Assembly (NCBI GenBank): GCA_944325105.1
Contig: CALUYW010000016.1
Span: 1 to 54,630 of the forward strand
Source: Candidatus Gastranaerophilales bacterium
GTDB taxonomy: Bacteria > Cyanobacteriota > Vampirovibrionia > Gastranaerophilales > Gastranaerophilaceae
Direction of reading: 5' to 3'
DNA: 54,630 nucleotides
Shown here: positions 1 through 54,630 of the stretch, piece after piece
How the letters are laid out: each line of letters begins with the position of its first letter
How positions within the stretch are numbered: the stretch's first letter is position 1
Made by a program: the position numbers and the translations under genes
The notes under the pieces: model-generated
What the model was told of the DNA's origin: nothing
Seen by the model: the letters and a program-made list of their open reading frames with translations, nothing else
The model's database searches: none

Positions 1-1130
1 CCATTACCACCACTACCTATCGTTATCTCAAACACATCCTTAGGCAGAACATTAATTGTCTTCTCCATCACAGCACCCGAGGAACCACCTGCGCCGCTAA
101 ACCCGTTATAGTATTTTATTGGTTTAATGCAGCGCACTGTTGCTGACACATCATCCCTTGATGTACCATAATTAAAATATAGTGAACCGTGCAGGTTTAC
201 AGTGTACATCCCAGTTGCAAAAGCTACCCAAGGGTTACAAGTATCTTCAAAGGCTCCTTTGCAGGAGTAAAATCTTGCGTTTGTTCCGTTATAGGTGCAA
301 CCGAGTGTTATATTGTTTGCATGATTTCTACCGTCACACATCTGTAATTTTTTCAAAAACCCTGGGTCTGAATTTTCATAATATGCCATCCTGAGCCATT
401 CTGATACACTTGGTAATCTGTATATGCCCAAATTATAATTATCGCCATTATTTTTTGTCTTGTATCCGGTACAAATTCTCAATGCGGCATTATATGTGCA
501 TGTATCTCTTTTTAACCCATTATCTGTATATTGCCAACAACAAATACCGCCTGTGCAAGTATTTTCAAATGGCGTATAACCAAATGGTGCATAACCTACA
601 TTTGTTGTTCCATCCAAGTTATTCTTTGTTATGCATATATCGCTTCCATCATCTGCAGCTCTTATTACCAATAATTCATCAGAAAAACAGCTTGTTTTTG
701 GGACATTTTGACTTAATTCAATGTTTCCGCTATTTGCTGCACCATTAGCACCCCCTCCGCCACCACCTGCTCCAGTGATAGTAAGAGTAACCTGATTAAC
801 ACCATTTGGTATTATCCAACTTGAATTACTTGTAAAGCTAACCGTTTTTTCATTACTAACGGTTGCTCCTCCTCCACCTCCTGCTCCTCCTGAACCTTGA
901 ATAAATAATGTATTAATACCGACAGGAACATCAAATGTATAAGTACCGGGATTGGTATATATCTCTAACCCCTCTCTATTATCAGTCTGTACGGTAATAT
1001 TATCTTTCATCCTCTTTGTTATAACAGGAGCTAACGCCACCATAATAACCGATATCACAAGTACTGCAGTAAGCAGTTCTGCCAAAGTAAATCCTCTAAA
1101 TTTTTGCGCAGCGCAAACTTTTTGAGCCAT
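1..1130 (-). CDS. Type IV prepilin-like protein with glycine-rich region (3' part cut off by window edge)
   Basis: Reading the minus strand from an ATG at 1128-1130 gives 376 uninterrupted codons to the window edge, so the C-terminus is missing. A GGGAGAG ribosome site lies just upstream. The N-terminus has a class III prepilin leader: a short basic segment ending KFRG, then FTLAELL with Glu at +5 and a hydrophobic helix to about residue 40. Family knowledge says such leaders are cut after Gly by PilD and the protein is assembled or exported by type IV pilus machinery. After the helix come two glycine tracts (GAGGGGGA and GAGGGGGG, about residues 76 to 125), a cysteine-rich central domain with CTGGICCW and RLPSVSEWLRMAYY, and another Gly-rich stretch near the cut end. 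It resembles large minor pilins or adhesins. Its exact role is unknown. pilT lies about 8 kb away. Confidence 0.8.
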   Translation of the reverse strand, partial: MAQKVCAAQKFRGFTLAELLTAVLVISVIMVALAPVITKRMKDNITVQTDNREGLEIYTNPGTYTFDVPVGINTLFIQGSGGAGGGGGATVSNEKTVSFTSNSSWIIPNGVNQVTLTITGAGGGGGGANGAANSGNIELSQNVPKTSCFSDELLVIRAADDGSDICITKNNLDGTTNVGYAPFGYTPFENTCTGGICCWQYTDNGLKRDTCTYNAALRICTGYKTKNNGDNYNLGIYRLPSVSEWLRMAYYENSDPGFLKKLQMCDGRNHANNITLGCTYNGTNARFYSCKGAFEDTCNPWVAFATGMYTVNLHGSLYFNYGTSRDDVSATVRCIKPIKYYNGFSGAGGSSGAVMEKTINVLPKDVFEITIGSGGN

Positions 1131-1163
1131 AAATCGACTCTCCCTTCGTATCTTAATTAAATA

Positions 1164-1201
1164 ATATCAATATCGATATAATTATATCAATATAGATATA
1201 A
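1164..1201. promoter_or_regulatory. Tandem 18-bp direct repeat, likely operator between divergent genes
   Basis: ATATCAATATCGATATAA at 1164-1181 is repeated with one mismatch (C to A) at 1184-1201, a period of 20 bp or about two helical turns. It lies between the minus-strand prepilin (start 1130) and the plus-strand HTH protein (start 1241), about 40 bp from each start. Each copy contains a dyad around TATCGATA or TATAGATA. Binding by the adjacent HTH protein, regulating both genes, is an inference. Confidence 0.5.
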
Positions 1202-1240
1202 CAAGTCAATTAAACACGGATTTTATAGAATATTAGAATA

Positions 1241-1489
1241 ATGACAGAACAAAAAATAAGCGTCAGGGAAATAGTAAAAATGATGCTTTTAAGGCGCAAT
1301 GTTTCGCTTAGTTCTCTGGCAAAAAGTTTAAATGAGAAATATGGTTATAACATCACTCAGTCAAACCTTTCAAGGAAGCTTATTAATGAAACGGTTAAGT
1401 GGGGTGAGTTTCAAGATATTGCAGCAATTCTTGGTTATAAAGTAAGGTTGGACGAGAATAAAAGCTGGAGCGGCCTTGGAGGAGAATGA
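1241..1489 (+). CDS. Small helix-turn-helix DNA-binding protein
   Basis: This 82-residue protein has one predicted compact helical domain. The segment VSLSSLAKSLNEKYG followed by ITQSNLSRKL fits the two helices of an XRE-type HTH, with the recognition helix at about residues 39-50. The tail (DENKSWSGLGGE) looks disordered. No Shine-Dalgarno is visible, and a TAGAAT -10-like hexamer sits at 1226-1231, so the message may be leaderless. A later in-frame ATG would cut into the first helix, so I keep 1241. It is divergent from the prepilin gene with a tandem repeat between them, so autoregulation and control of the pilin gene are plausible. The target and effector are unknown. Confidence 0.72.
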   Translation: MTEQKISVREIVKMMLLRRNVSLSSLAKSLNEKYGYNITQSNLSRKLINETVKWGEFQDIAAILGYKVRLDENKSWSGLGGE

Positions 1490-1535
1490 AAATTCTCTGC
1501 TTGATAACTTTACTTTGTTGTGCTAGTTTTTAATT

Positions 1536-2030
1536 ATGATAAAGCCTTGGAATGAGTATTTTTTAGAAATAGCAAAAACCTGTGCCTCGCGTTCAAATTG
1601 CTTAAGAGCCCATGTCGGCGCGGTTATTGTAGGTGAAGATAAAAAAATAAAAGCTACCGGCTACAATGGTACTCCCTCAAAAGTGGTTTCCTGTGCGGAA
1701 CTTGGTTTCTGCTACAGGATAAAAAACAATATTCCGTCTGGTACAAGGTATGAAACCTGCCGTTCAATTCATGCTGAGCAAAATGCAATAATTCAAGCAG
1801 GGCAAGACAGATGTAAGGGCGCAACCATGTACATCTGGGGGCACAATTTCATCTGTATTCTGTGCAAAAGATTTATAGTACAAGCCGGGATAGAAAAAAT
1901 ATATTTGCAAAAAGATGAAAACTCCCCGATAGAGTTTGTTGATGCAAAAACTATCTGCGAGGAGCTTTCAAATTCATTTATGGTAAGCGAAAAAGATTGT
2001 GCGGCGTGCACTAATGACCCTGTGGTCTAG
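1536..2030 (+). CDS. dCMP deaminase-like (ComEB family) zinc deaminase
   Basis: A 164-residue cytidine/deoxycytidylate deaminase fold protein. The catalytic HAE is at residues 79-81 (IHAEQNAI). The zinc cysteines are C107 and C110 in FICILCKRF, which lacks the usual Pro before the first Cys. The N-terminal WNEYFLEIA and ASRSNC..VGAVIV are typical of dCMP deaminases, as are the extra cysteines around residues 53-75. The expected reaction is dCMP to dUMP, feeding thymidylate synthesis; the substrate is inferred from the family. The stop codon overlaps that of the convergent Hsp20 gene in a shared CTAG at 2027-2030. The C-terminal extension with CAAC has no role I can assign. Confidence 0.87.
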   Translation: MIKPWNEYFLEIAKTCASRSNCLRAHVGAVIVGEDKKIKATGYNGTPSKVVSCAELGFCYRIKNNIPSGTRYETCRSIHAEQNAIIQAGQDRCKGATMYIWGHNFICILCKRFIVQAGIEKIYLQKDENSPIEFVDAKTICEELSNSFMVSEKDCAACTNDPVV

Positions 2031-2494
2031 TCTTCTATTTTAAGTTTTTTACCCTCTTCGGTTTTTTCGGGTTCTTTTTTATCAAGGGTAATTTTAAGAA
2101 CTCCGTGTTTAAATTCGCTCTTTGCACTATCTGTGTTTATAGGGTGTTCAAAGGGTATTGTCCTTGTAAAGTTGCCGTAACGAAATTCGCTTATGTGTAT
2201 GTTTTCTTTTTCTTCCTTGTTTTCATATTTTGCTTGAGCATTCAGAACCATACCATTTTCGTATAAATCAACGTCAATATCTTCTTTTTTAACCCCTGCA
2301 AGTTCTACCTTAATTTTATAATTTTTATTTGTTTCCCTTACCTCTATGGCGGGTCTAAAGGTCATTTCCATAGGTAAATGCCCCTTGTCCATAAATTCCA
2401 TATCGCCAAAAGTATCTTTTAAAAACCTTGTTAAGTCTTCGTGGATGTTGTTAAAAAAATAAGATGGCTCTCTTTTTATAATGCTAAATTTCAT
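2027..2494 (-). CDS. Hsp20/alpha-crystallin family small heat-shock protein
   Basis: A 155-residue protein with an alpha-crystallin domain at about residues 48-140. It shows the strand YKIKVELAGVKKEDIDVDL and the conserved HGVLKITL near the domain end. Small heat-shock proteins are ATP-independent holdases that form oligomers with unfolding proteins. The C-terminal tail is lysine/glutamate rich and I do not see a clear IXI motif. The start at 2494 follows a strong GGAGGG ribosome site. The grpE-dnaJ operon 1.4 kb away is in the same functional class but is separately transcribed. Confidence 0.92.
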   Translation of the reverse strand: MKFSIIKREPSYFFNNIHEDLTRFLKDTFGDMEFMDKGHLPMEMTFRPAIEVRETNKNYKIKVELAGVKKEDIDVDLYENGMVLNAQAKYENKEEKENIHISEFRYGNFTRTIPFEHPINTDSAKSEFKHGVLKITLDKKEPEKTEEGKKLKIED

Positions 2495-2640
2495 ATCATT
2501 CCCTCCTTTAATATCTATTATTTTGTCTTATGTTTTATTCTTTTTCATTACCAAAATGTGTAAAGTTTTATTAATCATTGTGCAATTTTGTAGCTGAGAA
2601 GGTTTTTATATACATGTATAGAAAAAGTAAGGACATTAGT

Positions 2641-2889
2641 ATGGCTATTGGAGCAATAGGCGGACCCGATTATGAAATGTACAAACAGCCTATAAATCAT
2701 ACCCTTGGCGTAAACCCCTTTGCGGCTGGTGCAGCACAAACTTCAGGCGGTTCAGGCGGGGCGCAGTTTGTAGGTAAAGAAGAGCGCGGACTTGATCAGC
2801 AGATGTTAGCTGCCAAAGCTCAGGGATTTCAAAACGGTTTAGGCGGTACAAATAATCCTGATAATCACAAGATATTCTACGCCGCTTAG
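2641..2889 (+). CDS. Small glycine-rich hypothetical protein with F-x-G motif
   Basis: I chose the ATG at 2641 because AAGGA lies 7 nt upstream. An open frame continues upstream to 2578 but begins with TTG and has no ribosome site. The 82-residue product (MAIGAIGGPDYEMYKQP...) has a central Gly/Ser tract (SGGSGGAQFVGKEER) and a helical segment (LDQQMLAAKAQGFQNGL). There is no signal peptide or membrane span. The AQFVG element resembles short motifs in other small proteins of this window (at 26862, 27596 and 33610). Function unknown. It is followed directly by a strong terminator. Confidence 0.6.
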   Translation: MAIGAIGGPDYEMYKQPINHTLGVNPFAAGAAQTSGGSGGAQFVGKEERGLDQQMLAAKAQGFQNGLGGTNNPDNHKIFYAA

Positions 2890-2906
2890 ATAAAGGTTAA
2901 AATTTT

Positions 2907-2937
2907 AAAACCCCTTATTTTAAATAAGGGGTTTTTT
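2907..2937. terminator. Bidirectional intrinsic terminator
   Basis: AAACCCCTTATTT and AAATAAGGGGTTT form a long near-perfect stem followed by T6 on the plus strand. On the minus strand the stem is followed by TTTTAAAATTTT. It separates two convergent genes (ending 2889 and 2948). It is the only convergent junction in the window with room for one. Confidence 0.9.
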
Positions 2938-2947
2938 AGTGTCTTAA

Positions 2948-3676
2948 TTATCCGAATGTTTTAAATGATGCCTCAACATCTTCTTGAATTACTTTTTGTA
3001 CACTTTCCATTTCTGTTTCAAGTGCCTTGTGCTCTGACTCCAGTTGTTTCAATCTTAGCTCAAGAGTCTTGTCCTTATTTTGGAATAGTTTTTGTTTTTC
3101 ATCGTAGTCAGCTTGTGCTGCAGCGTCGTCTGTTTTATCAAGAACTTCAGAAATCATTGTTTCGCTTGTATTTGCATAGTTAACTCTTTCCCAGTCTGCA
3201 CTTGTTGCATCTTCATCTGAAGAGTATTTCATAAGTTCTATGAAATAAATTCCCTCGGTCAAGCTTCTCTGAAGTGCGTCCGACCTTGATATTTCAGGGT
3301 CTACAAAGTATTGTTCTTTCTTTAGTCCGTCGGATGACAGGCCGTTTTCGTCAAATTCGGGCAATTTTGGTACTACAATTTTGCCTGAAGTTGTAACAAG
3401 TCTGCCCCCAAGTCCCGGGTTTTCTGCAAGTTCGGAGCGTACGATATCATCATAGGTTAATTTAGAGTTATAGTTGTACAAGTCAGTATCGGCAGCAGTT
3501 TTGGCGTTGAACAAAAGAGTAGTGTTGTTCATTTTATCATTATATTCACTTGTCCAAGATTCTGTTTCTTGAGCAAGCATAAGACGTTCATGAGTAATGC
3601 GTTGCGCCTGATACTCATTGTTGTTCTTCTGTGCTGTTAAGATTAAAAATCTTGCCTGGCTGGCGGACATTCCCAT
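2948..3676 (-). CDS. Uncharacterised protein, conserved-looking N-terminal SQARF helix and C-terminal coiled coil
   Basis: I prefer the ATG at 3676 (protein starts MGMSASQARFLILTAQ) because AAGGAG lies 8 nt upstream; a GTG three codons earlier is too close to that site. The 242-residue protein begins with an amphipathic helix rich in Gln/Asn/Arg (residues 1-40) and has a middle part with acidic and proline segments. It ends in a heptad-like coiled coil (about residues 185-230, LELRLKQLESEHKALETEM). There is no signal peptide. The N-terminus is reminiscent of proteins I associate with gut Melainabacteria, and loosely of flagellar-type secreted proteins, but I cannot assign a family. Function unknown. 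Confidence 0.7.
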   Translation of the reverse strand: MGMSASQARFLILTAQKNNNEYQAQRITHERLMLAQETESWTSEYNDKMNNTTLLFNAKTAADTDLYNYNSKLTYDDIVRSELAENPGLGGRLVTTSGKIVVPKLPEFDENGLSSDGLKKEQYFVDPEISRSDALQRSLTEGIYFIELMKYSSDEDATSADWERVNYANTSETMISEVLDKTDDAAAQADYDEKQKLFQNKDKTLELRLKQLESEHKALETEMESVQKVIQEDVEASFKTFG

Positions 3677-3817
3677 AAGGGTCACTCCTTGCTTTATTGT
3701 TCCTTATGCCATGATATTCGGCATTTTTACCCCTTACTTTAATGCTTGTGAGCATTTTTACAATAAATTGAAACAAAACTTAACAAAATGGAAATATTAA
3801 TAAAAAATAAATTTAAA

Positions 3818-3845
3818 TAGACAAGTTGTATTGATAATTTATAAT
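3818..3845 (+). promoter_or_regulatory. Putative sigma-70 promoter of grpE-dnaJ operon
   Basis: TAGACA (3818-3823), a 16-bp spacer and a consensus TATAAT (3840-3845) lie 40 bp before the grpE start. I looked for a CIRCE element (TTAGCACTC-N9-GAGTGCTAA) between 3690 and 3884 and do not see one. HrcA control is therefore not supported here. Confidence 0.5.
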
Positions 3846-3884
3846 GTTAATTAATTATAGTTTTTCCAAAAGGAGGTTAAGATA

Positions 3885-4466
3885 ATGTTCGCTCAAGACG
3901 AGAATGAAATAAACACTGAAGATATTCAAAGTACAAATAATCCTTTTGAGCAAAAAGAGTCTGAAGATGAAGTTCAAGAAGAACAAGAAACAGAAACGGT
4001 TGAGCAAGACGAGTGTGAAAAACTAAAAGCCGAATTAGATGACCTTAACAATAAATACCTTAGAATGGCGGCAGATTTTGACAATTATAGAAAACGTCAA
4101 ATGCAAGAAAGAGAAAGCCTCCTAAAATATGGTGCGGCCGATACTATGACAAAACTCCTTGCCGTTCTTGATACATTTGAAAGAGCGCAAGAATCTCTTA
4201 AAGATGTTGAAGATGTCCAAAGTGTAAAAGAGGGCTATGAAGTTGTATTTAAGCAGCTTATGGATACCCTTAAAAAAGCCGGATTAGAGACAATAGATGC
4301 GCTCGGGGCTGAATTTGACCCGAATTTACATGAAGCAATTGCCCAAACTCCAACAAACGAGCACCCTGATAATACCGTAATATCTCAAATGCAAAAGGGA
4401 TATAAGCTGGCAGACAGGGTATTAAGACCTGCTCTTGTAAATGTTGCGCTAAATGAGGAAGAATAA
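3885..4466 (+). CDS. grpE: GrpE nucleotide exchange factor
   Basis: A 193-residue protein. The first 40 residues are acidic and low complexity. A long coiled coil follows (residues about 44-90, with [16 protein letters not shown], the usual GrpE dimer stalk). The beta-wing domain ends in the family signature [17 protein letters not shown]. GrpE releases ADP from DnaK. A strong AAAAGGAGG site precedes the ATG. The stop overlaps the dnaJ start by 1 nt (TAATG), so the two are translationally coupled. dnaK and hrcA are not in the window. Confidence 0.97.
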
Positions 4467-5587
4467 TGGATTACTATGAAACCCTTGGTGTTAGCAGAAA
4501 TGCCACAAAAGATGAGATAAAAAGCGCATTTAGAAAACTTGCAAGAAAATATCATCCCGATGTCAATAAAGAAGAGGGCGCGGAAGAAAAGTTTAAAGAA
4601 CTGGGCAGAGCCTATGAAACCTTAATGGATGACAATAAGCGCGAACTCTATGACAGATACGGTGAAGAGGGTCTTAAAAACGCCGGATACAATACAAACG
4701 CCTTTGATTTTGATTTTGGTGATTTGGGAGATATTTTCTCATCATTTTTTGGCGGTGGTATGGGCGGCTTTTCATCAGGTCGTGTTAATCCCAACGCGCC
4801 GCAAAGAGGGGCTGATTTAAGGCTTGATATAGAAATAGACTTCTTGGAAGCTGTCTTTGGTACTGAAAAAGAAATTAAATTTGACCACCTTGAACCCTGC
4901 GATGTCTGCTCAGGAACAGGGCTTGATAAAGATGCAAAAGATACAGTTTGTCCCACATGCCACGGGCAAGGAAGAGTGCAACAGAGTACAAGGACAATTT
5001 TAGGCTCATTTACATCAGTTACCGTTTGTCCTACATGCCATGGCAGCGGAAAAAATCCAAAAGCTGCCTGCAAAAAGTGCAAGGGTCAAGGAAGCGTGGC
5101 TAGGGAAAAATCCATAAAAATAAAAATCCCCCATGGTGTAGATATGGGTTCAAAAATAAGACTTGCAAATGAGGGTGATGCCGGTAAAAATGGCGGCAGA
5201 GCCGGTGATTTGTATGTTGTATTGCACGTTAAGGATTCAAAAGAATTCATAAGAAACGGTTATGATATTCATACAAAACTTGAAATATCCGTTCCACAGG
5301 CTGTTTTAGGGGATAGTGTCACTATAAATACAATCCATGGTGAAAAACAAATAAATATCCCTCAGGGTATTCAAAGCGGTGAAAATATTGTCCTTAAAGA
5401 CTTTGGTGTACCTCACTTGGGCTCTGATTCACAAAAAGGCGCTCACTATGTTACAATAATCGTAAAGACGCCTAAAAAATTATCAGACAGGGAAGAAAAA
5501 TTATACAGAGAGCTTTTTGAACTTCAAAGCAATGGTAAAAAAGAAGAAAGCCTGCTTGAGAGGGTAAAAGCTACGCTTAAAAAATAG
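4466..5587 (+). CDS. dnaJ: Chaperone protein DnaJ
   Basis: A 373-residue full-length class A J-protein. The J domain is at residues 1-68 with HPD at 30-32. A Gly/Phe-rich linker ([15 protein letters not shown]) follows. The zinc domain has all four CxxCxGxG repeats ([32 protein letters not shown]), followed by the C-terminal substrate-binding beta domains. It delivers unfolded clients to DnaK and stimulates its ATPase. It is coupled to grpE by the TAATG overlap and followed 8 nt later by an exported propeller-like protein. Confidence 0.98.
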
Positions 5588-5595
5588 GAGAGAGT

Positions 5596-7056
5596 ATGGG
5601 TTTTAAAAGAGGGTTTAAGCTTTTTGTAAGTTTATTTGCATTTGTGGTTTTATGCCAAAGTGCTCATGCTTCTAAGCTTCCGATTGAAGTTTGGGAGTAC
5701 GTCAAAGAGCAGCTGCCCTCTTCAACTCAGCGTTTTGACTCAGTGGTTGTTGTGTCGCCTGATGTTATGTACATACCCTTATATCCTGCTCAAACAAATG
5801 TAGTTAACAAGTTGAAGGTAGAGTATACTTATCCTAACGGTAAATCACTTAAGGACAAGCCCGAAATTATAGTTTTTAACAATAATTTTGTTTTATTAAA
5901 GCTTTTTAAGGATAAAAAAGGTGACTACACCCTTACAAGTTATGAAGATTTTCCTATGAAAGTTAAACTCGGTGTTATGCCTCAGGATATGCTTGTGCCG
6001 CCGGGGCTTAAAATGCCCGAGAACCTAAAGCTTGTTTTGGGCGATCTTGTTATACCTTCAAAGAATGACGGGAATCTCATTACATTGTCTAAAGATAAGA
6101 CTAAAAATCAGACGAATGTCCTTATGAAAAATGAGTTTGTGCCGCTTGCCGAGTTTAAAAATAAAAGAACATATCTTACAACTGCTAATTCAAAGTTTAT
6201 GCTTGTATACGATAGCAGTTCAAAATCTCCTTTGTATGAGTTAAAACTCAGTGCACTGCCATCAAAAATTGTTGCATCAAATTCAACAAAATTTGCTCTT
6301 GTTGTTTATTTTGCAAACAAAAATCTGGAGATTATTGACCTTAAAAACGAAAGAATTTTAACTCAGATACCCTTAGATGACGTTGCAAAAGACGCTGATA
6401 TAGATACAAATTCAAATATGGCGTATGTTAGTTCTCAAAACGCAAACACAATTTATTGTGTAGATTTAAACTCAGCAAGGCTTGAGCGCGCCATAAGGCT
6501 TGAACAGTCACCTTCCCGTCTTGCGGTTTCAAGTGACGGCAGTTCAATTGTTTTTGTAGATGGTATTTCAGGAGAGCTTTTTGCTCTTAAACTCGGTGAA
6601 AATACTCAGGTAAACCCTGTAGCTAAGGTGAAAAATATCTCAAAAGTTATGTGCGACACGAATTTTATCTACGCCGTGTCAAGAACGCAAAATAAAATGT
6701 ATGTGTACGACAGAAACACATTAGCTCTTGTAGATGAAGAAAACCTCAATGAAAAACCGGTTGACGCTATTATGTATCAGGGTAAAATTTATATTCTTTG
6801 CGCCAAAGAGGGGGTGCTTGAAGTTTATGACAGCGAGCAGAAGAAAGTAATACTCTCAACCCAGCTTGATAAAGACGGTTTTTATTCAAAAATAACCCTT
6901 GTGCCAGACCAGCATAATGTTATTATAACGGGTGTTAATTCAAAGAAATTTTTGCTATACGACCTTGAAAAAATGGCTCTTATAAAAAAACAGCCTGCGC
7001 TTATCGACGTTTCAAATATTGTAATTATGGATAAGACTCCTGTTCAGGATTTGTAA
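5596..7056 (+). CDS. Exported beta-propeller-like protein
   Basis: A 486-residue protein with a signal peptide (basic MGFKRGFK, hydrophobic core, likely cut after SAHA at about residue 25). From about residue 190 it shows repeated four-strand units with patterns such as LEIIDLKNERILTQIPL, IYCVDLNSARLERAIRL, MYVYDRNTLALVDEENL and LEVYDSEQKKVILSTQL. This is the look of a YVTN/WD40-type propeller of about six blades. The N-terminal third has no domain I recognise. GGAGAG precedes the ATG. It lies between dnaJ (8 nt upstream) and a methyltransferase (1 nt downstream), so it is expressed with chaperones. A periplasmic or outer-membrane role is inferred only from the signal peptide. Confidence 0.75.
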   Translation: MGFKRGFKLFVSLFAFVVLCQSAHASKLPIEVWEYVKEQLPSSTQRFDSVVVVSPDVMYIPLYPAQTNVVNKLKVEYTYPNGKSLKDKPEIIVFNNNFVLLKLFKDKKGDYTLTSYEDFPMKVKLGVMPQDMLVPPGLKMPENLKLVLGDLVIPSKNDGNLITLSKDKTKNQTNVLMKNEFVPLAEFKNKRTYLTTANSKFMLVYDSSSKSPLYELKLSALPSKIVASNSTKFALVVYFANKNLEIIDLKNERILTQIPLDDVAKDADIDTNSNMAYVSSQNANTIYCVDLNSARLERAIRLEQSPSRLAVSSDGSSIVFVDGISGELFALKLGENTQVNPVAKVKNISKVMCDTNFIYAVSRTQNKMYVYDRNTLALVDEENLNEKPVDAIMYQGKIYILCAKEGVLEVYDSEQKKVILSTQLDKDGFYSKITLVPDQHNVIITGVNSKKFLLYDLEKMALIKKQPALIDVSNIVIMDKTPVQDL

Positions 7057-7057
7057 T

Positions 7058-7654
7058 ATGAATACAATAGATAAGTTTGATACAAAATCAAAAGATGTAC
7101 TTTTTGCTCTTGAGCAGACAAGAAGAGAATTTTGGAATATAGATAGAGCTACGGCAAATTTTTTGAATATGTTGATTAAAATGCACAATTCAAAAAATGT
7201 GCTTGAACTTGGAACATCTAACGGCTATAGTGCTATATGGCTCGCTGATGCGCTAAAACATACTGGTGGAAAGCTTACAACAATTGAGTTTTGGGACAAA
7301 AGACAATCCGTTGCAAAAGAAAACTTTAAAATCTGTAAGGTAGATGATGTTATAGAGCCGCTTTTGGGCTCGGCGCTTGTTATTTTAGATGAAATGGGTA
7401 GCGAAGTTAAACAAGGCATAAGAGAGCCTTTCGATTTCATTTTCATCGATGCCAATAAACTTGAATACATTGAATATTTTCATAAAATTGACCCCTTGTT
7501 AAAATTTGGCGGTGTTATTGCTGCAGACAATACTATTTCTCACGCTAAAAAAGTTGAGCCTTACATTAAGGCGCTTGAAGAGCACCCTAACTATCAAAAT
7601 CAAATGTTAAATTTTGAGGCGGGTTTATTTCTATCCTACAAAGTTCAAGTTTGA
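7058..7654 (+). CDS. SAM-dependent O-methyltransferase (CCoAOMT-like)
   Basis: A 198-residue class I methyltransferase. Motif I is VLELGTSNGYSAIWLADAL (about residues 48-66). The acidic residue ending strand 2 is in TTIEFWD, and FDFIFIDANK fits the metal-binding Asp region of family 3 O-methyltransferases. GGVIAADN also matches the group. The substrate is unknown. It starts 1 nt after the previous stop, the last gene of the grpE operon. Its 3' end overlaps the convergent glycosidase gene by 10 nt (7645-7654). Confidence 0.88.
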   Translation: MNTIDKFDTKSKDVLFALEQTRREFWNIDRATANFLNMLIKMHNSKNVLELGTSNGYSAIWLADALKHTGGKLTTIEFWDKRQSVAKENFKICKVDDVIEPLLGSALVILDEMGSEVKQGIREPFDFIFIDANKLEYIEYFHKIDPLLKFGGVIAADNTISHAKKVEPYIKALEEHPNYQNQMLNFEAGLFLSYKVQV

Positions 7655-8958
7655 GATTCTTCCTGAATTTCACTTATGGTAAGTGCGTTTGATATGCTGA
7701 TGCCGTCTTTTTGGGCGGGTGAGTTTGTGACTTTACCGTTTACATAAATCACGCTTGAGCCTCCTCCGTCAAAGTTCATTGCATATTTGCAGCCAAGACC
7801 TTTCATAATATAGGCAAGTTCTGTTAAGGTTACCCCGACTGAGCTTTCTTCTCTGCCGTCAACAGTTAGAATAATAAGCTTGTTGTCTTCACTGTAGCCG
7901 ATAGCAGAGCGGGGGTTTCTGCCTGTAATTGAGCCGAATTTTTGAGCGGTGACATCAACAAAGATTTCCCCGTCTTTTACAAGGTATGGGCCTGCACCTA
8001 TTATGTGATTTGCATCTTTAAATGTTTCAGGGAGCTTAATTTCATAAGAGATATTTCTTCCTTTTGCAAAATCATCAAGGATTTTAGCAGGAGCACTTAT
8101 TACAAAACCATCCTCAGGAATTGCTATTTGATTTGCGCTCATTGCAATTATTCTGCCGTCTCTAACTGCTGCAACTTTTCCGTATTTTGGCGCCATAGGT
8201 GACATTTTGCCCCAGTGGGGGGTGTAGATAATAGTGTAAGTGCTAAGCATTCTGGGTTGGTTAATGTTATCTGCTTTTATGTTCAATCTGTTAGATTTTA
8301 TGGTGATATCCATTGTGACTTTGTCCATAACAAAACGGGTTTCGTTGTTGTCTTCTATAATTCCTATGCCTACTCTGTTGTAAATAGGGCCTGTTAAAAT
8401 TTCGTTATTTATCATTAAAGCACCAAGAGGTACGCCTGTTTGAGGTTTAAAGTATCCGGCGTTGATTGCTACTATCGAATTATTTTTTTGTGCTATTGTT
8501 CTTATTTGCGCTCTGGCATTGAGCTTTGTACTTGCGGTTTGCGGTTTTATGCTCAAGGCGTGGTTTGCACTGCGATCAATTTCAACGATGTTTAGTTTGA
8601 TGGGTTTTGAGTTTATATAGCGTGTCATTTTTATATGTGCAACGCCTTTTGCAGGATAGCTGAGCGATTGTATGGGGTATTTTTTATTTATTCTTTCAAC
8701 AAATTTATGTTGGTTAATTGCCTCCTGTTGCAAGGGTGAAACGTAGGCAAGTTGCTCTTGACCTTGATTTTTTTCAATAAAAATCGGGTGGCTTGAGCTT
8801 AGAGCTTTTGAGCAGACACCCGATGTTACAGTTATGCATAGTGTTACTATTGTGGCCAAAATTATGTTATAAACGGAGTTTGGCGGGACTTTTTCTTTTA
8901 ACTGCCTTATATGTCCCGACGAACAGGAAATTTGTCCGGTGATTTCTGCCGTACTCAT
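7645..8958 (-). CDS. Phosphodiester glycosidase family (NAGPA/DUF2233) membrane-anchored protein
   Basis: A 437-residue protein. A hydrophobic segment at about residues 30-48 (IILATIVTLCITVTSG) after a 28-residue N-tail makes a signal anchor. The C-terminal 270 residues carry the NAGPA-family pattern: VAINAGYF, GALMINNEILTGP, RNPRSAIGY, and the hallmark MNFDGGGSSVIYVNG. Family members act on sugar-phosphodiester or exopolysaccharide substrates outside the membrane; the substrate here is unknown. The start at 8958 follows GGAGC. A promoter-like TTGCGG-N17-TACAAT lies upstream. Confidence 0.88.
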   Translation of the reverse strand: MSTAEITGQISCSSGHIRQLKEKVPPNSVYNIILATIVTLCITVTSGVCSKALSSSHPIFIEKNQGQEQLAYVSPLQQEAINQHKFVERINKKYPIQSLSYPAKGVAHIKMTRYINSKPIKLNIVEIDRSANHALSIKPQTASTKLNARAQIRTIAQKNNSIVAINAGYFKPQTGVPLGALMINNEILTGPIYNRVGIGIIEDNNETRFVMDKVTMDITIKSNRLNIKADNINQPRMLSTYTIIYTPHWGKMSPMAPKYGKVAAVRDGRIIAMSANQIAIPEDGFVISAPAKILDDFAKGRNISYEIKLPETFKDANHIIGAGPYLVKDGEIFVDVTAQKFGSITGRNPRSAIGYSEDNKLIILTVDGREESSVGVTLTELAYIMKGLGCKYAMNFDGGGSSVIYVNGKVTNSPAQKDGISISNALTISEIQEESQT

Positions 8959-8995
8959 TTAATGCTCCGTCTTTGTACTTTTCTTATCTACTACT

Positions 8996-9024
8996 ATTGT
9001 AACACGAATTTACAAAACCCGCAA
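8996..9024 (-). promoter_or_regulatory. Putative promoter of glycosidase gene
   Basis: On the minus strand TTGCGG (9024-9019) and TACAAT (9001-8996) are separated by 17 bp, placing transcription start about 30 bp before the ATG at 8958. The rest of the intergenic region to pilT (to 9244) is AT-rich, with one isolated TTGACA at 9045-9050 that lacks a well-spaced -10. Confidence 0.4.
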
Positions 9025-9244
9025 GCCCTTTATTTATAGTACTTTTGACACTTTATAGTGGTATTATGTTTTTACGAATTGCAAACCCTTGCTTTGCCTA
9101 AGTTGTCATTAAGTGTATTTTTTGTACAAAAAATAAAATTTTTTTCTGCCTCATATTACTTGTTTTGGTGTATTTGCCCGCTCATTTTCTTTACATTTTA
9201 TATTCATATGTGTAATATTGTTAATTATATGTCGGAGATAAAAG

Positions 9245-10354
9245 ATGCTGATTGAAGAGATACTTGAGCTTACTGTAGCTAAAAGAGCAAGCGATTTACA
9301 TATATCTGCCGAGTTGCCGCCTATTCTGCGTATAGACGGGGAGTTGGTCAGAACAAATTTACCTGTGCTAACGGGCGAAGATGTTGAAACAATTGTTTTT
9401 CCTATTTTGACAAACGAACAAAGACGTCACTTGGAGCAAAATTGGGAATTGGATTTTGGTTATGGTCTGCACGGTGTTGGTCGTTTCAGGGTGAATGTAT
9501 ATAGAGACAAAGGTAATTATGCTGCAGCATTTCGTACCATTAACTCGGAACCTCCAAGCTGCGATGAACTTGGTTTGCCTGATATTGTTAAACAAATTGC
9601 ACAAAAGCCAAGAGGTTTGATACTCGTAACTGGCCCTACGGGTTCAGGTAAATCTACAACGCTTGCTGCTATGGTTGATTACATTAATACTAACAGAACG
9701 GAGCATATTTTAACTATAGAAGACCCTATAGAGTATATTCATCCGTCTAAAAAAAGTATAGTTCATCAAAGGGAGCTAGGGCAGGATACCCGCTCAACGG
9801 CAAATGCTCTTCGCTCTGCACTTCGTGAGGACCCCGATGTAATTTTGGTCGGCGAGATGAGAGACTTAGAGACAATAGCGCTTGCGCTAACTGCTGCTGA
9901 AACCGGTCACCTTGTTATGGGTACATTGCACACCGCATCTGCTTCTCAGACAATTGACCGTATTATAGATGTATTTCCCCAAGGCCAACAACAACAAATA
10001 CGTTTGCAGCTCTCAAACAGTTTGGTCGCCGTATTTTCTCAAACCCTTTTGCAAAAATTGTCCCCTGACGGTGTGACAAAGAAAGGCAGGGTTATGGCGC
10101 AAGAAATAATGATAGTTAATAACGCCATAGCAAACCTTATAAGGGAGCAAAAATCGGCGCAAATATATTCTGCAATCCAAACGGGTGCCGGAGTTGGTAT
10201 GCAAACTTTAGAGATGGCACTTAGGGACCTTTGCAGGCAAGGATTGGTTACAAGGGAAGACGCTATTGCAAAAGCCCAGCATATAGAAGAGTTAAAGAGA
10301 ATGTTGAGCTCTATGCCTAATCCTATGCAAAGTGCAAGAGCAGGATTAAATTAG
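9245..10354 (+). CDS. pilT: Type IV pilus retraction ATPase PilT
   Basis: A 369-residue protein matching PilT in length and order. An N-terminal PAS-like domain (ASDLHISAELPPILRIDGEL) is followed by Walker A VTGPTGSGKSTT (about residues 128-139) and the Asp box in IEDPIEYIH. Walker B is in DPDVILVGEMRDLETI and the His box is in AAETGHLVMGTLHT. PilT hexamers depolymerise pilin for twitching motility and DNA uptake. GGAGAT precedes the ATG. It stands alone and does not sit with pilB or pilC. The prepilin at the left edge of the window is a possible partner. Confidence 0.97.
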   Translation: MLIEEILELTVAKRASDLHISAELPPILRIDGELVRTNLPVLTGEDVETIVFPILTNEQRRHLEQNWELDFGYGLHGVGRFRVNVYRDKGNYAAAFRTINSEPPSCDELGLPDIVKQIAQKPRGLILVTGPTGSGKSTTLAAMVDYINTNRTEHILTIEDPIEYIHPSKKSIVHQRELGQDTRSTANALRSALREDPDVILVGEMRDLETIALALTAAETGHLVMGTLHTASASQTIDRIIDVFPQGQQQQIRLQLSNSLVAVFSQTLLQKLSPDGVTKKGRVMAQEIMIVNNAIANLIREQKSAQIYSAIQTGAGVGMQTLEMALRDLCRQGLVTREDAIAKAQHIEELKRMLSSMPNPMQSARAGLN

Positions 10355-10388
10355 GCAGAGTTTTTTGTTAAGTATTTTAAAAAAATAT

Positions 10389-10416
10389 TTGCATGAAAAC
10401 ATGTTCTTGTTAGAAT
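10389..10416 (+). promoter_or_regulatory. Putative promoter of rpmG-tRNA-secE-nusG-rplKA unit
   Basis: TTGCAT (10389-10394), 16 bp, then TAGAAT (10411-10416) predicts a start near 10423 and a roughly 90-nt leader before rpmG. That leader contains the perfect hairpin at 10442-10472. Confidence 0.5.
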
Positions 10417-10441
10417 AATCTTATAAAGTTAATAAAATTAC

Positions 10442-10472
10442 TAATAGAATGTCCCAATCGGACATTCTATTA
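10442..10472 (+). promoter_or_regulatory. Perfect 13-bp inverted repeat in rpmG leader
   Basis: TAATAGAATGTCC (10442-10454) and GGACATTCTATTA (10460-10472) are exact inverted copies around a 5-nt loop. No T-run follows, so it is not an intrinsic terminator. It lies between the predicted start and the rpmG ribosome site. It could be an mRNA hairpin (processing, stability or autoregulation) or a dimeric operator. Confidence 0.6.
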
Positions 10473-10511
10473 ATTAGAAGATATATTACACCCCTACACA
10501 AAGGAGAAGAA

Positions 10512-10679
10512 ATGGGTATAAAAGGCAAAAACGACAAGATGGTTGTACTGGCATGCGAAGAATGCAAGGAAAGAAACTATACAACTACAAAAAACAAAAA
10601 AACTCTTAAAGAAAGAATGGAGCTTAGCAAATACTGTCCAAGATGCCAAAGACACACAACTCATAAAGAGACAAAATAG
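10512..10679 (+). CDS. rpmG: 50S ribosomal protein L33
   Basis: I place the start at the ATG 10512, preceded by AAGGAGAAGAA; a longer frame from 10449 overlaps the leader hairpin and is not needed. The 55-residue product has the L33 pattern with two CxxC pairs (CEEC near residue 15, CPRC near residue 43), so it is the zinc-binding form. The basic central part ([15 protein letters not shown]) contacts 23S rRNA in homologues. L33 next to tRNA-Trp, secE and nusG is a widely conserved order. Confidence 0.95.
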
Positions 10680-10688
10680 TTACAGTTG

Positions 10689-10783
10689 TAGTTTAGGTTC
10701 AGTTGCGAGTGGACCGTCGGGTCCGCGATAGTTCAAAATTTGTTCTACCAACTGAACGGGTTGACAAGTTAATAGTTTAGGTT
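10689..10783 (+). repeat. Structured repeats in the tRNA-Trp leader
   Basis: TAGTTTAGGTT occurs at 10689-10699 and again at 10773-10783, immediately before the mature tRNA. GTTCTACCAACTGAAC (10742-10757) is the exact reverse complement of the tRNA-Trp D arm at 10793-10808. Its last nine bases also pair with GTTCAGTTG at 10697-10705. A small GGACC/GGTCC hairpin sits at 10711-10724. The two long pairings exclude each other. Confidence 0.6.
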
Positions 10784-10856
10784 GCGTCCTTAGTTCAGTT
10801 GGTAGAACGTCGGTCTCCAAAACCGGATGTCGAGGGTTCGAGTCCTTCAGGGCGCG
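10784..10856 (+). tRNA. trnW: tRNA-Trp (anticodon CCA)
   Basis: A 73-nt cloverleaf: acceptor stem GCGTCCT (10784-10790) with AGGGCGC (10849-10855), discriminator G at 10856, and D arm with GTTCAGTTGGTAGAAC. The anticodon loop is CTCCAAA, giving CCA at 10817-10819. The T arm has GGTTCGAGTCC. The 3' CCA is not encoded. It lies between rpmG and secE, probably processed from the shared transcript. Confidence 0.96.
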
Positions 10857-10917
10857 ATTTTAAGAATTAACACATTATCGCGAGTAAAATATCCATATTA
10901 AAAATAAGGCAAATATA

Positions 10918-11151
10918 ATGGCGAATATACCACAGAAAAAACAAACATCAGAAAGCAATGCTTCCTTTAAAGAAAGCTTCATAACTTACTTTAAAGGAGT
11001 TAAGGCTGAATGGGGAAAAATCTCCTGGCCTCAAAAAAATCAAATAATATTTGAGACAGGCGTGGTTCTGTTTGTCGTAATTGCTTTTACAATAATTGTA
11101 TATCTTATGGATATTATATTTAAAGGTATATTGGGGCTTCTGCCGCATTAA
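10918..11151 (+). CDS. secE: Preprotein translocase subunit SecE
   Basis: A 77-residue single-span SecE. The conserved amphipathic helix is FKGVKAEWGKISWPQKNQII (residues about 24-43). One membrane segment follows (about 47-70, VVLFVVIAFTIIVYLMDIIF). SecE clamps SecY in the translocon; the secY gene is at 37236. The position before nusG is the canonical order. Confidence 0.96.
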   Translation: MANIPQKKQTSESNASFKESFITYFKGVKAEWGKISWPQKNQIIFETGVVLFVVIAFTIIVYLMDIIFKGILGLLPH

Positions 11152-11181
11152 TAAGTAAAACTAATCAATGTAAGGTAAATC

Positions 11182-11814
11182 ATGGATAAAAAAGAAGAAA
11201 AAAATCTGGAACAAATGGAAGAGCAAACAGAAGCTCTTGACTTTGAGGCTGAAGAAATGAAAGATACTTCAGCAAAAGTTGATAAAGCTCCTAAAAAACG
11301 CTGGTACGTTGTTCATACATACTCAGGACATGAAAATAAGGTAAAAGTTAACCTTGAAAAGCGTATCGAGTATATGAATATGTCGGAGAAAATCTTCCGT
11401 GTAGAAGTACCTCAAAAGACTATTACACAAGTTAAGGGTGGCAAAAAAACCGAAAAAGAGGAAAAAATATTCCCGGGTTATGTTTTGGTTGAAATGATAA
11501 TGGATGATGACTCTTGGTATGTTGTTCGCCATACGGCAGGCGTTACAAAATTTGTAGGCTCATCCAAAAAACCAATTCCTGCTAAAGACTCGGAAATCAA
11601 GAAAATTATTCACCGCGGTCAAACTCAAACACCCAAAATTGAGCTTGATGTTAAAGTCGGTGACAAAGTCAGAATCGTTTCAGGCCCGTTTGCCGAATTT
11701 ATCGGAGACATTACAGAAGTTTATCCCGACAAATCAAAACTTCGTGCAAATGTTTCAATATTCGGTCGTGAAACGCCTGTTGAACTTGAATACAAACAAA
11801 TTCAAAAAGTATAA
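11182..11814 (+). CDS. nusG: Transcription termination/antitermination protein NusG
   Basis: A 210-residue protein. An acidic N-terminal extension of about 35 residues precedes the NGN domain, which begins at [17 protein letters not shown] and contains FPGYVLVEM and [12 protein letters not shown]. The C-terminal KOW domain is [19 protein letters not shown]. NusG binds RNA polymerase and couples it to the ribosome or Rho. It is 30 nt after secE and 59 nt before rplK. Confidence 0.97.
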
Positions 11815-11828
11815 TAACAAATGTGGAA

Positions 11829-11848
11829 GAGCAGCATAAAAGCTGTTC
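11829..11848 (+). promoter_or_regulatory. Hairpin before rplK, one of a matched pair
   Basis: GAGCAGC (11829-11835) pairs with GCTGTTC (11842-11848) over a 6-nt A-rich loop. It is followed by CGCTATTACCACGAAAGGAG and the rplK start. The same arrangement recurs before rplA at 12321, differing only in stem sequence and two bases of the trailing motif. Confidence 0.5.
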
Positions 11849-11873
11849 GCTATTACCACGAAAGGAGAAAATA

Positions 11874-12311
11874 ATGGCACCAAAATCAAACAAAAAAGTT
11901 ACCGGAAAAATTAAACTTCAAATTGAAGCCGGCAAAGCTAATCCTTCACCTCCGGTTGGTCCTGCATTGGGTCAAAAAGGTGTAAACATCATGGATTTCT
12001 GCAAACAGTTTAATGAAAAAACTGCTTCTCAGGCAGGTTTCATTATCCCTGTAGTTATCGATGTTTATGAAGACAGAAGCTTCAGCTTTGTTACAAAATC
12101 ACCACCGGCTGCAGTGTTAATTAAGAAAGCTCTTAATCTTCCTAAGGGTTCTTCTGTACCAAACAAAACAAAAGTTGGTCAAATTACACGTGCTCAACTT
12201 GAAGAAATAGCAAAAACAAAAATGGAAGACTTAAACGCTACTACTCTTGAAGCAGCAGTTAAGATGATTGAAGGTACAGCTCGCGCAATGGGTGTTACTA
12301 TTGCTGAGTAA
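11874..12311 (+). CDS. rplK: 50S ribosomal protein L11
   Basis: I start at ATG 11874 ([20 protein letters not shown]), 6 nt after AAAGGAG; the upstream in-frame extension to 11823 covers the hairpin and is not coding. The 145 residues have [20 protein letters not shown] (N-terminal domain) and the RNA-binding C-terminal domain ending [10 protein letters not shown]11 binds the GTPase-associated centre of 23S rRNA. rplK-rplA order is canonical. Confidence 0.97.
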
Positions 12312-12320
12312 ATGATGGGA

Positions 12321-12336
12321 GGCAGAAAAAACTGCC
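12321..12336 (+). promoter_or_regulatory. Hairpin before rplA, second of a matched pair
   Basis: GGCAG (12321-12325) pairs with CTGCC (12332-12336) over six A residues, then CGCTAAAACCACGAAAGGAG leads into rplA. It is the counterpart of 11829-11848. The different stem sequence with the same shape and trailing motif suggests selection on structure. Confidence 0.5.
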
Positions 12337-12360
12337 GCTAAAACCACGAAAGGAGAAAAA

Positions 12361-13086
12361 ATGGCAAAATTAACTAAGAAAAAACAAAAAATAAAAGAAA
12401 TGCTCGAAGGTTTCAATCAACCGGCAACAGCTAAGGATGCTATTGAAATGCTTCAAAAAATCTCTAAAGAAGTTTCTAAGTTTGATGAAACAGTAGAAGC
12501 TCACATGAGATTAGGTATTGATGTTAAACACGCTGACCAGCAAATTCGCTCTACCACAGTACTTCCTGCAGGTCTTGGTAAAGAAGTTAGAGTTTGTGTT
12601 ATAGCAAAAGCTGATAAAGCAGCTGCTGCAAAAGAAGCTGGAGCAGATGAAGCAGGTGCTGAAGAAATTATCGAAAAAATTGCAAACGGCTGGTTTGAAT
12701 TCGATACTTTGATTGCAACACCTGATATGATGGCTCCCTTGGGTAAATTAGGTCGTGTTTTAGGTCCTAAAGGTTTAATGCCTAACCCTAAAACAGGTAC
12801 CGTTACACCTGATGTAGCTAAAGCTGTTAAAGATGCTAAAGCAGGTAAAGTAGAGTTCCGTGCCGACAAACAAGGTATGATTCACGTACCCATCGGCAAA
12901 GTTAAATTTTCAACAGAAGATTTGATGAAAAACTTCTCAACTTTAACTGACGCTATTGTTAAAGCAAAACCGTCTGCAGCAAAAGGTACATACATTAAAT
13001 CAATGTATCTTACAACTACAATGGGCCCTTCAATCAAACTTGAACCCAAAGATGTTGTTTCAGAAATAAAAGAACATGTCAGCTAA
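12361..13086 (+). CDS. rplA: 50S ribosomal protein L1
   Basis: A 241-residue L1 with the domain II signature ([19 protein letters not shown]) and [16 protein letters not shown]1 forms the mobile stalk at the E site and in many bacteria represses its own operon by binding mRNA. The hairpins before rplK and rplA are candidates for such control but have not been matched to the L1 site. Its last 11 nt overlap the start of a membrane-protein gene. rplJ and rplL, the usual next genes, are absent. Confidence 0.97.
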
Positions 13087-13570
13087 TTTTATTGAAAAAA
13101 TCAAAGACAGCACGGCGGGGAGACTTATCCTCTCCGTGCTTTCAAATATTTTTAACTATATACACCAAGAGGCGTTTTTTGGAATTTTAAAAAGAGTGGA
13201 TAGAAAGTTTATGAAGTTCCTCTTTGTCGGCGCACTGAACACTGCCTTTGGCTACAGTGTGTATGCGCTTTTTGTTACACTTCATGCCTCTCATAATGTG
13301 GCGCTTACAATTCAGTACATCTTAGGTGTATTTTGGAATTTTAAAACAACGGGAACAATTGTATTTAAAAACCATGACAATAGTCTTATTCTAAGGTTTT
13401 TTCTCTCTTATGTTTTTACTTATTCAATAAACCTTGTTTGTCTGAATATTCTTGTGCGCTTAGGAATAGGCAAGTATTTATCTCAGGCAATTATGGTTTT
13501 ACCGATTGCAATTTTATCGTTTTTAATTTTTAAGACTTTTGTTTTTAGGACAAAACCTCAAGGAGAGTAA
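13076..13570 (+). CDS. GtrA-like integral membrane protein
   Basis: A 164-residue protein with about four hydrophobic spans from residue 45 to 158 ([68 protein letters not shown]). It has the GtrA family start, [16 protein letters not shown], and end, [10 protein letters not shown]. GtrA proteins are thought to help move lipid-linked sugars across the inner membrane in surface glycan modification. It overlaps rplA by 11 nt, with no separate promoter. It lies just upstream of a fucosyltransferase, a sensible partner. Confidence 0.85.
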
Positions 13571-13571
13571 T

Positions 13572-14438
13572 ATGCTAATAATGAGATATAATGGCGGTTT
13601 GGGCAACCAAATGTTTCAATATGCCGCAGTTTTAACTCTTGCGGATAAACTGGGTGTCGATTTTGCTTTTGATATGGACTTTTTTAACAAAAGATACTGC
13701 CGCCCTTGGGGTTTAGGGATTTTTAATGTAGAAAATAAAGAGGTCAATGGCTTAAAATACAAAACCCTTTGGGCTTTAAGAAAATATTTAGGAAAAAAGT
13801 TCTTTGACTTAAATGTTTATGCCGAAAAAGATTTTAACTTTGAGCAAAGATTTGAAGAGATTAAGGACAATACCTATATTTACGGCTTTTTTCAAAGTCA
13901 CAGGTATATAAATCAAGATTTAGCAAGAAAGCACTTTAGCTTTAAAGTTGAACCGGATAAAGAAAATGCTTTAATTTTAGAAGATATAAAAAACTCTGAT
14001 TCAATCTCGCTTCACATAAGACGAGGCGATTATGTTCAAAAGAAGCGCTACGCAAGTATTTACAACCACTTAGATATGAAATATTACAACTTTGCCATGG
14101 AAATAATTGCAAATAAGGTGCAAAACCCTGTGGTGTATGTTTTTTCTGATGATATAAACTGGGCAAAAGAAAACTTGAGCTTTAAAGATTGCCCAATTTG
14201 CCTTAAGAAAAACGCAAGGTTTGAATTTGTTTCACACAACACCGGCGAAAAGTCTTATGAAGATTTAAGACTGATGTCAAACTGTAAGCACAATATAATA
14301 GCAAACTCCAGCTTTTCTTGGTGGGGTGCTTATCTTAACAATAATCCTCAAAAAATTGTTGTTGCACCAAAAAAATGGTTTCAAAAGATTGAAAACAACC
14401 CCTCTGACTTGTATCCTGAGGATTGGACAGTTATTTAA
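13572..14438 (+). CDS. GT11 family alpha-1,2-fucosyltransferase-like glycosyltransferase
   Basis: I start at ATG 13572 (MLIMRYNGGLGNQMFQYA), 4 nt after AGGAGAG; the frame extends upstream only within the previous gene. The 288 residues show the GT11 motifs GGLGNQMFQYA (residues 8-18), YIYGFFQSHRYI, SLHIRRGDYV (GDP-fucose site) and NSSFSWWGAYL near the C-terminus. The family moves fucose from GDP-fucose to galactose in O-antigen or blood-group-like glycans. The acceptor is unknown. It is co-directional with rplA and the GtrA-like gene. The stop overlaps the convergent lipoprotein gene in TTAA at 14435-14438. Confidence 0.93.
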   Translation: MLIMRYNGGLGNQMFQYAAVLTLADKLGVDFAFDMDFFNKRYCRPWGLGIFNVENKEVNGLKYKTLWALRKYLGKKFFDLNVYAEKDFNFEQRFEEIKDNTYIYGFFQSHRYINQDLARKHFSFKVEPDKENALILEDIKNSDSISLHIRRGDYVQKKRYASIYNHLDMKYYNFAMEIIANKVQNPVVYVFSDDINWAKENLSFKDCPICLKKNARFEFVSHNTGEKSYEDLRLMSNCKHNIIANSSFSWWGAYLNNNPQKIVVAPKKWFQKIENNPSDLYPEDWTVI

Positions 14439-15070
14439 AATCTTACAGATTTAAGATAATTTGTACTTATTTGCTGGTTATATTTTTTGCAATCACGCAT
14501 TGAAAGCACTACTTTTACTGTCTGCTGTGCGGGTTTATCTTTTTTTGCTTTGCTTACATTGGCGCTTGTGTATGCGCCCAGCATACCTTCAACGGTTTTA
14601 AAGGGTACATTTTTTACATCGGCTTTAAAGTTTACATAGGGTATATTTTTACCTTTGGCATGAATTGTTCCTCTGCCTGTTATTTCAAGATTTTCAAGCG
14701 TTATAAGAGAATCTTTAAATATCTTTAGCGTATCATCAATTTTTGTATCGATAGCCTTTGTTGAAAAGTCGTTCGGGCTTACAAGCTCTTTGTCTTTCAG
14801 GTCAAGAATGGTTATTTTTTGTCCTGTTGGGAGATATTCGGAGTTAAATTTTCTATACCCTGCAATATTTAGTGAGCGAGTTAGCCTGTAGTCGCTTGAA
14901 ACCTGAGAAAAATCGCCAAAATCTTTTGACTGCTCAAGCAGCTCTTCTCTTGGCGGGCAGGTAAATTCGTTATATTTTGTAACTACAAAATCGCACCCTC
15001 CAAAGAAGAAAAAAGCTATCAAAAGTGCGATAAATATTATTTTTCTAATCAGGCTTTTTAGACAACCCAT
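14435..15070 (-). CDS. Putative lipoprotein of unknown function
   Basis: A 211-residue protein whose N-terminus (MGCLKSLIRKIIFIALLIAFFFFGGCD) is a basic, strongly hydrophobic signal ending FGGC, a near-lipobox with Cys26 as the probable lipidated residue. The mature part has a LEITGRGTIHAKGKNIPYVNFKADV segment, beta-rich in appearance, resembling proteins that bind lipid or pack as a lipocalin-like sheet, but no family is recognised. TTGGAGC precedes the ATG. It is divergent from mutS with a 51-bp AT-rich gap. Confidence 0.72.
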   Translation of the reverse strand: MGCLKSLIRKIIFIALLIAFFFFGGCDFVVTKYNEFTCPPREELLEQSKDFGDFSQVSSDYRLTRSLNIAGYRKFNSEYLPTGQKITILDLKDKELVSPNDFSTKAIDTKIDDTLKIFKDSLITLENLEITGRGTIHAKGKNIPYVNFKADVKNVPFKTVEGMLGAYTSANVSKAKKDKPAQQTVKVVLSMRDCKKYNQQISTNYLKSVRF

Positions 15071-15121
15071 ATTTTTGCTCCAACAGTTTAATTTTTTACA
15101 ATTTTATTTTATCATACAAAA

Positions 15122-17449
15122 ATGGATGAGAAAAAAACAACAAGTTTTAAAGACGCAGATATTAAAAAAGCTACAGAGGGCATGAGAGCTTATTTAGTGC
15201 TTAAAAACAAATACCCTGATGTCATTTTGATGTATAGGATAGGTGATTTTTACGAGACTTTTTTTGAAGATGCTCAAATCGTTTCAAAAATTTGTGATAT
15301 TACTCTTACAAAAAGAAAATACGGCGAGCTTGGAGAAGTCCCTCTTGCAGGTGTTCCAAGAGGAAGTTTTGATATTTATGTAAAGAAACTTCTTGATAAA
15401 AACTTAAAAATCGCCCGCGCAGAACAGTTTAAGGAAGAAGATGGCAGCTGTACAAGAAAAGTCATAAGGGTTTATACCCCCGCTACAATTTATGAAAATG
15501 AGTTTTTAGATGTTGATAAAAATAACTACCTTGCTGCAATTATAAAAAAGAACGGCAAATACGGTTTTTCTTACTGCGATGTGTCTGAGGGCTCGTTTTA
15601 CATAACATCCGGCACAAAAGAAGAGGTATTTTTTGAACTGATGAAAATCTCGCCAAAAGAGATTCTTTTAAATAGTGAAGATTTGCTTTTTGACTTTAAA
15701 GATGCAATTGAGAGTTACAAGAACGCTCTTGTTGATTCTAAATATTTTATTCAAGATGAAATAGAGGTTCTAAAGGGTGATTTTGAATGCGGGTATATTT
15801 GTGCAAATGCGATAGTAAATTACCTTAAATACACTCAAAAAACCTACGCTCCAAGGCTTGATGATATTAAAAAATACAGTATAAACGATTTTTTAATGCT
15901 TGATTTTAATACAAGGCGCTCACTTGAGCTTACAAGGATGCAATCTGATTTTAAGAAAAAAGGCTCACTGTTTTGGTTTTTGGATAATACAAAAACTCCG
16001 ATGGGAAAAAGGCTTTTAAAAAACTGGATGAGCGCCCCTTTAACGGATACGCAAAAAATTCTAAAAAGACAAAGGGTCATTAAAGAATTTTGCACAAAGC
16101 CTTTTTTGTGCAAAATTTTGGATGATTTTTTAGAGGATTTTTGTGACATTTTAAGATACAGTGCAAAAATTTCAAACAGGACAATAACTTATAAAGAATT
16201 AATTGAAATATCTCAAGTTTTAAGCAGGATAAATGCCATAGAGCAGCTGCTGAGTGAGTTAAGCGGGTTTGATTTAGAAACAAAAAATGACACATTAAAT
16301 TTGCTTGTTGATTTTTCAAGTATAATTAACAGAACTTTTGATATTGAAAACAATGGTAATATTCCCATAAAAAACGGGGTAGACCCTCGTCTTGACCTTT
16401 TAAGGGATGATTTAGAAACACTTGAGAATAAATTAAAAAATATTGAAGCAAATTTAAAAGAAAAGTTTCAAAAGGATGTTAAGGTTAAATATACCCCAAA
16501 TCTTGGCTATTTTTTTGAAGCTCCAGTGAGTATTTTAAAAGAGCTTGATGACAGGTATTTTATAAAACAAAAACTAACTTCATATGTAAGGTTTATGGAC
16601 TCTCAATTGGTTGATATTGAGGATAAAATCTGCTCTATAAAGTATCAAATTGAGGAGTGCGAAAATAATATTTATGAAAAAATAAAAGACTACTGTTGTG
16701 AGCTGACTTCAAAAATAAGAGCCTTTGCAAGGGATGTAGCGTATCTTGATGTTATAAATTCAATGCGAAAAATTGTTCTTGAAAATAAATACTGCCCCGT
16801 TGAGTTTAATTTGGATGATACATTTGTGATAAAAGAGGGTATTCACCCTTGCGTTAATAAAATTGTTGAAAACTACGTGCCTAATGATACTAAAAGCGAA
16901 GGTTTATTGGTGCTGACAGGTGCTAATATGTCAGGTAAATCGACATATTTAAAGCAAAACGGCGTTATTGTAATACTCTCTCAAATGTGCGGTTTTGCCC
17001 CTGCAAGCAAGGTAAATATTTATTCTGTAGATAAAATATTTTTCCACGGTTCAATTTTTGATAATTTCAGAGAAAACGAATCGGGTTTTATGGCAGAGAT
17101 GAAGAGCATTTCAAGGATTTTAAAAAACTCTACAAAAAGAAGCCTGATTTTGCTTGACGAACCGATAAAAGGGACAAACAGCCTTGATGCCTCATCAATT
17201 TTAATTGCAATTTGTAATTACATAGCGCAAAAAATAAAAGCTAAAACCATAGTTTCAACACATTTGCTTGATGTTGCAAAAAAGGCACAGAATACGCAAT
17301 GTTTAGAGGTATGTTATATTGACTTAAATACAAGAAAAATTAAAAAAGGCATAAACCTTGACTCAAACGCTTATGAGGTCGCACTTCTATCAGGCATAGA
17401 CAAAAGTATAGTTGATGAGGCAAAAAAATACGCTCTCGGGCAAATATAA
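15122..17449 (+). CDS. mutS: MutS-family mismatch repair ATPase, divergent
   Basis: A 775-residue protein. Domain I carries the mismatch-probing motif with Phe43 and Glu45 (RIGDFYETFFEDA), and the connector, lever and clamp regions follow. The ATPase has Walker A LTGANMSGKSTYLKQ (about residue 600) and Walker B SLILLDEPIKGTNSLD (about 673). Canonical MutS has DEIGRGTST and STFMVEM; here these are DEPIKGTNS and SGFMAEM, so the ATPase is closer to atypical MutS branches while domain I is MutS1-like. No C-terminal tetramer region is evident. No mutL is nearby. The start has no Shine-Dalgarno and a TATCAT hexamer ends 6 nt before the ATG, suggesting a leaderless message. Confidence 0.88.
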   Translation: MDEKKTTSFKDADIKKATEGMRAYLVLKNKYPDVILMYRIGDFYETFFEDAQIVSKICDITLTKRKYGELGEVPLAGVPRGSFDIYVKKLLDKNLKIARAEQFKEEDGSCTRKVIRVYTPATIYENEFLDVDKNNYLAAIIKKNGKYGFSYCDVSEGSFYITSGTKEEVFFELMKISPKEILLNSEDLLFDFKDAIESYKNALVDSKYFIQDEIEVLKGDFECGYICANAIVNYLKYTQKTYAPRLDDIKKYSINDFLMLDFNTRRSLELTRMQSDFKKKGSLFWFLDNTKTPMGKRLLKNWMSAPLTDTQKILKRQRVIKEFCTKPFLCKILDDFLEDFCDILRYSAKISNRTITYKELIEISQVLSRINAIEQLLSELSGFDLETKNDTLNLLVDFSSIINRTFDIENNGNIPIKNGVDPRLDLLRDDLETLENKLKNIEANLKEKFQKDVKVKYTPNLGYFFEAPVSILKELDDRYFIKQKLTSYVRFMDSQLVDIEDKICSIKYQIEECENNIYEKIKDYCCELTSKIRAFARDVAYLDVINSMRKIVLENKYCPVEFNLDDTFVIKEGIHPCVNKIVENYVPNDTKSEGLLVLTGANMSGKSTYLKQNGVIVILSQMCGFAPASKVNIYSVDKIFFHGSIFDNFRENESGFMAEMKSISRILKNSTKRSLILLDEPIKGTNSLDASSILIAICNYIAQKIKAKTIVSTHLLDVAKKAQNTQCLEVCYIDLNTRKIKKGINLDSNAYEVALLSGIDKSIVDEAKKYALGQI

Positions 17450-17503
17450 AAATACTTTTTTTGGCGGATAATAAAACACCCTCTATACTGCCATAATGTA
17501 TCT

Positions 17504-17623
17504 ATGAATCAGAGAAATTTAATTGCTTACATATGGAATAATATGCACCCTGTAACCCACTTTTGGATTATTATAAGCTCTGTCGGGGTTATGTGCCTTG
17601 GTGCGCTTTTTCATATAGGTTAG
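17504..17623 (+). CDS. 39-residue single-span membrane peptide
   Basis: The ATG at 17504 opens a 39-codon frame: a polar N-terminus (MNQRNLIAYIWNNMHPVTH), then one hydrophobic helix (FWIIISSVGVMCLGALFHIG) and a TAG stop. The stop shares TTAG (17620-17623) with the stop of the convergent barrel gene, the same end arrangement used by other real gene pairs in this window. No clear ribosome site is visible upstream, which lowers confidence. It would be a small inner-membrane peptide of unknown role. Confidence 0.45.
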   Translation: MNQRNLIAYIWNNMHPVTHFWIIISSVGVMCLGALFHIG

Positions 17624-18804
17624 ATAAAAAACTGGGTTAAAAAGTAAATAGCGTTTTTGTTGGTTTGTGTCTTTTCGTCATTTGAAAAGACGTAGTTTAG
17701 TGCAAATTTTAGCCTTTGTTTGAATACAAAGTAATTAACCCCGACACTGTATTCGTGATTAACGCTTTTTGACTCATCAAGGTTGTAGTTAAAGTAGTCA
17801 TATCTTGCAAGCAGCTGCAACTTTGGCGTAAAGTTCCATCCTACGGTTGTAAAAAAGCCCTGCCTGTTTCTCGGGTCAAAGTAGTCGCCGTTTGAGCCGT
17901 TAGCATGAGCGTATTCAAAGTTCATAAGAAATTTTTTGTACTCATATGTCATAGCGGCACTGTATACGCCATAGTTTTCGCCTCTGTGCCCAACGTCTGC
18001 TCCGGCGTAGAGTTTTAGGTTTTTAAAATAACTTCCCTCTTGCTTGTAAAAGGGTTTTACACCCACTCTGCCTATAAATTCCGCCCCGTCTTTAAAGCCT
18101 TGAGTAAATCTTGTACTTGTATATCCGCCAAGGTTATACTCAAACGCTCCTTTGTTACCTATAAAAGACACACCTGTAGATATGGCGTCGCCAAACTCTC
18201 TTGATATTTGCGCTCTTCTGGCAAAAGGCAGAGAAAATGAGCTCATAGACCCCTCAAGACCGATAGGCGAGCGAGATACACCGACGCGCATTTTGTGGTT
18301 TTTACTGAAGTTGCGCTCTATATGCAAGTTTGAAAACTTGCCGAAAAATTTGTTGTCCATGTCTTCAACATCTCTTGTAAATGCGTATTCGGTAAAGAAA
18401 CGATATTTTTCTTCCCCAAATTTTGACTCTACAACTGCGTTTATGTCAAAAGGGTATGTGGTATTCAGGTTTCCTTTTCTTTCTTCAAAGCTTGTTATAC
18501 CTTGAAAGCGAAGCTCTCCTGATATTTCATTTATAAATTTATTGTCAAATCTTATAGCTTTTTTTTGAGCAAAGGTTTTTTCCGCAAAAAGCCTAAAATC
18601 AAGGTTGTTATCATCATCAAATTCAACATTTGTTGTAGTATCACCGTCAATTGTTTCATCAAGGGTAATAATTTTATCTTTTAAGACTTCTCCTTTTTTG
18701 ACATCAGGAACTAACTTCTCAACTTCTTCAATAGCGTATGAGCCTATGGGGAAAAAGAGAAAACAAAATATTGTTAAGACAGTTTTGATTAACCTATTTT
18801 TCAT
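17620..18804 (-). CDS. Outer-membrane beta-barrel protein, porin-like
   Basis: I start at ATG 18804 (MKNRLIKTVLTIFCFLFF); the frame extends three codons further to a TTG with no advantage. The 394-residue protein has a signal peptide likely cut after GSYA (about residue 24) and then an acidic linker. Alternating-hydrophobicity strands and many aromatic girdle residues follow (FRFFTEYAF, KFLMNFEYAHANG, LQLLARYDYFNYN). It ends LTQFFI, a terminal-aromatic barrel signal. It resembles OprP/OprO-type or phosphate-selective porins, but I cannot fix the substrate. It is a single gene with an AT-rich upstream region. Confidence 0.82.
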   Translation of the reverse strand: MKNRLIKTVLTIFCFLFFPIGSYAIEEVEKLVPDVKKGEVLKDKIITLDETIDGDTTTNVEFDDDNNLDFRLFAEKTFAQKKAIRFDNKFINEISGELRFQGITSFEERKGNLNTTYPFDINAVVESKFGEEKYRFFTEYAFTRDVEDMDNKFFGKFSNLHIERNFSKNHKMRVGVSRSPIGLEGSMSSFSLPFARRAQISREFGDAISTGVSFIGNKGAFEYNLGGYTSTRFTQGFKDGAEFIGRVGVKPFYKQEGSYFKNLKLYAGADVGHRGENYGVYSAAMTYEYKKFLMNFEYAHANGSNGDYFDPRNRQGFFTTVGWNFTPKLQLLARYDYFNYNLDESKSVNHEYSVGVNYFVFKQRLKFALNYVFSNDEKTQTNKNAIYFLTQFFI

Positions 18805-18856
18805 AATATGCAAAATGCTGCGAGATATCTATTGTAACATAAAACTTAAAAATTTG

Positions 18857-18884
18857 TTGGCTTTTACTCCTTTTATGGTATACT
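18857..18884 (+). promoter_or_regulatory. Putative promoter of rimP-nusA operon
   Basis: TTGGCT (18857-18862), a 16-bp spacer and TATACT (18879-18884) place the start near 18890. That gives a leader of almost 90 nt before rimP. A short GTGCT/AGCAC hairpin begins right at the predicted start (18891-18905). Confidence 0.5.
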
Positions 18885-18928
18885 TATTAGGTGCTTAATT
18901 AGCACACGGATTATTTAAGAAAATTCCG

Positions 18929-18958
18929 GAGCGGCCTTAAAAAACCGTTCTTTTTTTT
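18929..18958 (+). terminator. Attenuator-like terminator in rimP leader
   Basis: GAGCGG (18929-18934) pairs with CCGTTC (18945-18950), followed at once by eight T residues (18951-18958). It lies inside the leader, 19 nt before the rimP start, so it would stop transcription before the operon unless countered. NusA, encoded downstream, affects such hairpins, so feedback is plausible. Confidence 0.6.
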
Positions 18959-18977
18959 CAAAAAAATTAAGGTAGAA

Positions 18978-19499
18978 ATGCGCGAACACTTTAATAAAAA
19001 AGAAATACTAAACAGTTTGATACCGGTTGTAGAAAATACTGCAATGCGCTACAATCTTATCCCGTTTGAAGTTTCACTTGAAAAGGAAAATGCGCATTGG
19101 TTTTTGAGGATTTTTATCTACTGTCCCGACCATCCTGTTTCTCATCAGGATTGCGAGAATATCACAAGAGGACTGGGGGACTTTTTAGATGAGCTTATTC
19201 CTTTTAAATACTACCTTGAAGTTTCTTCCCCCGGATTAAATCGCAAGATGAAAAGCCCAAGAGAATATGTAATCTTTAGAGGAAAAGATATTTTAGTCAA
19301 GGTCAAAAACCCTATCGAGGGGCTTGATACTAAGACATTTAAGGCAAAACTTGTTGATTATCAGGAAAATGTCGGGCTTATTGTTGAACCTAAGGAAATA
19401 GAGGAAGAAATTTGCATAAGCCTTGATAATATTTTTAGCGTAAGACTTGACGAAGATATAAACATAAATAATCAAAATAAAGGAGAAGATAATGATTAA
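18978..19499 (+). CDS. rimP: Ribosome maturation factor RimP
   Basis: A 173-residue protein with the RimP two-domain layout. The N-terminal alpha/beta domain has VSLEKENAHWFLRIFI and the conserved ENITRGLGDFLDE. LEVSSPGLNRKMKSPREYVIFRGKDI precedes the Sm-like C-terminal barrel. RimP aids 30S subunit maturation. A tail of about 15 acidic/Asn residues (EDININNQNKGEDND) carries, in its DNA, the AAGGAG ribosome site of nusA. It overlaps nusA by 8 nt. Confidence 0.95.
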   Translation: MREHFNKKEILNSLIPVVENTAMRYNLIPFEVSLEKENAHWFLRIFIYCPDHPVSHQDCENITRGLGDFLDELIPFKYYLEVSSPGLNRKMKSPREYVIFRGKDILVKVKNPIEGLDTKTFKAKLVDYQENVGLIVEPKEIEEEICISLDNIFSVRLDEDININNQNKGEDND

Positions 19500-20673
19500 A
19501 ATAGGAACAGCTCTTTTTGAAGCTGCAGAACAGCTTGAGCGCGAAAAAGGGATATCTAAAGACGTTCTTGTGAGCTCTCTTTGCGACGCACTTGTTGCAG
19601 CTTATAAAAAACACATAAGAGATAAAGACGCAGAAAATGTTGAAGCAATTTTAGATGAAAGCACGGGCGAAATCGGCGTTTTTAGAACAAAAGTTGTAGT
19701 AAGTGAAGTTGAAAACGAAGATTTAGAAATTTCTCTTGAAGATGCAAAAGAAATTGACGAGGAAGTTGAACTTGATGATGAAGTAAAAATTGAAGTTACT
19801 CCCGAGAACTTCGGCAGAATTGCTGCTCAGAGCGCAAAACAAGTTATTACTCAAAGAATTAGAGAAGCTGAGAGAAAACTTGTTTTGGATGAATTTTTAT
19901 CTAAAAAAGGTACACTTATTACAGGTATAATTCAAAGAAGAGATGAAAGAAATGTCATTGTAAATATCGGCAAAACCGACGCCGTTATGCCTTCTCGTGA
20001 GCAAATACCGGGTGAATACTATAAACCGGGTAACAGAATAAGAGTTTTTGTTCTTGATGTTAAAGAAACATCTCGCCTGCCTCAGGTTATAGTATCTCAA
20101 GCACATCCCGAAATCGTAAGAGAACTTTTTGAACTTGAAGTTCCTGAAATTGAAGACGGCATTGTAGAAATTAAATCCATTGCTCGTGAAGCAGGTTTTA
20201 GAACAAAGCTTGCCGTATGGTCTAATGACCCCTCGGTTGACTCTGTCGGTGCTTGTATAGGCCCTCGCGGTTCAAGAATACAAACAATTGTTGGTGAGTT
20301 GAAAAATGAGAAGATTGATATCGTAAGATATTCTCAAGACCCTGTTGAATACATCGTAAACGCTCTATCTCCCGCTCGTATAATATCTGTAGATATTTTA
20401 GCGGATGATGAAAACAGAAAAGAAGTCTTTGTTATCGTTCCTGATGACCAGCTTTCTCTTGCAATAGGCAGAGAGGGTCAAAACGTAAGACTTGCACACC
20501 GCCTGACAGGTTGGAAAATTGATATCAAATCTGAAACTCAAGCGCGTGCTATGGAAGATGAGCGCGAAAAACAAGTGCTTGAAGAAATGCAAACAGAACA
20601 AGAAGTACAAGAAGTGCTAAATCAAGACGAAGAAGTATTACAGGAAGAGCAAGAAGCACAAAAAGATGCTTAG
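19492..20673 (+). CDS. nusA: Transcription factor NusA
   Basis: A 393-residue NusA with the N-terminal RNA polymerase-binding domain (1-125), S1 domain (about 135-200, GIIQRRDERNVIVNIGKTDA) and two KH domains (VGACIGPRGSRIQTIVGELK; LAIGREGQNVRLAHRLTGW). The tail is short, acidic and Gln/Glu-rich, in place of the E. coli acidic repeats. It acts in pausing, termination and antitermination. It overlaps rimP by 8 nt and the formyltransferase by 8 nt. infB, which usually follows, is absent. Confidence 0.97.
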   Translation: MIKIGTALFEAAEQLEREKGISKDVLVSSLCDALVAAYKKHIRDKDAENVEAILDESTGEIGVFRTKVVVSEVENEDLEISLEDAKEIDEEVELDDEVKIEVTPENFGRIAAQSAKQVITQRIREAERKLVLDEFLSKKGTLITGIIQRRDERNVIVNIGKTDAVMPSREQIPGEYYKPGNRIRVFVLDVKETSRLPQVIVSQAHPEIVRELFELEVPEIEDGIVEIKSIAREAGFRTKLAVWSNDPSVDSVGACIGPRGSRIQTIVGELKNEKIDIVRYSQDPVEYIVNALSPARIISVDILADDENRKEVFVIVPDDQLSLAIGREGQNVRLAHRLTGWKIDIKSETQARAMEDEREKQVLEEMQTEQEVQEVLNQDEEVLQEEQEAQKDA

Positions 20674-21541
20674 AGTTCTTGTTGTAGGATACAATAAAAT
20701 GCTAAGCGCCCTTATATCAGGGAGTGTCTACTCGGGACACAAAGTGGTCGGCGCACTAAGATGTGACAGGGTAAGTTATTCAAAATTTACCCTGTTTTTA
20801 AAAGATATTTTTGCCCCAAGTCACGACTTGTCTTTGCTTCGTGCTTTTGGAGTGTACGATGTTAAAGCTCCCTCAATTAACTCAAAGGAATTTGTAAAAG
20901 AATTTGAAAAACTAAAGCCTGATGTTATTTTGGTGGGTTCTTGGGCAGAGAAAATCTCCCCTAAAATTGCTTCTCTACCTAAACTTGGCTGCATTAATTG
21001 TCACCCCTCGCTTCTTCCAAGACACAGGGGTGCAAACCCTTATTTTTGGACGATTTTTCTCGGGGAAGATTTAACGGGCGTTACTTTTCACTATGTAAAC
21101 GAAAAATTTGACTGCGGGGATATTCTTTTGCAAGAGGCGGTCACAATAGATAATAATATGAACGCTGGTGAGCTTCGTGACAGATGCTCAAAATACGCTC
21201 AAGGGCTTGTTGGTGAGCTTTTAAATAAAATTGAGCGAGGCGAGATAGTGGCTAGAGCGCAGGATGAGAGCCGTGCAAGCTATGAAAGTCAGATAGAATA
21301 CAAAGATACAATTGTTGATTTAAGAAAAACAAAAAAGGATATTCACAACCATATAAGAGCACTAAGACCTTGGTATATACCGTCTTTTAGGCTTGATAGC
21401 AGAAAAATATACATAAAAAACCACAGATTCTTAGCTTTAGCCGATAAATACAAAGACGCAAGAATAGGCTCAAAGGTTTTTGAAAACGCTAAGATAGTTA
21501 TTATAAGAGCCCTTGATTGTCTTGTTGAGATTACTAAGTAA
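20666..21541 (+). CDS. Formyltransferase of the Fmt/ArnA/PurN fold
   Basis: A 291-residue protein using 10-formyl-tetrahydrofolate by family. The catalytic triad is visible: Asn111, His113 (NCHPSLLPRHRGANPYFW) and Asp149 (FDCGDILL). The C-terminal 90 residues form an OB-like domain with LRKTKKDIHNHIRALRPW, as in methionyl-tRNA formyltransferase. The RGANPYFW variant and short N-terminus are less typical of Fmt, so a role in modifying an amino sugar is possible. It overlaps nusA by 8 nt and is convergent with metF, another folate one-carbon gene. Confidence 0.82.
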   Translation: MLRVLVVGYNKMLSALISGSVYSGHKVVGALRCDRVSYSKFTLFLKDIFAPSHDLSLLRAFGVYDVKAPSINSKEFVKEFEKLKPDVILVGSWAEKISPKIASLPKLGCINCHPSLLPRHRGANPYFWTIFLGEDLTGVTFHYVNEKFDCGDILLQEAVTIDNNMNAGELRDRCSKYAQGLVGELLNKIERGEIVARAQDESRASYESQIEYKDTIVDLRKTKKDIHNHIRALRPWYIPSFRLDSRKIYIKNHRFLALADKYKDARIGSKVFENAKIVIIRALDCLVEITK

Positions 21542-22397
21542 TGTTTTTTATGACTTCAGTTGAACTTAGTGCTTTATTAAGCGTGTAGAAGTGCACCCCT
21601 CTTGCGCCAAATTCAAGCAGTTTTTGACATTGGCAAGATGCTATTTCAATACCTGCTTTAATGGTGTCCTCTTTTGAGTCTTTGTATTTTTCAAAGTATT
21701 CATATGTTTTTTTATCAATTTGAACACCTGAGAGTTCAACTATTCTATCAAGCTGCGAAAAGCTTGCAACGGGCAAGATACCGGGGATAACAGGGATATT
21801 TATGCCTTTTTTTAAACAAGCATCGTGGAATTTATAATAGTTGTCGTTTTTAAAAAACAGTTGAGTATAGGCTACTTTTGCGCCTAAGTCTTGTTTTTTT
21901 CTTAAAACATTTAAATCATCATCAAAAGCAATTGCTTTTGGGTGTTTTTCAGGGTAAGCCGCAACTGCAAACTCAAGTTCCGAGTAGTTTTTCAAGTATT
22001 CAATAAGCTCAAGTGCGCTTTTAAAATCTCTGTAGCAAACATCAATGTTTTGAGGCTCATCCCCTCTTAGGGCAAGAATGTTTAATATACCAAGTTCTTC
22101 AATTTCTTCAATGTATTTTTTTATATATTCTCTGCTTGAGCAAATACAGGTAAAATGGGGCATTACAGGTTGCTTAAGGTGGGTTTTTAATTCCTTTACT
22201 ATTTCAAGAGATGTATCCCTGTTTGAACCTCCTGCACCATACGTTACAGAAATCAGCGCGGGCTTTAGTTCTGCAAGTTTACTTAATTCATAAAAGAGAT
22301 TTTCTATTTTTTTGTCCAAATTATCACCTTTTGGCGGGAACACTTCAAAAGAAAACACAGGTTTTTGTGTATTTTTATATATTTCGCTAAGACGCAT
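21534..22397 (-). CDS. metF: Methylenetetrahydrofolate reductase
   Basis: A 287-residue TIM-barrel flavoprotein. It has FSFEVFPPKGD near the N-terminus with the catalytic Glu, ISVTYGAGGSNRDTSLEIV, the folate site in ILALRGDEP, and VIPGILPVASFSQL. It reduces 5,10-methylene-THF to 5-methyl-THF for methionine synthesis. Length matches the bacterial MetF form without the regulatory domain. It is the last gene of the minus-strand mla-lpxK unit, overlapping lpxK by 11 nt, and its 3' end overlaps the formyltransferase by 8 nt. Confidence 0.96.
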   Translation of the reverse strand: MRLSEIYKNTQKPVFSFEVFPPKGDNLDKKIENLFYELSKLAELKPALISVTYGAGGSNRDTSLEIVKELKTHLKQPVMPHFTCICSSREYIKKYIEEIEELGILNILALRGDEPQNIDVCYRDFKSALELIEYLKNYSELEFAVAAYPEKHPKAIAFDDDLNVLRKKQDLGAKVAYTQLFFKNDNYYKFHDACLKKGINIPVIPGILPVASFSQLDRIVELSGVQIDKKTYEYFEKYKDSKEDTIKAGIEIASCQCQKLLEFGARGVHFYTLNKALSSTEVIKNIT

Positions 22398-23493
22398 ATT
22401 CTCTTATCCTTTTTTCTATAGCGTAAAATAACCCTTTGTCTTCAAAATTTACCTTTAGTTTTAGGCTTAAGAAATTTGTATCATTTATTTTTTTAACAAA
22501 GTGCTTGATTTTAACTTCGTCCTTTTGTGTTGTAATTAAAGTATCTGCGCCAAGTGTGTGAATTTCCCTGCAAATAGTTTCTAAATCTTCTTTTGTATAA
22601 CCATGATGGTCGGCATAGCTTTTTGTAAATACGACATCAAAATGCTCATTTAAGTATTTATAGAACTGCTCAGGCTGGCCAATGGCGCAAAATGCGCCTG
22701 CTTTTGTATTTTGGGGGATAATTTGAAGCGAGTTTTTAATATTGTAGAAATAATCATAAATAAAATTACAATGTGATATTTGTTTTGTTTTTATTTTTTT
22801 TGATATTTTATCAAGGGCGATTGCTGAGTTTTTATCATTTTTATTTGAAACAATAATATAATCCGCTCTTTTTGCCTCATAAACAGGCTCTCTTAGAGGG
22901 CCAAGGGGTAGTGTAAAGTTGTTACCGAACATTTTTTTTGAATCAACAACAAGGACACTGAAGTCTTTTTTGATTTTTCTGTTTGAAAACCCGTCATCCA
23001 GTATGACAACTTTTGCGCCGTATTTTTTGTATGCAAATTCTGCCGCTTTTGCTCTGTCTTTGCAGACGATAACTATTGAGTTTTTTGTATTATTGGCAAT
23101 TAAAAGCGCTTCATCACCGCAGATTGTGCCATCGTCAAAGTATGTGCCGTCTTTGTCTTTTATTACGTTAACTTTTTTATTGTCCAATTTTGAATTGTAA
23201 CCGCGAGATATTATGGCTGTTTTTTGTTTTAAGGTATTTGCAAGATAATCTGCAATCTCGCATACTATGGGGGTTTTGCCCACTCCGCCCGTTGTCAAGT
23301 TACCAACGCAAATGACAAAAGGAGTGACTTGTTTTTCTTTTAGAATTTTTATTTTGTAGAGAATATTTTTTATTGAAATTGCAATAAAATAAAAGGCACT
23401 TATAAGACCTGTCAGAATGAAGAACAACATATACCCTGCGTCAGGCTTTTTTTGGTAGTGGTATTTATTAAATAAAATTTTTAATTTTTCCAT
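22387..23493 (-). CDS. lpxK: Tetraacyldisaccharide 4'-kinase LpxK
   Basis: A 368-residue protein with an N-terminal membrane helix (about residues 21-42) and the LpxK P-loop GNLTTGGVGKT (64-74). SRGYNSK, DDGFSNRKIKKDFSVLVVD and LPLGPLREP are family motifs. It phosphorylates the lipid A precursor at the 4' position on the inner membrane. This is the clearest sign that the organism makes lipid A. It follows the Mce/MlaD gene by 1 nt and overlaps metF. Other lpx genes are not in the window. Confidence 0.96.
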   Translation of the reverse strand: MEKLKILFNKYHYQKKPDAGYMLFFILTGLISAFYFIAISIKNILYKIKILKEKQVTPFVICVGNLTTGGVGKTPIVCEIADYLANTLKQKTAIISRGYNSKLDNKKVNVIKDKDGTYFDDGTICGDEALLIANNTKNSIVIVCKDRAKAAEFAYKKYGAKVVILDDGFSNRKIKKDFSVLVVDSKKMFGNNFTLPLGPLREPVYEAKRADYIIVSNKNDKNSAIALDKISKKIKTKQISHCNFIYDYFYNIKNSLQIIPQNTKAGAFCAIGQPEQFYKYLNEHFDVVFTKSYADHHGYTKEDLETICREIHTLGADTLITTQKDEVKIKHFVKKINDTNFLSLKLKVNFEDKGLFYAIEKRIREYAS

Positions 23494-23494
23494 A

Positions 23495-24856
23495 CTAGAA
23501 CATTAGTCTGAAGAGTAAAAATCTCTTGTTCAGTTTTTCCGAGAATTTTCTTAGGTTTCTTGATGTCACAACAGCGTCTGATATAATGCAGTCCATATTT
23601 GCTTTCTGATTTGCATCAAGGTTATTAAGGCCGTTTAGGGTTTTATTAATATTTGATGAAATTTTATTTATGTTAGATACGGTTCCTGATATATCTTTTT
23701 TGAGCTTGTCATCTTTTGTAAATTCATTCATGTAAGAAGATATATCAGCTAAGTTTCTTGAAATTTCATTTAAGTTAGTGACTATTTCTTTTGTTTTCTT
23801 ATCTTCAAGAAGTGTATTCATATTATTTGAGAGCTTTCCTACGGATTTTGTCGTTGAAACAATTGAGTCTTTAAGCTCTTCATCTGTTGCGATTTCATTA
23901 ATACTGTCAGTTAAGACTATGAGTTTTGAAATAAGTTTATTTGACTGTGTAAGAACCTCTTCAAGTTCGTCTTTTGATGAGTCGATAAGCACTTGAGCCT
24001 TTTCAAGCGTGGTTGAAGCATTCATTGTAAGTTCGTTTATGTTTTTAATGCTTTCTCTTAAATCACCCACTAACTCGTCGGATAAGATTTCTGATATTCT
24101 TTCATTTGTTTCGTTAAGTGATTTTGAGGCTTTGTAGTTAATTTCCATAAAATCGCTTATTCTCATAGGCTCAATTACGGTGTACTTTAAGTTCTCGTCC
24201 GGAGCGTAGAGTTTTTCCCCGTTTCGTTCGTAGAAAATAAGGTCATTGTTGACAATTTTTGCACTTATTTCGCTATTATCAAGTACAAGACCCGGCAGAG
24301 TAATTGTGTATTTAATTTTAAGAGAATTTTTTGTATTTATTTTGCTTTTTAAATCAAATGGAATCTGGCTTGTAGGCATTACAACACATTCTTCAACGTA
24401 GCCTATTTTATGCATTTTATCTGATAATTCCATATAGATATTTTGACCTCTTTTGATAGCGGTCGTATTTTTCATGGTTTCAACAAAAACAGTCTGAATT
24501 TCAGGAGGAGTAATCTCTAAGAACTGCTCGCCTATAAGACCTGACTGTTGTATAGAGATTTTTGATGCCAAGGGGATTTTTACATCTTTTTCCGTGATTA
24601 CAAATCTCAGCTTTATATAGCTGTCTTTGCCATCTATTACAGGGGTAATTTCCTCTACCTGACCTATTCTTAAACCCATCATCTGAACGCCCGAGCCTGC
24701 GCGCATACCGTTAACGTCTTTAAACACTACATCTATTCTTTCACCCGATGAGAGGCTTCTGCCTTTAATCCACAAAACAGTGAAGATTAAAATAAATATG
24801 GCAGTTAGTGTTAATATTCCTACTTTTAGTGATGATGATGTTTTTTTAGGTTCCAT
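23495..24856 (-). CDS. mlaD: MlaD/Mce-type lipid-transport substrate-binding protein
   Basis: A 453-residue protein anchored by one helix (residues about 10-29, VGILTLTAIFILIFTVLWI). A single MCE domain follows (residues about 38-115; VDVVFKDVNGMRAGSGVQMMGLRIG-type strands). The rest is a long mostly helical region with coiled-coil heptads (LEKAQVLIDSSKDELEEVL; repeated NxxLxDI units), much longer than E. coli MlaD (about 180 aa) and more like cyanobacterial/TGD2 forms. Mce proteins carry phospholipid across the periplasm. It lies with its ATPase and permease upstream. Confidence 0.88.
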   Translation of the reverse strand: MEPKKTSSSLKVGILTLTAIFILIFTVLWIKGRSLSSGERIDVVFKDVNGMRAGSGVQMMGLRIGQVEEITPVIDGKDSYIKLRFVITEKDVKIPLASKISIQQSGLIGEQFLEITPPEIQTVFVETMKNTTAIKRGQNIYMELSDKMHKIGYVEECVVMPTSQIPFDLKSKINTKNSLKIKYTITLPGLVLDNSEISAKIVNNDLIFYERNGEKLYAPDENLKYTVIEPMRISDFMEINYKASKSLNETNERISEILSDELVGDLRESIKNINELTMNASTTLEKAQVLIDSSKDELEEVLTQSNKLISKLIVLTDSINEIATDEELKDSIVSTTKSVGKLSNNMNTLLEDKKTKEIVTNLNEISRNLADISSYMNEFTKDDKLKKDISGTVSNINKISSNINKTLNGLNNLDANQKANMDCIISDAVVTSRNLRKFSEKLNKRFLLFRLMF

Positions 24857-24896
24857 AATACTTTCCGATTTATTTTATTATTATACATAAAAAATG

Positions 24897-25622
24897 CTAA
24901 AGTGACTTAATTTGCATAGGCCCTTTTATTGATGCCGTTACAAACTGATGAGTGTATGGGTTTTTGCCCTCTAAAAGCTCTTGTGTAGAACCTTTGTAGA
25001 CAATTTCACCCTCATATAGCATAATTGCCTTATCGGTTGCACGTTTTATTGTTGATAATTGGTGTGTTACAACAAGGCAGCTTGCGTTTAGTTCTTTTTT
25101 TAGCTCCACTATGTAATTTTCAATCAAAGTTGATGATACAGGGTCAAGACCTGCGGTCGGTTCATCGTAGAGGATGATTTTAGGGTTGGTAACTATAGCA
25201 CGCGCGAAGCCTACACGTTTTTGCATACCGCCTGAGAGCTCTGATGGGTATTTATCCTCAATTCCTTGCAGACCAACTATTTTTAATTTTTGCGCTACAA
25301 TTTGTTTGAGCTCTTCTTTTGAGTATTTTCCTCTGAATTCTTTTCTTTCAACAAGCGGAAAGGCTATATTTTCGTACACCGTAAGAAAGTCAAAAAGTGC
25401 ACTGTATTGAAAAGTCATTGCAATATCAGCGTCGGGGGGGGTTATGATTTCTCCGGAGTTGGGGTATAACAGTCCGCAGATTATTTTTAAAAGAGTGCTT
25501 TTGCCGCTTCCTGAAAACCCTACAACGCCAAGTGTTTCTCCGTCTTCGACTTTAAAGCTTATGTTGTTTAAAACCTTTTTGTTATTAAATTCTTTTGTAA
25601 GATTTTTTACTTCTATACCCAT
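24897..25622 (-). CDS. mlaF: ABC transporter ATPase (MlaF type)
   Basis: A 241-residue ATPase with Walker A GFSGSGKST (residues 35-43), a Q-loop (MTFQYSALFDFLTVYENIAF), signature LSGGMQKR and Walker B with KIILYDEPTAGLDP. FDFLTVYENIAFPL is characteristic of Mla-type lipid transporters. It powers the MlaE permease. It is 8 nt after mlaE and 40 nt before the MlaD gene. Confidence 0.95.
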   Translation of the reverse strand: MGIEVKNLTKEFNNKKVLNNISFKVEDGETLGVVGFSGSGKSTLLKIICGLLYPNSGEIITPPDADIAMTFQYSALFDFLTVYENIAFPLVERKEFRGKYSKEELKQIVAQKLKIVGLQGIEDKYPSELSGGMQKRVGFARAIVTNPKIILYDEPTAGLDPVSSTLIENYIVELKKELNASCLVVTHQLSTIKRATDKAIMLYEGEIVYKGSTQELLEGKNPYTHQFVTASIKGPMQIKSL

Positions 25623-25630
25623 TTTCTACC

Positions 25631-26428
25631 CTATAGATAAAATACTGATGCAAAAATGTAGTCCCATATTGCAATGGCAACAAACGACCACACAACGGCG
25701 CGCGTTGTTGATATGCCTACTTCAAGTGCTCCTCCGCGGGTTGAATATCCGCATGAGCAGCTTATAAGTGCTATTGTACCTCCAAAAAAGGAAGATTTTA
25801 ACAGTGCTACAAAAATATCTTTGACAAAAAGCCCGTGCCACATAGAGTTTATAAAATTAAGATAGGTTATCTCAGCTGTTATGTTTGAGATAACAGCAGC
25901 ACACACCAGGCCGCAAAATGTTGATACAACAACTACAAAAGGCATCATAATGACGCCCGATAAAAACCTTGGAACAATTAAATATTCAACAGGGTCAACT
26001 TTAAGTACTTTCATAGCGCTAATTTGCTCTGTTACTGCCATAGAGGCAATTTCTGAGGCGTAGGATGAGCCTATCATAGAGATTATTGCAAATCCTGACA
26101 TAATTGCAGACAATTCGCGCACCATAACAAGAGCGCTAAGCGAGCCTACGTAGTTACCTGCCCCTTGTTTTGCAAGCTCGGGGGCTATCTGCATAGCGAT
26201 AATGATTGAAGTCATTGCAACAATTGTAAGAGTTATGGGTAGAGAATCCACAGAAAAGCGTGAGCACTGCTCAATAAGAGTTTTTCTGTCTATTCTTAAT
26301 GTGCTCATGGCTTTTATTGTGCGAACAAAGTCCTTGCCTATGTTGCCAAGGGTGATTAAAAATTCCTTTATTTCTGACCAGAATAGATTTATACCCTGAT
26401 AGAACAGTGTTTTTTTAACATTAATCAT
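25631..26428 (-). CDS. mlaE: ABC transporter permease (MlaE type)
   Basis: A 265-residue membrane protein with the MlaE/TGD1 pattern: an amphipathic N-terminal helix (FWSEIKEFLITLGNIG), GAGNYVGSLSALVMVRELSAIMSG and RFLSGVIMMPFVVVV, plus five or so spans. I start at ATG 26428; a GTG one codon earlier (26431) is also possible, and AGAGGTG lies very near both. It forms the inner-membrane channel of a lipid-transport complex with MlaF and MlaD. Confidence 0.95.
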   Translation of the reverse strand: MINVKKTLFYQGINLFWSEIKEFLITLGNIGKDFVRTIKAMSTLRIDRKTLIEQCSRFSVDSLPITLTIVAMTSIIIAMQIAPELAKQGAGNYVGSLSALVMVRELSAIMSGFAIISMIGSSYASEIASMAVTEQISAMKVLKVDPVEYLIVPRFLSGVIMMPFVVVVSTFCGLVCAAVISNITAEITYLNFINSMWHGLFVKDIFVALLKSSFFGGTIALISCSCGYSTRGGALEVGISTTRAVVWSFVAIAIWDYIFASVFYL

Positions 26429-26437
26429 CACCTCTAT

Positions 26438-26464
26438 ATTATATTATCAACATAATATTTGCAA
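26438..26464 (-). promoter_or_regulatory. Putative promoter of mlaE-mlaF-mlaD-lpxK-metF
   Basis: On the minus strand TTGCAA (26464-26459) and TATAAT (26443-26438) are 15 bp apart, slightly short. They lie between the terminator at 26476-26510 and the mlaE start. Confidence 0.4.
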
Positions 26465-26475
26465 AATAAGCTGAC

Positions 26476-26510
26476 AAAAAACCCGCTCTATGGTGTAGGG
26501 CGGGTTTTTT
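26476..26510 (-). terminator. Intrinsic terminator of small-protein gene
   Basis: AAAAACCCGC and GCGGGTTTTT form the stem around a loop at about 26486-26499, with T-runs on both strands. It follows the minus-strand gene ending at 26527 and insulates the mla promoter. Confidence 0.85.
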
Positions 26511-26526
26511 ATATTGTTTTGTTTAA

Positions 26527-26862
26527 TTATAAAACATCGTTTGGCAATTCAGTAGCTTCGGGAGCTTTTTTTGCAAATTTTTCTGCAATGGTTTCGCGTA
26601 TGCTGGCAATATGTTTATTAATTACGCCAAGAGCATCTTTAAAACCTGTTCTGACATACGTCAAAGCATTTTTTGCTTTGTTTGCTTCAGGGGGTCCAAC
26701 AAAAACTTTTTTACCGTGCAAACCTGCTGCAACTGTTGTAGCTACTGCTGCTGCCGCAACAACTCCGGCCGCAACTGCGCCTTTGTTAATTTTTTTACCT
26801 TCGCCTTCTGCACCGCGGAATGCTTGCGCATTGGAGAAAGAATTTACACTGTTAACTTGCAT
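26527..26862 (-). CDS. Small Ala-rich membrane protein with F-x-G N-terminus (paralogue A)
   Basis: I start at ATG 26862 (MQVNSVNSFSNAQAFRG), 7 nt after AAGGGA; a longer frame to 26904 lacks a site. The 111 residues show a polar Asn/Ser N-terminus with AFRG (14-17), then a Gly/Ala/Val helix (about 28-49, likely a single membrane span). HGKKVFVG follows, then a helical tail with VRTGFKDALGVINK and IRETIAEKFAKKA. The order matches the neighbour at 27596 (F-x-G, span, TGF helix). Function unknown. A terminator lies at 26476-26510. Confidence 0.72.
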   Translation of the reverse strand: MQVNSVNSFSNAQAFRGAEGEGKKINKGAVAAGVVAAAAVATTVAAGLHGKKVFVGPPEANKAKNALTYVRTGFKDALGVINKHIASIRETIAEKFAKKAPEATELPNDVL

Positions 26863-27007
26863 ATATGTTCCCTTTCCAAATATTATCAACTTGCCTTCTG
26901 TCACTATAAATCATATGATTTTTTAAAATTGCTACCATGTTGCAAACATGAATATTTTTTGTTACATAAGTTTACAATGAACAACCTAACTTGTGAGTAT
27001 TATAGCA

Positions 27008-27046
27008 TAAAAAAACTCTCAGATGAAGTATCTGAGAGTTTTTTAT
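27008..27046 (-). terminator. Intrinsic terminator after paralogue B
   Basis: AACTCTCAGAT (27014-27024) and ATCTGAGAGTT (27030-27040) form a perfect 11-bp stem with a 5-nt loop and T/A runs on both sides. It follows the minus-strand gene ending at 27060. Confidence 0.88.
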
Positions 27047-27059
27047 TTTTATTCGATAT

Positions 27060-27596
27060 TTATTTATTTAGCAGATAATCATAGTTTGTTCTATAGGTTG
27101 GACTTGTTACTTCTTCCCATATCTTGTCCCCCATTTCGGTGATTGTATTCTTGTAATTTTCAAGTGCATTTTCGTATGCTTGATTGGAAAATGGCGCTTT
27201 GCTTGTTTCTATTACTTCTTTTGCTGCTTTGCCTATATCATCTGCAGTTGTGATGTCTGTTTTCCTGCCAAAAAGCCCTTTGACTTTGTTTAGCAGCGTT
27301 GTACCAATTTCACTGAAACCTGTTTTTAAGTTTTTAAATATTGATGAATCGGCACCATTTATGCTTTTGCCTTTTTTAATTGCGTAAATTGTACCGCCAA
27401 CTGCTGCTATTGCTCCGCCGATTGCTAAAAGCGGATTTATGCCGCTATCTTTTTCTTGAGTTTCTTCTGCGCCATACATTGCAGATGTGTTGTACCCCTG
27501 AAAAGTTGTTGCATTGGTATTTGTATAAGTATTATTAAGCGCATATGGATTAGAATATGCGTAAGCGTTGTAACCCGTAATACCATTCATTGACAT
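27060..27596 (-). CDS. Small membrane protein with F-x-G N-terminus (paralogue B)
   Basis: I start at ATG 27596 (MSMNGITGYNAYAYSNPYAL), 6 nt after GGAAGG. The 178 residues begin with an Asn/Tyr/Thr-rich stretch containing TTFQG (30-34). A Gly/Ala/Ile helix follows (about 54-73, LLAIGGAIAAVGGTIYAI), then KKGKS. The helix LKTGFSEIGTTLLNK parallels VRTGFKDALGVINK of the protein at 26862. The C-terminal 75 residues are helical and hydrophilic. Function unknown. It looks paralogous to its neighbour, but the two have separate terminators. Confidence 0.72.
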   Translation of the reverse strand: MSMNGITGYNAYAYSNPYALNNTYTNTNATTFQGYNTSAMYGAEETQEKDSGINPLLAIGGAIAAVGGTIYAIKKGKSINGADSSIFKNLKTGFSEIGTTLLNKVKGLFGRKTDITTADDIGKAAKEVIETSKAPFSNQAYENALENYKNTITEMGDKIWEEVTSPTYRTNYDYLLNK

Positions 27597-27637
27597 AATA
27601 AACCTTCCTTCTGTAAACCTAAACCTTCTATGTTTAT

Positions 27638-27677
27638 ATAAAAAAAATCCCGCCACATAAATTGACAGGATTTTTAT
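27638..27677 (-). terminator. Terminator of the ribE-to-serA operon
   Basis: On the minus strand AATCCTGTC (27672-27664) pairs with GGCGGGATT (27654-27646), including two G-T pairs, followed by a run of eight or more T (27647-27638). It lies 20-60 nt after the serA stop. Confidence 0.78.
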
Positions 27678-27696
27678 TTTTGTAAAGATATGTTAA

Positions 27697-29307
27697 CTAT
27701 ACGTTTAATTTAATGTAGCAAGACTCATCTATGCCGTTAATTTTAGCGATTTTATCAAGAGTATTTTGTTCAACCGTATCATCAGTATTTATAATCATTA
27801 TACTCTTCTCATCGCCCCTCATTTGACCCTTGGTATAAGATTTTTGAGCTACTTGCATGCGAGAGATGTTAACGCCGTCATCACCTAAAACCGTTGCAAC
27901 GGCTGCTATCATACCTGGTTTGTTTTCATGCGGCACAAGGAGCATATGTTTTTCAGGCTTAATTGAAGTATTGTAGTCGTTAATTTTTACTATTCTTTTG
28001 ATATGTTTTGCAATCAGTGCACCCGAAACGCTTGTGCTGCCGCTTTCGGTGTTTAGTGTAACTGAAATTGAACCAATGTAGTCTGTTGATTGTTGAGATT
28101 TTTTGGTTGAAATTTCAATACCTCTCTTTTTAGCCAAAAGCGGTGCGTTTACGTAGTTTACACCAACCAAGTTGTTTGATAATACACCTTTTAAAATTGC
28201 CGTTTCAAGAGGTGAAGTATCAAGCTCCGCTAAGGTTCCTTTAACCTCAATTTCAATAGATTTTAAATTGCCTTTTGAAATTTGTGAGGCCATTTGAGCA
28301 ATATTTTCCGAAATTGACATATAGTCTTTAACAGGTTCAAGTTTTTGAGGTTTAAGAGACGGGATATTTACCGCACTTGTAGCATCTCCGCCTGTTAAGA
28401 CTGATACAACCTGATTTGCGACATCAAGTGCTACATTAATTTGCGCTTCATCCGTACTTGCGCCAAGGTGCGGTGTCAAAATTACATTTTTACCAAAGCC
28501 TAAAAGTACATTATTTTGTATATTTTTTTCATCTTCATAAACATCAAGAGCGCATGATGCTACCTGACCTGATTCAAGTGCCTCTTTAAGGGCTGCTTCA
28601 TCAATAATACCGCCTCTTGCGCAGTTTACTATTCTTACACCTTTTTTCATTCTGTTTATTGTGTTTTTGTTAATCAAAGATGTTGTTTCTTTGGTTTTTG
28701 GTGTGTGAATAGTTATAAAATCGCACTGTCCCCAAAAATCATCCAAGTGCTCAACGTATTTTGCACCCATATTCTCAACCGCTTCACGAGATGTATAAGG
28801 GTCAAATACAACAATTTTCATACCCAAAGCCAGTGCAACTTGAGCCACATGGTGACCGATTTTACCAAGCCCGATGACACCTAGTGTTTTGCCAAAAACT
28901 TCAACACCGGTAAACTTTGAGCGCTCCCATTTACCTTCTTTTACTGATTTAACAGCCTCAGGGATGTTGCGAGCCATTGCAAGCATCATAGCTACTGTGT
29001 GCTCTGCCGCTGCGTTTGTATTACCGTCAGGAGAATTTACAACGATAATACCGTTAGATGTTGCGGCATCAAGGTCAATGTTATCTACACCAACGCCTGC
29101 TCTGCCTATAATTTTTAAGTTTTTGCCCGCTTCAATAATTTTTGCGGTGACTTTTGTTTGGCTCCTAACCAAAAGTGCGTCATATTCGCCGATTATTTTG
29201 CATAATTCATCTTCTTCCATGGTGGGAAGATTATCGACATGAGCTGCTTTTTCAACTATTTTAACCGCAGCTTCGTTAATTTTATCCGTAATTAAAACTT
29301 TTGCCAT
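27697..29307 (-). CDS. serA: D-3-phosphoglycerate dehydrogenase
   Basis: A 536-residue long-form PGDH. The substrate-binding and Rossmann domains have GVIGLGKIGHHVAQ (about 143-156), catalytic Arg in VNCARGGIIDEAAL-type context and the His in TPHLGAST. The ASB domain (about 320-450) and a C-terminal ACT domain (MLLVPHENKPGMIAAVATVL) follow, so serine feedback is likely. It oxidises 3-phosphoglycerate to 3-phosphohydroxypyruvate, the first step of serine synthesis. The gene starts 11 nt after the class V transaminase. Confidence 0.97.
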   Translation of the reverse strand: MAKVLITDKINEAAVKIVEKAAHVDNLPTMEEDELCKIIGEYDALLVRSQTKVTAKIIEAGKNLKIIGRAGVGVDNIDLDAATSNGIIVVNSPDGNTNAAAEHTVAMMLAMARNIPEAVKSVKEGKWERSKFTGVEVFGKTLGVIGLGKIGHHVAQVALALGMKIVVFDPYTSREAVENMGAKYVEHLDDFWGQCDFITIHTPKTKETTSLINKNTINRMKKGVRIVNCARGGIIDEAALKEALESGQVASCALDVYEDEKNIQNNVLLGFGKNVILTPHLGASTDEAQINVALDVANQVVSVLTGGDATSAVNIPSLKPQKLEPVKDYMSISENIAQMASQISKGNLKSIEIEVKGTLAELDTSPLETAILKGVLSNNLVGVNYVNAPLLAKKRGIEISTKKSQQSTDYIGSISVTLNTESGSTSVSGALIAKHIKRIVKINDYNTSIKPEKHMLLVPHENKPGMIAAVATVLGDDGVNISRMQVAQKSYTKGQMRGDEKSIMIINTDDTVEQNTLDKIAKINGIDESCYIKLNV

Positions 29308-29318
29308 ATTATTTTTCC

Positions 29319-30419
29319 TTACTTTTTAAGTTTATCAATGGTAGCTTTTAAGCTTGCAAGAGCGGTTAAAACATCGCGCTCCGTTACAAAGCCTAATGTA
29401 CCCATTCTGAAGATTTTGTCTTTAAGGTCGTTTTGACCGTTTGCTACAACTATGTTGTAATCTTCTTTAAGTGTTTTTCTTATGTCAGGTACGCTAATGC
29501 CTTCAGGAGGAAGAACTGATGTAATTGCCCAGCTTGCAATTGATTCATCTTCAACAAAAAGTTTAAGACCCATGTCTTTTAAGCCTTTTCTTAAAAGTTG
29601 AGCATTGTGTTTATGACGGGCAAAGATATTATCAAGACCCTCTTCTTTCATCATTTCAAGAGCACAATCAAGCGCTACAAAAAGATTAACAGCAGGAGTC
29701 CAAGGAGTTGTGTCTTTGTCTAAATTCTTTTTGTAATCGTCCCAGTTAAAGTAGAAGCTCGGGTATTTGCATTGTTTGTGAAGTTCCCATGCTCTGTCGT
29801 TTGCAACAAGGAATGCAAGACCCGGGGGAATCATAAAGCCTTTTTGAGAACCTGAAATAAGAACATCTATGCCCCATTCATCCATTTTGCAATCTAGCGC
29901 GCCGATTGATGTAATGCCGTCTACAACCGATATTGCACCATGTTCGCGGATAATTTTTGCAAGTTCTTTTACAGGATTTGTTACACCTGTAGATGTTTCA
30001 TTGTGAGTCAGTGTTACCACTTTGATTTCTTTATTTACATCGGCGTCAAGAACTTTTTTAAGTTCATTCGGGTCAATTGCTTTGCCGTATGGAACTTCAA
30101 GTTTTTCAACAATTGCACCTCGCATAGCGGCAATTTTTGCCCAGCGTGCACCAAAGTTACCAATAACAAGAGATAAAACCTTGTCGCCGGCGTTTACAAG
30201 GTTGGACATAGCAGATTCCATTGCCCCTGTGCCTGATGAAGTGTAGATTTGAACGTCATGCTTTGTTTGAAATACCCATTTAAGGTTTTCTTCCACTCTT
30301 CTTACAACCTTAGAAAACTCTGAACTTCTGTGTCCGATAGGGTGTTTTGCCATAGCTAAAAGCACGCTCTCAGGAACCGGCGTAGGCCCCGGAATCATTA
30401 AAAAATCTTTGTCTTTCAT
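29319..30419 (-). CDS. Class V aminotransferase (AGXT/phosphoserine transaminase-like)
   Basis: A 366-residue PLP enzyme. It starts with the class V signature FLMIPGPTPVPESV. YTSSGTGAMESAM binds the cofactor phosphate, Asp167 is in VVDGITS, and the Schiff-base lysine is Lys193 in SGSQKGFM. The group includes alanine-glyoxylate and serine-pyruvate aminotransferases. Its place directly before serA argues for transamination of 3-phosphohydroxypyruvate to phosphoserine, filling the SerC role. This is inference from context. AAAGGAAG precedes the ATG. Confidence 0.9.
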   Translation of the reverse strand: MKDKDFLMIPGPTPVPESVLLAMAKHPIGHRSSEFSKVVRRVEENLKWVFQTKHDVQIYTSSGTGAMESAMSNLVNAGDKVLSLVIGNFGARWAKIAAMRGAIVEKLEVPYGKAIDPNELKKVLDADVNKEIKVVTLTHNETSTGVTNPVKELAKIIREHGAISVVDGITSIGALDCKMDEWGIDVLISGSQKGFMIPPGLAFLVANDRAWELHKQCKYPSFYFNWDDYKKNLDKDTTPWTPAVNLFVALDCALEMMKEEGLDNIFARHKHNAQLLRKGLKDMGLKLFVEDESIASWAITSVLPPEGISVPDIRKTLKEDYNIVVANGQNDLKDKIFRMGTLGFVTERDVLTALASLKATIDKLKK

Positions 30420-30430
30420 CTTCTCTTCCT

Positions 30431-31426
30431 TTATAAATCTATACTACTATCAATACTTTTTGGTAAATAAGCCTGAGGGTAGCTGTACGATCGAACAAAG
30501 CCCGCGTCCTCGTACATTTTAACAGCATGAGAGTTGTCAAGGTCAACGCTTGCATTAAGTTCGGTTAGATTTACAAGACCTGACTGGTTCAGTTTAACAA
30601 CATCGCCGACTACCGATTTTAATAGCAGTTTAGACAGCCCCATGCCGCGGTGTTCTTTTAAAATACCCACAAGCGGAATGTTGCCGATACTATCGCCTGT
30701 TACATTTGACAGACAAAAGCCGATAAGCTTGTTTTCATGTAATAAAACTTTTGAAGAATGTGACAAAAATCTGCCATAGACTGATTTTGTTATTTTTTCT
30801 ACTATATCTCTGCAGCCTTCAAGTGAGCCGAATCTGACATCAAAATTAATATCAGACGCTTCGTCAAAACTTCTTAAAATTACCCCCGCAAGCTCATCTG
30901 CGTATATGTCACTATAGGGAACAATTTTATATCCTATCGGGATAGAGTATAAATTAAGCTGCTCGATTTCTTTTATTAATTTTTTGTCGTTTATATCAAA
31001 GACCATAACGCCTAGATCGACAAACTTAAAACCAAATGATGCCGCCCTGTCGCGATAATCCGTCTGCACACCCAGCATTGGATAGCTTACAAGCGCCTGT
31101 TTTCTTCTTTGTGTTGTTTCAAGCATGAAATTTTCCATAAGAGCATCACGCTTGTCATTTATGTTTTCGTTTCCAAGTATATGGATTAAAAATAATTCTA
31201 TAACATCACTTGTTGCGCAAGAATATGCCAAAAATCCGGTTGGAATATCGTCTTCAAGTAAAATAATACAACTTATAAGTTTTTTTGAAAAATATTCAAT
31301 AAATTCGTCATAATTAAGCGGTTCTATTTCAAATTTATAGTCTTGAGCGCATTTTGTTCTAAAGTCATTGTATACGCCTGCAAAAATTTTAAAATATTCT
31401 TCGCTCAAAACTCGAGTTTGATACAT
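30431..31426 (-). CDS. GNAT-family N-acetyltransferase
   Basis: A 331-residue protein. The C-terminal half has a GNAT fold with the acetyl-CoA motif A in IPLVGILKEHRGMGLSKLLLKSVV and the C-terminal strand/helix NASVDLDNSHAVKMYEDAGF. The N-terminal half looks like a second, degenerate GNAT domain (GFLAYSCAT, YRDRAASFGFKFVDLG). The substrate is unknown. AAGGAAAG precedes the ATG. It lies between ribBA and the transaminase in one operon. Confidence 0.85.
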   Translation of the reverse strand: MYQTRVLSEEYFKIFAGVYNDFRTKCAQDYKFEIEPLNYDEFIEYFSKKLISCIILLEDDIPTGFLAYSCATSDVIELFLIHILGNENINDKRDALMENFMLETTQRRKQALVSYPMLGVQTDYRDRAASFGFKFVDLGVMVFDINDKKLIKEIEQLNLYSIPIGYKIVPYSDIYADELAGVILRSFDEASDINFDVRFGSLEGCRDIVEKITKSVYGRFLSHSSKVLLHENKLIGFCLSNVTGDSIGNIPLVGILKEHRGMGLSKLLLKSVVGDVVKLNQSGLVNLTELNASVDLDNSHAVKMYEDAGFVRSYSYPQAYLPKSIDSSIDL

Positions 31427-31442
31427 TCCGAACTTTCCTTAA

Positions 31443-32684
31443 TTAATTTGTAGCAATTATATCACAGTGACATTCTGATATCAAATGGTGCATTTTTTCT
31501 TTCTTTGTCATAATGTAGCGTTCGTTAAATTTATTGATATCGGGGGTTATAGCCACCCTCTCGTTAATTTCTATTCCATAACCTTTAAGAGCAATTATTT
31601 TTGTCGGGTTATTTGTAATGAGATTTATTTTTTTATAGCCCAAATCATATAAAATCTGAGCACCCGTGCCGTAGTTTCTCATATCGCTTTTAAACCCTAG
31701 CGAGATATTGGCCTCTATTGTATCCTGCCCTTTATCTTGAAGAGCATAAGCTTTTAGCTTGTTTACAAGTCCTATGCCGCGACCTTCATGGTCTAAAATA
31801 TAAACAAGTGCGCCTTTGCCGTATTCATTAATCATACTGAGTGATGAGTGCAATTGCTGATTACAGTCGCATTTAAGACTATGGAAAACATCCCCTGTTA
31901 AGCAGCATGAGTGCATTCTAACCAATGGAATTTTATCTGAGCCGTCATCTTTAACAAGGGCAACGTGTTCTTTTTTGGTAAGTTCATCAACATAGCCGTA
32001 AATTTCAAATTCGCCAAAAATAGTCTGCAGCTTTGTTTTTATCTCTCTTTTAACAAATCTTTCTTTTTTAAGACGATATTCAATTAACTGAGCTACGGTT
32101 ATGAATTTTAAATCATGTTTTTTTGCAAATTCTACAAGGTCGTCACGGCGCGCCATTGTGCCGTCTTCTTTCATTATTTCGCACATTACGGCAGATGGTT
32201 CAAGCCCTGCAAGACGGGCAAGGTCAACGCCTGCTTCAGTGTGTCCCGTGCGCTTTAGTACTCCGCCTTTTCTTGCAATAATCGGGAAAATATGCCCCGG
32301 GCGTCTTAAATCTTCGGGTTTTGTGTCGTTTGCAAGAATAACCTCAACTGTTTTTGCTCTATCATAAGCACTTATGCCTGTAGTTACGCCGTATTTCGGG
32401 TCAGCATCTACGCTTTGAGTAAAATTTGTACCTTTAACATCGGTATTATGCTCTACCATAGGGTTTATGCCTGCTTTTTTGGCAATTTTTTCGTTTATTG
32501 CAAGACAAACAAGTCCTCTGCATTCTTTTGCCATAAAGTTAATAACCTCAGGAGTAACAAAAGAGGCAGGAAACAACAGGTCGCCTTCATTTTCCCTGTC
32601 TTCATCATCTGCAACGATAACACCTTTGCCGTTTTTGAAGTCTTCAATGGCCTCTTCTATAGTATTAAAGATTATTTCACTCAT
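31443..32684 (-). CDS. ribBA: Bifunctional DHBP synthase/GTP cyclohydrolase II
   Basis: A 413-residue fusion. The N-terminal DHBP synthase (1-200) has ADDEDRENEGDL, the substrate loop, and GHTEAGVDLARLAGL. The C-terminal GTP cyclohydrolase II (about 205-400) has the zinc cysteines in CCLTGDVFHSLKCDC and the catalytic LDHEGRGIGL. It makes both riboflavin precursors from ribulose 5-phosphate and GTP. It follows ribE by 26 nt. ribD and ribH are not in the window. Confidence 0.98.
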   Translation of the reverse strand: MSEIIFNTIEEAIEDFKNGKGVIVADDEDRENEGDLLFPASFVTPEVINFMAKECRGLVCLAINEKIAKKAGINPMVEHNTDVKGTNFTQSVDADPKYGVTTGISAYDRAKTVEVILANDTKPEDLRRPGHIFPIIARKGGVLKRTGHTEAGVDLARLAGLEPSAVMCEIMKEDGTMARRDDLVEFAKKHDLKFITVAQLIEYRLKKERFVKREIKTKLQTIFGEFEIYGYVDELTKKEHVALVKDDGSDKIPLVRMHSCCLTGDVFHSLKCDCNQQLHSSLSMINEYGKGALVYILDHEGRGIGLVNKLKAYALQDKGQDTIEANISLGFKSDMRNYGTGAQILYDLGYKKINLITNNPTKIIALKGYGIEINERVAITPDINKFNERYIMTKKEKMHHLISECHCDIIATN

Positions 32685-32710
32685 TTTTAAATATCCCCCG
32701 AAAAGAATTT

Positions 32711-33340
32711 TTAAAAGCCGTTTTCCTTCAAAAATTCCTCGCTAAGTTTGCTTGTTTTATTATCTTTTGCTGACAAAAATTTTTCAATATATTTTGCAAA
32801 AATGTCATTTTCTATGTTTACAGAGTCACCTTTTTTAAGGTATTTAAGGTTAGTGTTCTCAAGCGTTTGAGGAATAAGTGCTACGCAAAAAGAATTTTCC
32901 CTAACATATGAAACCGTAAGACTTACCCCGTTTATTGCAACAGAGCCTTTTTCAACAATGTATTTTGTATCGTATTCAAATTCAAAAATCTCCGCTTCGC
33001 CATCGTTTGTTTTACCCGTAAATCTTGCACATCCGTCAATATGCCCTTGGACTATATGCCCGTCCAGCCTTGAGTTCACAAGCATAGCTCTTTCAAGATT
33101 AACGGGCTCGCCTGTTTTTAGGGATTTTAAATTTGTCCTTAAAAGGCTTTCTCTCATTGTAAAAACGCTAAAAGTCTTTGAAGTTTTTTCTGTTACCGAC
33201 TGACATGCTCCGTTAATTGCAACGGAGTCTTTTATTTTCAGCTCATCACAAAAAGACGCCTCAATCTCAAGGATTTTTCCGCCGTTTTTTTCTTTTATGG
33301 ATTTAACCGTTCCTATTTGTTCAATGAGTCCTGTAAACAT
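32711..33340 (-). CDS. ribE: Riboflavin synthase alpha chain
   Basis: A 209-residue protein with two lumazine-binding repeats. The start is MFTGLIEQIGTVKSI, and the repeated patterns are VAINGACQSVTE and VAINGVSLTVSYV. HIVQGHIDGCA also matches. It dismutates 6,7-dimethyl-8-ribityllumazine to riboflavin. No Shine-Dalgarno is visible. A TAAAAT hexamer ends 6 nt upstream, so the message may be leaderless. No FMN riboswitch is seen upstream. Confidence 0.97.
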   Translation of the reverse strand: MFTGLIEQIGTVKSIKEKNGGKILEIEASFCDELKIKDSVAINGACQSVTEKTSKTFSVFTMRESLLRTNLKSLKTGEPVNLERAMLVNSRLDGHIVQGHIDGCARFTGKTNDGEAEIFEFEYDTKYIVEKGSVAINGVSLTVSYVRENSFCVALIPQTLENTNLKYLKKGDSVNIENDIFAKYIEKFLSAKDNKTSKLSEEFLKENGF

Positions 33341-33364
33341 AATAAAATTTTACCACAAAAATAA

Positions 33365-33403
33365 AAAACACAGAGGGGGTTGCTTTCGCTTTCTCTGTGT
33401 TTT
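33365..33403 (-). terminator. Intrinsic terminator of the 60-residue protein gene
   Basis: ACACAGAG (33368-33375) and CTCTGTGT (33393-33400) form the stem, with A and T runs outside on both strands. It follows the minus-strand gene ending at 33428 and precedes ribE. Confidence 0.82.
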
Positions 33404-33427
33404 ATAGGGTGTTGTTAATTACTTCGG

Positions 33428-33610
33428 TTAGGCCAATACATCAAGTTTTTGCCCGTTGACGCTAACTTCGCGTCCGCCGCAACAGTTGATGTTAAGCTTT
33501 TCTCCTTTTTCAAATCTGTTCATAGCGCTTTGATAGTTTCTTGCAGCGCCAAAGGAAACAGGTTTTGAACATTGAGTTTTTGAGGCTATTGCCTGAATGG
33601 GTTTAATCAT
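33428..33610 (-). CDS. 60-residue protein with SFGA and CCGG motifs
   Basis: Starts at ATG 33610 after GGAAGGGTAGGG. The sequence has a basic N-terminus, PVSFGAARNYQSAMNRFEKG, then a beta-like C-terminus with NINCCGGREVSVNGQKLDV. There is no signal peptide. The VSFGA element resembles the F-x-G elements of small proteins at 26862 and 27596. The CC pair could bind metal or form a disulfide. Function unknown. It has its own terminator. Confidence 0.65.
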   Translation of the reverse strand: MIKPIQAIASKTQCSKPVSFGAARNYQSAMNRFEKGEKLNINCCGGREVSVNGQKLDVLA

Positions 33611-33777
33611 TTTATATCCCTACCCTTCCTCACGCCCCGAAGGTTGTTATTACATCGGTTTGTGCCTTCAACGGATTTTCATTCTATAACTCTAAAATAT
33701 TGATGTCAAGAGTGGAATGTAAATTTTTATATTATCTTTATATTTTTTTAAATGTTGTTTGTTTTATAATTTAGTTT

Positions 33778-35094
33778 ATGAATGAGAAGATAATTGCAAT
33801 AGTAGGGCGTCCTAATGTAGGAAAATCTACCCTTGTCAACCGTATAGTGGGGGCAAGGAAATCTATTGTTGATGATATGCCCGGTGTAACGCGTGACAGA
33901 ATATATTTTGATGCTAACTGGCAGGGACGTGATTTTACCATAATTGATACGGGCGGTATAATTACAAATGACGATGATGAGTTTGTAAGCAATATACTCT
34001 CTCAAGCAAAACTTGCAGTCCAAGAGGCTGATACAATTATTTTTCTTGTGGATGCAAAAACAGGTCTTAGCCCTTACGACTACGACATTGCAAATATTTT
34101 AAGAAAATCAAAAAAAGAAGTTATTCTTGTTGCAAATAAAGTTGATTCAAACGCTCAAAAAGATGATACAGGCGAGTTTTTTGCACTCGGATTCGGTGAA
34201 CCTCGCTCAATAACAGCGCTCCATGGCTGCGGCGGGGTTGGCGATTTGTTGGATGAAATAGTTAAAGATATTGAACCTCAAAAGTCACCTGAAGATGAGC
34301 AGGATGTAATAAAAATAGCAATTGTCGGTAAACCAAACGCGGGTAAAAGCTCGATATTAAACAATCTTTTAAACGAGCAAAGAGCTATTGTAAGTGATGT
34401 TTCGGGCACTACTCGTGACAGTATAAATTCAAAAATAATGTTTGATAATCAAGAGTATGTGCTTATAGATACCGCAGGTATCAGAAAAAAATCAAAAGTA
34501 GACTATGGTGTAGAGGCTTTTGCGGTTGATAGAGCAATAAGGGCTATAAGAGAGGCCGATGTTGCGCTTTTGGTTGTTGATTCTACAGAAGGTCTGACCG
34601 ATCAGGATAAAAAAATAGCTCAAATAGCGGAAGAAGCGGGCTGCGGCTTGATTCTTGCTTTTAATAAATGGGATTTAAAAAAAGGCGTGCAGACACATAC
34701 TTATGAAAAAGAAGTAGAAAAAGACGCACCGTTTTTAAACTATGCAAAAAAACTCTTTGTCAGCGCAAAAACAGGTCAAAGGCTTAATCAAATATTTGAA
34801 ACGGCTCGTGAAGTAGCATTTGAACGCTCAAAAAGAATTTCAACGGGTCTTTTAAACAAAGTTGTAAACGAGGCTTTTGCGCTTAATCCGCCTGTGTCGA
34901 TTAAAGGTAAAATGCTGAGAGTTTACTATACAACACAACCTAAAACGAAACCCCCGACTTTTGTGTTGTTTATAAATAACAAAGACTTGGTCAAAGACTC
35001 GTATAAGAGATATTTACTAAAGAAACTGCGTGATTCTTTCGGATTTTTCGGAGTTCCGATAAGAATTTCATTTAGGCAAAAAGGAGATAAGTAA
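33778..35094 (+). CDS. der: GTPase Der (EngA)
   Basis: A 438-residue protein with two tandem G domains. The first has GRPNVGKST (about residues 10-18), DTGG and NKVD. The second has GKPNAGKSS (about 183-191), DTAGIRKKSKV and NKWD. A C-terminal KH-like domain follows. Der helps assemble the 50S subunit. A TATAAT hexamer (33765-33770) ends 7 nt before the ATG and no ribosome site is present, so a leaderless transcript is likely. It overlaps plsY at TAATG. Confidence 0.97.
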   Translation: MNEKIIAIVGRPNVGKSTLVNRIVGARKSIVDDMPGVTRDRIYFDANWQGRDFTIIDTGGIITNDDDEFVSNILSQAKLAVQEADTIIFLVDAKTGLSPYDYDIANILRKSKKEVILVANKVDSNAQKDDTGEFFALGFGEPRSITALHGCGGVGDLLDEIVKDIEPQKSPEDEQDVIKIAIVGKPNAGKSSILNNLLNEQRAIVSDVSGTTRDSINSKIMFDNQEYVLIDTAGIRKKSKVDYGVEAFAVDRAIRAIREADVALLVVDSTEGLTDQDKKIAQIAEEAGCGLILAFNKWDLKKGVQTHTYEKEVEKDAPFLNYAKKLFVSAKTGQRLNQIFETAREVAFERSKRISTGLLNKVVNEAFALNPPVSIKGKMLRVYYTTQPKTKPPTFVLFINNKDLVKDSYKRYLLKKLRDSFGFFGVPIRISFRQKGDK

Positions 35095-35747
35095 TGGAGT
35101 TTATTTTTAATACTTTTTTATCGTTTTATTCGATGGAATCCCTAAAGTTTCTTTTGGGCTTTTGTATTTTAGCTTATTTAATAGGCTCTATTCCTACAGG
35201 TTATATAATTGTAAAACTTAAAACAGGAAAAGACATAAGACAGGTTGGCTCAGGCTCAACAGGCGCTACAAATGTTAAAAGAGTGCTCGGTAAAAAGTGG
35301 TTTTTTATAGTAATGTTGCTTGATGCGTTTAAAGGTGCTCTGCCTGTTATAATTTCTAAGTATTTCTTATCTGCAGGCATGCTGCTTGACCCTTATGGTG
35401 TTTATGCCGTTGCTTGCGCCATTTTTGTTATTGTAGGGCATTCAAAACCGCTGTTTTTAAACTTCAAAGGCGGAAAATCAGTAGCCTCCGGCGTTGGTAC
35501 AATCCTTGCACTCTCGCCTCTTGCAGGGCTTTTGATAGCGCTTATTTGGTCTGTTGTTACATACATTAGCCGTTACGTATCTTTAGGCTCTATTGTGGCG
35601 CTTGTTTTATCACCTTTTATAATGTATTTTTTAAATGCACCTGCTGCTTATGTTATATATTGCTTAATTGCAGCACTTTACATTGTTTATCTGCACAGAG
35701 AAAATATTAAAAGACTTATTGACGGTAATGAAAACAAGGTCAGATAA
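35094..35747 (+). CDS. plsY: Acyl-phosphate:glycerol-3-phosphate acyltransferase PlsY
   Basis: A 217-residue integral membrane enzyme with about five spans. The three family motifs are GSGSTGATNVKRVLGKK (about 53-69), FKGGKSVASGVGTIL and the C-terminal LHRENIKRL(I)-type sequence. It acylates glycerol-3-phosphate from acyl-phosphate, the first step of phospholipid synthesis. It overlaps der by 1 nt (TAATG). The N-terminal 15 residues before the first span are unusually long. Confidence 0.96.
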   Translation: MEFIFNTFLSFYSMESLKFLLGFCILAYLIGSIPTGYIIVKLKTGKDIRQVGSGSTGATNVKRVLGKKWFFIVMLLDAFKGALPVIISKYFLSAGMLLDPYGVYAVACAIFVIVGHSKPLFLNFKGGKSVASGVGTILALSPLAGLLIALIWSVVTYISRYVSLGSIVALVLSPFIMYFLNAPAAYVIYCLIAALYIVYLHRENIKRLIDGNENKVR

Positions 35748-35753
35748 AAAGTA

Positions 35754-35781
35754 TTGCAAAAATAATATGAGCATGTATTAT
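35754..35781 (+). promoter_or_regulatory. Putative promoter of rpsE-rpmD-rplO-secY-adk-map
   Basis: TTGCAA (35754-35759), a 16-bp spacer and TATTAT (35776-35781) predict a start near 35788 and a leader of about 120 nt before the GTG of rpsE. The leader is T-rich with a weak CCC/GGG stem near 35826-35840 but no clear terminator. Confidence 0.5.
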
Positions 35782-35910
35782 TAGATATGTCAGAGAAATC
35801 CCAACATCCAAATAGTAAAAATATTCCCTTAAAAACGGGTCTTTTTTGCTGTTTTTTGTTTTTTATTGGGAAATAAAAAGAGTTATAACGTAATTTGAAA
35901 GGTATAAAAC

Positions 35911-36570
35911 GTGGAAGAAAAAGAAACAATTCAAAATGAAGCGGTTGAAGAAGTTGTAAGCGAAGAAGTTCAAGCTGACGCTCAAGAAGCCGTTGTTGAA
36001 GAAAAAGAAGTTGAAGTTGAAGAAGTTCAACAACTTAAACCTCAAAGAAGAGGACAAAGAAGAAGAAAAATCGAAACAGTTGAACCTGTTGAGTCCGAAT
36101 GGAAAGAGCAAGTTGTTCAAATCCGTCGTGTTACAAAAGTTGTAAAAGGCGGTAAGAAACTTAGTTTCAGAGCAATTGTTATCGTTGGTAACAAAAAAGG
36201 TCAGGTCGGTATGGGCGTTGCTAAGGCTGCTGAAGTTATTATTGCTATTCAAAAAGCAGTTGCTGATGCAAGAAAAAATCTTATCACTGTTCCTATTTTC
36301 AAAACAACAATTCCTCACATGATTACAGGACGTTCAGGTGCCGGTTCGGTTGTATTAAAACCCGCTTCTCAAGGTACCGGTGTTATCGCAGGTGGTGCGG
36401 TTCGTGCGGTTCTTGAATTATCAGGTATTGAAAATATCTTGTCTAAATCATTGGGTTCAAAATCTCCGCTTAACGCTGCAAATGCTACATTAAATGCTCT
36501 TAAAAGCTTAAGGTCATTTTCTGACGTTGCACGTTCAAGAGGCATTGATATGAAGAAAATGTTAGGTTAA
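35911..36570 (+). CDS. rpsE: 30S ribosomal protein S5 with long charged N-terminal extension
   Basis: Starts at GTG 35911, with AAAGG 8 nt upstream. The conserved S5 body begins at [20 protein letters not shown] (residue 61) and includes [20 protein letters not shown] and [15 protein letters not shown]. Residues 1-40 are strongly acidic and 42-53 strongly basic ([11 protein letters not shown]), an extension of about 60 residues relative to usual S5. S5 sits at the mRNA entrance and supports decoding accuracy. It opens a separate transcription unit after plsY, so rplR, rplF and other upstream spc genes are elsewhere. Confidence 0.95.
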
Positions 36571-36586
36571 GGAAGGTATTTGAAAA

Positions 36587-36775
36587 ATGGCTAAAAAAGA
36601 AGAAAAAATAAAAATACAATTAGTAAAAAGTACTATTGGTGCACCCGAAAAACATGTTAAAATTGTTCGTGCATTAGGTTTAACAAAAACAAATCAAATC
36701 GTTGAACACTTACCCTCAGCAACAATTATGGGTATGGTAAACAAAATCCCTCACTTAGTACAGGTAGTAGAATAG
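36587..36775 (+). CDS. rpmD: 50S ribosomal protein L30
   Basis: A 62-residue L30: IQLVKSTIGAPEKHVKIVRALGL is the typical core, followed by TNQIVEHLPSATIMGMVNKIPHLVQV. It lies 16 nt after rpsE and 17 nt before rplO, the canonical S5-L30-L15 order. Confidence 0.95.
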   Translation: MAKKEEKIKIQLVKSTIGAPEKHVKIVRALGLTKTNQIVEHLPSATIMGMVNKIPHLVQVVE

Positions 36776-36792
36776 AAAGTAAAGGTATATAA

Positions 36793-37236
36793 ATGATAAC
36801 ATTAGAAGATTTAAAACCGGCTGAAGGTTCGGTATCCAAATCTAAAAGAGTAGGTCGCGGACGCTCATCAGGTCATGGTAAAACATCTTGCCGTGGTCAC
36901 AACGGTGAAGGTCAAAGGTCAGGCAGAAGCTCAAAAAGAGGTTTTGAAGGCGGACAAATGCCATCTTACCGTCAAATGCCCAAATTAAAAGGCTTCAAAA
37001 ACAGATTTGCTCTTAAAGCTGCAGAAGTAAATGTTGCAGATTTAGAAGCAATGGGCGTTGATACAATCGATTTAGCTTATTTAATCGAAAACAAAAAAGC
37101 TCATCCCTCTTGCGTAGTATTAAGAGTACTTGGCAACGGTGAACTTAAAAAAGCAGTTACGGTTAAAGCTACATACTTTACACCATCTGCAAAAGAAAAA
37201 ATTGAAAAAGCAGGCGGAAAGGTTGAATTAGTTTAA
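36793..37236 (+). CDS. rplO: 50S ribosomal protein L15
   Basis: A 147-residue L15 with a flexible Gly/Arg/Ser N-terminal arm (KRVGRGRSSGHGKTSCRGHN) and the folded C-terminal part with VNVADLEAMGVD. It reaches into 23S rRNA in the large subunit. Its stop overlaps the secY start (TAATG at 37234-37238). Confidence 0.96.
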   Translation: MITLEDLKPAEGSVSKSKRVGRGRSSGHGKTSCRGHNGEGQRSGRSSKRGFEGGQMPSYRQMPKLKGFKNRFALKAAEVNVADLEAMGVDTIDLAYLIENKKAHPSCVVLRVLGNGELKKAVTVKATYFTPSAKEKIEKAGGKVELV

Positions 37237-38576
37237 TGCAACAACAAATAAACAACCAGCAAATGCTGGAGAGTTTAGTAGCAAATCTTAGAGCGAGCGG
37301 TTTAAAGCAAAAGTTGATTTTCACTTTTGCGATAATCGCTCTGTTCAGGTTTGGTGCACAGTTACCGATTTACGGTATAAATAACGAAGTATTTCAGGCT
37401 ATGGCTGCAGGGAATAATATGATAGGTTTTCTTGATTTATTCTCAGGCGGTGCTTTAGGTAAGGTTTCAATTTTTGCTTTAGGTATCGGGCCATATATTA
37501 CCGCATCAATCATTATGCAGTTATTAGCGGTAATTATACCTTATCTTGAAAAACTTCAAAAAGAAGAAGGTGAAGCAGGCAGAAGAAAAATTCAGCAGCT
37601 GACAAGACAATTTACCGTTGTACTTGCACTGTTTCAGTCTTTTGTTTTTGTAACTATTTTATCAAAGCTTCCAAACTCTATTATGCACACCGTGCATCCG
37701 TTGCTTTTTTTCTTGGGGTCAATGGCAGCGCTTACTGCAGGTTCCGTTTTTGTAATGTGGTTAGCTGAATTGATTACGGAAAAAGGTGTAGGTAACGGTG
37801 GTTCTTTAATTATCTTTATAGGTATCATATCGGGTATACCTTTGTACGCTTCAAGAACAGCTACTCTTGTTTCTCAAGACCCTGCCCTGCAGCTTGGTTT
37901 ACTTGGTTTGCTTGCTATATTCGTTGCGACTATTATATTTATCATAGTATTTCAAGATGCCGTAAGAAAGGTTCCTATCGTTAGCGCAAGACGTCAGGTG
38001 GGAAATAAAGTCTATGGCGGAGCAAATACTAATATTCCATTTAAACTCAACCCTGGCGGCGTTATGCCGATTATCTTTGCGGTGGCAATACTTTTGTTTC
38101 CCGCAACAATATTGAGTTTTGTACAACAAATGAAAATTCCTGAGGGCGTATTAAGGAATGTACTTGAGCAGATGAGTTTGTTCTTAAGCCCGTCATCTCT
38201 TAGCTACTATATAATTTATTTCTTGTTGATTGTGGCTTTGACATTCTTTTATGCCTCAATTATTCCAAGTATGCAGCCAAAAGAAATTGCAAATAATCTT
38301 AAAAAATACGGCTCTGCAATCCCCGGTGTAAAACCCGGCAAACCCACGGCAGATAAGCTTGATGAGATTTTAAGCAGAACGATATTTATAGGTGCGATTT
38401 CTTTAGGTATCATAGCTCTTGTACCTACAGTTGCAAGTAAAATTACAAATATCACTACAATGCAAGGTTTAGGGGCTACTTCTTTAATCATCATGGTTGG
38501 TGTTGCGCTTGATTTCATCAATCAAATCAAAACACACATGCTGGCTAAAAATTATGAAAGTTTTCTTCAACAGTAA
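37236..38576 (+). CDS. secY: Preprotein translocase subunit SecY
   Basis: A 446-residue, ten-span translocon channel. The N-terminal IFTFAIIALFRFGAQLPIYG-type segment, the plug region near DLFSGGALGKVSIFALGIGPYITASI, and the C-terminal GQ-type GLGATSLIIMVGVALDFINQI are visible. It forms the export pore with SecE (10918) and is the insertion site for most membrane proteins here. It is translationally coupled to rplO and followed 13 nt later by adk. Confidence 0.97.
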   Translation: MQQQINNQQMLESLVANLRASGLKQKLIFTFAIIALFRFGAQLPIYGINNEVFQAMAAGNNMIGFLDLFSGGALGKVSIFALGIGPYITASIIMQLLAVIIPYLEKLQKEEGEAGRRKIQQLTRQFTVVLALFQSFVFVTILSKLPNSIMHTVHPLLFFLGSMAALTAGSVFVMWLAELITEKGVGNGGSLIIFIGIISGIPLYASRTATLVSQDPALQLGLLGLLAIFVATIIFIIVFQDAVRKVPIVSARRQVGNKVYGGANTNIPFKLNPGGVMPIIFAVAILLFPATILSFVQQMKIPEGVLRNVLEQMSLFLSPSSLSYYIIYFLLIVALTFFYASIIPSMQPKEIANNLKKYGSAIPGVKPGKPTADKLDEILSRTIFIGAISLGIIALVPTVASKITNITTMQGLGATSLIIMVGVALDFINQIKTHMLAKNYESFLQQ

Positions 38577-38589
38577 GGATAGATAGAAA

Positions 38590-39258
38590 ATGAAAAAAGT
38601 ATTTATATTTCTTGGCCCTCCCGGATGCGGCAAAGGTACGCAGACATCAAGATTATCTCAAAAACTTGATATACCACATGTGGATACAGGTTCGCTTTTA
38701 AGAAAAAACATCCAAGACAACACTCCTTTTGGCATAGAAGCAAAAAGCTACATAGACAAAGGTCAGCTTGTGCCGATTGAAGTTGTACAAAATGTTATAA
38801 AAGACCGTATTAAAAGAGATGATTGCAAAGACGGTTTCATCCTTGACGGTTTCCCCCGCTCTGTTGAGCAGGCAGACGCGCTAAAGGATATTTTAAAAGA
38901 GGTTACAAACTTTAACCTTAAAGATGATGCGCTTGCAATTTATTTTGATATTGCAAATGATGTCTTGGTTCAAAGGCTTGTAAACAGACGCTCTTGCCCT
39001 AAGTGCGGTATGATATATAATCTTTTAAGCTCTCCTCCGAAGTTAATGAACTATTGCGATATTTGCGATACTCAACTTGTCCAAAGAAAAGATGACAACG
39101 AAGAGACAGCAAAATTAAGGTTTGAAACATACGAAAAAGAAACAAAACCGCTTCTTGAATACTTTGACAACGAAGGCATTTTGGAAGAAATAAATGCCGA
39201 TGCTCCGATAGGAGATGTTTGGGAAAGTATTAAAGAAATAGTTTTTGAAGAAGATTAG
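38590..39258 (+). CDS. adk: Adenylate kinase (zinc-LID type)
   Basis: A 222-residue kinase with P-loop GPPGCGKGTQ (residues 9-18) and DGFPRSVEQ in the core. The long LID has four cysteines (CPKCGMIYNLLSSPP, then CDICDTQL), so it binds zinc. It converts ATP plus AMP to two ADP. secY-adk-map is a conserved bacterial order. Confidence 0.97.
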   Translation: MKKVFIFLGPPGCGKGTQTSRLSQKLDIPHVDTGSLLRKNIQDNTPFGIEAKSYIDKGQLVPIEVVQNVIKDRIKRDDCKDGFILDGFPRSVEQADALKDILKEVTNFNLKDDALAIYFDIANDVLVQRLVNRRSCPKCGMIYNLLSSPPKLMNYCDICDTQLVQRKDDNEETAKLRFETYEKETKPLLEYFDNEGILEEINADAPIGDVWESIKEIVFEED

Positions 39259-39267
39259 GAAAATAAA

Positions 39268-40017
39268 TTGATAACAAGAAAATCTCGTGAAGAATTGAAG
39301 TTAATGCGCCATGCAGGTTCAATCGTGGCGCTTGTGCATCAGGAAATGAAAAAAGCCGTGTGCGAAGGGATTTCAACATACGAGCTTGATATGATTGCAC
39401 AAAAAATAATCAAAGATAACAAGGCCATACCTACGTTTTTAGGCTATCATGGTTTTCCCGCTTCAATTTGCACCTCAATTAACGAGCAAGTAGTTCACGG
39501 CATCCCCTCAAAAGATGTCATTTTAAAAGCGGGTGACATTGTATCAATTGATGTTGGCGCAACATTTAGAGGCTTGGTGGGTGACGGTGCTTGGACTTAT
39601 CCTGTAGGTGAAATTACAGACGATAAAAAAATGCTGCTTGAAACGACCGAAAAATCCCTTATGGCAGGGGTTGCAAGAATGATGAACGGCAATCTGCTTG
39701 AAGAGGTTTCAGCAGCTATTGAAGATGTAGCTCTGTCAAAAGGTCTTGGTATAGTTCGTCAATACGGCGGTCATGGCGTAGGCAGAAGCATGCATGAAGA
39801 CCCGTTTGTTTTTAACTACAGGACAGGCAACAGAACACTTTTAAAAACAGGCATGACAATAGCTATTGAGCCGATGTTGAACTTGGGTAAAGACGATGTT
39901 TATGTTCTTGATGACGATTGGACGGTCGTAACGGCTGATGAAAAAGCGTCTGCTCACTTTGAACATACGGTACTTGTAGGTGAAGACGGGCCTGAAATTT
40001 TAACAAAATTAAGTTAA
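39268..40017 (+). CDS. map: Methionine aminopeptidase type I
   Basis: A 249-residue pita-bread enzyme. It begins with TTG at 39268 after AGGAAAATAA; the family start (ITxKSxEExxLMRxAG) shows no shorter start is right. The metal ligands are visible as Asp in SIDVGA and VGDGAW, His in GGHGVGRSMHEDP, and Glu in AIEPML and HFEHTV. It removes the initiator Met. infA and rpmJ, which usually follow, are absent. The 3' end overlaps the convergent nuclease gene by 9 nt. Confidence 0.96.
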   Translation: MITRKSREELKLMRHAGSIVALVHQEMKKAVCEGISTYELDMIAQKIIKDNKAIPTFLGYHGFPASICTSINEQVVHGIPSKDVILKAGDIVSIDVGATFRGLVGDGAWTYPVGEITDDKKMLLETTEKSLMAGVARMMNGNLLEEVSAAIEDVALSKGLGIVRQYGGHGVGRSMHEDPFVFNYRTGNRTLLKTGMTIAIEPMLNLGKDDVYVLDDDWTVVTADEKASAHFEHTVLVGEDGPEILTKLS

Positions 40018-40596
40018 ATATTTTATAGGCATTTTATCTGCAATTGAGCAAATTCTTTTTAAATATTCGTTTTTATCTCTAAAATCAACTGTTGCGCTTG
40101 TTTGTTTTTCAAGCGAGAGATATTGTATTTTTATGTTTTGAGTGTTAAATATTTCTGACGCACAATAAAGATAAACAACACTCTGTAGCTCTTCTTGGGG
40201 GTTGTTGGGGATGTTTTTTGATTTCCAATCAAAAATTATATAACCGTCATTATCCTTATAAATAGCGTCAAATCTGCCTGTAAGGTAAAAATTAAATTTA
40301 TCTCCTCTAACTTTTACAAGAAAACTTTCTTCTGTTTTTATAAATTTTTCTTTTTGGTTAAAAATATCCAGTTTAAGCACATTTTGAAGCATTTCTTTTT
40401 CTTTTTGCTCTAAAGAGTTATAGATTTTATCCATATTAAAACCCCTTAAATAGTAGCAAATAAAGCCATGCAGCCTCTCACCCATTTTAGCGGGTTCATT
40501 TTTGTTTAGAAAATCCAGGTGCAAAATGTATTTGTCAATAAATTCCTGTTCGTTTTTTTCAAGCAATTTTAGAGAATTTACGCTAAATGTGTTCAT
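40009..40596 (-). CDS. RecB-type PD-(D/E)XK nuclease
   Basis: A 195-residue protein with the RecB/Cas4-like order of motifs: His43 (GERLHGFI), Asp110 (LTGRFDAIY), Asp123 and Lys125 (FDWKSK), and Gln138-x4-Tyr in LQSVVYLY. The metal-dependent nuclease site therefore looks intact. It lacks the four cysteines that ligate an iron-sulfur cluster in AddB and Cas4. It overlaps the large helicase by 14 nt, so the two are translationally coupled. Family knowledge and position suggest it supplies the nuclease of a RecBCD/AddAB-like break-processing complex. Confidence 0.87.
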   Translation of the reverse strand: MNTFSVNSLKLLEKNEQEFIDKYILHLDFLNKNEPAKMGERLHGFICYYLRGFNMDKIYNSLEQKEKEMLQNVLKLDIFNQKEKFIKTEESFLVKVRGDKFNFYLTGRFDAIYKDNDGYIIFDWKSKNIPNNPQEELQSVVYLYCASEIFNTQNIKIQYLSLEKQTSATVDFRDKNEYLKRICSIADKMPIKYLT

Positions 40597-43500
40597 TTAT
40601 TCCTCCTTGCTCAAAAATCTCGCAGGGTTTTTGTTCTTTGGTTTTATTATACATTTTAAAATTCTTGGCACAGGTCATATAGAGTTTAATTTTTGCCCTT
40701 GTAACACCAACGTAGAGCAGCCTGAAGTTTTCCTCAAGTATTTCCTGCTTTAGTTCATCGGGAGTTTTGGGGGTTGATTTTACCGATTGAATAAACTCGG
40801 TATTTTTCTTTAGTTTAATATCATCTATTTTTAGCCCTAAGTTGTCAGATGATAATTCAGGTATAAAAACAAAGTCAAACTCGTCCCCTTTTGACTTGTG
40901 CAGGGTCATAATGTTTATGGTGCCATCTTCCTTGTTTTCTTCTTCTTGAAAGAATTTCACGCTTTTATTCACTCTTTGAGAAATATCGTTCATTCTTTTT
41001 GTTGTGTCTTCAAAGTTTTTTGTATTTTTGTAGATATTATCGACAATTGAGTAGAGCATAGCGATATTTGCCGCTTCAAGAGAGTTTTTGAAGTAAAAAT
41101 CTCCAATCTCAAGCACAAGTTCCATAGGTGTTGCACTGCTATTCAAAAGAAAATACTTTAAATCCCACCAGATTTGATATTTTGAACCTTTTGAGGATAG
41201 AAAATCATTCGTATTTATAAAATTTAAAATCTCATAATCATTTTTATAAACAGGCATTTCAAGAAGTGTTTTTAGGCTGTTTTGGAGATTTTTTTTGTTT
41301 TTAAAATCGCATATAAAATTAAAAATCGCAAGAGTTACTCTAAAAGCCAAATTTGAATTGTAGGTGTCAATGTTTTTTTGAGTTTTTATGGCACAGCTTT
41401 CAAGAAAATCTGCCCATATGCCTATGGCTCTGTTGCTTCTTAAAAGTACGCCAATATTTTTTTTGGGGTATTTGTTTTTTATTTCTTTAATTTTATTTGC
41501 CACAAAAGTTTTTTCATCACTTTCGTTTTCAAAAAGCTTAAGCTCAACCGCATCAGGGTTAGTCGGGTTTTTGCCCTCAACAGGCTCCATTTTTATCTCA
41601 TAAAAGGCGCTCGGGGCTGATTTTAGGGCGTTTTTTACAACATTATTTGCAAAGTCAATTATTTTTACTCCGCAGCGCTGGGATTTGTTCATCTCGACAT
41701 TGTAATTTTCTTTTATGAATTTTTTAAACCCTTTTACATCTGAGTTGGAAAAAGTCGCGGTAATTGCCTGATTAACGTCCCCGCACCTTATTACATTGCC
41801 CCATTTTGCGCCTAAAAGCCCGATAAGCTCCTGCTGTACGGGTGAGGAGTCTTGTGCTTCATCTTCTATTATTACCCTTGCGAGATTTTGGTAGTATTCA
41901 AGCACGTTTTTGTTTTCTTTTAAAAGTTTTAGCGCATAGATTAATAAGTCATCATAGTCAAGGAGGTTATTTTCCCTCATTTCTTTTTGATAAATTTCAT
42001 AAACTCTTTTAAAACTCGGGCTTTTTACCTTTTTTATATTAGAGGATAAATCGTTTTTAAAATCACTCAGTGCTCTTTCGTACAACTCTGTTTTGTCGTA
42101 TTCAAGGCCTGATTCCATTATGGCTTTTGTAAGTATTTCTCTTCTTTTTGCTTCATCGGTAATTTCAAAATCGTTATCCAGATTTACAAAGGTATAGTTA
42201 TTATTTTCTTTTAAAATCCTAAGCGCCAGCCCGTGGATGGTTGATATTTGAGGCATCTCTAACATATCGGGGTAGTTTTGTTTTATTCTTTCTCTAAAAT
42301 TTCTTGCGGCAGATTCCATAAAAGTCAACACAAAAATATTCTCGCTTTTAAGCTCGGGTATAATTTCTCCCTCTAGCAGCTTTAGTATAAGAGCAAGCAT
42401 AATGGTGGTTTTGCCTGAGCCGGCTACGGCACTTACTGCCATTTTGCCGCTTTTGTACTCAAGCACTGCCCTTTGGTCATCTCGAGGTATAATTTTTTGA
42501 GGGGGATTTTGTTTTGTTGTGCTGCCAAGAGTAAAAAATCTGTCAATAGCGCCAAAGTTTTCCGCTCCAAGAGTGTCATATATGCTTGAATAGATATATA
42601 TTTTTTCATTGGCGCATAAAAAGAGCTTATATATTATTCTTGCCGTTCTATCAAGCGTAAGTTCAATGTTGTCGTTTAGTTCAAATGTGTTTTTATCCCA
42701 GCTTTTCTGAAAAACCCAAGAGTTATAGAGCATACCAATATCTTGTTTTATCCAGTTTGAATTAGAGCAGTCAATTAAAAATAAATGTTTGGTACATATT
42801 TCATTATCAATGAGTTTTTGTGCAGTGGATACAATAATACTATCCTGCGGTATTTCATCTTCACTTAGGGGATTTTCTGAAATTATCGTATTTTCAAGCT
42901 GCTCTATGAGTTTTATTTTCTCAAAATTATCCTTAAAAACACTCTCAAAATCGCTTATCTGCTTTGCAAGTTTGTTTAATTTTAAAATTGCGGTTTGATT
43001 TTTTACAGTTTTAGTAATGTATTTGTTGCATATTTCATACAACTGCACGCTTAGGGGTTGTTCTTTATGCGGTTCAATAAAATCTAAAAATTCCCTTATT
43101 TTTTTATCTTCAAGGTTAGATAAATATTTTAGCAGGGGCTCTTTGTATTCATAATTTGCCTCTATGTAGCCTTGAGTGATTTTAAGCGCGCTATCAGAAT
43201 CGGGTTTAATTACCTCAAGCAGGATATTTTTTAGTGTATAGGGGCTTATGTATTTATCCGGCGAGTTAATTATTTTAAGTATTTCAACAACTGCACCTAC
43301 TGTTTTATTTTGGTTTAGTTTTTCGCTTCCCGAGAGGAAAAAGACATCTTGTTTGATTTTTTTAAAGCAATGACGAAGATAATCATCGCATACAGGTGTT
43401 ACAACGGCGATATCAGAGGGTTTTATGCCTGATTTTATGAGCGCTTGGATTTGCTCTATAGTTGTGTTTATCATCTCATCTCGCCTGATAAAACTCTTTA

Positions 43501-44365
43501 CTGTAGAGTTTTTAGCAAAATAAGGCTCTTTGTTTTTTATTTTGTAAAAAACTTCCTGAGCGGTTTTTAGCCGAGTTGTGTTTTGCCTTAAATCTTTTGC
43601 ATTTTCATCTAAAAACTTTTCAAAATTTATGTGCGCAGCACTTAAGTAACCAAGCCTTGATGAGCCAAGCGGGTCTTGAGCTATTATAAACTCCTCCGTG
43701 TCATTTTTTATGTGTTTTAAATATTCAAAAACAGCGGGTGTTATTTCATCTGCATCATCAACTATTACAACCCTGTAGGGGTTTTTGATTTTTTTATAAA
43801 GGTATTCAAAAATACTTACCTGTCTTAAATAGTCAAAGGCTCTTAGCTCAAGGGTTTTTAGTTTGTAGAGTTTAAGCGCTTCTCTTACCTCTTGCCCGTA
43901 GGATTCTTTTAAGATTTGCTCTCTTTTTTTTATTTCATTTTCATCAAGGGCATTTTGAACAATTAAAGAATATCTCCTTAAAAGCTGGTGCAGGAGGTTA
44001 ACTTTAGAATTGTAGCCCTTAAATTCAACATCTTTTATAGAGTTTTTAAAAATATACTGTGATACTTCAAGTCCGCACATGTTGGCAAAAACCGTAGAGG
44101 CGGGGAATTTTATGCTCTCTTGAGCAAGGGGCCAGTTTTTTTCTATAAAATTTCTTGCAAGTCCATAAAAGCTAAAAACATTAAGGTTGCCGATGTTTCC
44201 AAACGGAGATAATTTTTTTATTTTTTCGGTTATATTTTTTTTCTTTCTTGCATTTTGCACGAGGAATAAAATCTCCTCGGGTTTTATTCCTTTTTTTATC
44301 TGCTCAAAGAACTTCTCAACCAGCAGGTCTTGTTTGTTTGAATTTATGGTAGAAAAAATTATCAT
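40583..44365 (-). CDS. Double UvrD/AddAB-like helicase fusion
   Basis: A 1260-residue protein made of two SF1 helicase-like halves. The N-terminal half (1 to about 620) looks like AddB: NVFSFYGLARNFI, a Walker B-like VIVDDADE, and IIAQDPLGSSR. Its start (MIIFSTINSNKQDLL) has no Walker A, so this half is probably inactive. The C-terminal half has the full motor: AVAGSGKTT (about 647), EDEAQDSS (about 833), GDVNQAITA, SQRCG, TLHKSKGDEFDF and LYVGVTRAK (about 1220). The nuclease domain usually attached to AddA or AddB is encoded by the next gene. It overlaps priA by 4 nt. Processing of double-strand breaks is inferred. Confidence 0.9.
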   Translation of the reverse strand: MIIFSTINSNKQDLLVEKFFEQIKKGIKPEEILFLVQNARKKKNITEKIKKLSPFGNIGNLNVFSFYGLARNFIEKNWPLAQESIKFPASTVFANMCGLEVSQYIFKNSIKDVEFKGYNSKVNLLHQLLRRYSLIVQNALDENEIKKREQILKESYGQEVREALKLYKLKTLELRAFDYLRQVSIFEYLYKKIKNPYRVVIVDDADEITPAVFEYLKHIKNDTEEFIIAQDPLGSSRLGYLSAAHINFEKFLDENAKDLRQNTTRLKTAQEVFYKIKNKEPYFAKNSTVKSFIRRDEMINTTIEQIQALIKSGIKPSDIAVVTPVCDDYLRHCFKKIKQDVFFLSGSEKLNQNKTVGAVVEILKIINSPDKYISPYTLKNILLEVIKPDSDSALKITQGYIEANYEYKEPLLKYLSNLEDKKIREFLDFIEPHKEQPLSVQLYEICNKYITKTVKNQTAILKLNKLAKQISDFESVFKDNFEKIKLIEQLENTIISENPLSEDEIPQDSIIVSTAQKLIDNEICTKHLFLIDCSNSNWIKQDIGMLYNSWVFQKSWDKNTFELNDNIELTLDRTARIIYKLFLCANEKIYIYSSIYDTLGAENFGAIDRFFTLGSTTKQNPPQKIIPRDDQRAVLEYKSGKMAVSAVAGSGKTTIMLALILKLLEGEIIPELKSENIFVLTFMESAARNFRERIKQNYPDMLEMPQISTIHGLALRILKENNNYTFVNLDNDFEITDEAKRREILTKAIMESGLEYDKTELYERALSDFKNDLSSNIKKVKSPSFKRVYEIYQKEMRENNLLDYDDLLIYALKLLKENKNVLEYYQNLARVIIEDEAQDSSPVQQELIGLLGAKWGNVIRCGDVNQAITATFSNSDVKGFKKFIKENYNVEMNKSQRCGVKIIDFANNVVKNALKSAPSAFYEIKMEPVEGKNPTNPDAVELKLFENESDEKTFVANKIKEIKNKYPKKNIGVLLRSNRAIGIWADFLESCAIKTQKNIDTYNSNLAFRVTLAIFNFICDFKNKKNLQNSLKTLLEMPVYKNDYEILNFINTNDFLSSKGSKYQIWWDLKYFLLNSSATPMELVLEIGDFYFKNSLEAANIAMLYSIVDNIYKNTKNFEDTTKRMNDISQRVNKSVKFFQEEENKEDGTINIMTLHKSKGDEFDFVFIPELSSDNLGLKIDDIKLKKNTEFIQSVKSTPKTPDELKQEILEENFRLLYVGVTRAKIKLYMTCAKNFKMYNKTKEQKPCEIFEQGGINEHI

Positions 44366-46380
44366 AAAATGTCGCTCGGGTCTATGTCGGTTATCATTTT
44401 TATGTCTTGAGGGAGTATTATTTTTCTCAAAAAGCCTAATACGCAGTCGTGGCCTTTTTGAGAGAGTTTATTTTTAATTAGTATATTATACCTGAAATCA
44501 CCTCTTATTTTGCCAATGACACAAGGTGTCGGGCCAAGGATTATTATTCTCTCATCAAGAGAGAGTTTTTTTATGTAGTTTTCAAGATGCGAAGCTATTT
44601 CAAGGCAGGCATGTTCTGCTTTAAATTCTTCTTTTGAGCTTACTATTATTCTTATCAATTTTGAATAAGGCGGATAATCGTACTCTTGTCTTAGCTCTTT
44701 TTCTTTTTCGTAAAAACTTATATAGTCTTGCTCTTTTGCCTTTTGCAAAAAGAGATTTTGGGCATTATAGGTTTGAAAAATCACTTTTCCCTTCTGTTCA
44801 CCTCTGCCAGAGCGCCCCGCAACTTGAGTAAGAAGGGAAAAGCCGCGTTCCGAGCTTCGATAATCAGGGAGGTTAAAGCTTAAGTCGGCATTAATGACGC
44901 CTACAAGTGTGACGTTTGGATTATCAAGCCCCTTTGCAATCATTTGTGTGCCGATTAGAATGTCTATTTGTCCGTTTTGAAACTTTTCAAGAATTTCAAT
45001 ATGTTCGTTTTTTTTATTCAGACTGTCACTGTCAAGACGTGCTATAGTCATATTTTCAAAGATTTTTTTGGCTATTTCTTCTACCCTTTGTGAGCCTGTG
45101 CCAAAGTTTTCCAGCTCTTCGCTTGAGCAGTTTTGGCATTTTGGATTTTTAACTTCATATCCGCAGTAGTGGCATTTCCAAGAGCTTGTTTGTGAGTGGT
45201 AAATAAGCGGTATGGCGCATTTTTTGCACTCAAGCACTTCTCCGCATTCCATACATTGAGTATATGTTGAAAAACCGCGCCTGTTTATAAGGAAAATAAC
45301 CTGTTCGCCCCTATCAACGGTTTGTTTTGTTTTATCAATAAGCGTTCTTGAAAAAATGCCAAGATTCCCGTCCAGTCTTTCGCTTTTCATATCAATAATA
45401 CTTACATCGGGCAGCTGTGCACTGTTGTATCTGTTTTTTAATTCAAACAGAGAATTTGTGTTTTGCGCCTCAAAAAAGCTCTCTACATCAGGGGTTGCAC
45501 TTCCTGCGACAACTTTTGCACCGTGGAGTTTAGCAAGTTCTCTTGCTACTTTTTTAGCGCAGTATCTGGGGTTTGGCATAGTCTGCTTGTAGCTTGTATC
45601 ATGTTCCTCATCAATTATTATGAGTCCGAGGTTTTGTATAGGGGCAAACACTCCAGAGCGAGCGCCAAAGAGGATTTTTATTTCGTTATTTCTGAGTTTT
45701 TGCCAAACGCTGAATTTTTCCGCCTCTGAAATTGAAGAGTGCCAGATAGCGACTTTGTCTGCACCAAAGCGTTTTATTGTGCGCATTGTAAGTTGTGATA
45801 CAAGAGCAATTTCAGGTGCTAAGAAAAGAACATTCTTACCCTCTTTTATAGTATCTTCAATCAGTTTAAAATAAATTTCCGTTTTGCCTGAGCCTGTAAC
45901 ACCGTATAAAAGCGAGTAGTCAGAGTTTACATGCTTTATTTCTTTATATATTTTTTCTTGCTCTTCACTTAGTTTGTGCTCTTTTAAATCTTTGGTTTCT
46001 TTAAGCGCGGCGTTTTGTTTTTTTGGTTGTCTGTAGTTTTTTACATTTTTTTCAAAAAACTTTTGCGGCAGTGCTGTTTTAAGTACTGTAGGCAGGTCAC
46101 AAAAGTAGTAGTTTGCAACCCATTCAAGAAGTTTTAAATATTCAAGAGAAAAAAGTGCTTCGCTATCAAGTATTTCATCAATGTATTTTGCTCTAATACC
46201 CTCTTCTAAATAGTTTGAAAACCCTACAATATAGCCTTTTATCTTTCTTTTTGGTCCAAAGGGCACACTCACGGGCTGCCCTATTTTAATTATAGAGCGC
46301 ATATCATCGGGTATTAAATAGCTGAATGTTTTTGTTCCGAGTTTTGCAACATCTGTAAGGACAAGGGCGTATTTATACAT
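44362..46380 (-). CDS. priA: Primosomal replication restart helicase PriA
   Basis: A 672-residue PriA. The N-terminal 3'-DNA binding part has VPFGPKRKIKGYIVG. Walker A is LLYGVTGSGKTE, Walker B is LIIIDEEHD, and the later helicase motifs include GTQMIAKGLD and QVAGRSGRG. The zinc-binding insert has CMECGEVLECKKC, CHYCGYEV and CQNC. It reloads the replisome at stalled or repaired forks. It directly precedes the helicase gene (4-nt overlap), which fits a repair-and-restart operon. Confidence 0.97.
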   Translation of the reverse strand: MYKYALVLTDVAKLGTKTFSYLIPDDMRSIIKIGQPVSVPFGPKRKIKGYIVGFSNYLEEGIRAKYIDEILDSEALFSLEYLKLLEWVANYYFCDLPTVLKTALPQKFFEKNVKNYRQPKKQNAALKETKDLKEHKLSEEQEKIYKEIKHVNSDYSLLYGVTGSGKTEIYFKLIEDTIKEGKNVLFLAPEIALVSQLTMRTIKRFGADKVAIWHSSISEAEKFSVWQKLRNNEIKILFGARSGVFAPIQNLGLIIIDEEHDTSYKQTMPNPRYCAKKVARELAKLHGAKVVAGSATPDVESFFEAQNTNSLFELKNRYNSAQLPDVSIIDMKSERLDGNLGIFSRTLIDKTKQTVDRGEQVIFLINRRGFSTYTQCMECGEVLECKKCAIPLIYHSQTSSWKCHYCGYEVKNPKCQNCSSEELENFGTGSQRVEEIAKKIFENMTIARLDSDSLNKKNEHIEILEKFQNGQIDILIGTQMIAKGLDNPNVTLVGVINADLSFNLPDYRSSERGFSLLTQVAGRSGRGEQKGKVIFQTYNAQNLFLQKAKEQDYISFYEKEKELRQEYDYPPYSKLIRIIVSSKEEFKAEHACLEIASHLENYIKKLSLDERIIILGPTPCVIGKIRGDFRYNILIKNKLSQKGHDCVLGFLRKIILPQDIKMITDIDPSDIL

Positions 46381-46749
46381 TTACAAAAGTTTCTCCGGAG
46401 TGTTTTTTATGTTTAATTCTATTGTGTCAAAAATTGTTTTTTGCACGTATGTTCCGCCCGAAAAATCACTGTTTGACGGGAGAATTTTTATACCCGAGGT
46501 ACTTGTTGTTTCTTTTGATATTGTTGCAATGTAGCTTTTATTTGCGGCTTTAAATAATATGTAGCCGTTTTTTGTTTGCATTTCAAGAACTTCGTATTGC
46601 CCCGTGGAGTTAAGAGCACTGAGTGTCAGAAGATAGAGCTTGTCGGCTGCAAGAGGGTATGTCTTGTGGCAGCTTGAAAGCAGTGACTCGTCGCAGTATG
46701 CGCCAAGGGTAATTAATGACATAAGCATAGTTAAAATAATTTTTTTCAT
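46381..46749 (-). CDS. Small exported protein of unknown function
   Basis: I start at ATG 46749 (MKKIILTMLMSLITLGAYC), which overlaps the polA stop (TAATG) and follows GGAGGGAGAG; the frame continues upstream inside polA. The 122 residues have a signal peptide (about 1-22) and then a beta-rich domain with LYLLTLSALNSTGQYEVLEM and YILFKAANKSYIATI. There is no clear lipobox (GAYC). Its stop abuts the priA start. Probably periplasmic or outer-membrane associated. Function unknown. Confidence 0.75.
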   Translation of the reverse strand: MKKIILTMLMSLITLGAYCDESLLSSCHKTYPLAADKLYLLTLSALNSTGQYEVLEMQTKNGYILFKAANKSYIATISKETTSTSGIKILPSNSDFSGGTYVQKTIFDTIELNIKNTPEKLL

Positions 46750-49409
46750 TACTCTCCCTCTCTCCAAGTTTTAGCAAATTTTGTATCCACTCTAAGCGGC
46801 ACTTTTAGCGGTTGGTTAAGCTCCATTGCTTTTATTGTAAGGTTTTTAACCTCATCAAGTTCATTCTTCGGTACTTCCAGTACAAGTTCATCGTGCACCT
46901 GAAGAATGATTTTAGATTTAAAGTTTTTAAGTTCATTGTGGAGTTTAACCATTGCCATTTTGATTAAATCTGCGCTTGTACCTTGCAAGGGAGCATTTAT
47001 TGCCGCTCTTTGAGCAAATTCTCTTATTTTTGCATTTCTTGAATTAAGTTCTGCTCCAAGGTAGCGCTTCCTGCCGTAAAGCGTCTCAACAAAGCCCTCT
47101 TGATGAGCTTGTATTAAGGTGTTATTGATATATGTATTAATTTTAGGATATGTGGCAAAGTATTTATCAATAAACTCTTGAGCCTCAAATGGGCTTATAC
47201 CAAGGGTTGAGGATAAACCATATCTTGTCTGGCCGTAAATAAGCCCGAAATTTACGGCTTTTGCTTTTCTTCTCATTTCTTTTGTTACTTCATTTTTTTC
47301 TACTTCAAATATTTTTGAAGCGGTAATCAGGTGAATATCTTCATCGTTTGAAAAAGCGTTTATAAGTACTTCATCACCTGAAAAATGCGCAAGCAGACGA
47401 AGTTCGATTTGCGAGTAGTCTGCTGAGAAAATGTATGAGTTTTCTCTGTCTGTCGGCACAAATGCTGCTCTAATGCGGTTAGAAAGCTCTGTTCTTATTG
47501 GTATATTTTGCAAATTGGGGTCAGAGCTTGACAGTCTGCCTGTGGTTGTAACTATTTGATTAAAATGTGTGTGAATCTTGCCGTCTTGTTTAACAAGTTT
47601 TGGAAGATTATCGATATATGTGGTCTTTAGCTTCATAAGCTGCCTGTGTCCAAGAATATCTCTTGCTATCTGGTGTTCCTCCGCTAAGTCGTCAAGAATT
47701 TTAGCAGAGGTGGAAAAACCCGTTTTATTTTTTTTGCCCGGTTTAATTTTTAAAGTATTAAAAAGTACATCCGCTACTTGTTTTGGAGAATTGATATTAA
47801 AAGTTGTCCCTGCCTGAGAGTAGATTTTTTCTTCAAAATCAAGAATTTTTTTATCTATTTCAATACTTAAGCTCTTTAGATAATCACTATCCAGGCTCAC
47901 GCCAGTATCTTCAATGTCTTTTAGAACATATGCAAGAGGAAGTTCTGTATCATCAAGGAGAGTTTTTTCTTCTTTAGTTAGAGAATCTCTGTAGAATTTA
48001 TGCAATAAGAGCATATTCCTTGCAAGCTTATAGTTGTCATTTTCATCTGGTATAAAATTAAGGTAGTTTTGAATTTGCGATGTTAAATCGTGCTTTCTTG
48101 ATGAGTCTTTAACATAGCTTGATAACATTAAATCATCTATAACACCTTTTGGATTTATGTTATTAAGTTCATTTTTTATGTCATAGACTACTTTTTTGAT
48201 GTTTGAATTATTTAGAAGATTTATAACATCCTCATCATCCCTGTTTAAATTTATACAGGTATTATCACAAGCTATATATATTGAATTAGGCATATCTGTG
48301 GCGGATAATACCGCAACGGTGCTATTATCTTTTACGTTTTTAAGGAAATTTTTTGCTTCGTCTTTAGAGTCAATTTTTATAACTTCGTTTTCTTTGTTTT
48401 CTTCTTGTGCGCTAAAAAGTCCAAGCTGGATATTATCTTCTTTTATTTTTACAAAAGAAATTTCCTTATTTTCTTCTTCATTGCAGCTTGTCTCAAAAGG
48501 CAGGAGAAGTTTATCCAGATTTTTTACAAAGCTGTAAAACTGCACTTTTTGAAAAAAGTCAATAACTGCCTGTTTGTTTGGTATTTCAAGACATGTTTTT
48601 GAAAAATCAAAATCAATATCGACGTCTTTTTTTATTGTTGCAAGAAACTGCGACATATAAGCAGAGTCTTTTTGCTCTATTAGTTTTTCTTTTACGGATT
48701 TTTTTGTAATGTTGTCGATATTTTTGTAGATATTGTCTAAATCTCTATACTCGCCTAAAAGCCATGCGGCAGTTTTTGCACCTATTCCTTTGACTCCCGG
48801 AATATTGTCTGAAGTATCGCCGCAAAGAGCCTTGTAGTCAACAATTTGCGTGGGCTCTACTTCCATATTTTCTATAACTTTTTGCCAGTCGTAACTGTTT
48901 AGAATACCTTTTTGAGGGATTAAAACTTTTATTGCTCCTTCTTTATCAACAAGCTGAAAACTGTCCTTATCCCCTGTTAGAATGTAGGTATTGTGCCCCA
49001 TAGCCTTTGCTCTGGTTGAGATTGTACCTATAATGTCATCTCCCTCAAAGCCTTCTTTTGTATAAACAGGGATATTAAGAGCTTTTAGCCCCTCCATAAT
49101 AAGGGAGAGTTGTGAGCGAAGAGTATCAGGCATGGTTTGTCTGTTTGCTTTGTAGTCCTCGTATTTTTCCAGCCTGAAAGTGTGTCTTGATACGTCAAAT
49201 GCGACGGCTATAGAGTTTGGTTGAATATTACTTCCGCCTTTTGAGCTTGGAGATAAAAGGTCAAAAATTGCTTTAAAAAAGCCATATATTGCCCAGGTCG
49301 GCTGGTGCTCGGTAGTTTGCATATTTGTTCTCTCAAGAGCAAAAAACATCCTGAAAGCAAGAGCGTGCCCGTCAATTAAAATTAAAGTCTTTTTATCCTC
49401 GCCCCTCAT
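46749..49409 (-). CDS. polA: DNA polymerase I
   Basis: An 886-residue three-domain protein. The 5' nuclease (1 to about 300) has LILIDGHALAFRMFFAL, FEGDDIIGT and LCGDTSDNIPGVKGIGAKTA. The middle domain (about 320-500) lacks the DTET-type catalytic acids (VAVLSATDMPNSIYIA at that place), so 3'-5' proofreading is probably lost, as in Bacillus-type PolA. The polymerase domain has motif A SADYSQIELRLLAHFSGD (about 660), motif B RRKAKAVNFGLIYG and motif C QVHDELVLEVP. It acts in Okazaki fragment maturation and repair. It is 39 nt downstream of the TadG-like gene. Confidence 0.97.
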   Translation of the reverse strand: MRGEDKKTLILIDGHALAFRMFFALERTNMQTTEHQPTWAIYGFFKAIFDLLSPSSKGGSNIQPNSIAVAFDVSRHTFRLEKYEDYKANRQTMPDTLRSQLSLIMEGLKALNIPVYTKEGFEGDDIIGTISTRAKAMGHNTYILTGDKDSFQLVDKEGAIKVLIPQKGILNSYDWQKVIENMEVEPTQIVDYKALCGDTSDNIPGVKGIGAKTAAWLLGEYRDLDNIYKNIDNITKKSVKEKLIEQKDSAYMSQFLATIKKDVDIDFDFSKTCLEIPNKQAVIDFFQKVQFYSFVKNLDKLLLPFETSCNEEENKEISFVKIKEDNIQLGLFSAQEENKENEVIKIDSKDEAKNFLKNVKDNSTVAVLSATDMPNSIYIACDNTCINLNRDDEDVINLLNNSNIKKVVYDIKNELNNINPKGVIDDLMLSSYVKDSSRKHDLTSQIQNYLNFIPDENDNYKLARNMLLLHKFYRDSLTKEEKTLLDDTELPLAYVLKDIEDTGVSLDSDYLKSLSIEIDKKILDFEEKIYSQAGTTFNINSPKQVADVLFNTLKIKPGKKNKTGFSTSAKILDDLAEEHQIARDILGHRQLMKLKTTYIDNLPKLVKQDGKIHTHFNQIVTTTGRLSSSDPNLQNIPIRTELSNRIRAAFVPTDRENSYIFSADYSQIELRLLAHFSGDEVLINAFSNDEDIHLITASKIFEVEKNEVTKEMRRKAKAVNFGLIYGQTRYGLSSTLGISPFEAQEFIDKYFATYPKINTYINNTLIQAHQEGFVETLYGRKRYLGAELNSRNAKIREFAQRAAINAPLQGTSADLIKMAMVKLHNELKNFKSKIILQVHDELVLEVPKNELDEVKNLTIKAMELNQPLKVPLRVDTKFAKTWREGE

Positions 49410-49448
49410 TTAACCTCGCTATTTTATTCCCGACAAGTATATTTTACA

Positions 49449-50540
49449 TTAAAAATCATTCTTTGTGATAAGTTTTACGTTATTTAAAACAGTTATCTCA
49501 TAGGGCTTTTTGTCTTGTTCAGGGATAAGTGATTTTACCCAATCAAGAGTTATCGGAAAATCTGGAATTTGCGGCATAACAAGCTCTTCCCAAGGTATTG
49601 ACTCCCCCGTCTCTTCATTATCTTTTGGAAATTCATTTTTCCACTGTGTATCAATTTCGCCTTGCTTGTTATTGATTTCTTCTTTTATCTTTTCTTCAAC
49701 TTCTTTTAAGATATCTTGTTGAGCTCCGCATTCTGAGGGATTTGCCTGAAATATCCTGAGGTAACTTACAACATTTGTATTGGTAGTGTCCGGACATTCT
49801 CTTGATAAGTCAAAAGTCGCCTCCTTGGAGCATATCAGGTTGTAATTCTTTCCACTTACATTTTTATTTACAACTGCAACATCTGCCTTGCAGCCGACAT
49901 CTGACCAGACATAGTCATTGTTTTTATCTTTTGCTCCTGCAAAAATAAAATATCCGTACGTGTTGCCTTTTACGCTTACTTTAAACTCGTCACCTTTTTT
50001 GTCTGTCATTATGTTATTTAGACTTATTATTTCTCCGGATTCTTTATTTTGTTCAATTTGCGGCGAAGTTTGGGCGTATGCATTTGCTTCTATTTTCACC
50101 CCTCCAACACCTGCAAATCTTAAAAAATATGTCGGACTCATAAGTTTTGTTGATATTTTTACTTTATATATGCCATTGTCTTCATTTTTGTATTGTATAG
50201 CCTCAATTTGAGCGTCTTGCATTGTGTCAAATTTTGTTTTATATAGTTTGAAAAAATCTTCGCTCTCATCATCAAGTGTTTCACTGTATCGAGCTATTGA
50301 GGCAAGAGCGGTTGTTTCGGTTGCTCTTTGCAACTTGATACGGTTTAGGGTGATATATGCCATATCTATTCCAAAGGCACAAAAAGCCAGAAAGGCAACA
50401 CAAAACACTGCCACCATGATTGATATATCTGCTCTTTTTTTTCTGTTAAGTTCCTGTGTTACTGTTTTGTTCACTTTCTTTGCTTTCTTGCTCTTGTTTA
50501 ACTTTGTCCACATATTCTTCCCATATTGCTTTATGGTCAT
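49449..50540 (-). CDS. TadG-like pseudopilin/assembly protein
   Basis: A 363-residue protein with a basic N-terminus and one membrane span (about residues 40-62, SIMVAVFCVAFLAFCAFGIDM). LNRIKLQRATETTALASIAR follows, the typical Tad (Flp pilus) pattern just after the helix. The periplasmic part contains Cys pairs and an acidic region. The frame overlaps the upstream gene by 95 nt if the 50540 start is used; the internal ATG at 50513 would shorten this, and neither has a good ribosome site, so the start is uncertain. By family it acts in Flp pilus assembly or as a minor component. Confidence 0.78.
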   Translation of the reverse strand: MTIKQYGKNMWTKLNKSKKAKKVNKTVTQELNRKKRADISIMVAVFCVAFLAFCAFGIDMAYITLNRIKLQRATETTALASIARYSETLDDESEDFFKLYKTKFDTMQDAQIEAIQYKNEDNGIYKVKISTKLMSPTYFLRFAGVGGVKIEANAYAQTSPQIEQNKESGEIISLNNIMTDKKGDEFKVSVKGNTYGYFIFAGAKDKNNDYVWSDVGCKADVAVVNKNVSGKNYNLICSKEATFDLSRECPDTTNTNVVSYLRIFQANPSECGAQQDILKEVEEKIKEEINNKQGEIDTQWKNEFPKDNEETGESIPWEELVMPQIPDFPITLDWVKSLIPEQDKKPYEITVLNNVKLITKNDF

Positions 50541-51132
50541 TTTGCCATTTGTCTGAATATTTATTGTATAAATTTTCTAATTTTGTTTCTAAATCGTATG
50601 TACCCAAATCGCTATATGTACTAAATTCATCCGTAAGCGCAGTGTTTTTTATATTATATGAGTTTGGCTTAAAAAGTGATTTATTAGTTATTGCAATACT
50701 TTTGAAATAAAATTTTTCAGGTATGGCGTTAAAAAACATATTTACAAGCTTAAAAGCGTAAGTGTAATTGTAAGTTGCGATGCTTACCAGAAAATCGTCA
50801 ACCTCAAGGGTTTCCACTTTTAGGGTATTAGCGTAGGGGACTTTTCTTGCAACAAGGATGTTGTATGTCTCGGCTTGAATTTCACTTCTGATGGTGTTTT
50901 GGTCTGCAATCTGTTCTCTATGTACCGAAGATACAAGCCCGACAGCGCGATTTAGGGCTGAGTTGAGCTCAATACCCGTGTTTAAGCCGTAGGCAATTTC
51001 TGTTAAAAGTCCGATTATACCTATAAGAAAAGGGAAAAATAAAACAAGCTCGACAAGATGCTGAGCCTTTGAGTGTTTAAACCCAAAGGCTCTTGGTATC
51101 TTTAAACATTTAGTCGTCTTCTTTTGGCCCAT
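50446..51132 (-). CDS. TadE-like pseudopilin
   Basis: A 228-residue protein with one membrane helix (about residues 25-45) preceded by KAQHLVELVLFFPFLIGIIG, which matches the TadE start (GQxLVEFxLxxP). SALNRAVGLVSSVHRE follows. The C-terminal 60 residues are charged and helical. It overlaps the lipoprotein gene by 23 nt and the TadG-like gene by up to 95 nt. TadE is a minor component processed by the Tad prepilin peptidase. No tadA, tadB, tadC or tadV is in the window. Confidence 0.78.
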   Translation of the reverse strand: MGQKKTTKCLKIPRAFGFKHSKAQHLVELVLFFPFLIGIIGLLTEIAYGLNTGIELNSALNRAVGLVSSVHREQIADQNTIRSEIQAETYNILVARKVPYANTLKVETLEVDDFLVSIATYNYTYAFKLVNMFFNAIPEKFYFKSIAITNKSLFKPNSYNIKNTALTDEFSTYSDLGTYDLETKLENLYNKYSDKWQNDHKAIWEEYVDKVKQEQESKESEQNSNTGT

Positions 51133-51826
51133 TACCTTTAACCATAAAGCTGTAAGATAAATCTTTATAGTCTGCTTTTATCGGGTAAACCCCGGGGTCT
51201 TTTAAAAACATATAGAAAAATCTGTTTTCTCTTGGTGCAACAACTGCTGCGTTGTTGATTGTGTGTTTACTTATGCCTTCAACGACAGTGCTTATTTGCT
51301 TGTATGCACCATCATCAGTACTTACGTTAGACGGTTCTGCCGTTGGGCTTGTTTGGTTTAGCCTTTGATAGTTGTTTGCTATTGTCGCAAAGCTGCTTAG
51401 AGTGCCTGAAACCTGTGACATAGCTGCAAGAGCTCCTGCTTGGGAGCTTTGATAAGCACCAAGGTAATTTGAAGAGCTGATTATCTCAACGGGTGTTTCA
51501 TTTGCGCTTAGTGCAAAATCCTTTGTATAAAAGACATAGTCATTTGTATTTGAGTTGTTATTTATTTGTACATATGCGACTAAAACATCAGGAACAGGAG
51601 TCTTTGATACCCCCACTCTCATTGAAATGCCTTCCTGTTGAGAGGTTTTGTTGTATGTTGAGAAGTAGAACATTTCATCTGTTTGAATCATTGCTGAATT
51701 TTTTGCGTCAAAATCTTCGCCAACATAAGAAAGCGTTGCACAACCGCCTAATGCCAGTGCGCTAATTAAAAGCGCACTAAGCATAAAGCAAGTTTTTTTA
51801 AATCTATTGACAATTAGCCTTTTCAT
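51110..51826 (-). CDS. Putative lipoprotein associated with Tad-like genes
   Basis: A 238-residue protein with a basic signal (MKRLIVNRFKK), hydrophobic core and lipobox LALGGC (Cys29). The mature part has VGVSKTPVPDVLVAYVQINN, then Gly/Ser/Ala/Gln-rich stretches, and a C-terminal beta domain (ENRFFYMFLKDPGVYPI). No family recognised. It overlaps pnp by 23 nt and TadE-like by 23 nt, an unusual coupling of an envelope gene to an RNA-decay gene. A pilus-related outer-membrane role is inferred from neighbours only. Confidence 0.75.
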   Translation of the reverse strand: MKRLIVNRFKKTCFMLSALLISALALGGCATLSYVGEDFDAKNSAMIQTDEMFYFSTYNKTSQQEGISMRVGVSKTPVPDVLVAYVQINNNSNTNDYVFYTKDFALSANETPVEIISSSNYLGAYQSSQAGALAAMSQVSGTLSSFATIANNYQRLNQTSPTAEPSNVSTDDGAYKQISTVVEGISKHTINNAAVVAPRENRFFYMFLKDPGVYPIKADYKDLSYSFMVKGNGPKEDD

Positions 51827-53954
51827 CTTCGCTTACTCCTTTGATTGTAAGGTTAACTCTGCCTTTATCATCGATTTTGATAACTTTAACAATTACTTCT
51901 TGACCGATTGAAAGGTGAGGCTCAATTGACTCTATTCTTTCTTGGCAAACTTGTGATATGTGAACCATGCCGTCTTTTCCGGGGGCAAGTTCTACGAAAG
52001 CGCCGATAGGAATAATTCTTACAACTTTACCTTTAGCTACCATACCGACTTCAGGCTTAAATGTAAGGTCTTTAATCATCTTGATTGCAATATCTGCACC
52101 TTCTTTATCGTTAGATGTAATTGTAACTCTTCCGTCATCTTGAATATCAATTTCTGCTCCTGAGGCGTCAATAATGCTTCTAATCATTTTTCCGCCGGGG
52201 CCGATTACTGTTCCTATATCATCTGTAGGTATTGTCATGGTAAATAATCTTGGTGCAAAAGGTGAAAGCTCTTCACGAGGAGCGCTGATTGCTTCTTTCA
52301 TGCATTCCATAATGTGCAATCTGCCATCTTTTGCTTGATATAGTGCACGTCTTAGGGTTTCATTGGATATGCCTTTGATTTTCATATCCATTTGAAGTGC
52401 CGTAATGCCTTCGGTGTTACCTGTAACTTTAAAGTCCATATCGCCTAAGAAGTCTTCAATACCTTGAATATCGGTTAAAACGATATCTGTGTCGCCTTCT
52501 TTTATAAGACCCATTGCAACACCTGAAATCATACACTTAACAGGAACGCCTGCATCCATTAAAGCCATTGAACTTGCGCAAGTTGAACCCATTGAAGTTG
52601 AACCGTTTGATTCAAGTACGTCAGATGTAACACGGATGGTATATGGGAAGTCTTTTTCATCAGGAAGTGCAGGAACATTAGCGCGTTCAGCCAAGTTTCC
52701 GTGGCCTACTTCACGGCGTCCGGGGCCTCTTAGGGGTTTAACTTCACCAACAGAGAAACCGGGGAAGATGTATTTGTGCATATATGACTTTTTAAGCAGC
52801 GGGTCAACGCCATCAAGCTCTTGAGCCATGTTTGGCCCTGCAAGAGTTGCACAAGAGAGGATTTGGGTTTGACCTCTTGTAAATACCGCAGAACCGTGAG
52901 CACGAGGTATAACGCCAACTTCGCACCATATAGGACGAACTTCGGTAACTTTTCTGCCATCGGCACGAACACCCTCGTCTTTAATCATTGCGCGCATTAT
53001 TTTCTTTTCTAATGCTTTAAATTCTTCTGCAACGAAGTCTATACCTGTTTCTTCCATCATTTTTTTGATGGGGTGTTCTTCATTAAGTGCTTCAATTTTT
53101 TCCTTTACAATGTTTTTAGCTTCTTCAAGCTTGTTTTGCCTGTACTCACGGTCAAAATTGTGATAAGCATCAACAATCATATCATATGTGTTGTCTTTTA
53201 TGATTTGAGCCAATTCTGATGTGTCATAAGGATTTACAAAGTTTTCTCTTTCAACTCCGCAAGCGCGTGCAAATTCAAGCTGAGCGTCGCATTGTTTTCT
53301 TATTTCAACTTGAGCAAATTCAACTGCAGCCATAATATCATCTTCAGTTACAAATTTGCAGCCTGCCTCAACCATAATAACACTGTCGTGCGTACCTGCT
53401 ATAACGATATCCATATCGGATTTTTCGCACTCTTGGTGAGTCGGGTTGGCAATCATTTGACCGTCAATTCTGCCGACTCTTATAGCACCCACAGGGCCTT
53501 CAAAAGGAGCACCGGAGAGCATAAGGGCAGCTGATGCACCAAGTATTGATAAAACATCAGGTTGATTTTTTTGGTCATAGCTGAAAAGTTGAGAAACTAT
53601 TTGAACGTCATTTCTGTAGCCTTTTGGCCAAAGAGGACGTATAGGACGGTCAATAAGTCTTGATACTAAAATCGCCTTTTCGCTTGAGCGTCCTTCTGTT
53701 CTTGTATATCCGCCGGGGATTCTGCCTATTGCAGACATTCTTTCTTCATAGTCGATTAATAACGGGAAAAAGTCTATACCTACGCGCGGCTCTTTGCTCA
53801 CCGTTGCGTGGATAAAAAGCATTGTATCTTCACATCTTACTGTGACAGATGAAGTTGCCTGTTTTGCATACTTGCCTGTTTCAACTGTTACAAGCTTGTC
53901 ACCGATTGTAACTTCCATCTTCTTTACTTCGGGTTTGTTTGTTTGAATTGTCAT
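51804..53954 (-). CDS. pnp: Polyribonucleotide nucleotidyltransferase (PNPase)
   Basis: A 716-residue protein from ATG 53954 (MTIQTNKPEVKKMEVTIGDK); the frame extends 13 codons further to a non-ATG start and was not used. Two RNase PH domains have FFPLLIDYEERMSAIGRIPGG and GVDPLLKKSYMHKYIFPGFS with GRREVGHGNLAERA. A C-terminal KH domain (GTVIGPGGKMIRSI) and S1 domain (VGMVAKGKVVRIIPIGAFVELAPG) follow. It degrades RNA 3' to 5' using phosphate. It heads the minus-strand block running to 40009. rpsO, its common partner, is not adjacent. Confidence 0.97.
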   Translation of the reverse strand: MTIQTNKPEVKKMEVTIGDKLVTVETGKYAKQATSSVTVRCEDTMLFIHATVSKEPRVGIDFFPLLIDYEERMSAIGRIPGGYTRTEGRSSEKAILVSRLIDRPIRPLWPKGYRNDVQIVSQLFSYDQKNQPDVLSILGASAALMLSGAPFEGPVGAIRVGRIDGQMIANPTHQECEKSDMDIVIAGTHDSVIMVEAGCKFVTEDDIMAAVEFAQVEIRKQCDAQLEFARACGVERENFVNPYDTSELAQIIKDNTYDMIVDAYHNFDREYRQNKLEEAKNIVKEKIEALNEEHPIKKMMEETGIDFVAEEFKALEKKIMRAMIKDEGVRADGRKVTEVRPIWCEVGVIPRAHGSAVFTRGQTQILSCATLAGPNMAQELDGVDPLLKKSYMHKYIFPGFSVGEVKPLRGPGRREVGHGNLAERANVPALPDEKDFPYTIRVTSDVLESNGSTSMGSTCASSMALMDAGVPVKCMISGVAMGLIKEGDTDIVLTDIQGIEDFLGDMDFKVTGNTEGITALQMDMKIKGISNETLRRALYQAKDGRLHIMECMKEAISAPREELSPFAPRLFTMTIPTDDIGTVIGPGGKMIRSIIDASGAEIDIQDDGRVTITSNDKEGADIAIKMIKDLTFKPEVGMVAKGKVVRIIPIGAFVELAPGKDGMVHISQVCQERIESIEPHLSIGQEVIVKVIKIDDKGRVNLTIKGVSEDEKANCQ

Positions 53955-54047
53955 TTTTTCTTTCTTTCTATGTTTTACACTTCTATATCTCAATAAGATT
54001 TTATAATAAATACGATTTAATGAAAAGAAAAAATAACCGATTGCAAA

Positions 54048-54069
54048 ACTTTGTAAATACTTTGTAAAT
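54048..54069 (-). repeat. Tandem 11-bp repeat upstream of pnp
   Basis: ACTTTGTAAAT occurs twice without a gap at 54048-54058 and 54059-54069, a period of 11 bp, about 95-115 bp before the pnp start. It may be an operator or simple duplication. The pnp promoter was not clearly identified between 53955 and 54047. Confidence 0.5.
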
Positions 54070-54077
54070 AAAAAAAA

Positions 54078-54499
54078 GAGGCACTATGTTGTATAGAATT
54101 TAATCTAACTACCTGGAGCGTGCCTCATAGAATTAAGATACGAAACGGATTTTACACAGGCGCGATAGCATTAGCGTGCGCCCATGCGAGTCACTTTGAC
54201 GAAGTGACAAAATTTCTATGAAATTTTCAAACGAAGTCAAAAAGTGAGGAGCGCCAATAATCCAAGAGACTTAGCGTAGTAAATTTTCTACGCAGCTTGT
54301 GCCCCGTTAAAATTTACGAGGAGGCATAAGGATATGCACACAAGTGCACTAATTGTTCCCTACTCCTGCTCACTTGCTCCTGAGGAAATCTTCGATTTCC
54401 ACGTACCCCAAGGGCATTTCCAAACTCTAAGGCTCGCTTTTGCTCGCTAAGAGTTTGCGGGCATCGCCTTGGAACGGTTTGCATATGCCCGCCAAACTC
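54078..54499. repeat. Hairpin-dense non-coding region
   Basis: No convincing gene lies from 53955 to the end. From 54078 to 54499 inverted repeats follow one another: GAGGCAC/GTGCCTC (54078-54084, 54120-54126), GGCGC/GCGCC (54159, 54178), GTCACTT/AAGTGAC (54190-54208), AAAATTTC/GAAATTTT (54209-54227), GCGTAG/CTACGC (54274-54293) and GGAAATC/GATTTCC (54384-54400). A 14-bp stem with one bulge sits at 54451-54464 with 54485-54499. The stretch reads as G+C-richer than the surrounding genes. It may be a structured RNA, a repeat family or a decayed element. Confidence 0.55.
54335..54377. repeat. 43-bp direct repeat, copy 1
   Basis: An exact 43-bp match to 54554-54596, separated by 219 bp start to start. 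Each copy begins with a small hairpin (TGCAC, 4-nt loop, GTGCA). The pair bounds the densest hairpins of the region. Confidence 0.8.
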
Positions 54500-54553
54500 A
54501 TCGTTTGCCGTGCCTATGCTCACACACCTCAGGAAGCAGGAGTGCTCACAAAG

Positions 54554-54596
54554 TGCACACAAGTGCACTAATTGTTCCCTACTCCTGCTCACTTGC
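54554..54596. repeat. 43-bp direct repeat, copy 2
   Basis: The second exact copy. The base after the repeat differs (T in copy 1, A in copy 2), so the identity is bounded. Whether further copies exist beyond the window edge cannot be seen. Confidence 0.8.
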
Positions 54597-54630
54597 ATCC
54601 CACCTTATCCTCAAATAACCACTTGAGCCA

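Follow-up and report, generated by a model that had tools for sequence, protein, structure and literature searches.

A tRNA-Trp leader carrying an antisense copy of the D arm of its own tRNA, and kindred repeats beside tRNA genes in the Gastranaerophilaceae

Why should the leader of a tRNA-Trp gene carry, in antisense, part of the D arm of the very tRNA that it precedes? The question is raised by a stretch of 54,630 nucleotides (here the window, the whole of the DNA analysed: positions 1 to 54,630 of contig CALUYW010000016.1, assembly GCA_944325105.1) from a Candidatus Gastranaerophilales bacterium of the family Gastranaerophilaceae. The original prediction had an exact 16-nt antisense segment, a 9-nt sense copy with which part of it could pair instead, and an 11-bp repeat marking both sense copies, and all three are as described: GTTCTACCAACTGAAC occurs only at 10742-10757 and its reverse complement, GTTCAGTTGGTAGAAC, is 10793-10808, the tRNA-Trp D arm; GTTCAGTTG is present at 10697 and 10793 and pairs with part of the antisense arm; and TAGTTTAGGTT stands at 10689 and 10773. 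By an arithmetic estimate, a 16-nt match between the 104-nt leader and the 73-nt tRNA has a chance expectation of about 2e-6. The locus is laid out as follows.

10512-10679, + strand: rpmG (ribosomal protein L33), the gene upstream of tRNA-Trp; an ORF, named from reading its sequence
10689-10699, + strand: remnant of the first leader copy (TAGTTTAGGTT), from the exact repeat
10697-10705, + strand: sense copy of the 5′ half of the D arm, which is the 5′ strand of helix P1; from sequence match
10709-10726, + strand: inner hairpin P2, with a covarying stem (10709-10715 with 10720-10726); from folding and covariation
10727-10741, + strand: linker GATAGTTCAAAATTT, similar in related units; from unit comparison
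10742-10748, + strand: antisense overhang GTTCTAC, complementary only to the tRNA; from unit comparison and folding
10749-10757, + strand: antisense strand of P1, complementary also to the tRNA D arm; from unit comparison and folding
10758-10783, + strand: tRNA-proximal leader copy with the motif TTGACAA...TTAATA; from sequence and locus comparison
10784-10856, + strand: tRNA-Trp with CCA anticodon, D arm 10793-10808; from ARAGORN and Rfam
10918-11151, + strand: secE, the gene downstream of tRNA-Trp; an ORF, named from reading and gene order

The tRNA-Trp itself is an ordinary gene, and the only one of its kind called, by ARAGORN at 10783-10857 and by Rfam at 10784-10856 with 65.9 bits. The gene order, with names from reading the sequences, is rpmG - tRNA-Trp - secE - nusG, and the unit sits between rpmG and tRNA-Trp, i.e., it has the tRNA-operon location of the repeats that are known in E. 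coli as TLRs. Two minor features of the neighbourhood may be recorded. Between a pilT-like gene and rpmG, at 10443-10471, there is an inverted repeat, AATAGAATGTCC...GGACATTCTATT, without a T run behind it, of which altered versions occur in three relatives within the genus (L005, L008 and L012). Further on, at 13076-14438, it is a GtrA-like membrane protein and a glycosyltransferase-like ORF (names again from reading), not rplJ-rplL, that come after rplK-rplA.

Is the arrangement peculiar to this one leader? At tRNA-Trp, read in 14 genomes of the genus, one or two upstream units are present in 13 (eroded in L015) and none in the remaining one, L008, and several of these genomes have in addition one to three repeats behind tRNA-Trp that are made from the tRNA 3′ end. 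The order within a unit is a copy of the tRNA 5′ end, a variable hairpin body, the antisense arm, a leader of ~25 nt and then the tRNA, and units are often in tandem. The 11-bp repeat represents the final bases of the leader, which is duplicated and stands ahead of each copy of the tRNA 5′ end. The window genome is one in which the acceptor copy between the two 11-bp repeats has been lost (compare L005), and for that reason only 9 sense bases are left in its unit. The overhang of 17 distinct Trp units of the genus is changed at 2 of 119 sites. The unit is absent in L008 and eroded in L015, and most genera of the family are without a unit at tRNA-Trp.

What has been kept within the unit is uneven. 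When the same 17 Trp units are set against the tRNA, differences number 60 in 153 sites for the copied acceptor, 4/153 for the sense arm and 1/153 for the antisense P1 strand. The arms were the anchors of this comparison and the acceptor copy was not, which favours low mismatch in the arms, so the contrast is partly built in, but hardly to the extent of its size. The P2 stem is paired in 96.2% of cells over 15 sequences, and 8 cells show changes in both strands where shuffles give 2.5, none of 500 shuffles being as high. Hairpin arms that are kept beside an eroding acceptor copy, together with an inner stem that covaries, argue from the pattern of substitution that the structure of the unit is maintained, be it in RNA or in single-stranded DNA. 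Gene conversion from the tRNA, had it kept the arms, should have mended the acceptor copy too. Actually, selection at the RNA level also seemed at first to be visible in the strand bias of stem mismatches and of antisense substitutions (19 to 3 for the latter), and was given up as a claim when correction brought it to p=0.06 or weaker: strand-specific pairing, corrected for composition and shared descent, stands at 14 to 3 (p=0.06) and 15 to 7 (p=0.36). The antisense substitutions lean to G-U pairs, not significantly after correction, and no clear strand bias was seen among mismatches of the hairpin stem.

How widely do such units occur? As the arms vary with the tRNA, flanks of tRNA genes were compared directly and not by a single covariance model of the unit. 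Ahead of Val, Phe, Arg, Pro, Lys, Gly, Leu and further tRNA genes of the family there are units as well, each matched to the tRNA that it adjoins. In the window genome, where 36 tRNA genes were found and 30 read, upstream antisense of at least 11 nt to the gene's own 5′ half is present at 11/30, and downstream antisense to its own 3′ half at 4 of the 30; with the pairings swapped, so that upstream flanks face the other tRNAs of that genome, 0/240 reach 11 nt. Over the family (34 genomes and 227 tRNA genes, counting flanks that offer at least 100 usable bases), upstream antisense of at least 11 nt is found at 30/215, downstream at 15/211, and an upstream sense copy of at least 10 nt at 60/215; tRNAs were taken by score, and the Thr-Tyr cluster is therefore over-represented in that sample. 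The corresponding figures are 0/44, 0/44 and 1/44 for other families of the order, 0/27, 1/26 and 0/27 for the rest of the phylum, and 0/162, 0/161 and 3/162 for diverse bacteria, so that upstream antisense of this length is absent from all 233 tRNA flanks surveyed outside the family.

When loci were chosen by tRNA match alone, an antisense arm of at least 10 nt was present at 17/30 for tRNA-Phe and at 8/29 for tRNA-Val, one further Val locus being too short. In five genomes of genus g11 (G136, G173, G189, G203 and G214) the Val D arm takes the place of the Trp arm on a similar body, and a pattern search found their fit to the Val D arm to include one or two G-U pairs; the adjoining tRNA-Val was read in four of them, as the G203 contig stops before it. 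A pattern scan of the named genomes was set aside, its matches being mostly the antisense strands of ordinary tRNA genes. A single tRNA may have units of several designs, e.g., in G005 one Phe design lies distal to another, pointing to repeated origin or to mixed arrays with lost members. At the tRNA-Tyr of the window genome (L031) a 14-nt copy of the tRNA 5′ end stands apart from the gene, with a longer insert in between, and G013 and G007 have something similar.

The repeats on the other side of tRNA genes are mirror images: trailer, T-arm antisense, body and a copied 3′ end of 10-17 nt. In the units displayed with both arms, the antisense extends at least 6 nt deeper into the tRNA than the sense copy does. 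At Pro-GGG the mirror unit lies beyond a terminator-like hairpin, and the idea that repeat boundaries are transcript ends was dropped, as only some 3′ units begin directly after such a hairpin. The period of the units is about 90-130 bp. Have bodies passed from one tRNA gene to another? In G173, 15 of 21 pairs of bodies at different tRNAs are related (p<0.01 by shuffling); in the window genome they are weakly related, 5/36 pairs reaching the same level. The Lys unit of G173 has 8 full-length matches including itself, 3 before tRNA-Lys, 4 before tRNA-Gly and 1 before tRNA-Val, and none away from tRNA genes in the 2.0 Mb of that genome; of its 6 remaining matches, each 15-22 bases long, 5 fall within tRNA genes. 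No copies of the Trp unit were found away from tRNA genes in the window genome.

The closest known kind is the TLRs of E. coli. These have been familiar since 1978, and PMC8144298 states that none had a known function until its own work on the three rRNA-linked ones; it has them adjoining a stable-RNA gene, with an outer end identical to the end of the gene, and present in several copies at different loci (PMC8144298), traits that the units here share. The likeness goes further. In E. coli K-12 the repeats behind tyrT and tyrV combine a sense copy of 19 nt with an antisense arm of 10 nt, the same sense-plus-antisense anatomy on the 3′ side, and the outermost helix of the Rfam RtT RNA (RF00391, tyrT operon) is formed by antisense paired with the copied end, as it is in the units here. 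Antisense is shorter in the argQ/Z/Y/V repeats (an 18-19-nt copy, with antisense of 8 nt for one gene and 5-6 nt for the other three) and does not go beyond 5 nt in the rrfB repeat, whose sense copy is 13 nt. The 5′ units here copy the tRNA 5′ end, that of the window keeping 9 nt, and the 3′ units the 3′ end; most of them lie before the gene, mirror units coming after it, whereas E. coli TLRs are on the 3′ side; the tyrT repeat has a period of 178; and a larger share of the tRNA genes is involved, in a phylum distant from E. coli. RtT (RF00391) gives no match at the gathering score, none at E<=10 in the window stretch and none at E<=0.1 in 10 loci, and among the 26 E. coli tRNA calls examined there are no upstream copies of at least 10 nt. 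For these two reasons the units, though they resemble E. coli TLRs, are not members of the E. coli family. In the E. coli sequence L494, the RtT repeats hold, besides the known 19-nt sense copy, antisense of two parts of tRNA-Tyr, GGGGAAGGAT behind tyrV and GAACCTTCGA behind tyrT. The 5′-end version, the mirror symmetry and the abundance look new: the literature search, with most subscription papers outside it, found no description of 5′ tRNA-linked repeats, and PMC7367389, on tick mitochondria, concerns something unrelated to the 5′ units.

Does the leader then act on the folding of its tRNA? The two mutually exclusive foldings that had been proposed are real as predictions. The 104-nt leader alone folds to the sense:antisense hairpin (-27.1 kcal/mol), and the whole precursor is predicted at -61.6 kcal/mol with the D arm trapped versus -50.5 when the leader hairpin coexists with the cloverleaf. 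As long as the D arm has not been made, the predicted probability of sense:antisense pairing is 0.98, and we infer that P1 would be closed locally ahead of tRNA synthesis. For 51 units the predicted interaction with the own tRNA has a median of -7.9 kcal/mol, against -1.4 with other tRNAs (Wilcoxon p=8e-10).

The original prediction left two readings, a maturation switch or a relic of duplication and inversion, and it is the latter that fits the origin, i.e., tandem partial copies of tRNA ends with an inverted arm at many tRNA genes; for the switch there is evidence both ways. The tRNA-Trp leader is probably one TLR-like unit, a tRNA-end duplication with inversion that is kept as a guard hairpin in a co-transcribed precursor. 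A tRNA end and its flank would have been duplicated outward, the D or T arm being copied in inverted form, tandem duplication would have multiplied the units, and shared D-arm and leader sequences may have let them move between tRNA genes. The unit would be transcribed along with the tRNA, since the ~25 nt that separate the antisense arm from the tRNA are too few to hold a promoter. The antisense strand would close first on the copied tRNA end, giving a self-contained hairpin that may hold the duplicate end and the antisense arm out of the tRNA fold until RNase P removes the leader; the structure could be kept for that reason or for some other. Such duplication and inversion, with the product preserved as a hairpin, has more in its favour than a maturation switch, even if the predicted fold of the whole precursor favours the trapped D arm, for which a simple guard hairpin would have no need, and even if bodies at different tRNAs of the window genome are so weakly related and RtT of Rfam does not match the units.

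In a maturation switch the antisense arm would leave the sense copy for the D arm by strand displacement, and the precursor would stay trapped until released by a signal or chaperone, so that leader folding would regulate tRNA supply. T-box riboswitches are leader RNAs able to base-pair with tRNA in alternative folds, and the leader here could likewise pair with tRNA in alternative folds, although it sits on the tRNA gene itself and pairs with the D arm; Rfam has no T-box match in the window. The greater depth of the antisense arms, the conserved GTTCTAC overhang and a predicted exchange during transcription speak for such a switch. So does the stronger predicted interaction with the own tRNA, except that this is a trivial consequence of the copied sequence. 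The absence of the unit in L008, its erosion in L015, both close relatives, and its lack at tRNA-Trp in most genera of the family count against a switch. Designs differ at the same tRNA, some having the antisense arm locked in a local hairpin (Phe type B), and at Pro-GGG the mirror unit is beyond the terminator-like hairpin. On predicted energies the switch is conceivable, yet rather unlikely. Its family-wide form, in which overhangs would start displacement into the D arm of the own tRNA at 5′ units or into its T arm at 3′ units, and the repeats, spread by repeat exchange, would time or regulate nascent folding and end processing, we consider unlikely. Might the units have no RNA role at all? 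A mobile element, or an integrase with tRNA arms as its site, could have left them as scars or target copies, with hairpins made and corrected on single-stranded DNA. Integrases that target tRNA genes leave displaced tRNA ends, a partial copy of the tRNA end beside the gene, and this much is shared; the units here have an antisense arm and a hairpin body besides, and no element between the copies. The mirror symmetry of 5′ and 3′ units, their target-matched ends, tandem growth beside the tRNA and related bodies at different tRNAs also suit an element of DNA. However, no integrase domain was found in 8 neighbouring ORFs of the 6 loci scanned, the arms have been preserved beside an acceptor copy in decay, and copies away from tRNA genes were found neither for the Lys unit in G173 nor for the Trp unit in the window genome; a DNA-level origin of this sort is quite improbable. 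That the pattern is due to chance or to assembly is barely credible. It is true that nearly all the sequences are multi-contig draft genomes and that several contigs end at arrays, but the same anatomy recurs from genus to genus and in numerous separate assemblies, an 814-kb contig (G173:C1) encloses arrays of three to four units, and the control flanks gave 0/233. Contigs of the family often end in or beside a tRNA gene (G013:C24, G015:C32, G105:C65 and others), as expected if tandem repeats break assemblies, and tRNA counts there may be low.

A family rich in such repeats, at both gene ends, matched to the tRNA and variable among close relatives, is a comparative system, one that could show how the repeats originate, how they move between tRNA genes and whether their antisense arms have any effect on tRNA folding. 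There is also a minor feature of the bodies. Many units at Met, Tyr, Thr and Lys genes (flanks in G019, G105, G087, G173, G086 and G221) have a hairpin with the loop TAAGT or TAAAT on a freely varying stem, and among 109 five-base-loop hairpins in tRNA flanks of the family TAAGT accounts for 16, ACTTA for 6 and TAAAT for 4. A strict orientation, read from TAAGT and its reverse complement ACTTA, was abandoned, as the tRNA-Ala unit of G173 breaks it. The TAAGT/TAAAT loop hairpin could be a binding or recombination signal.
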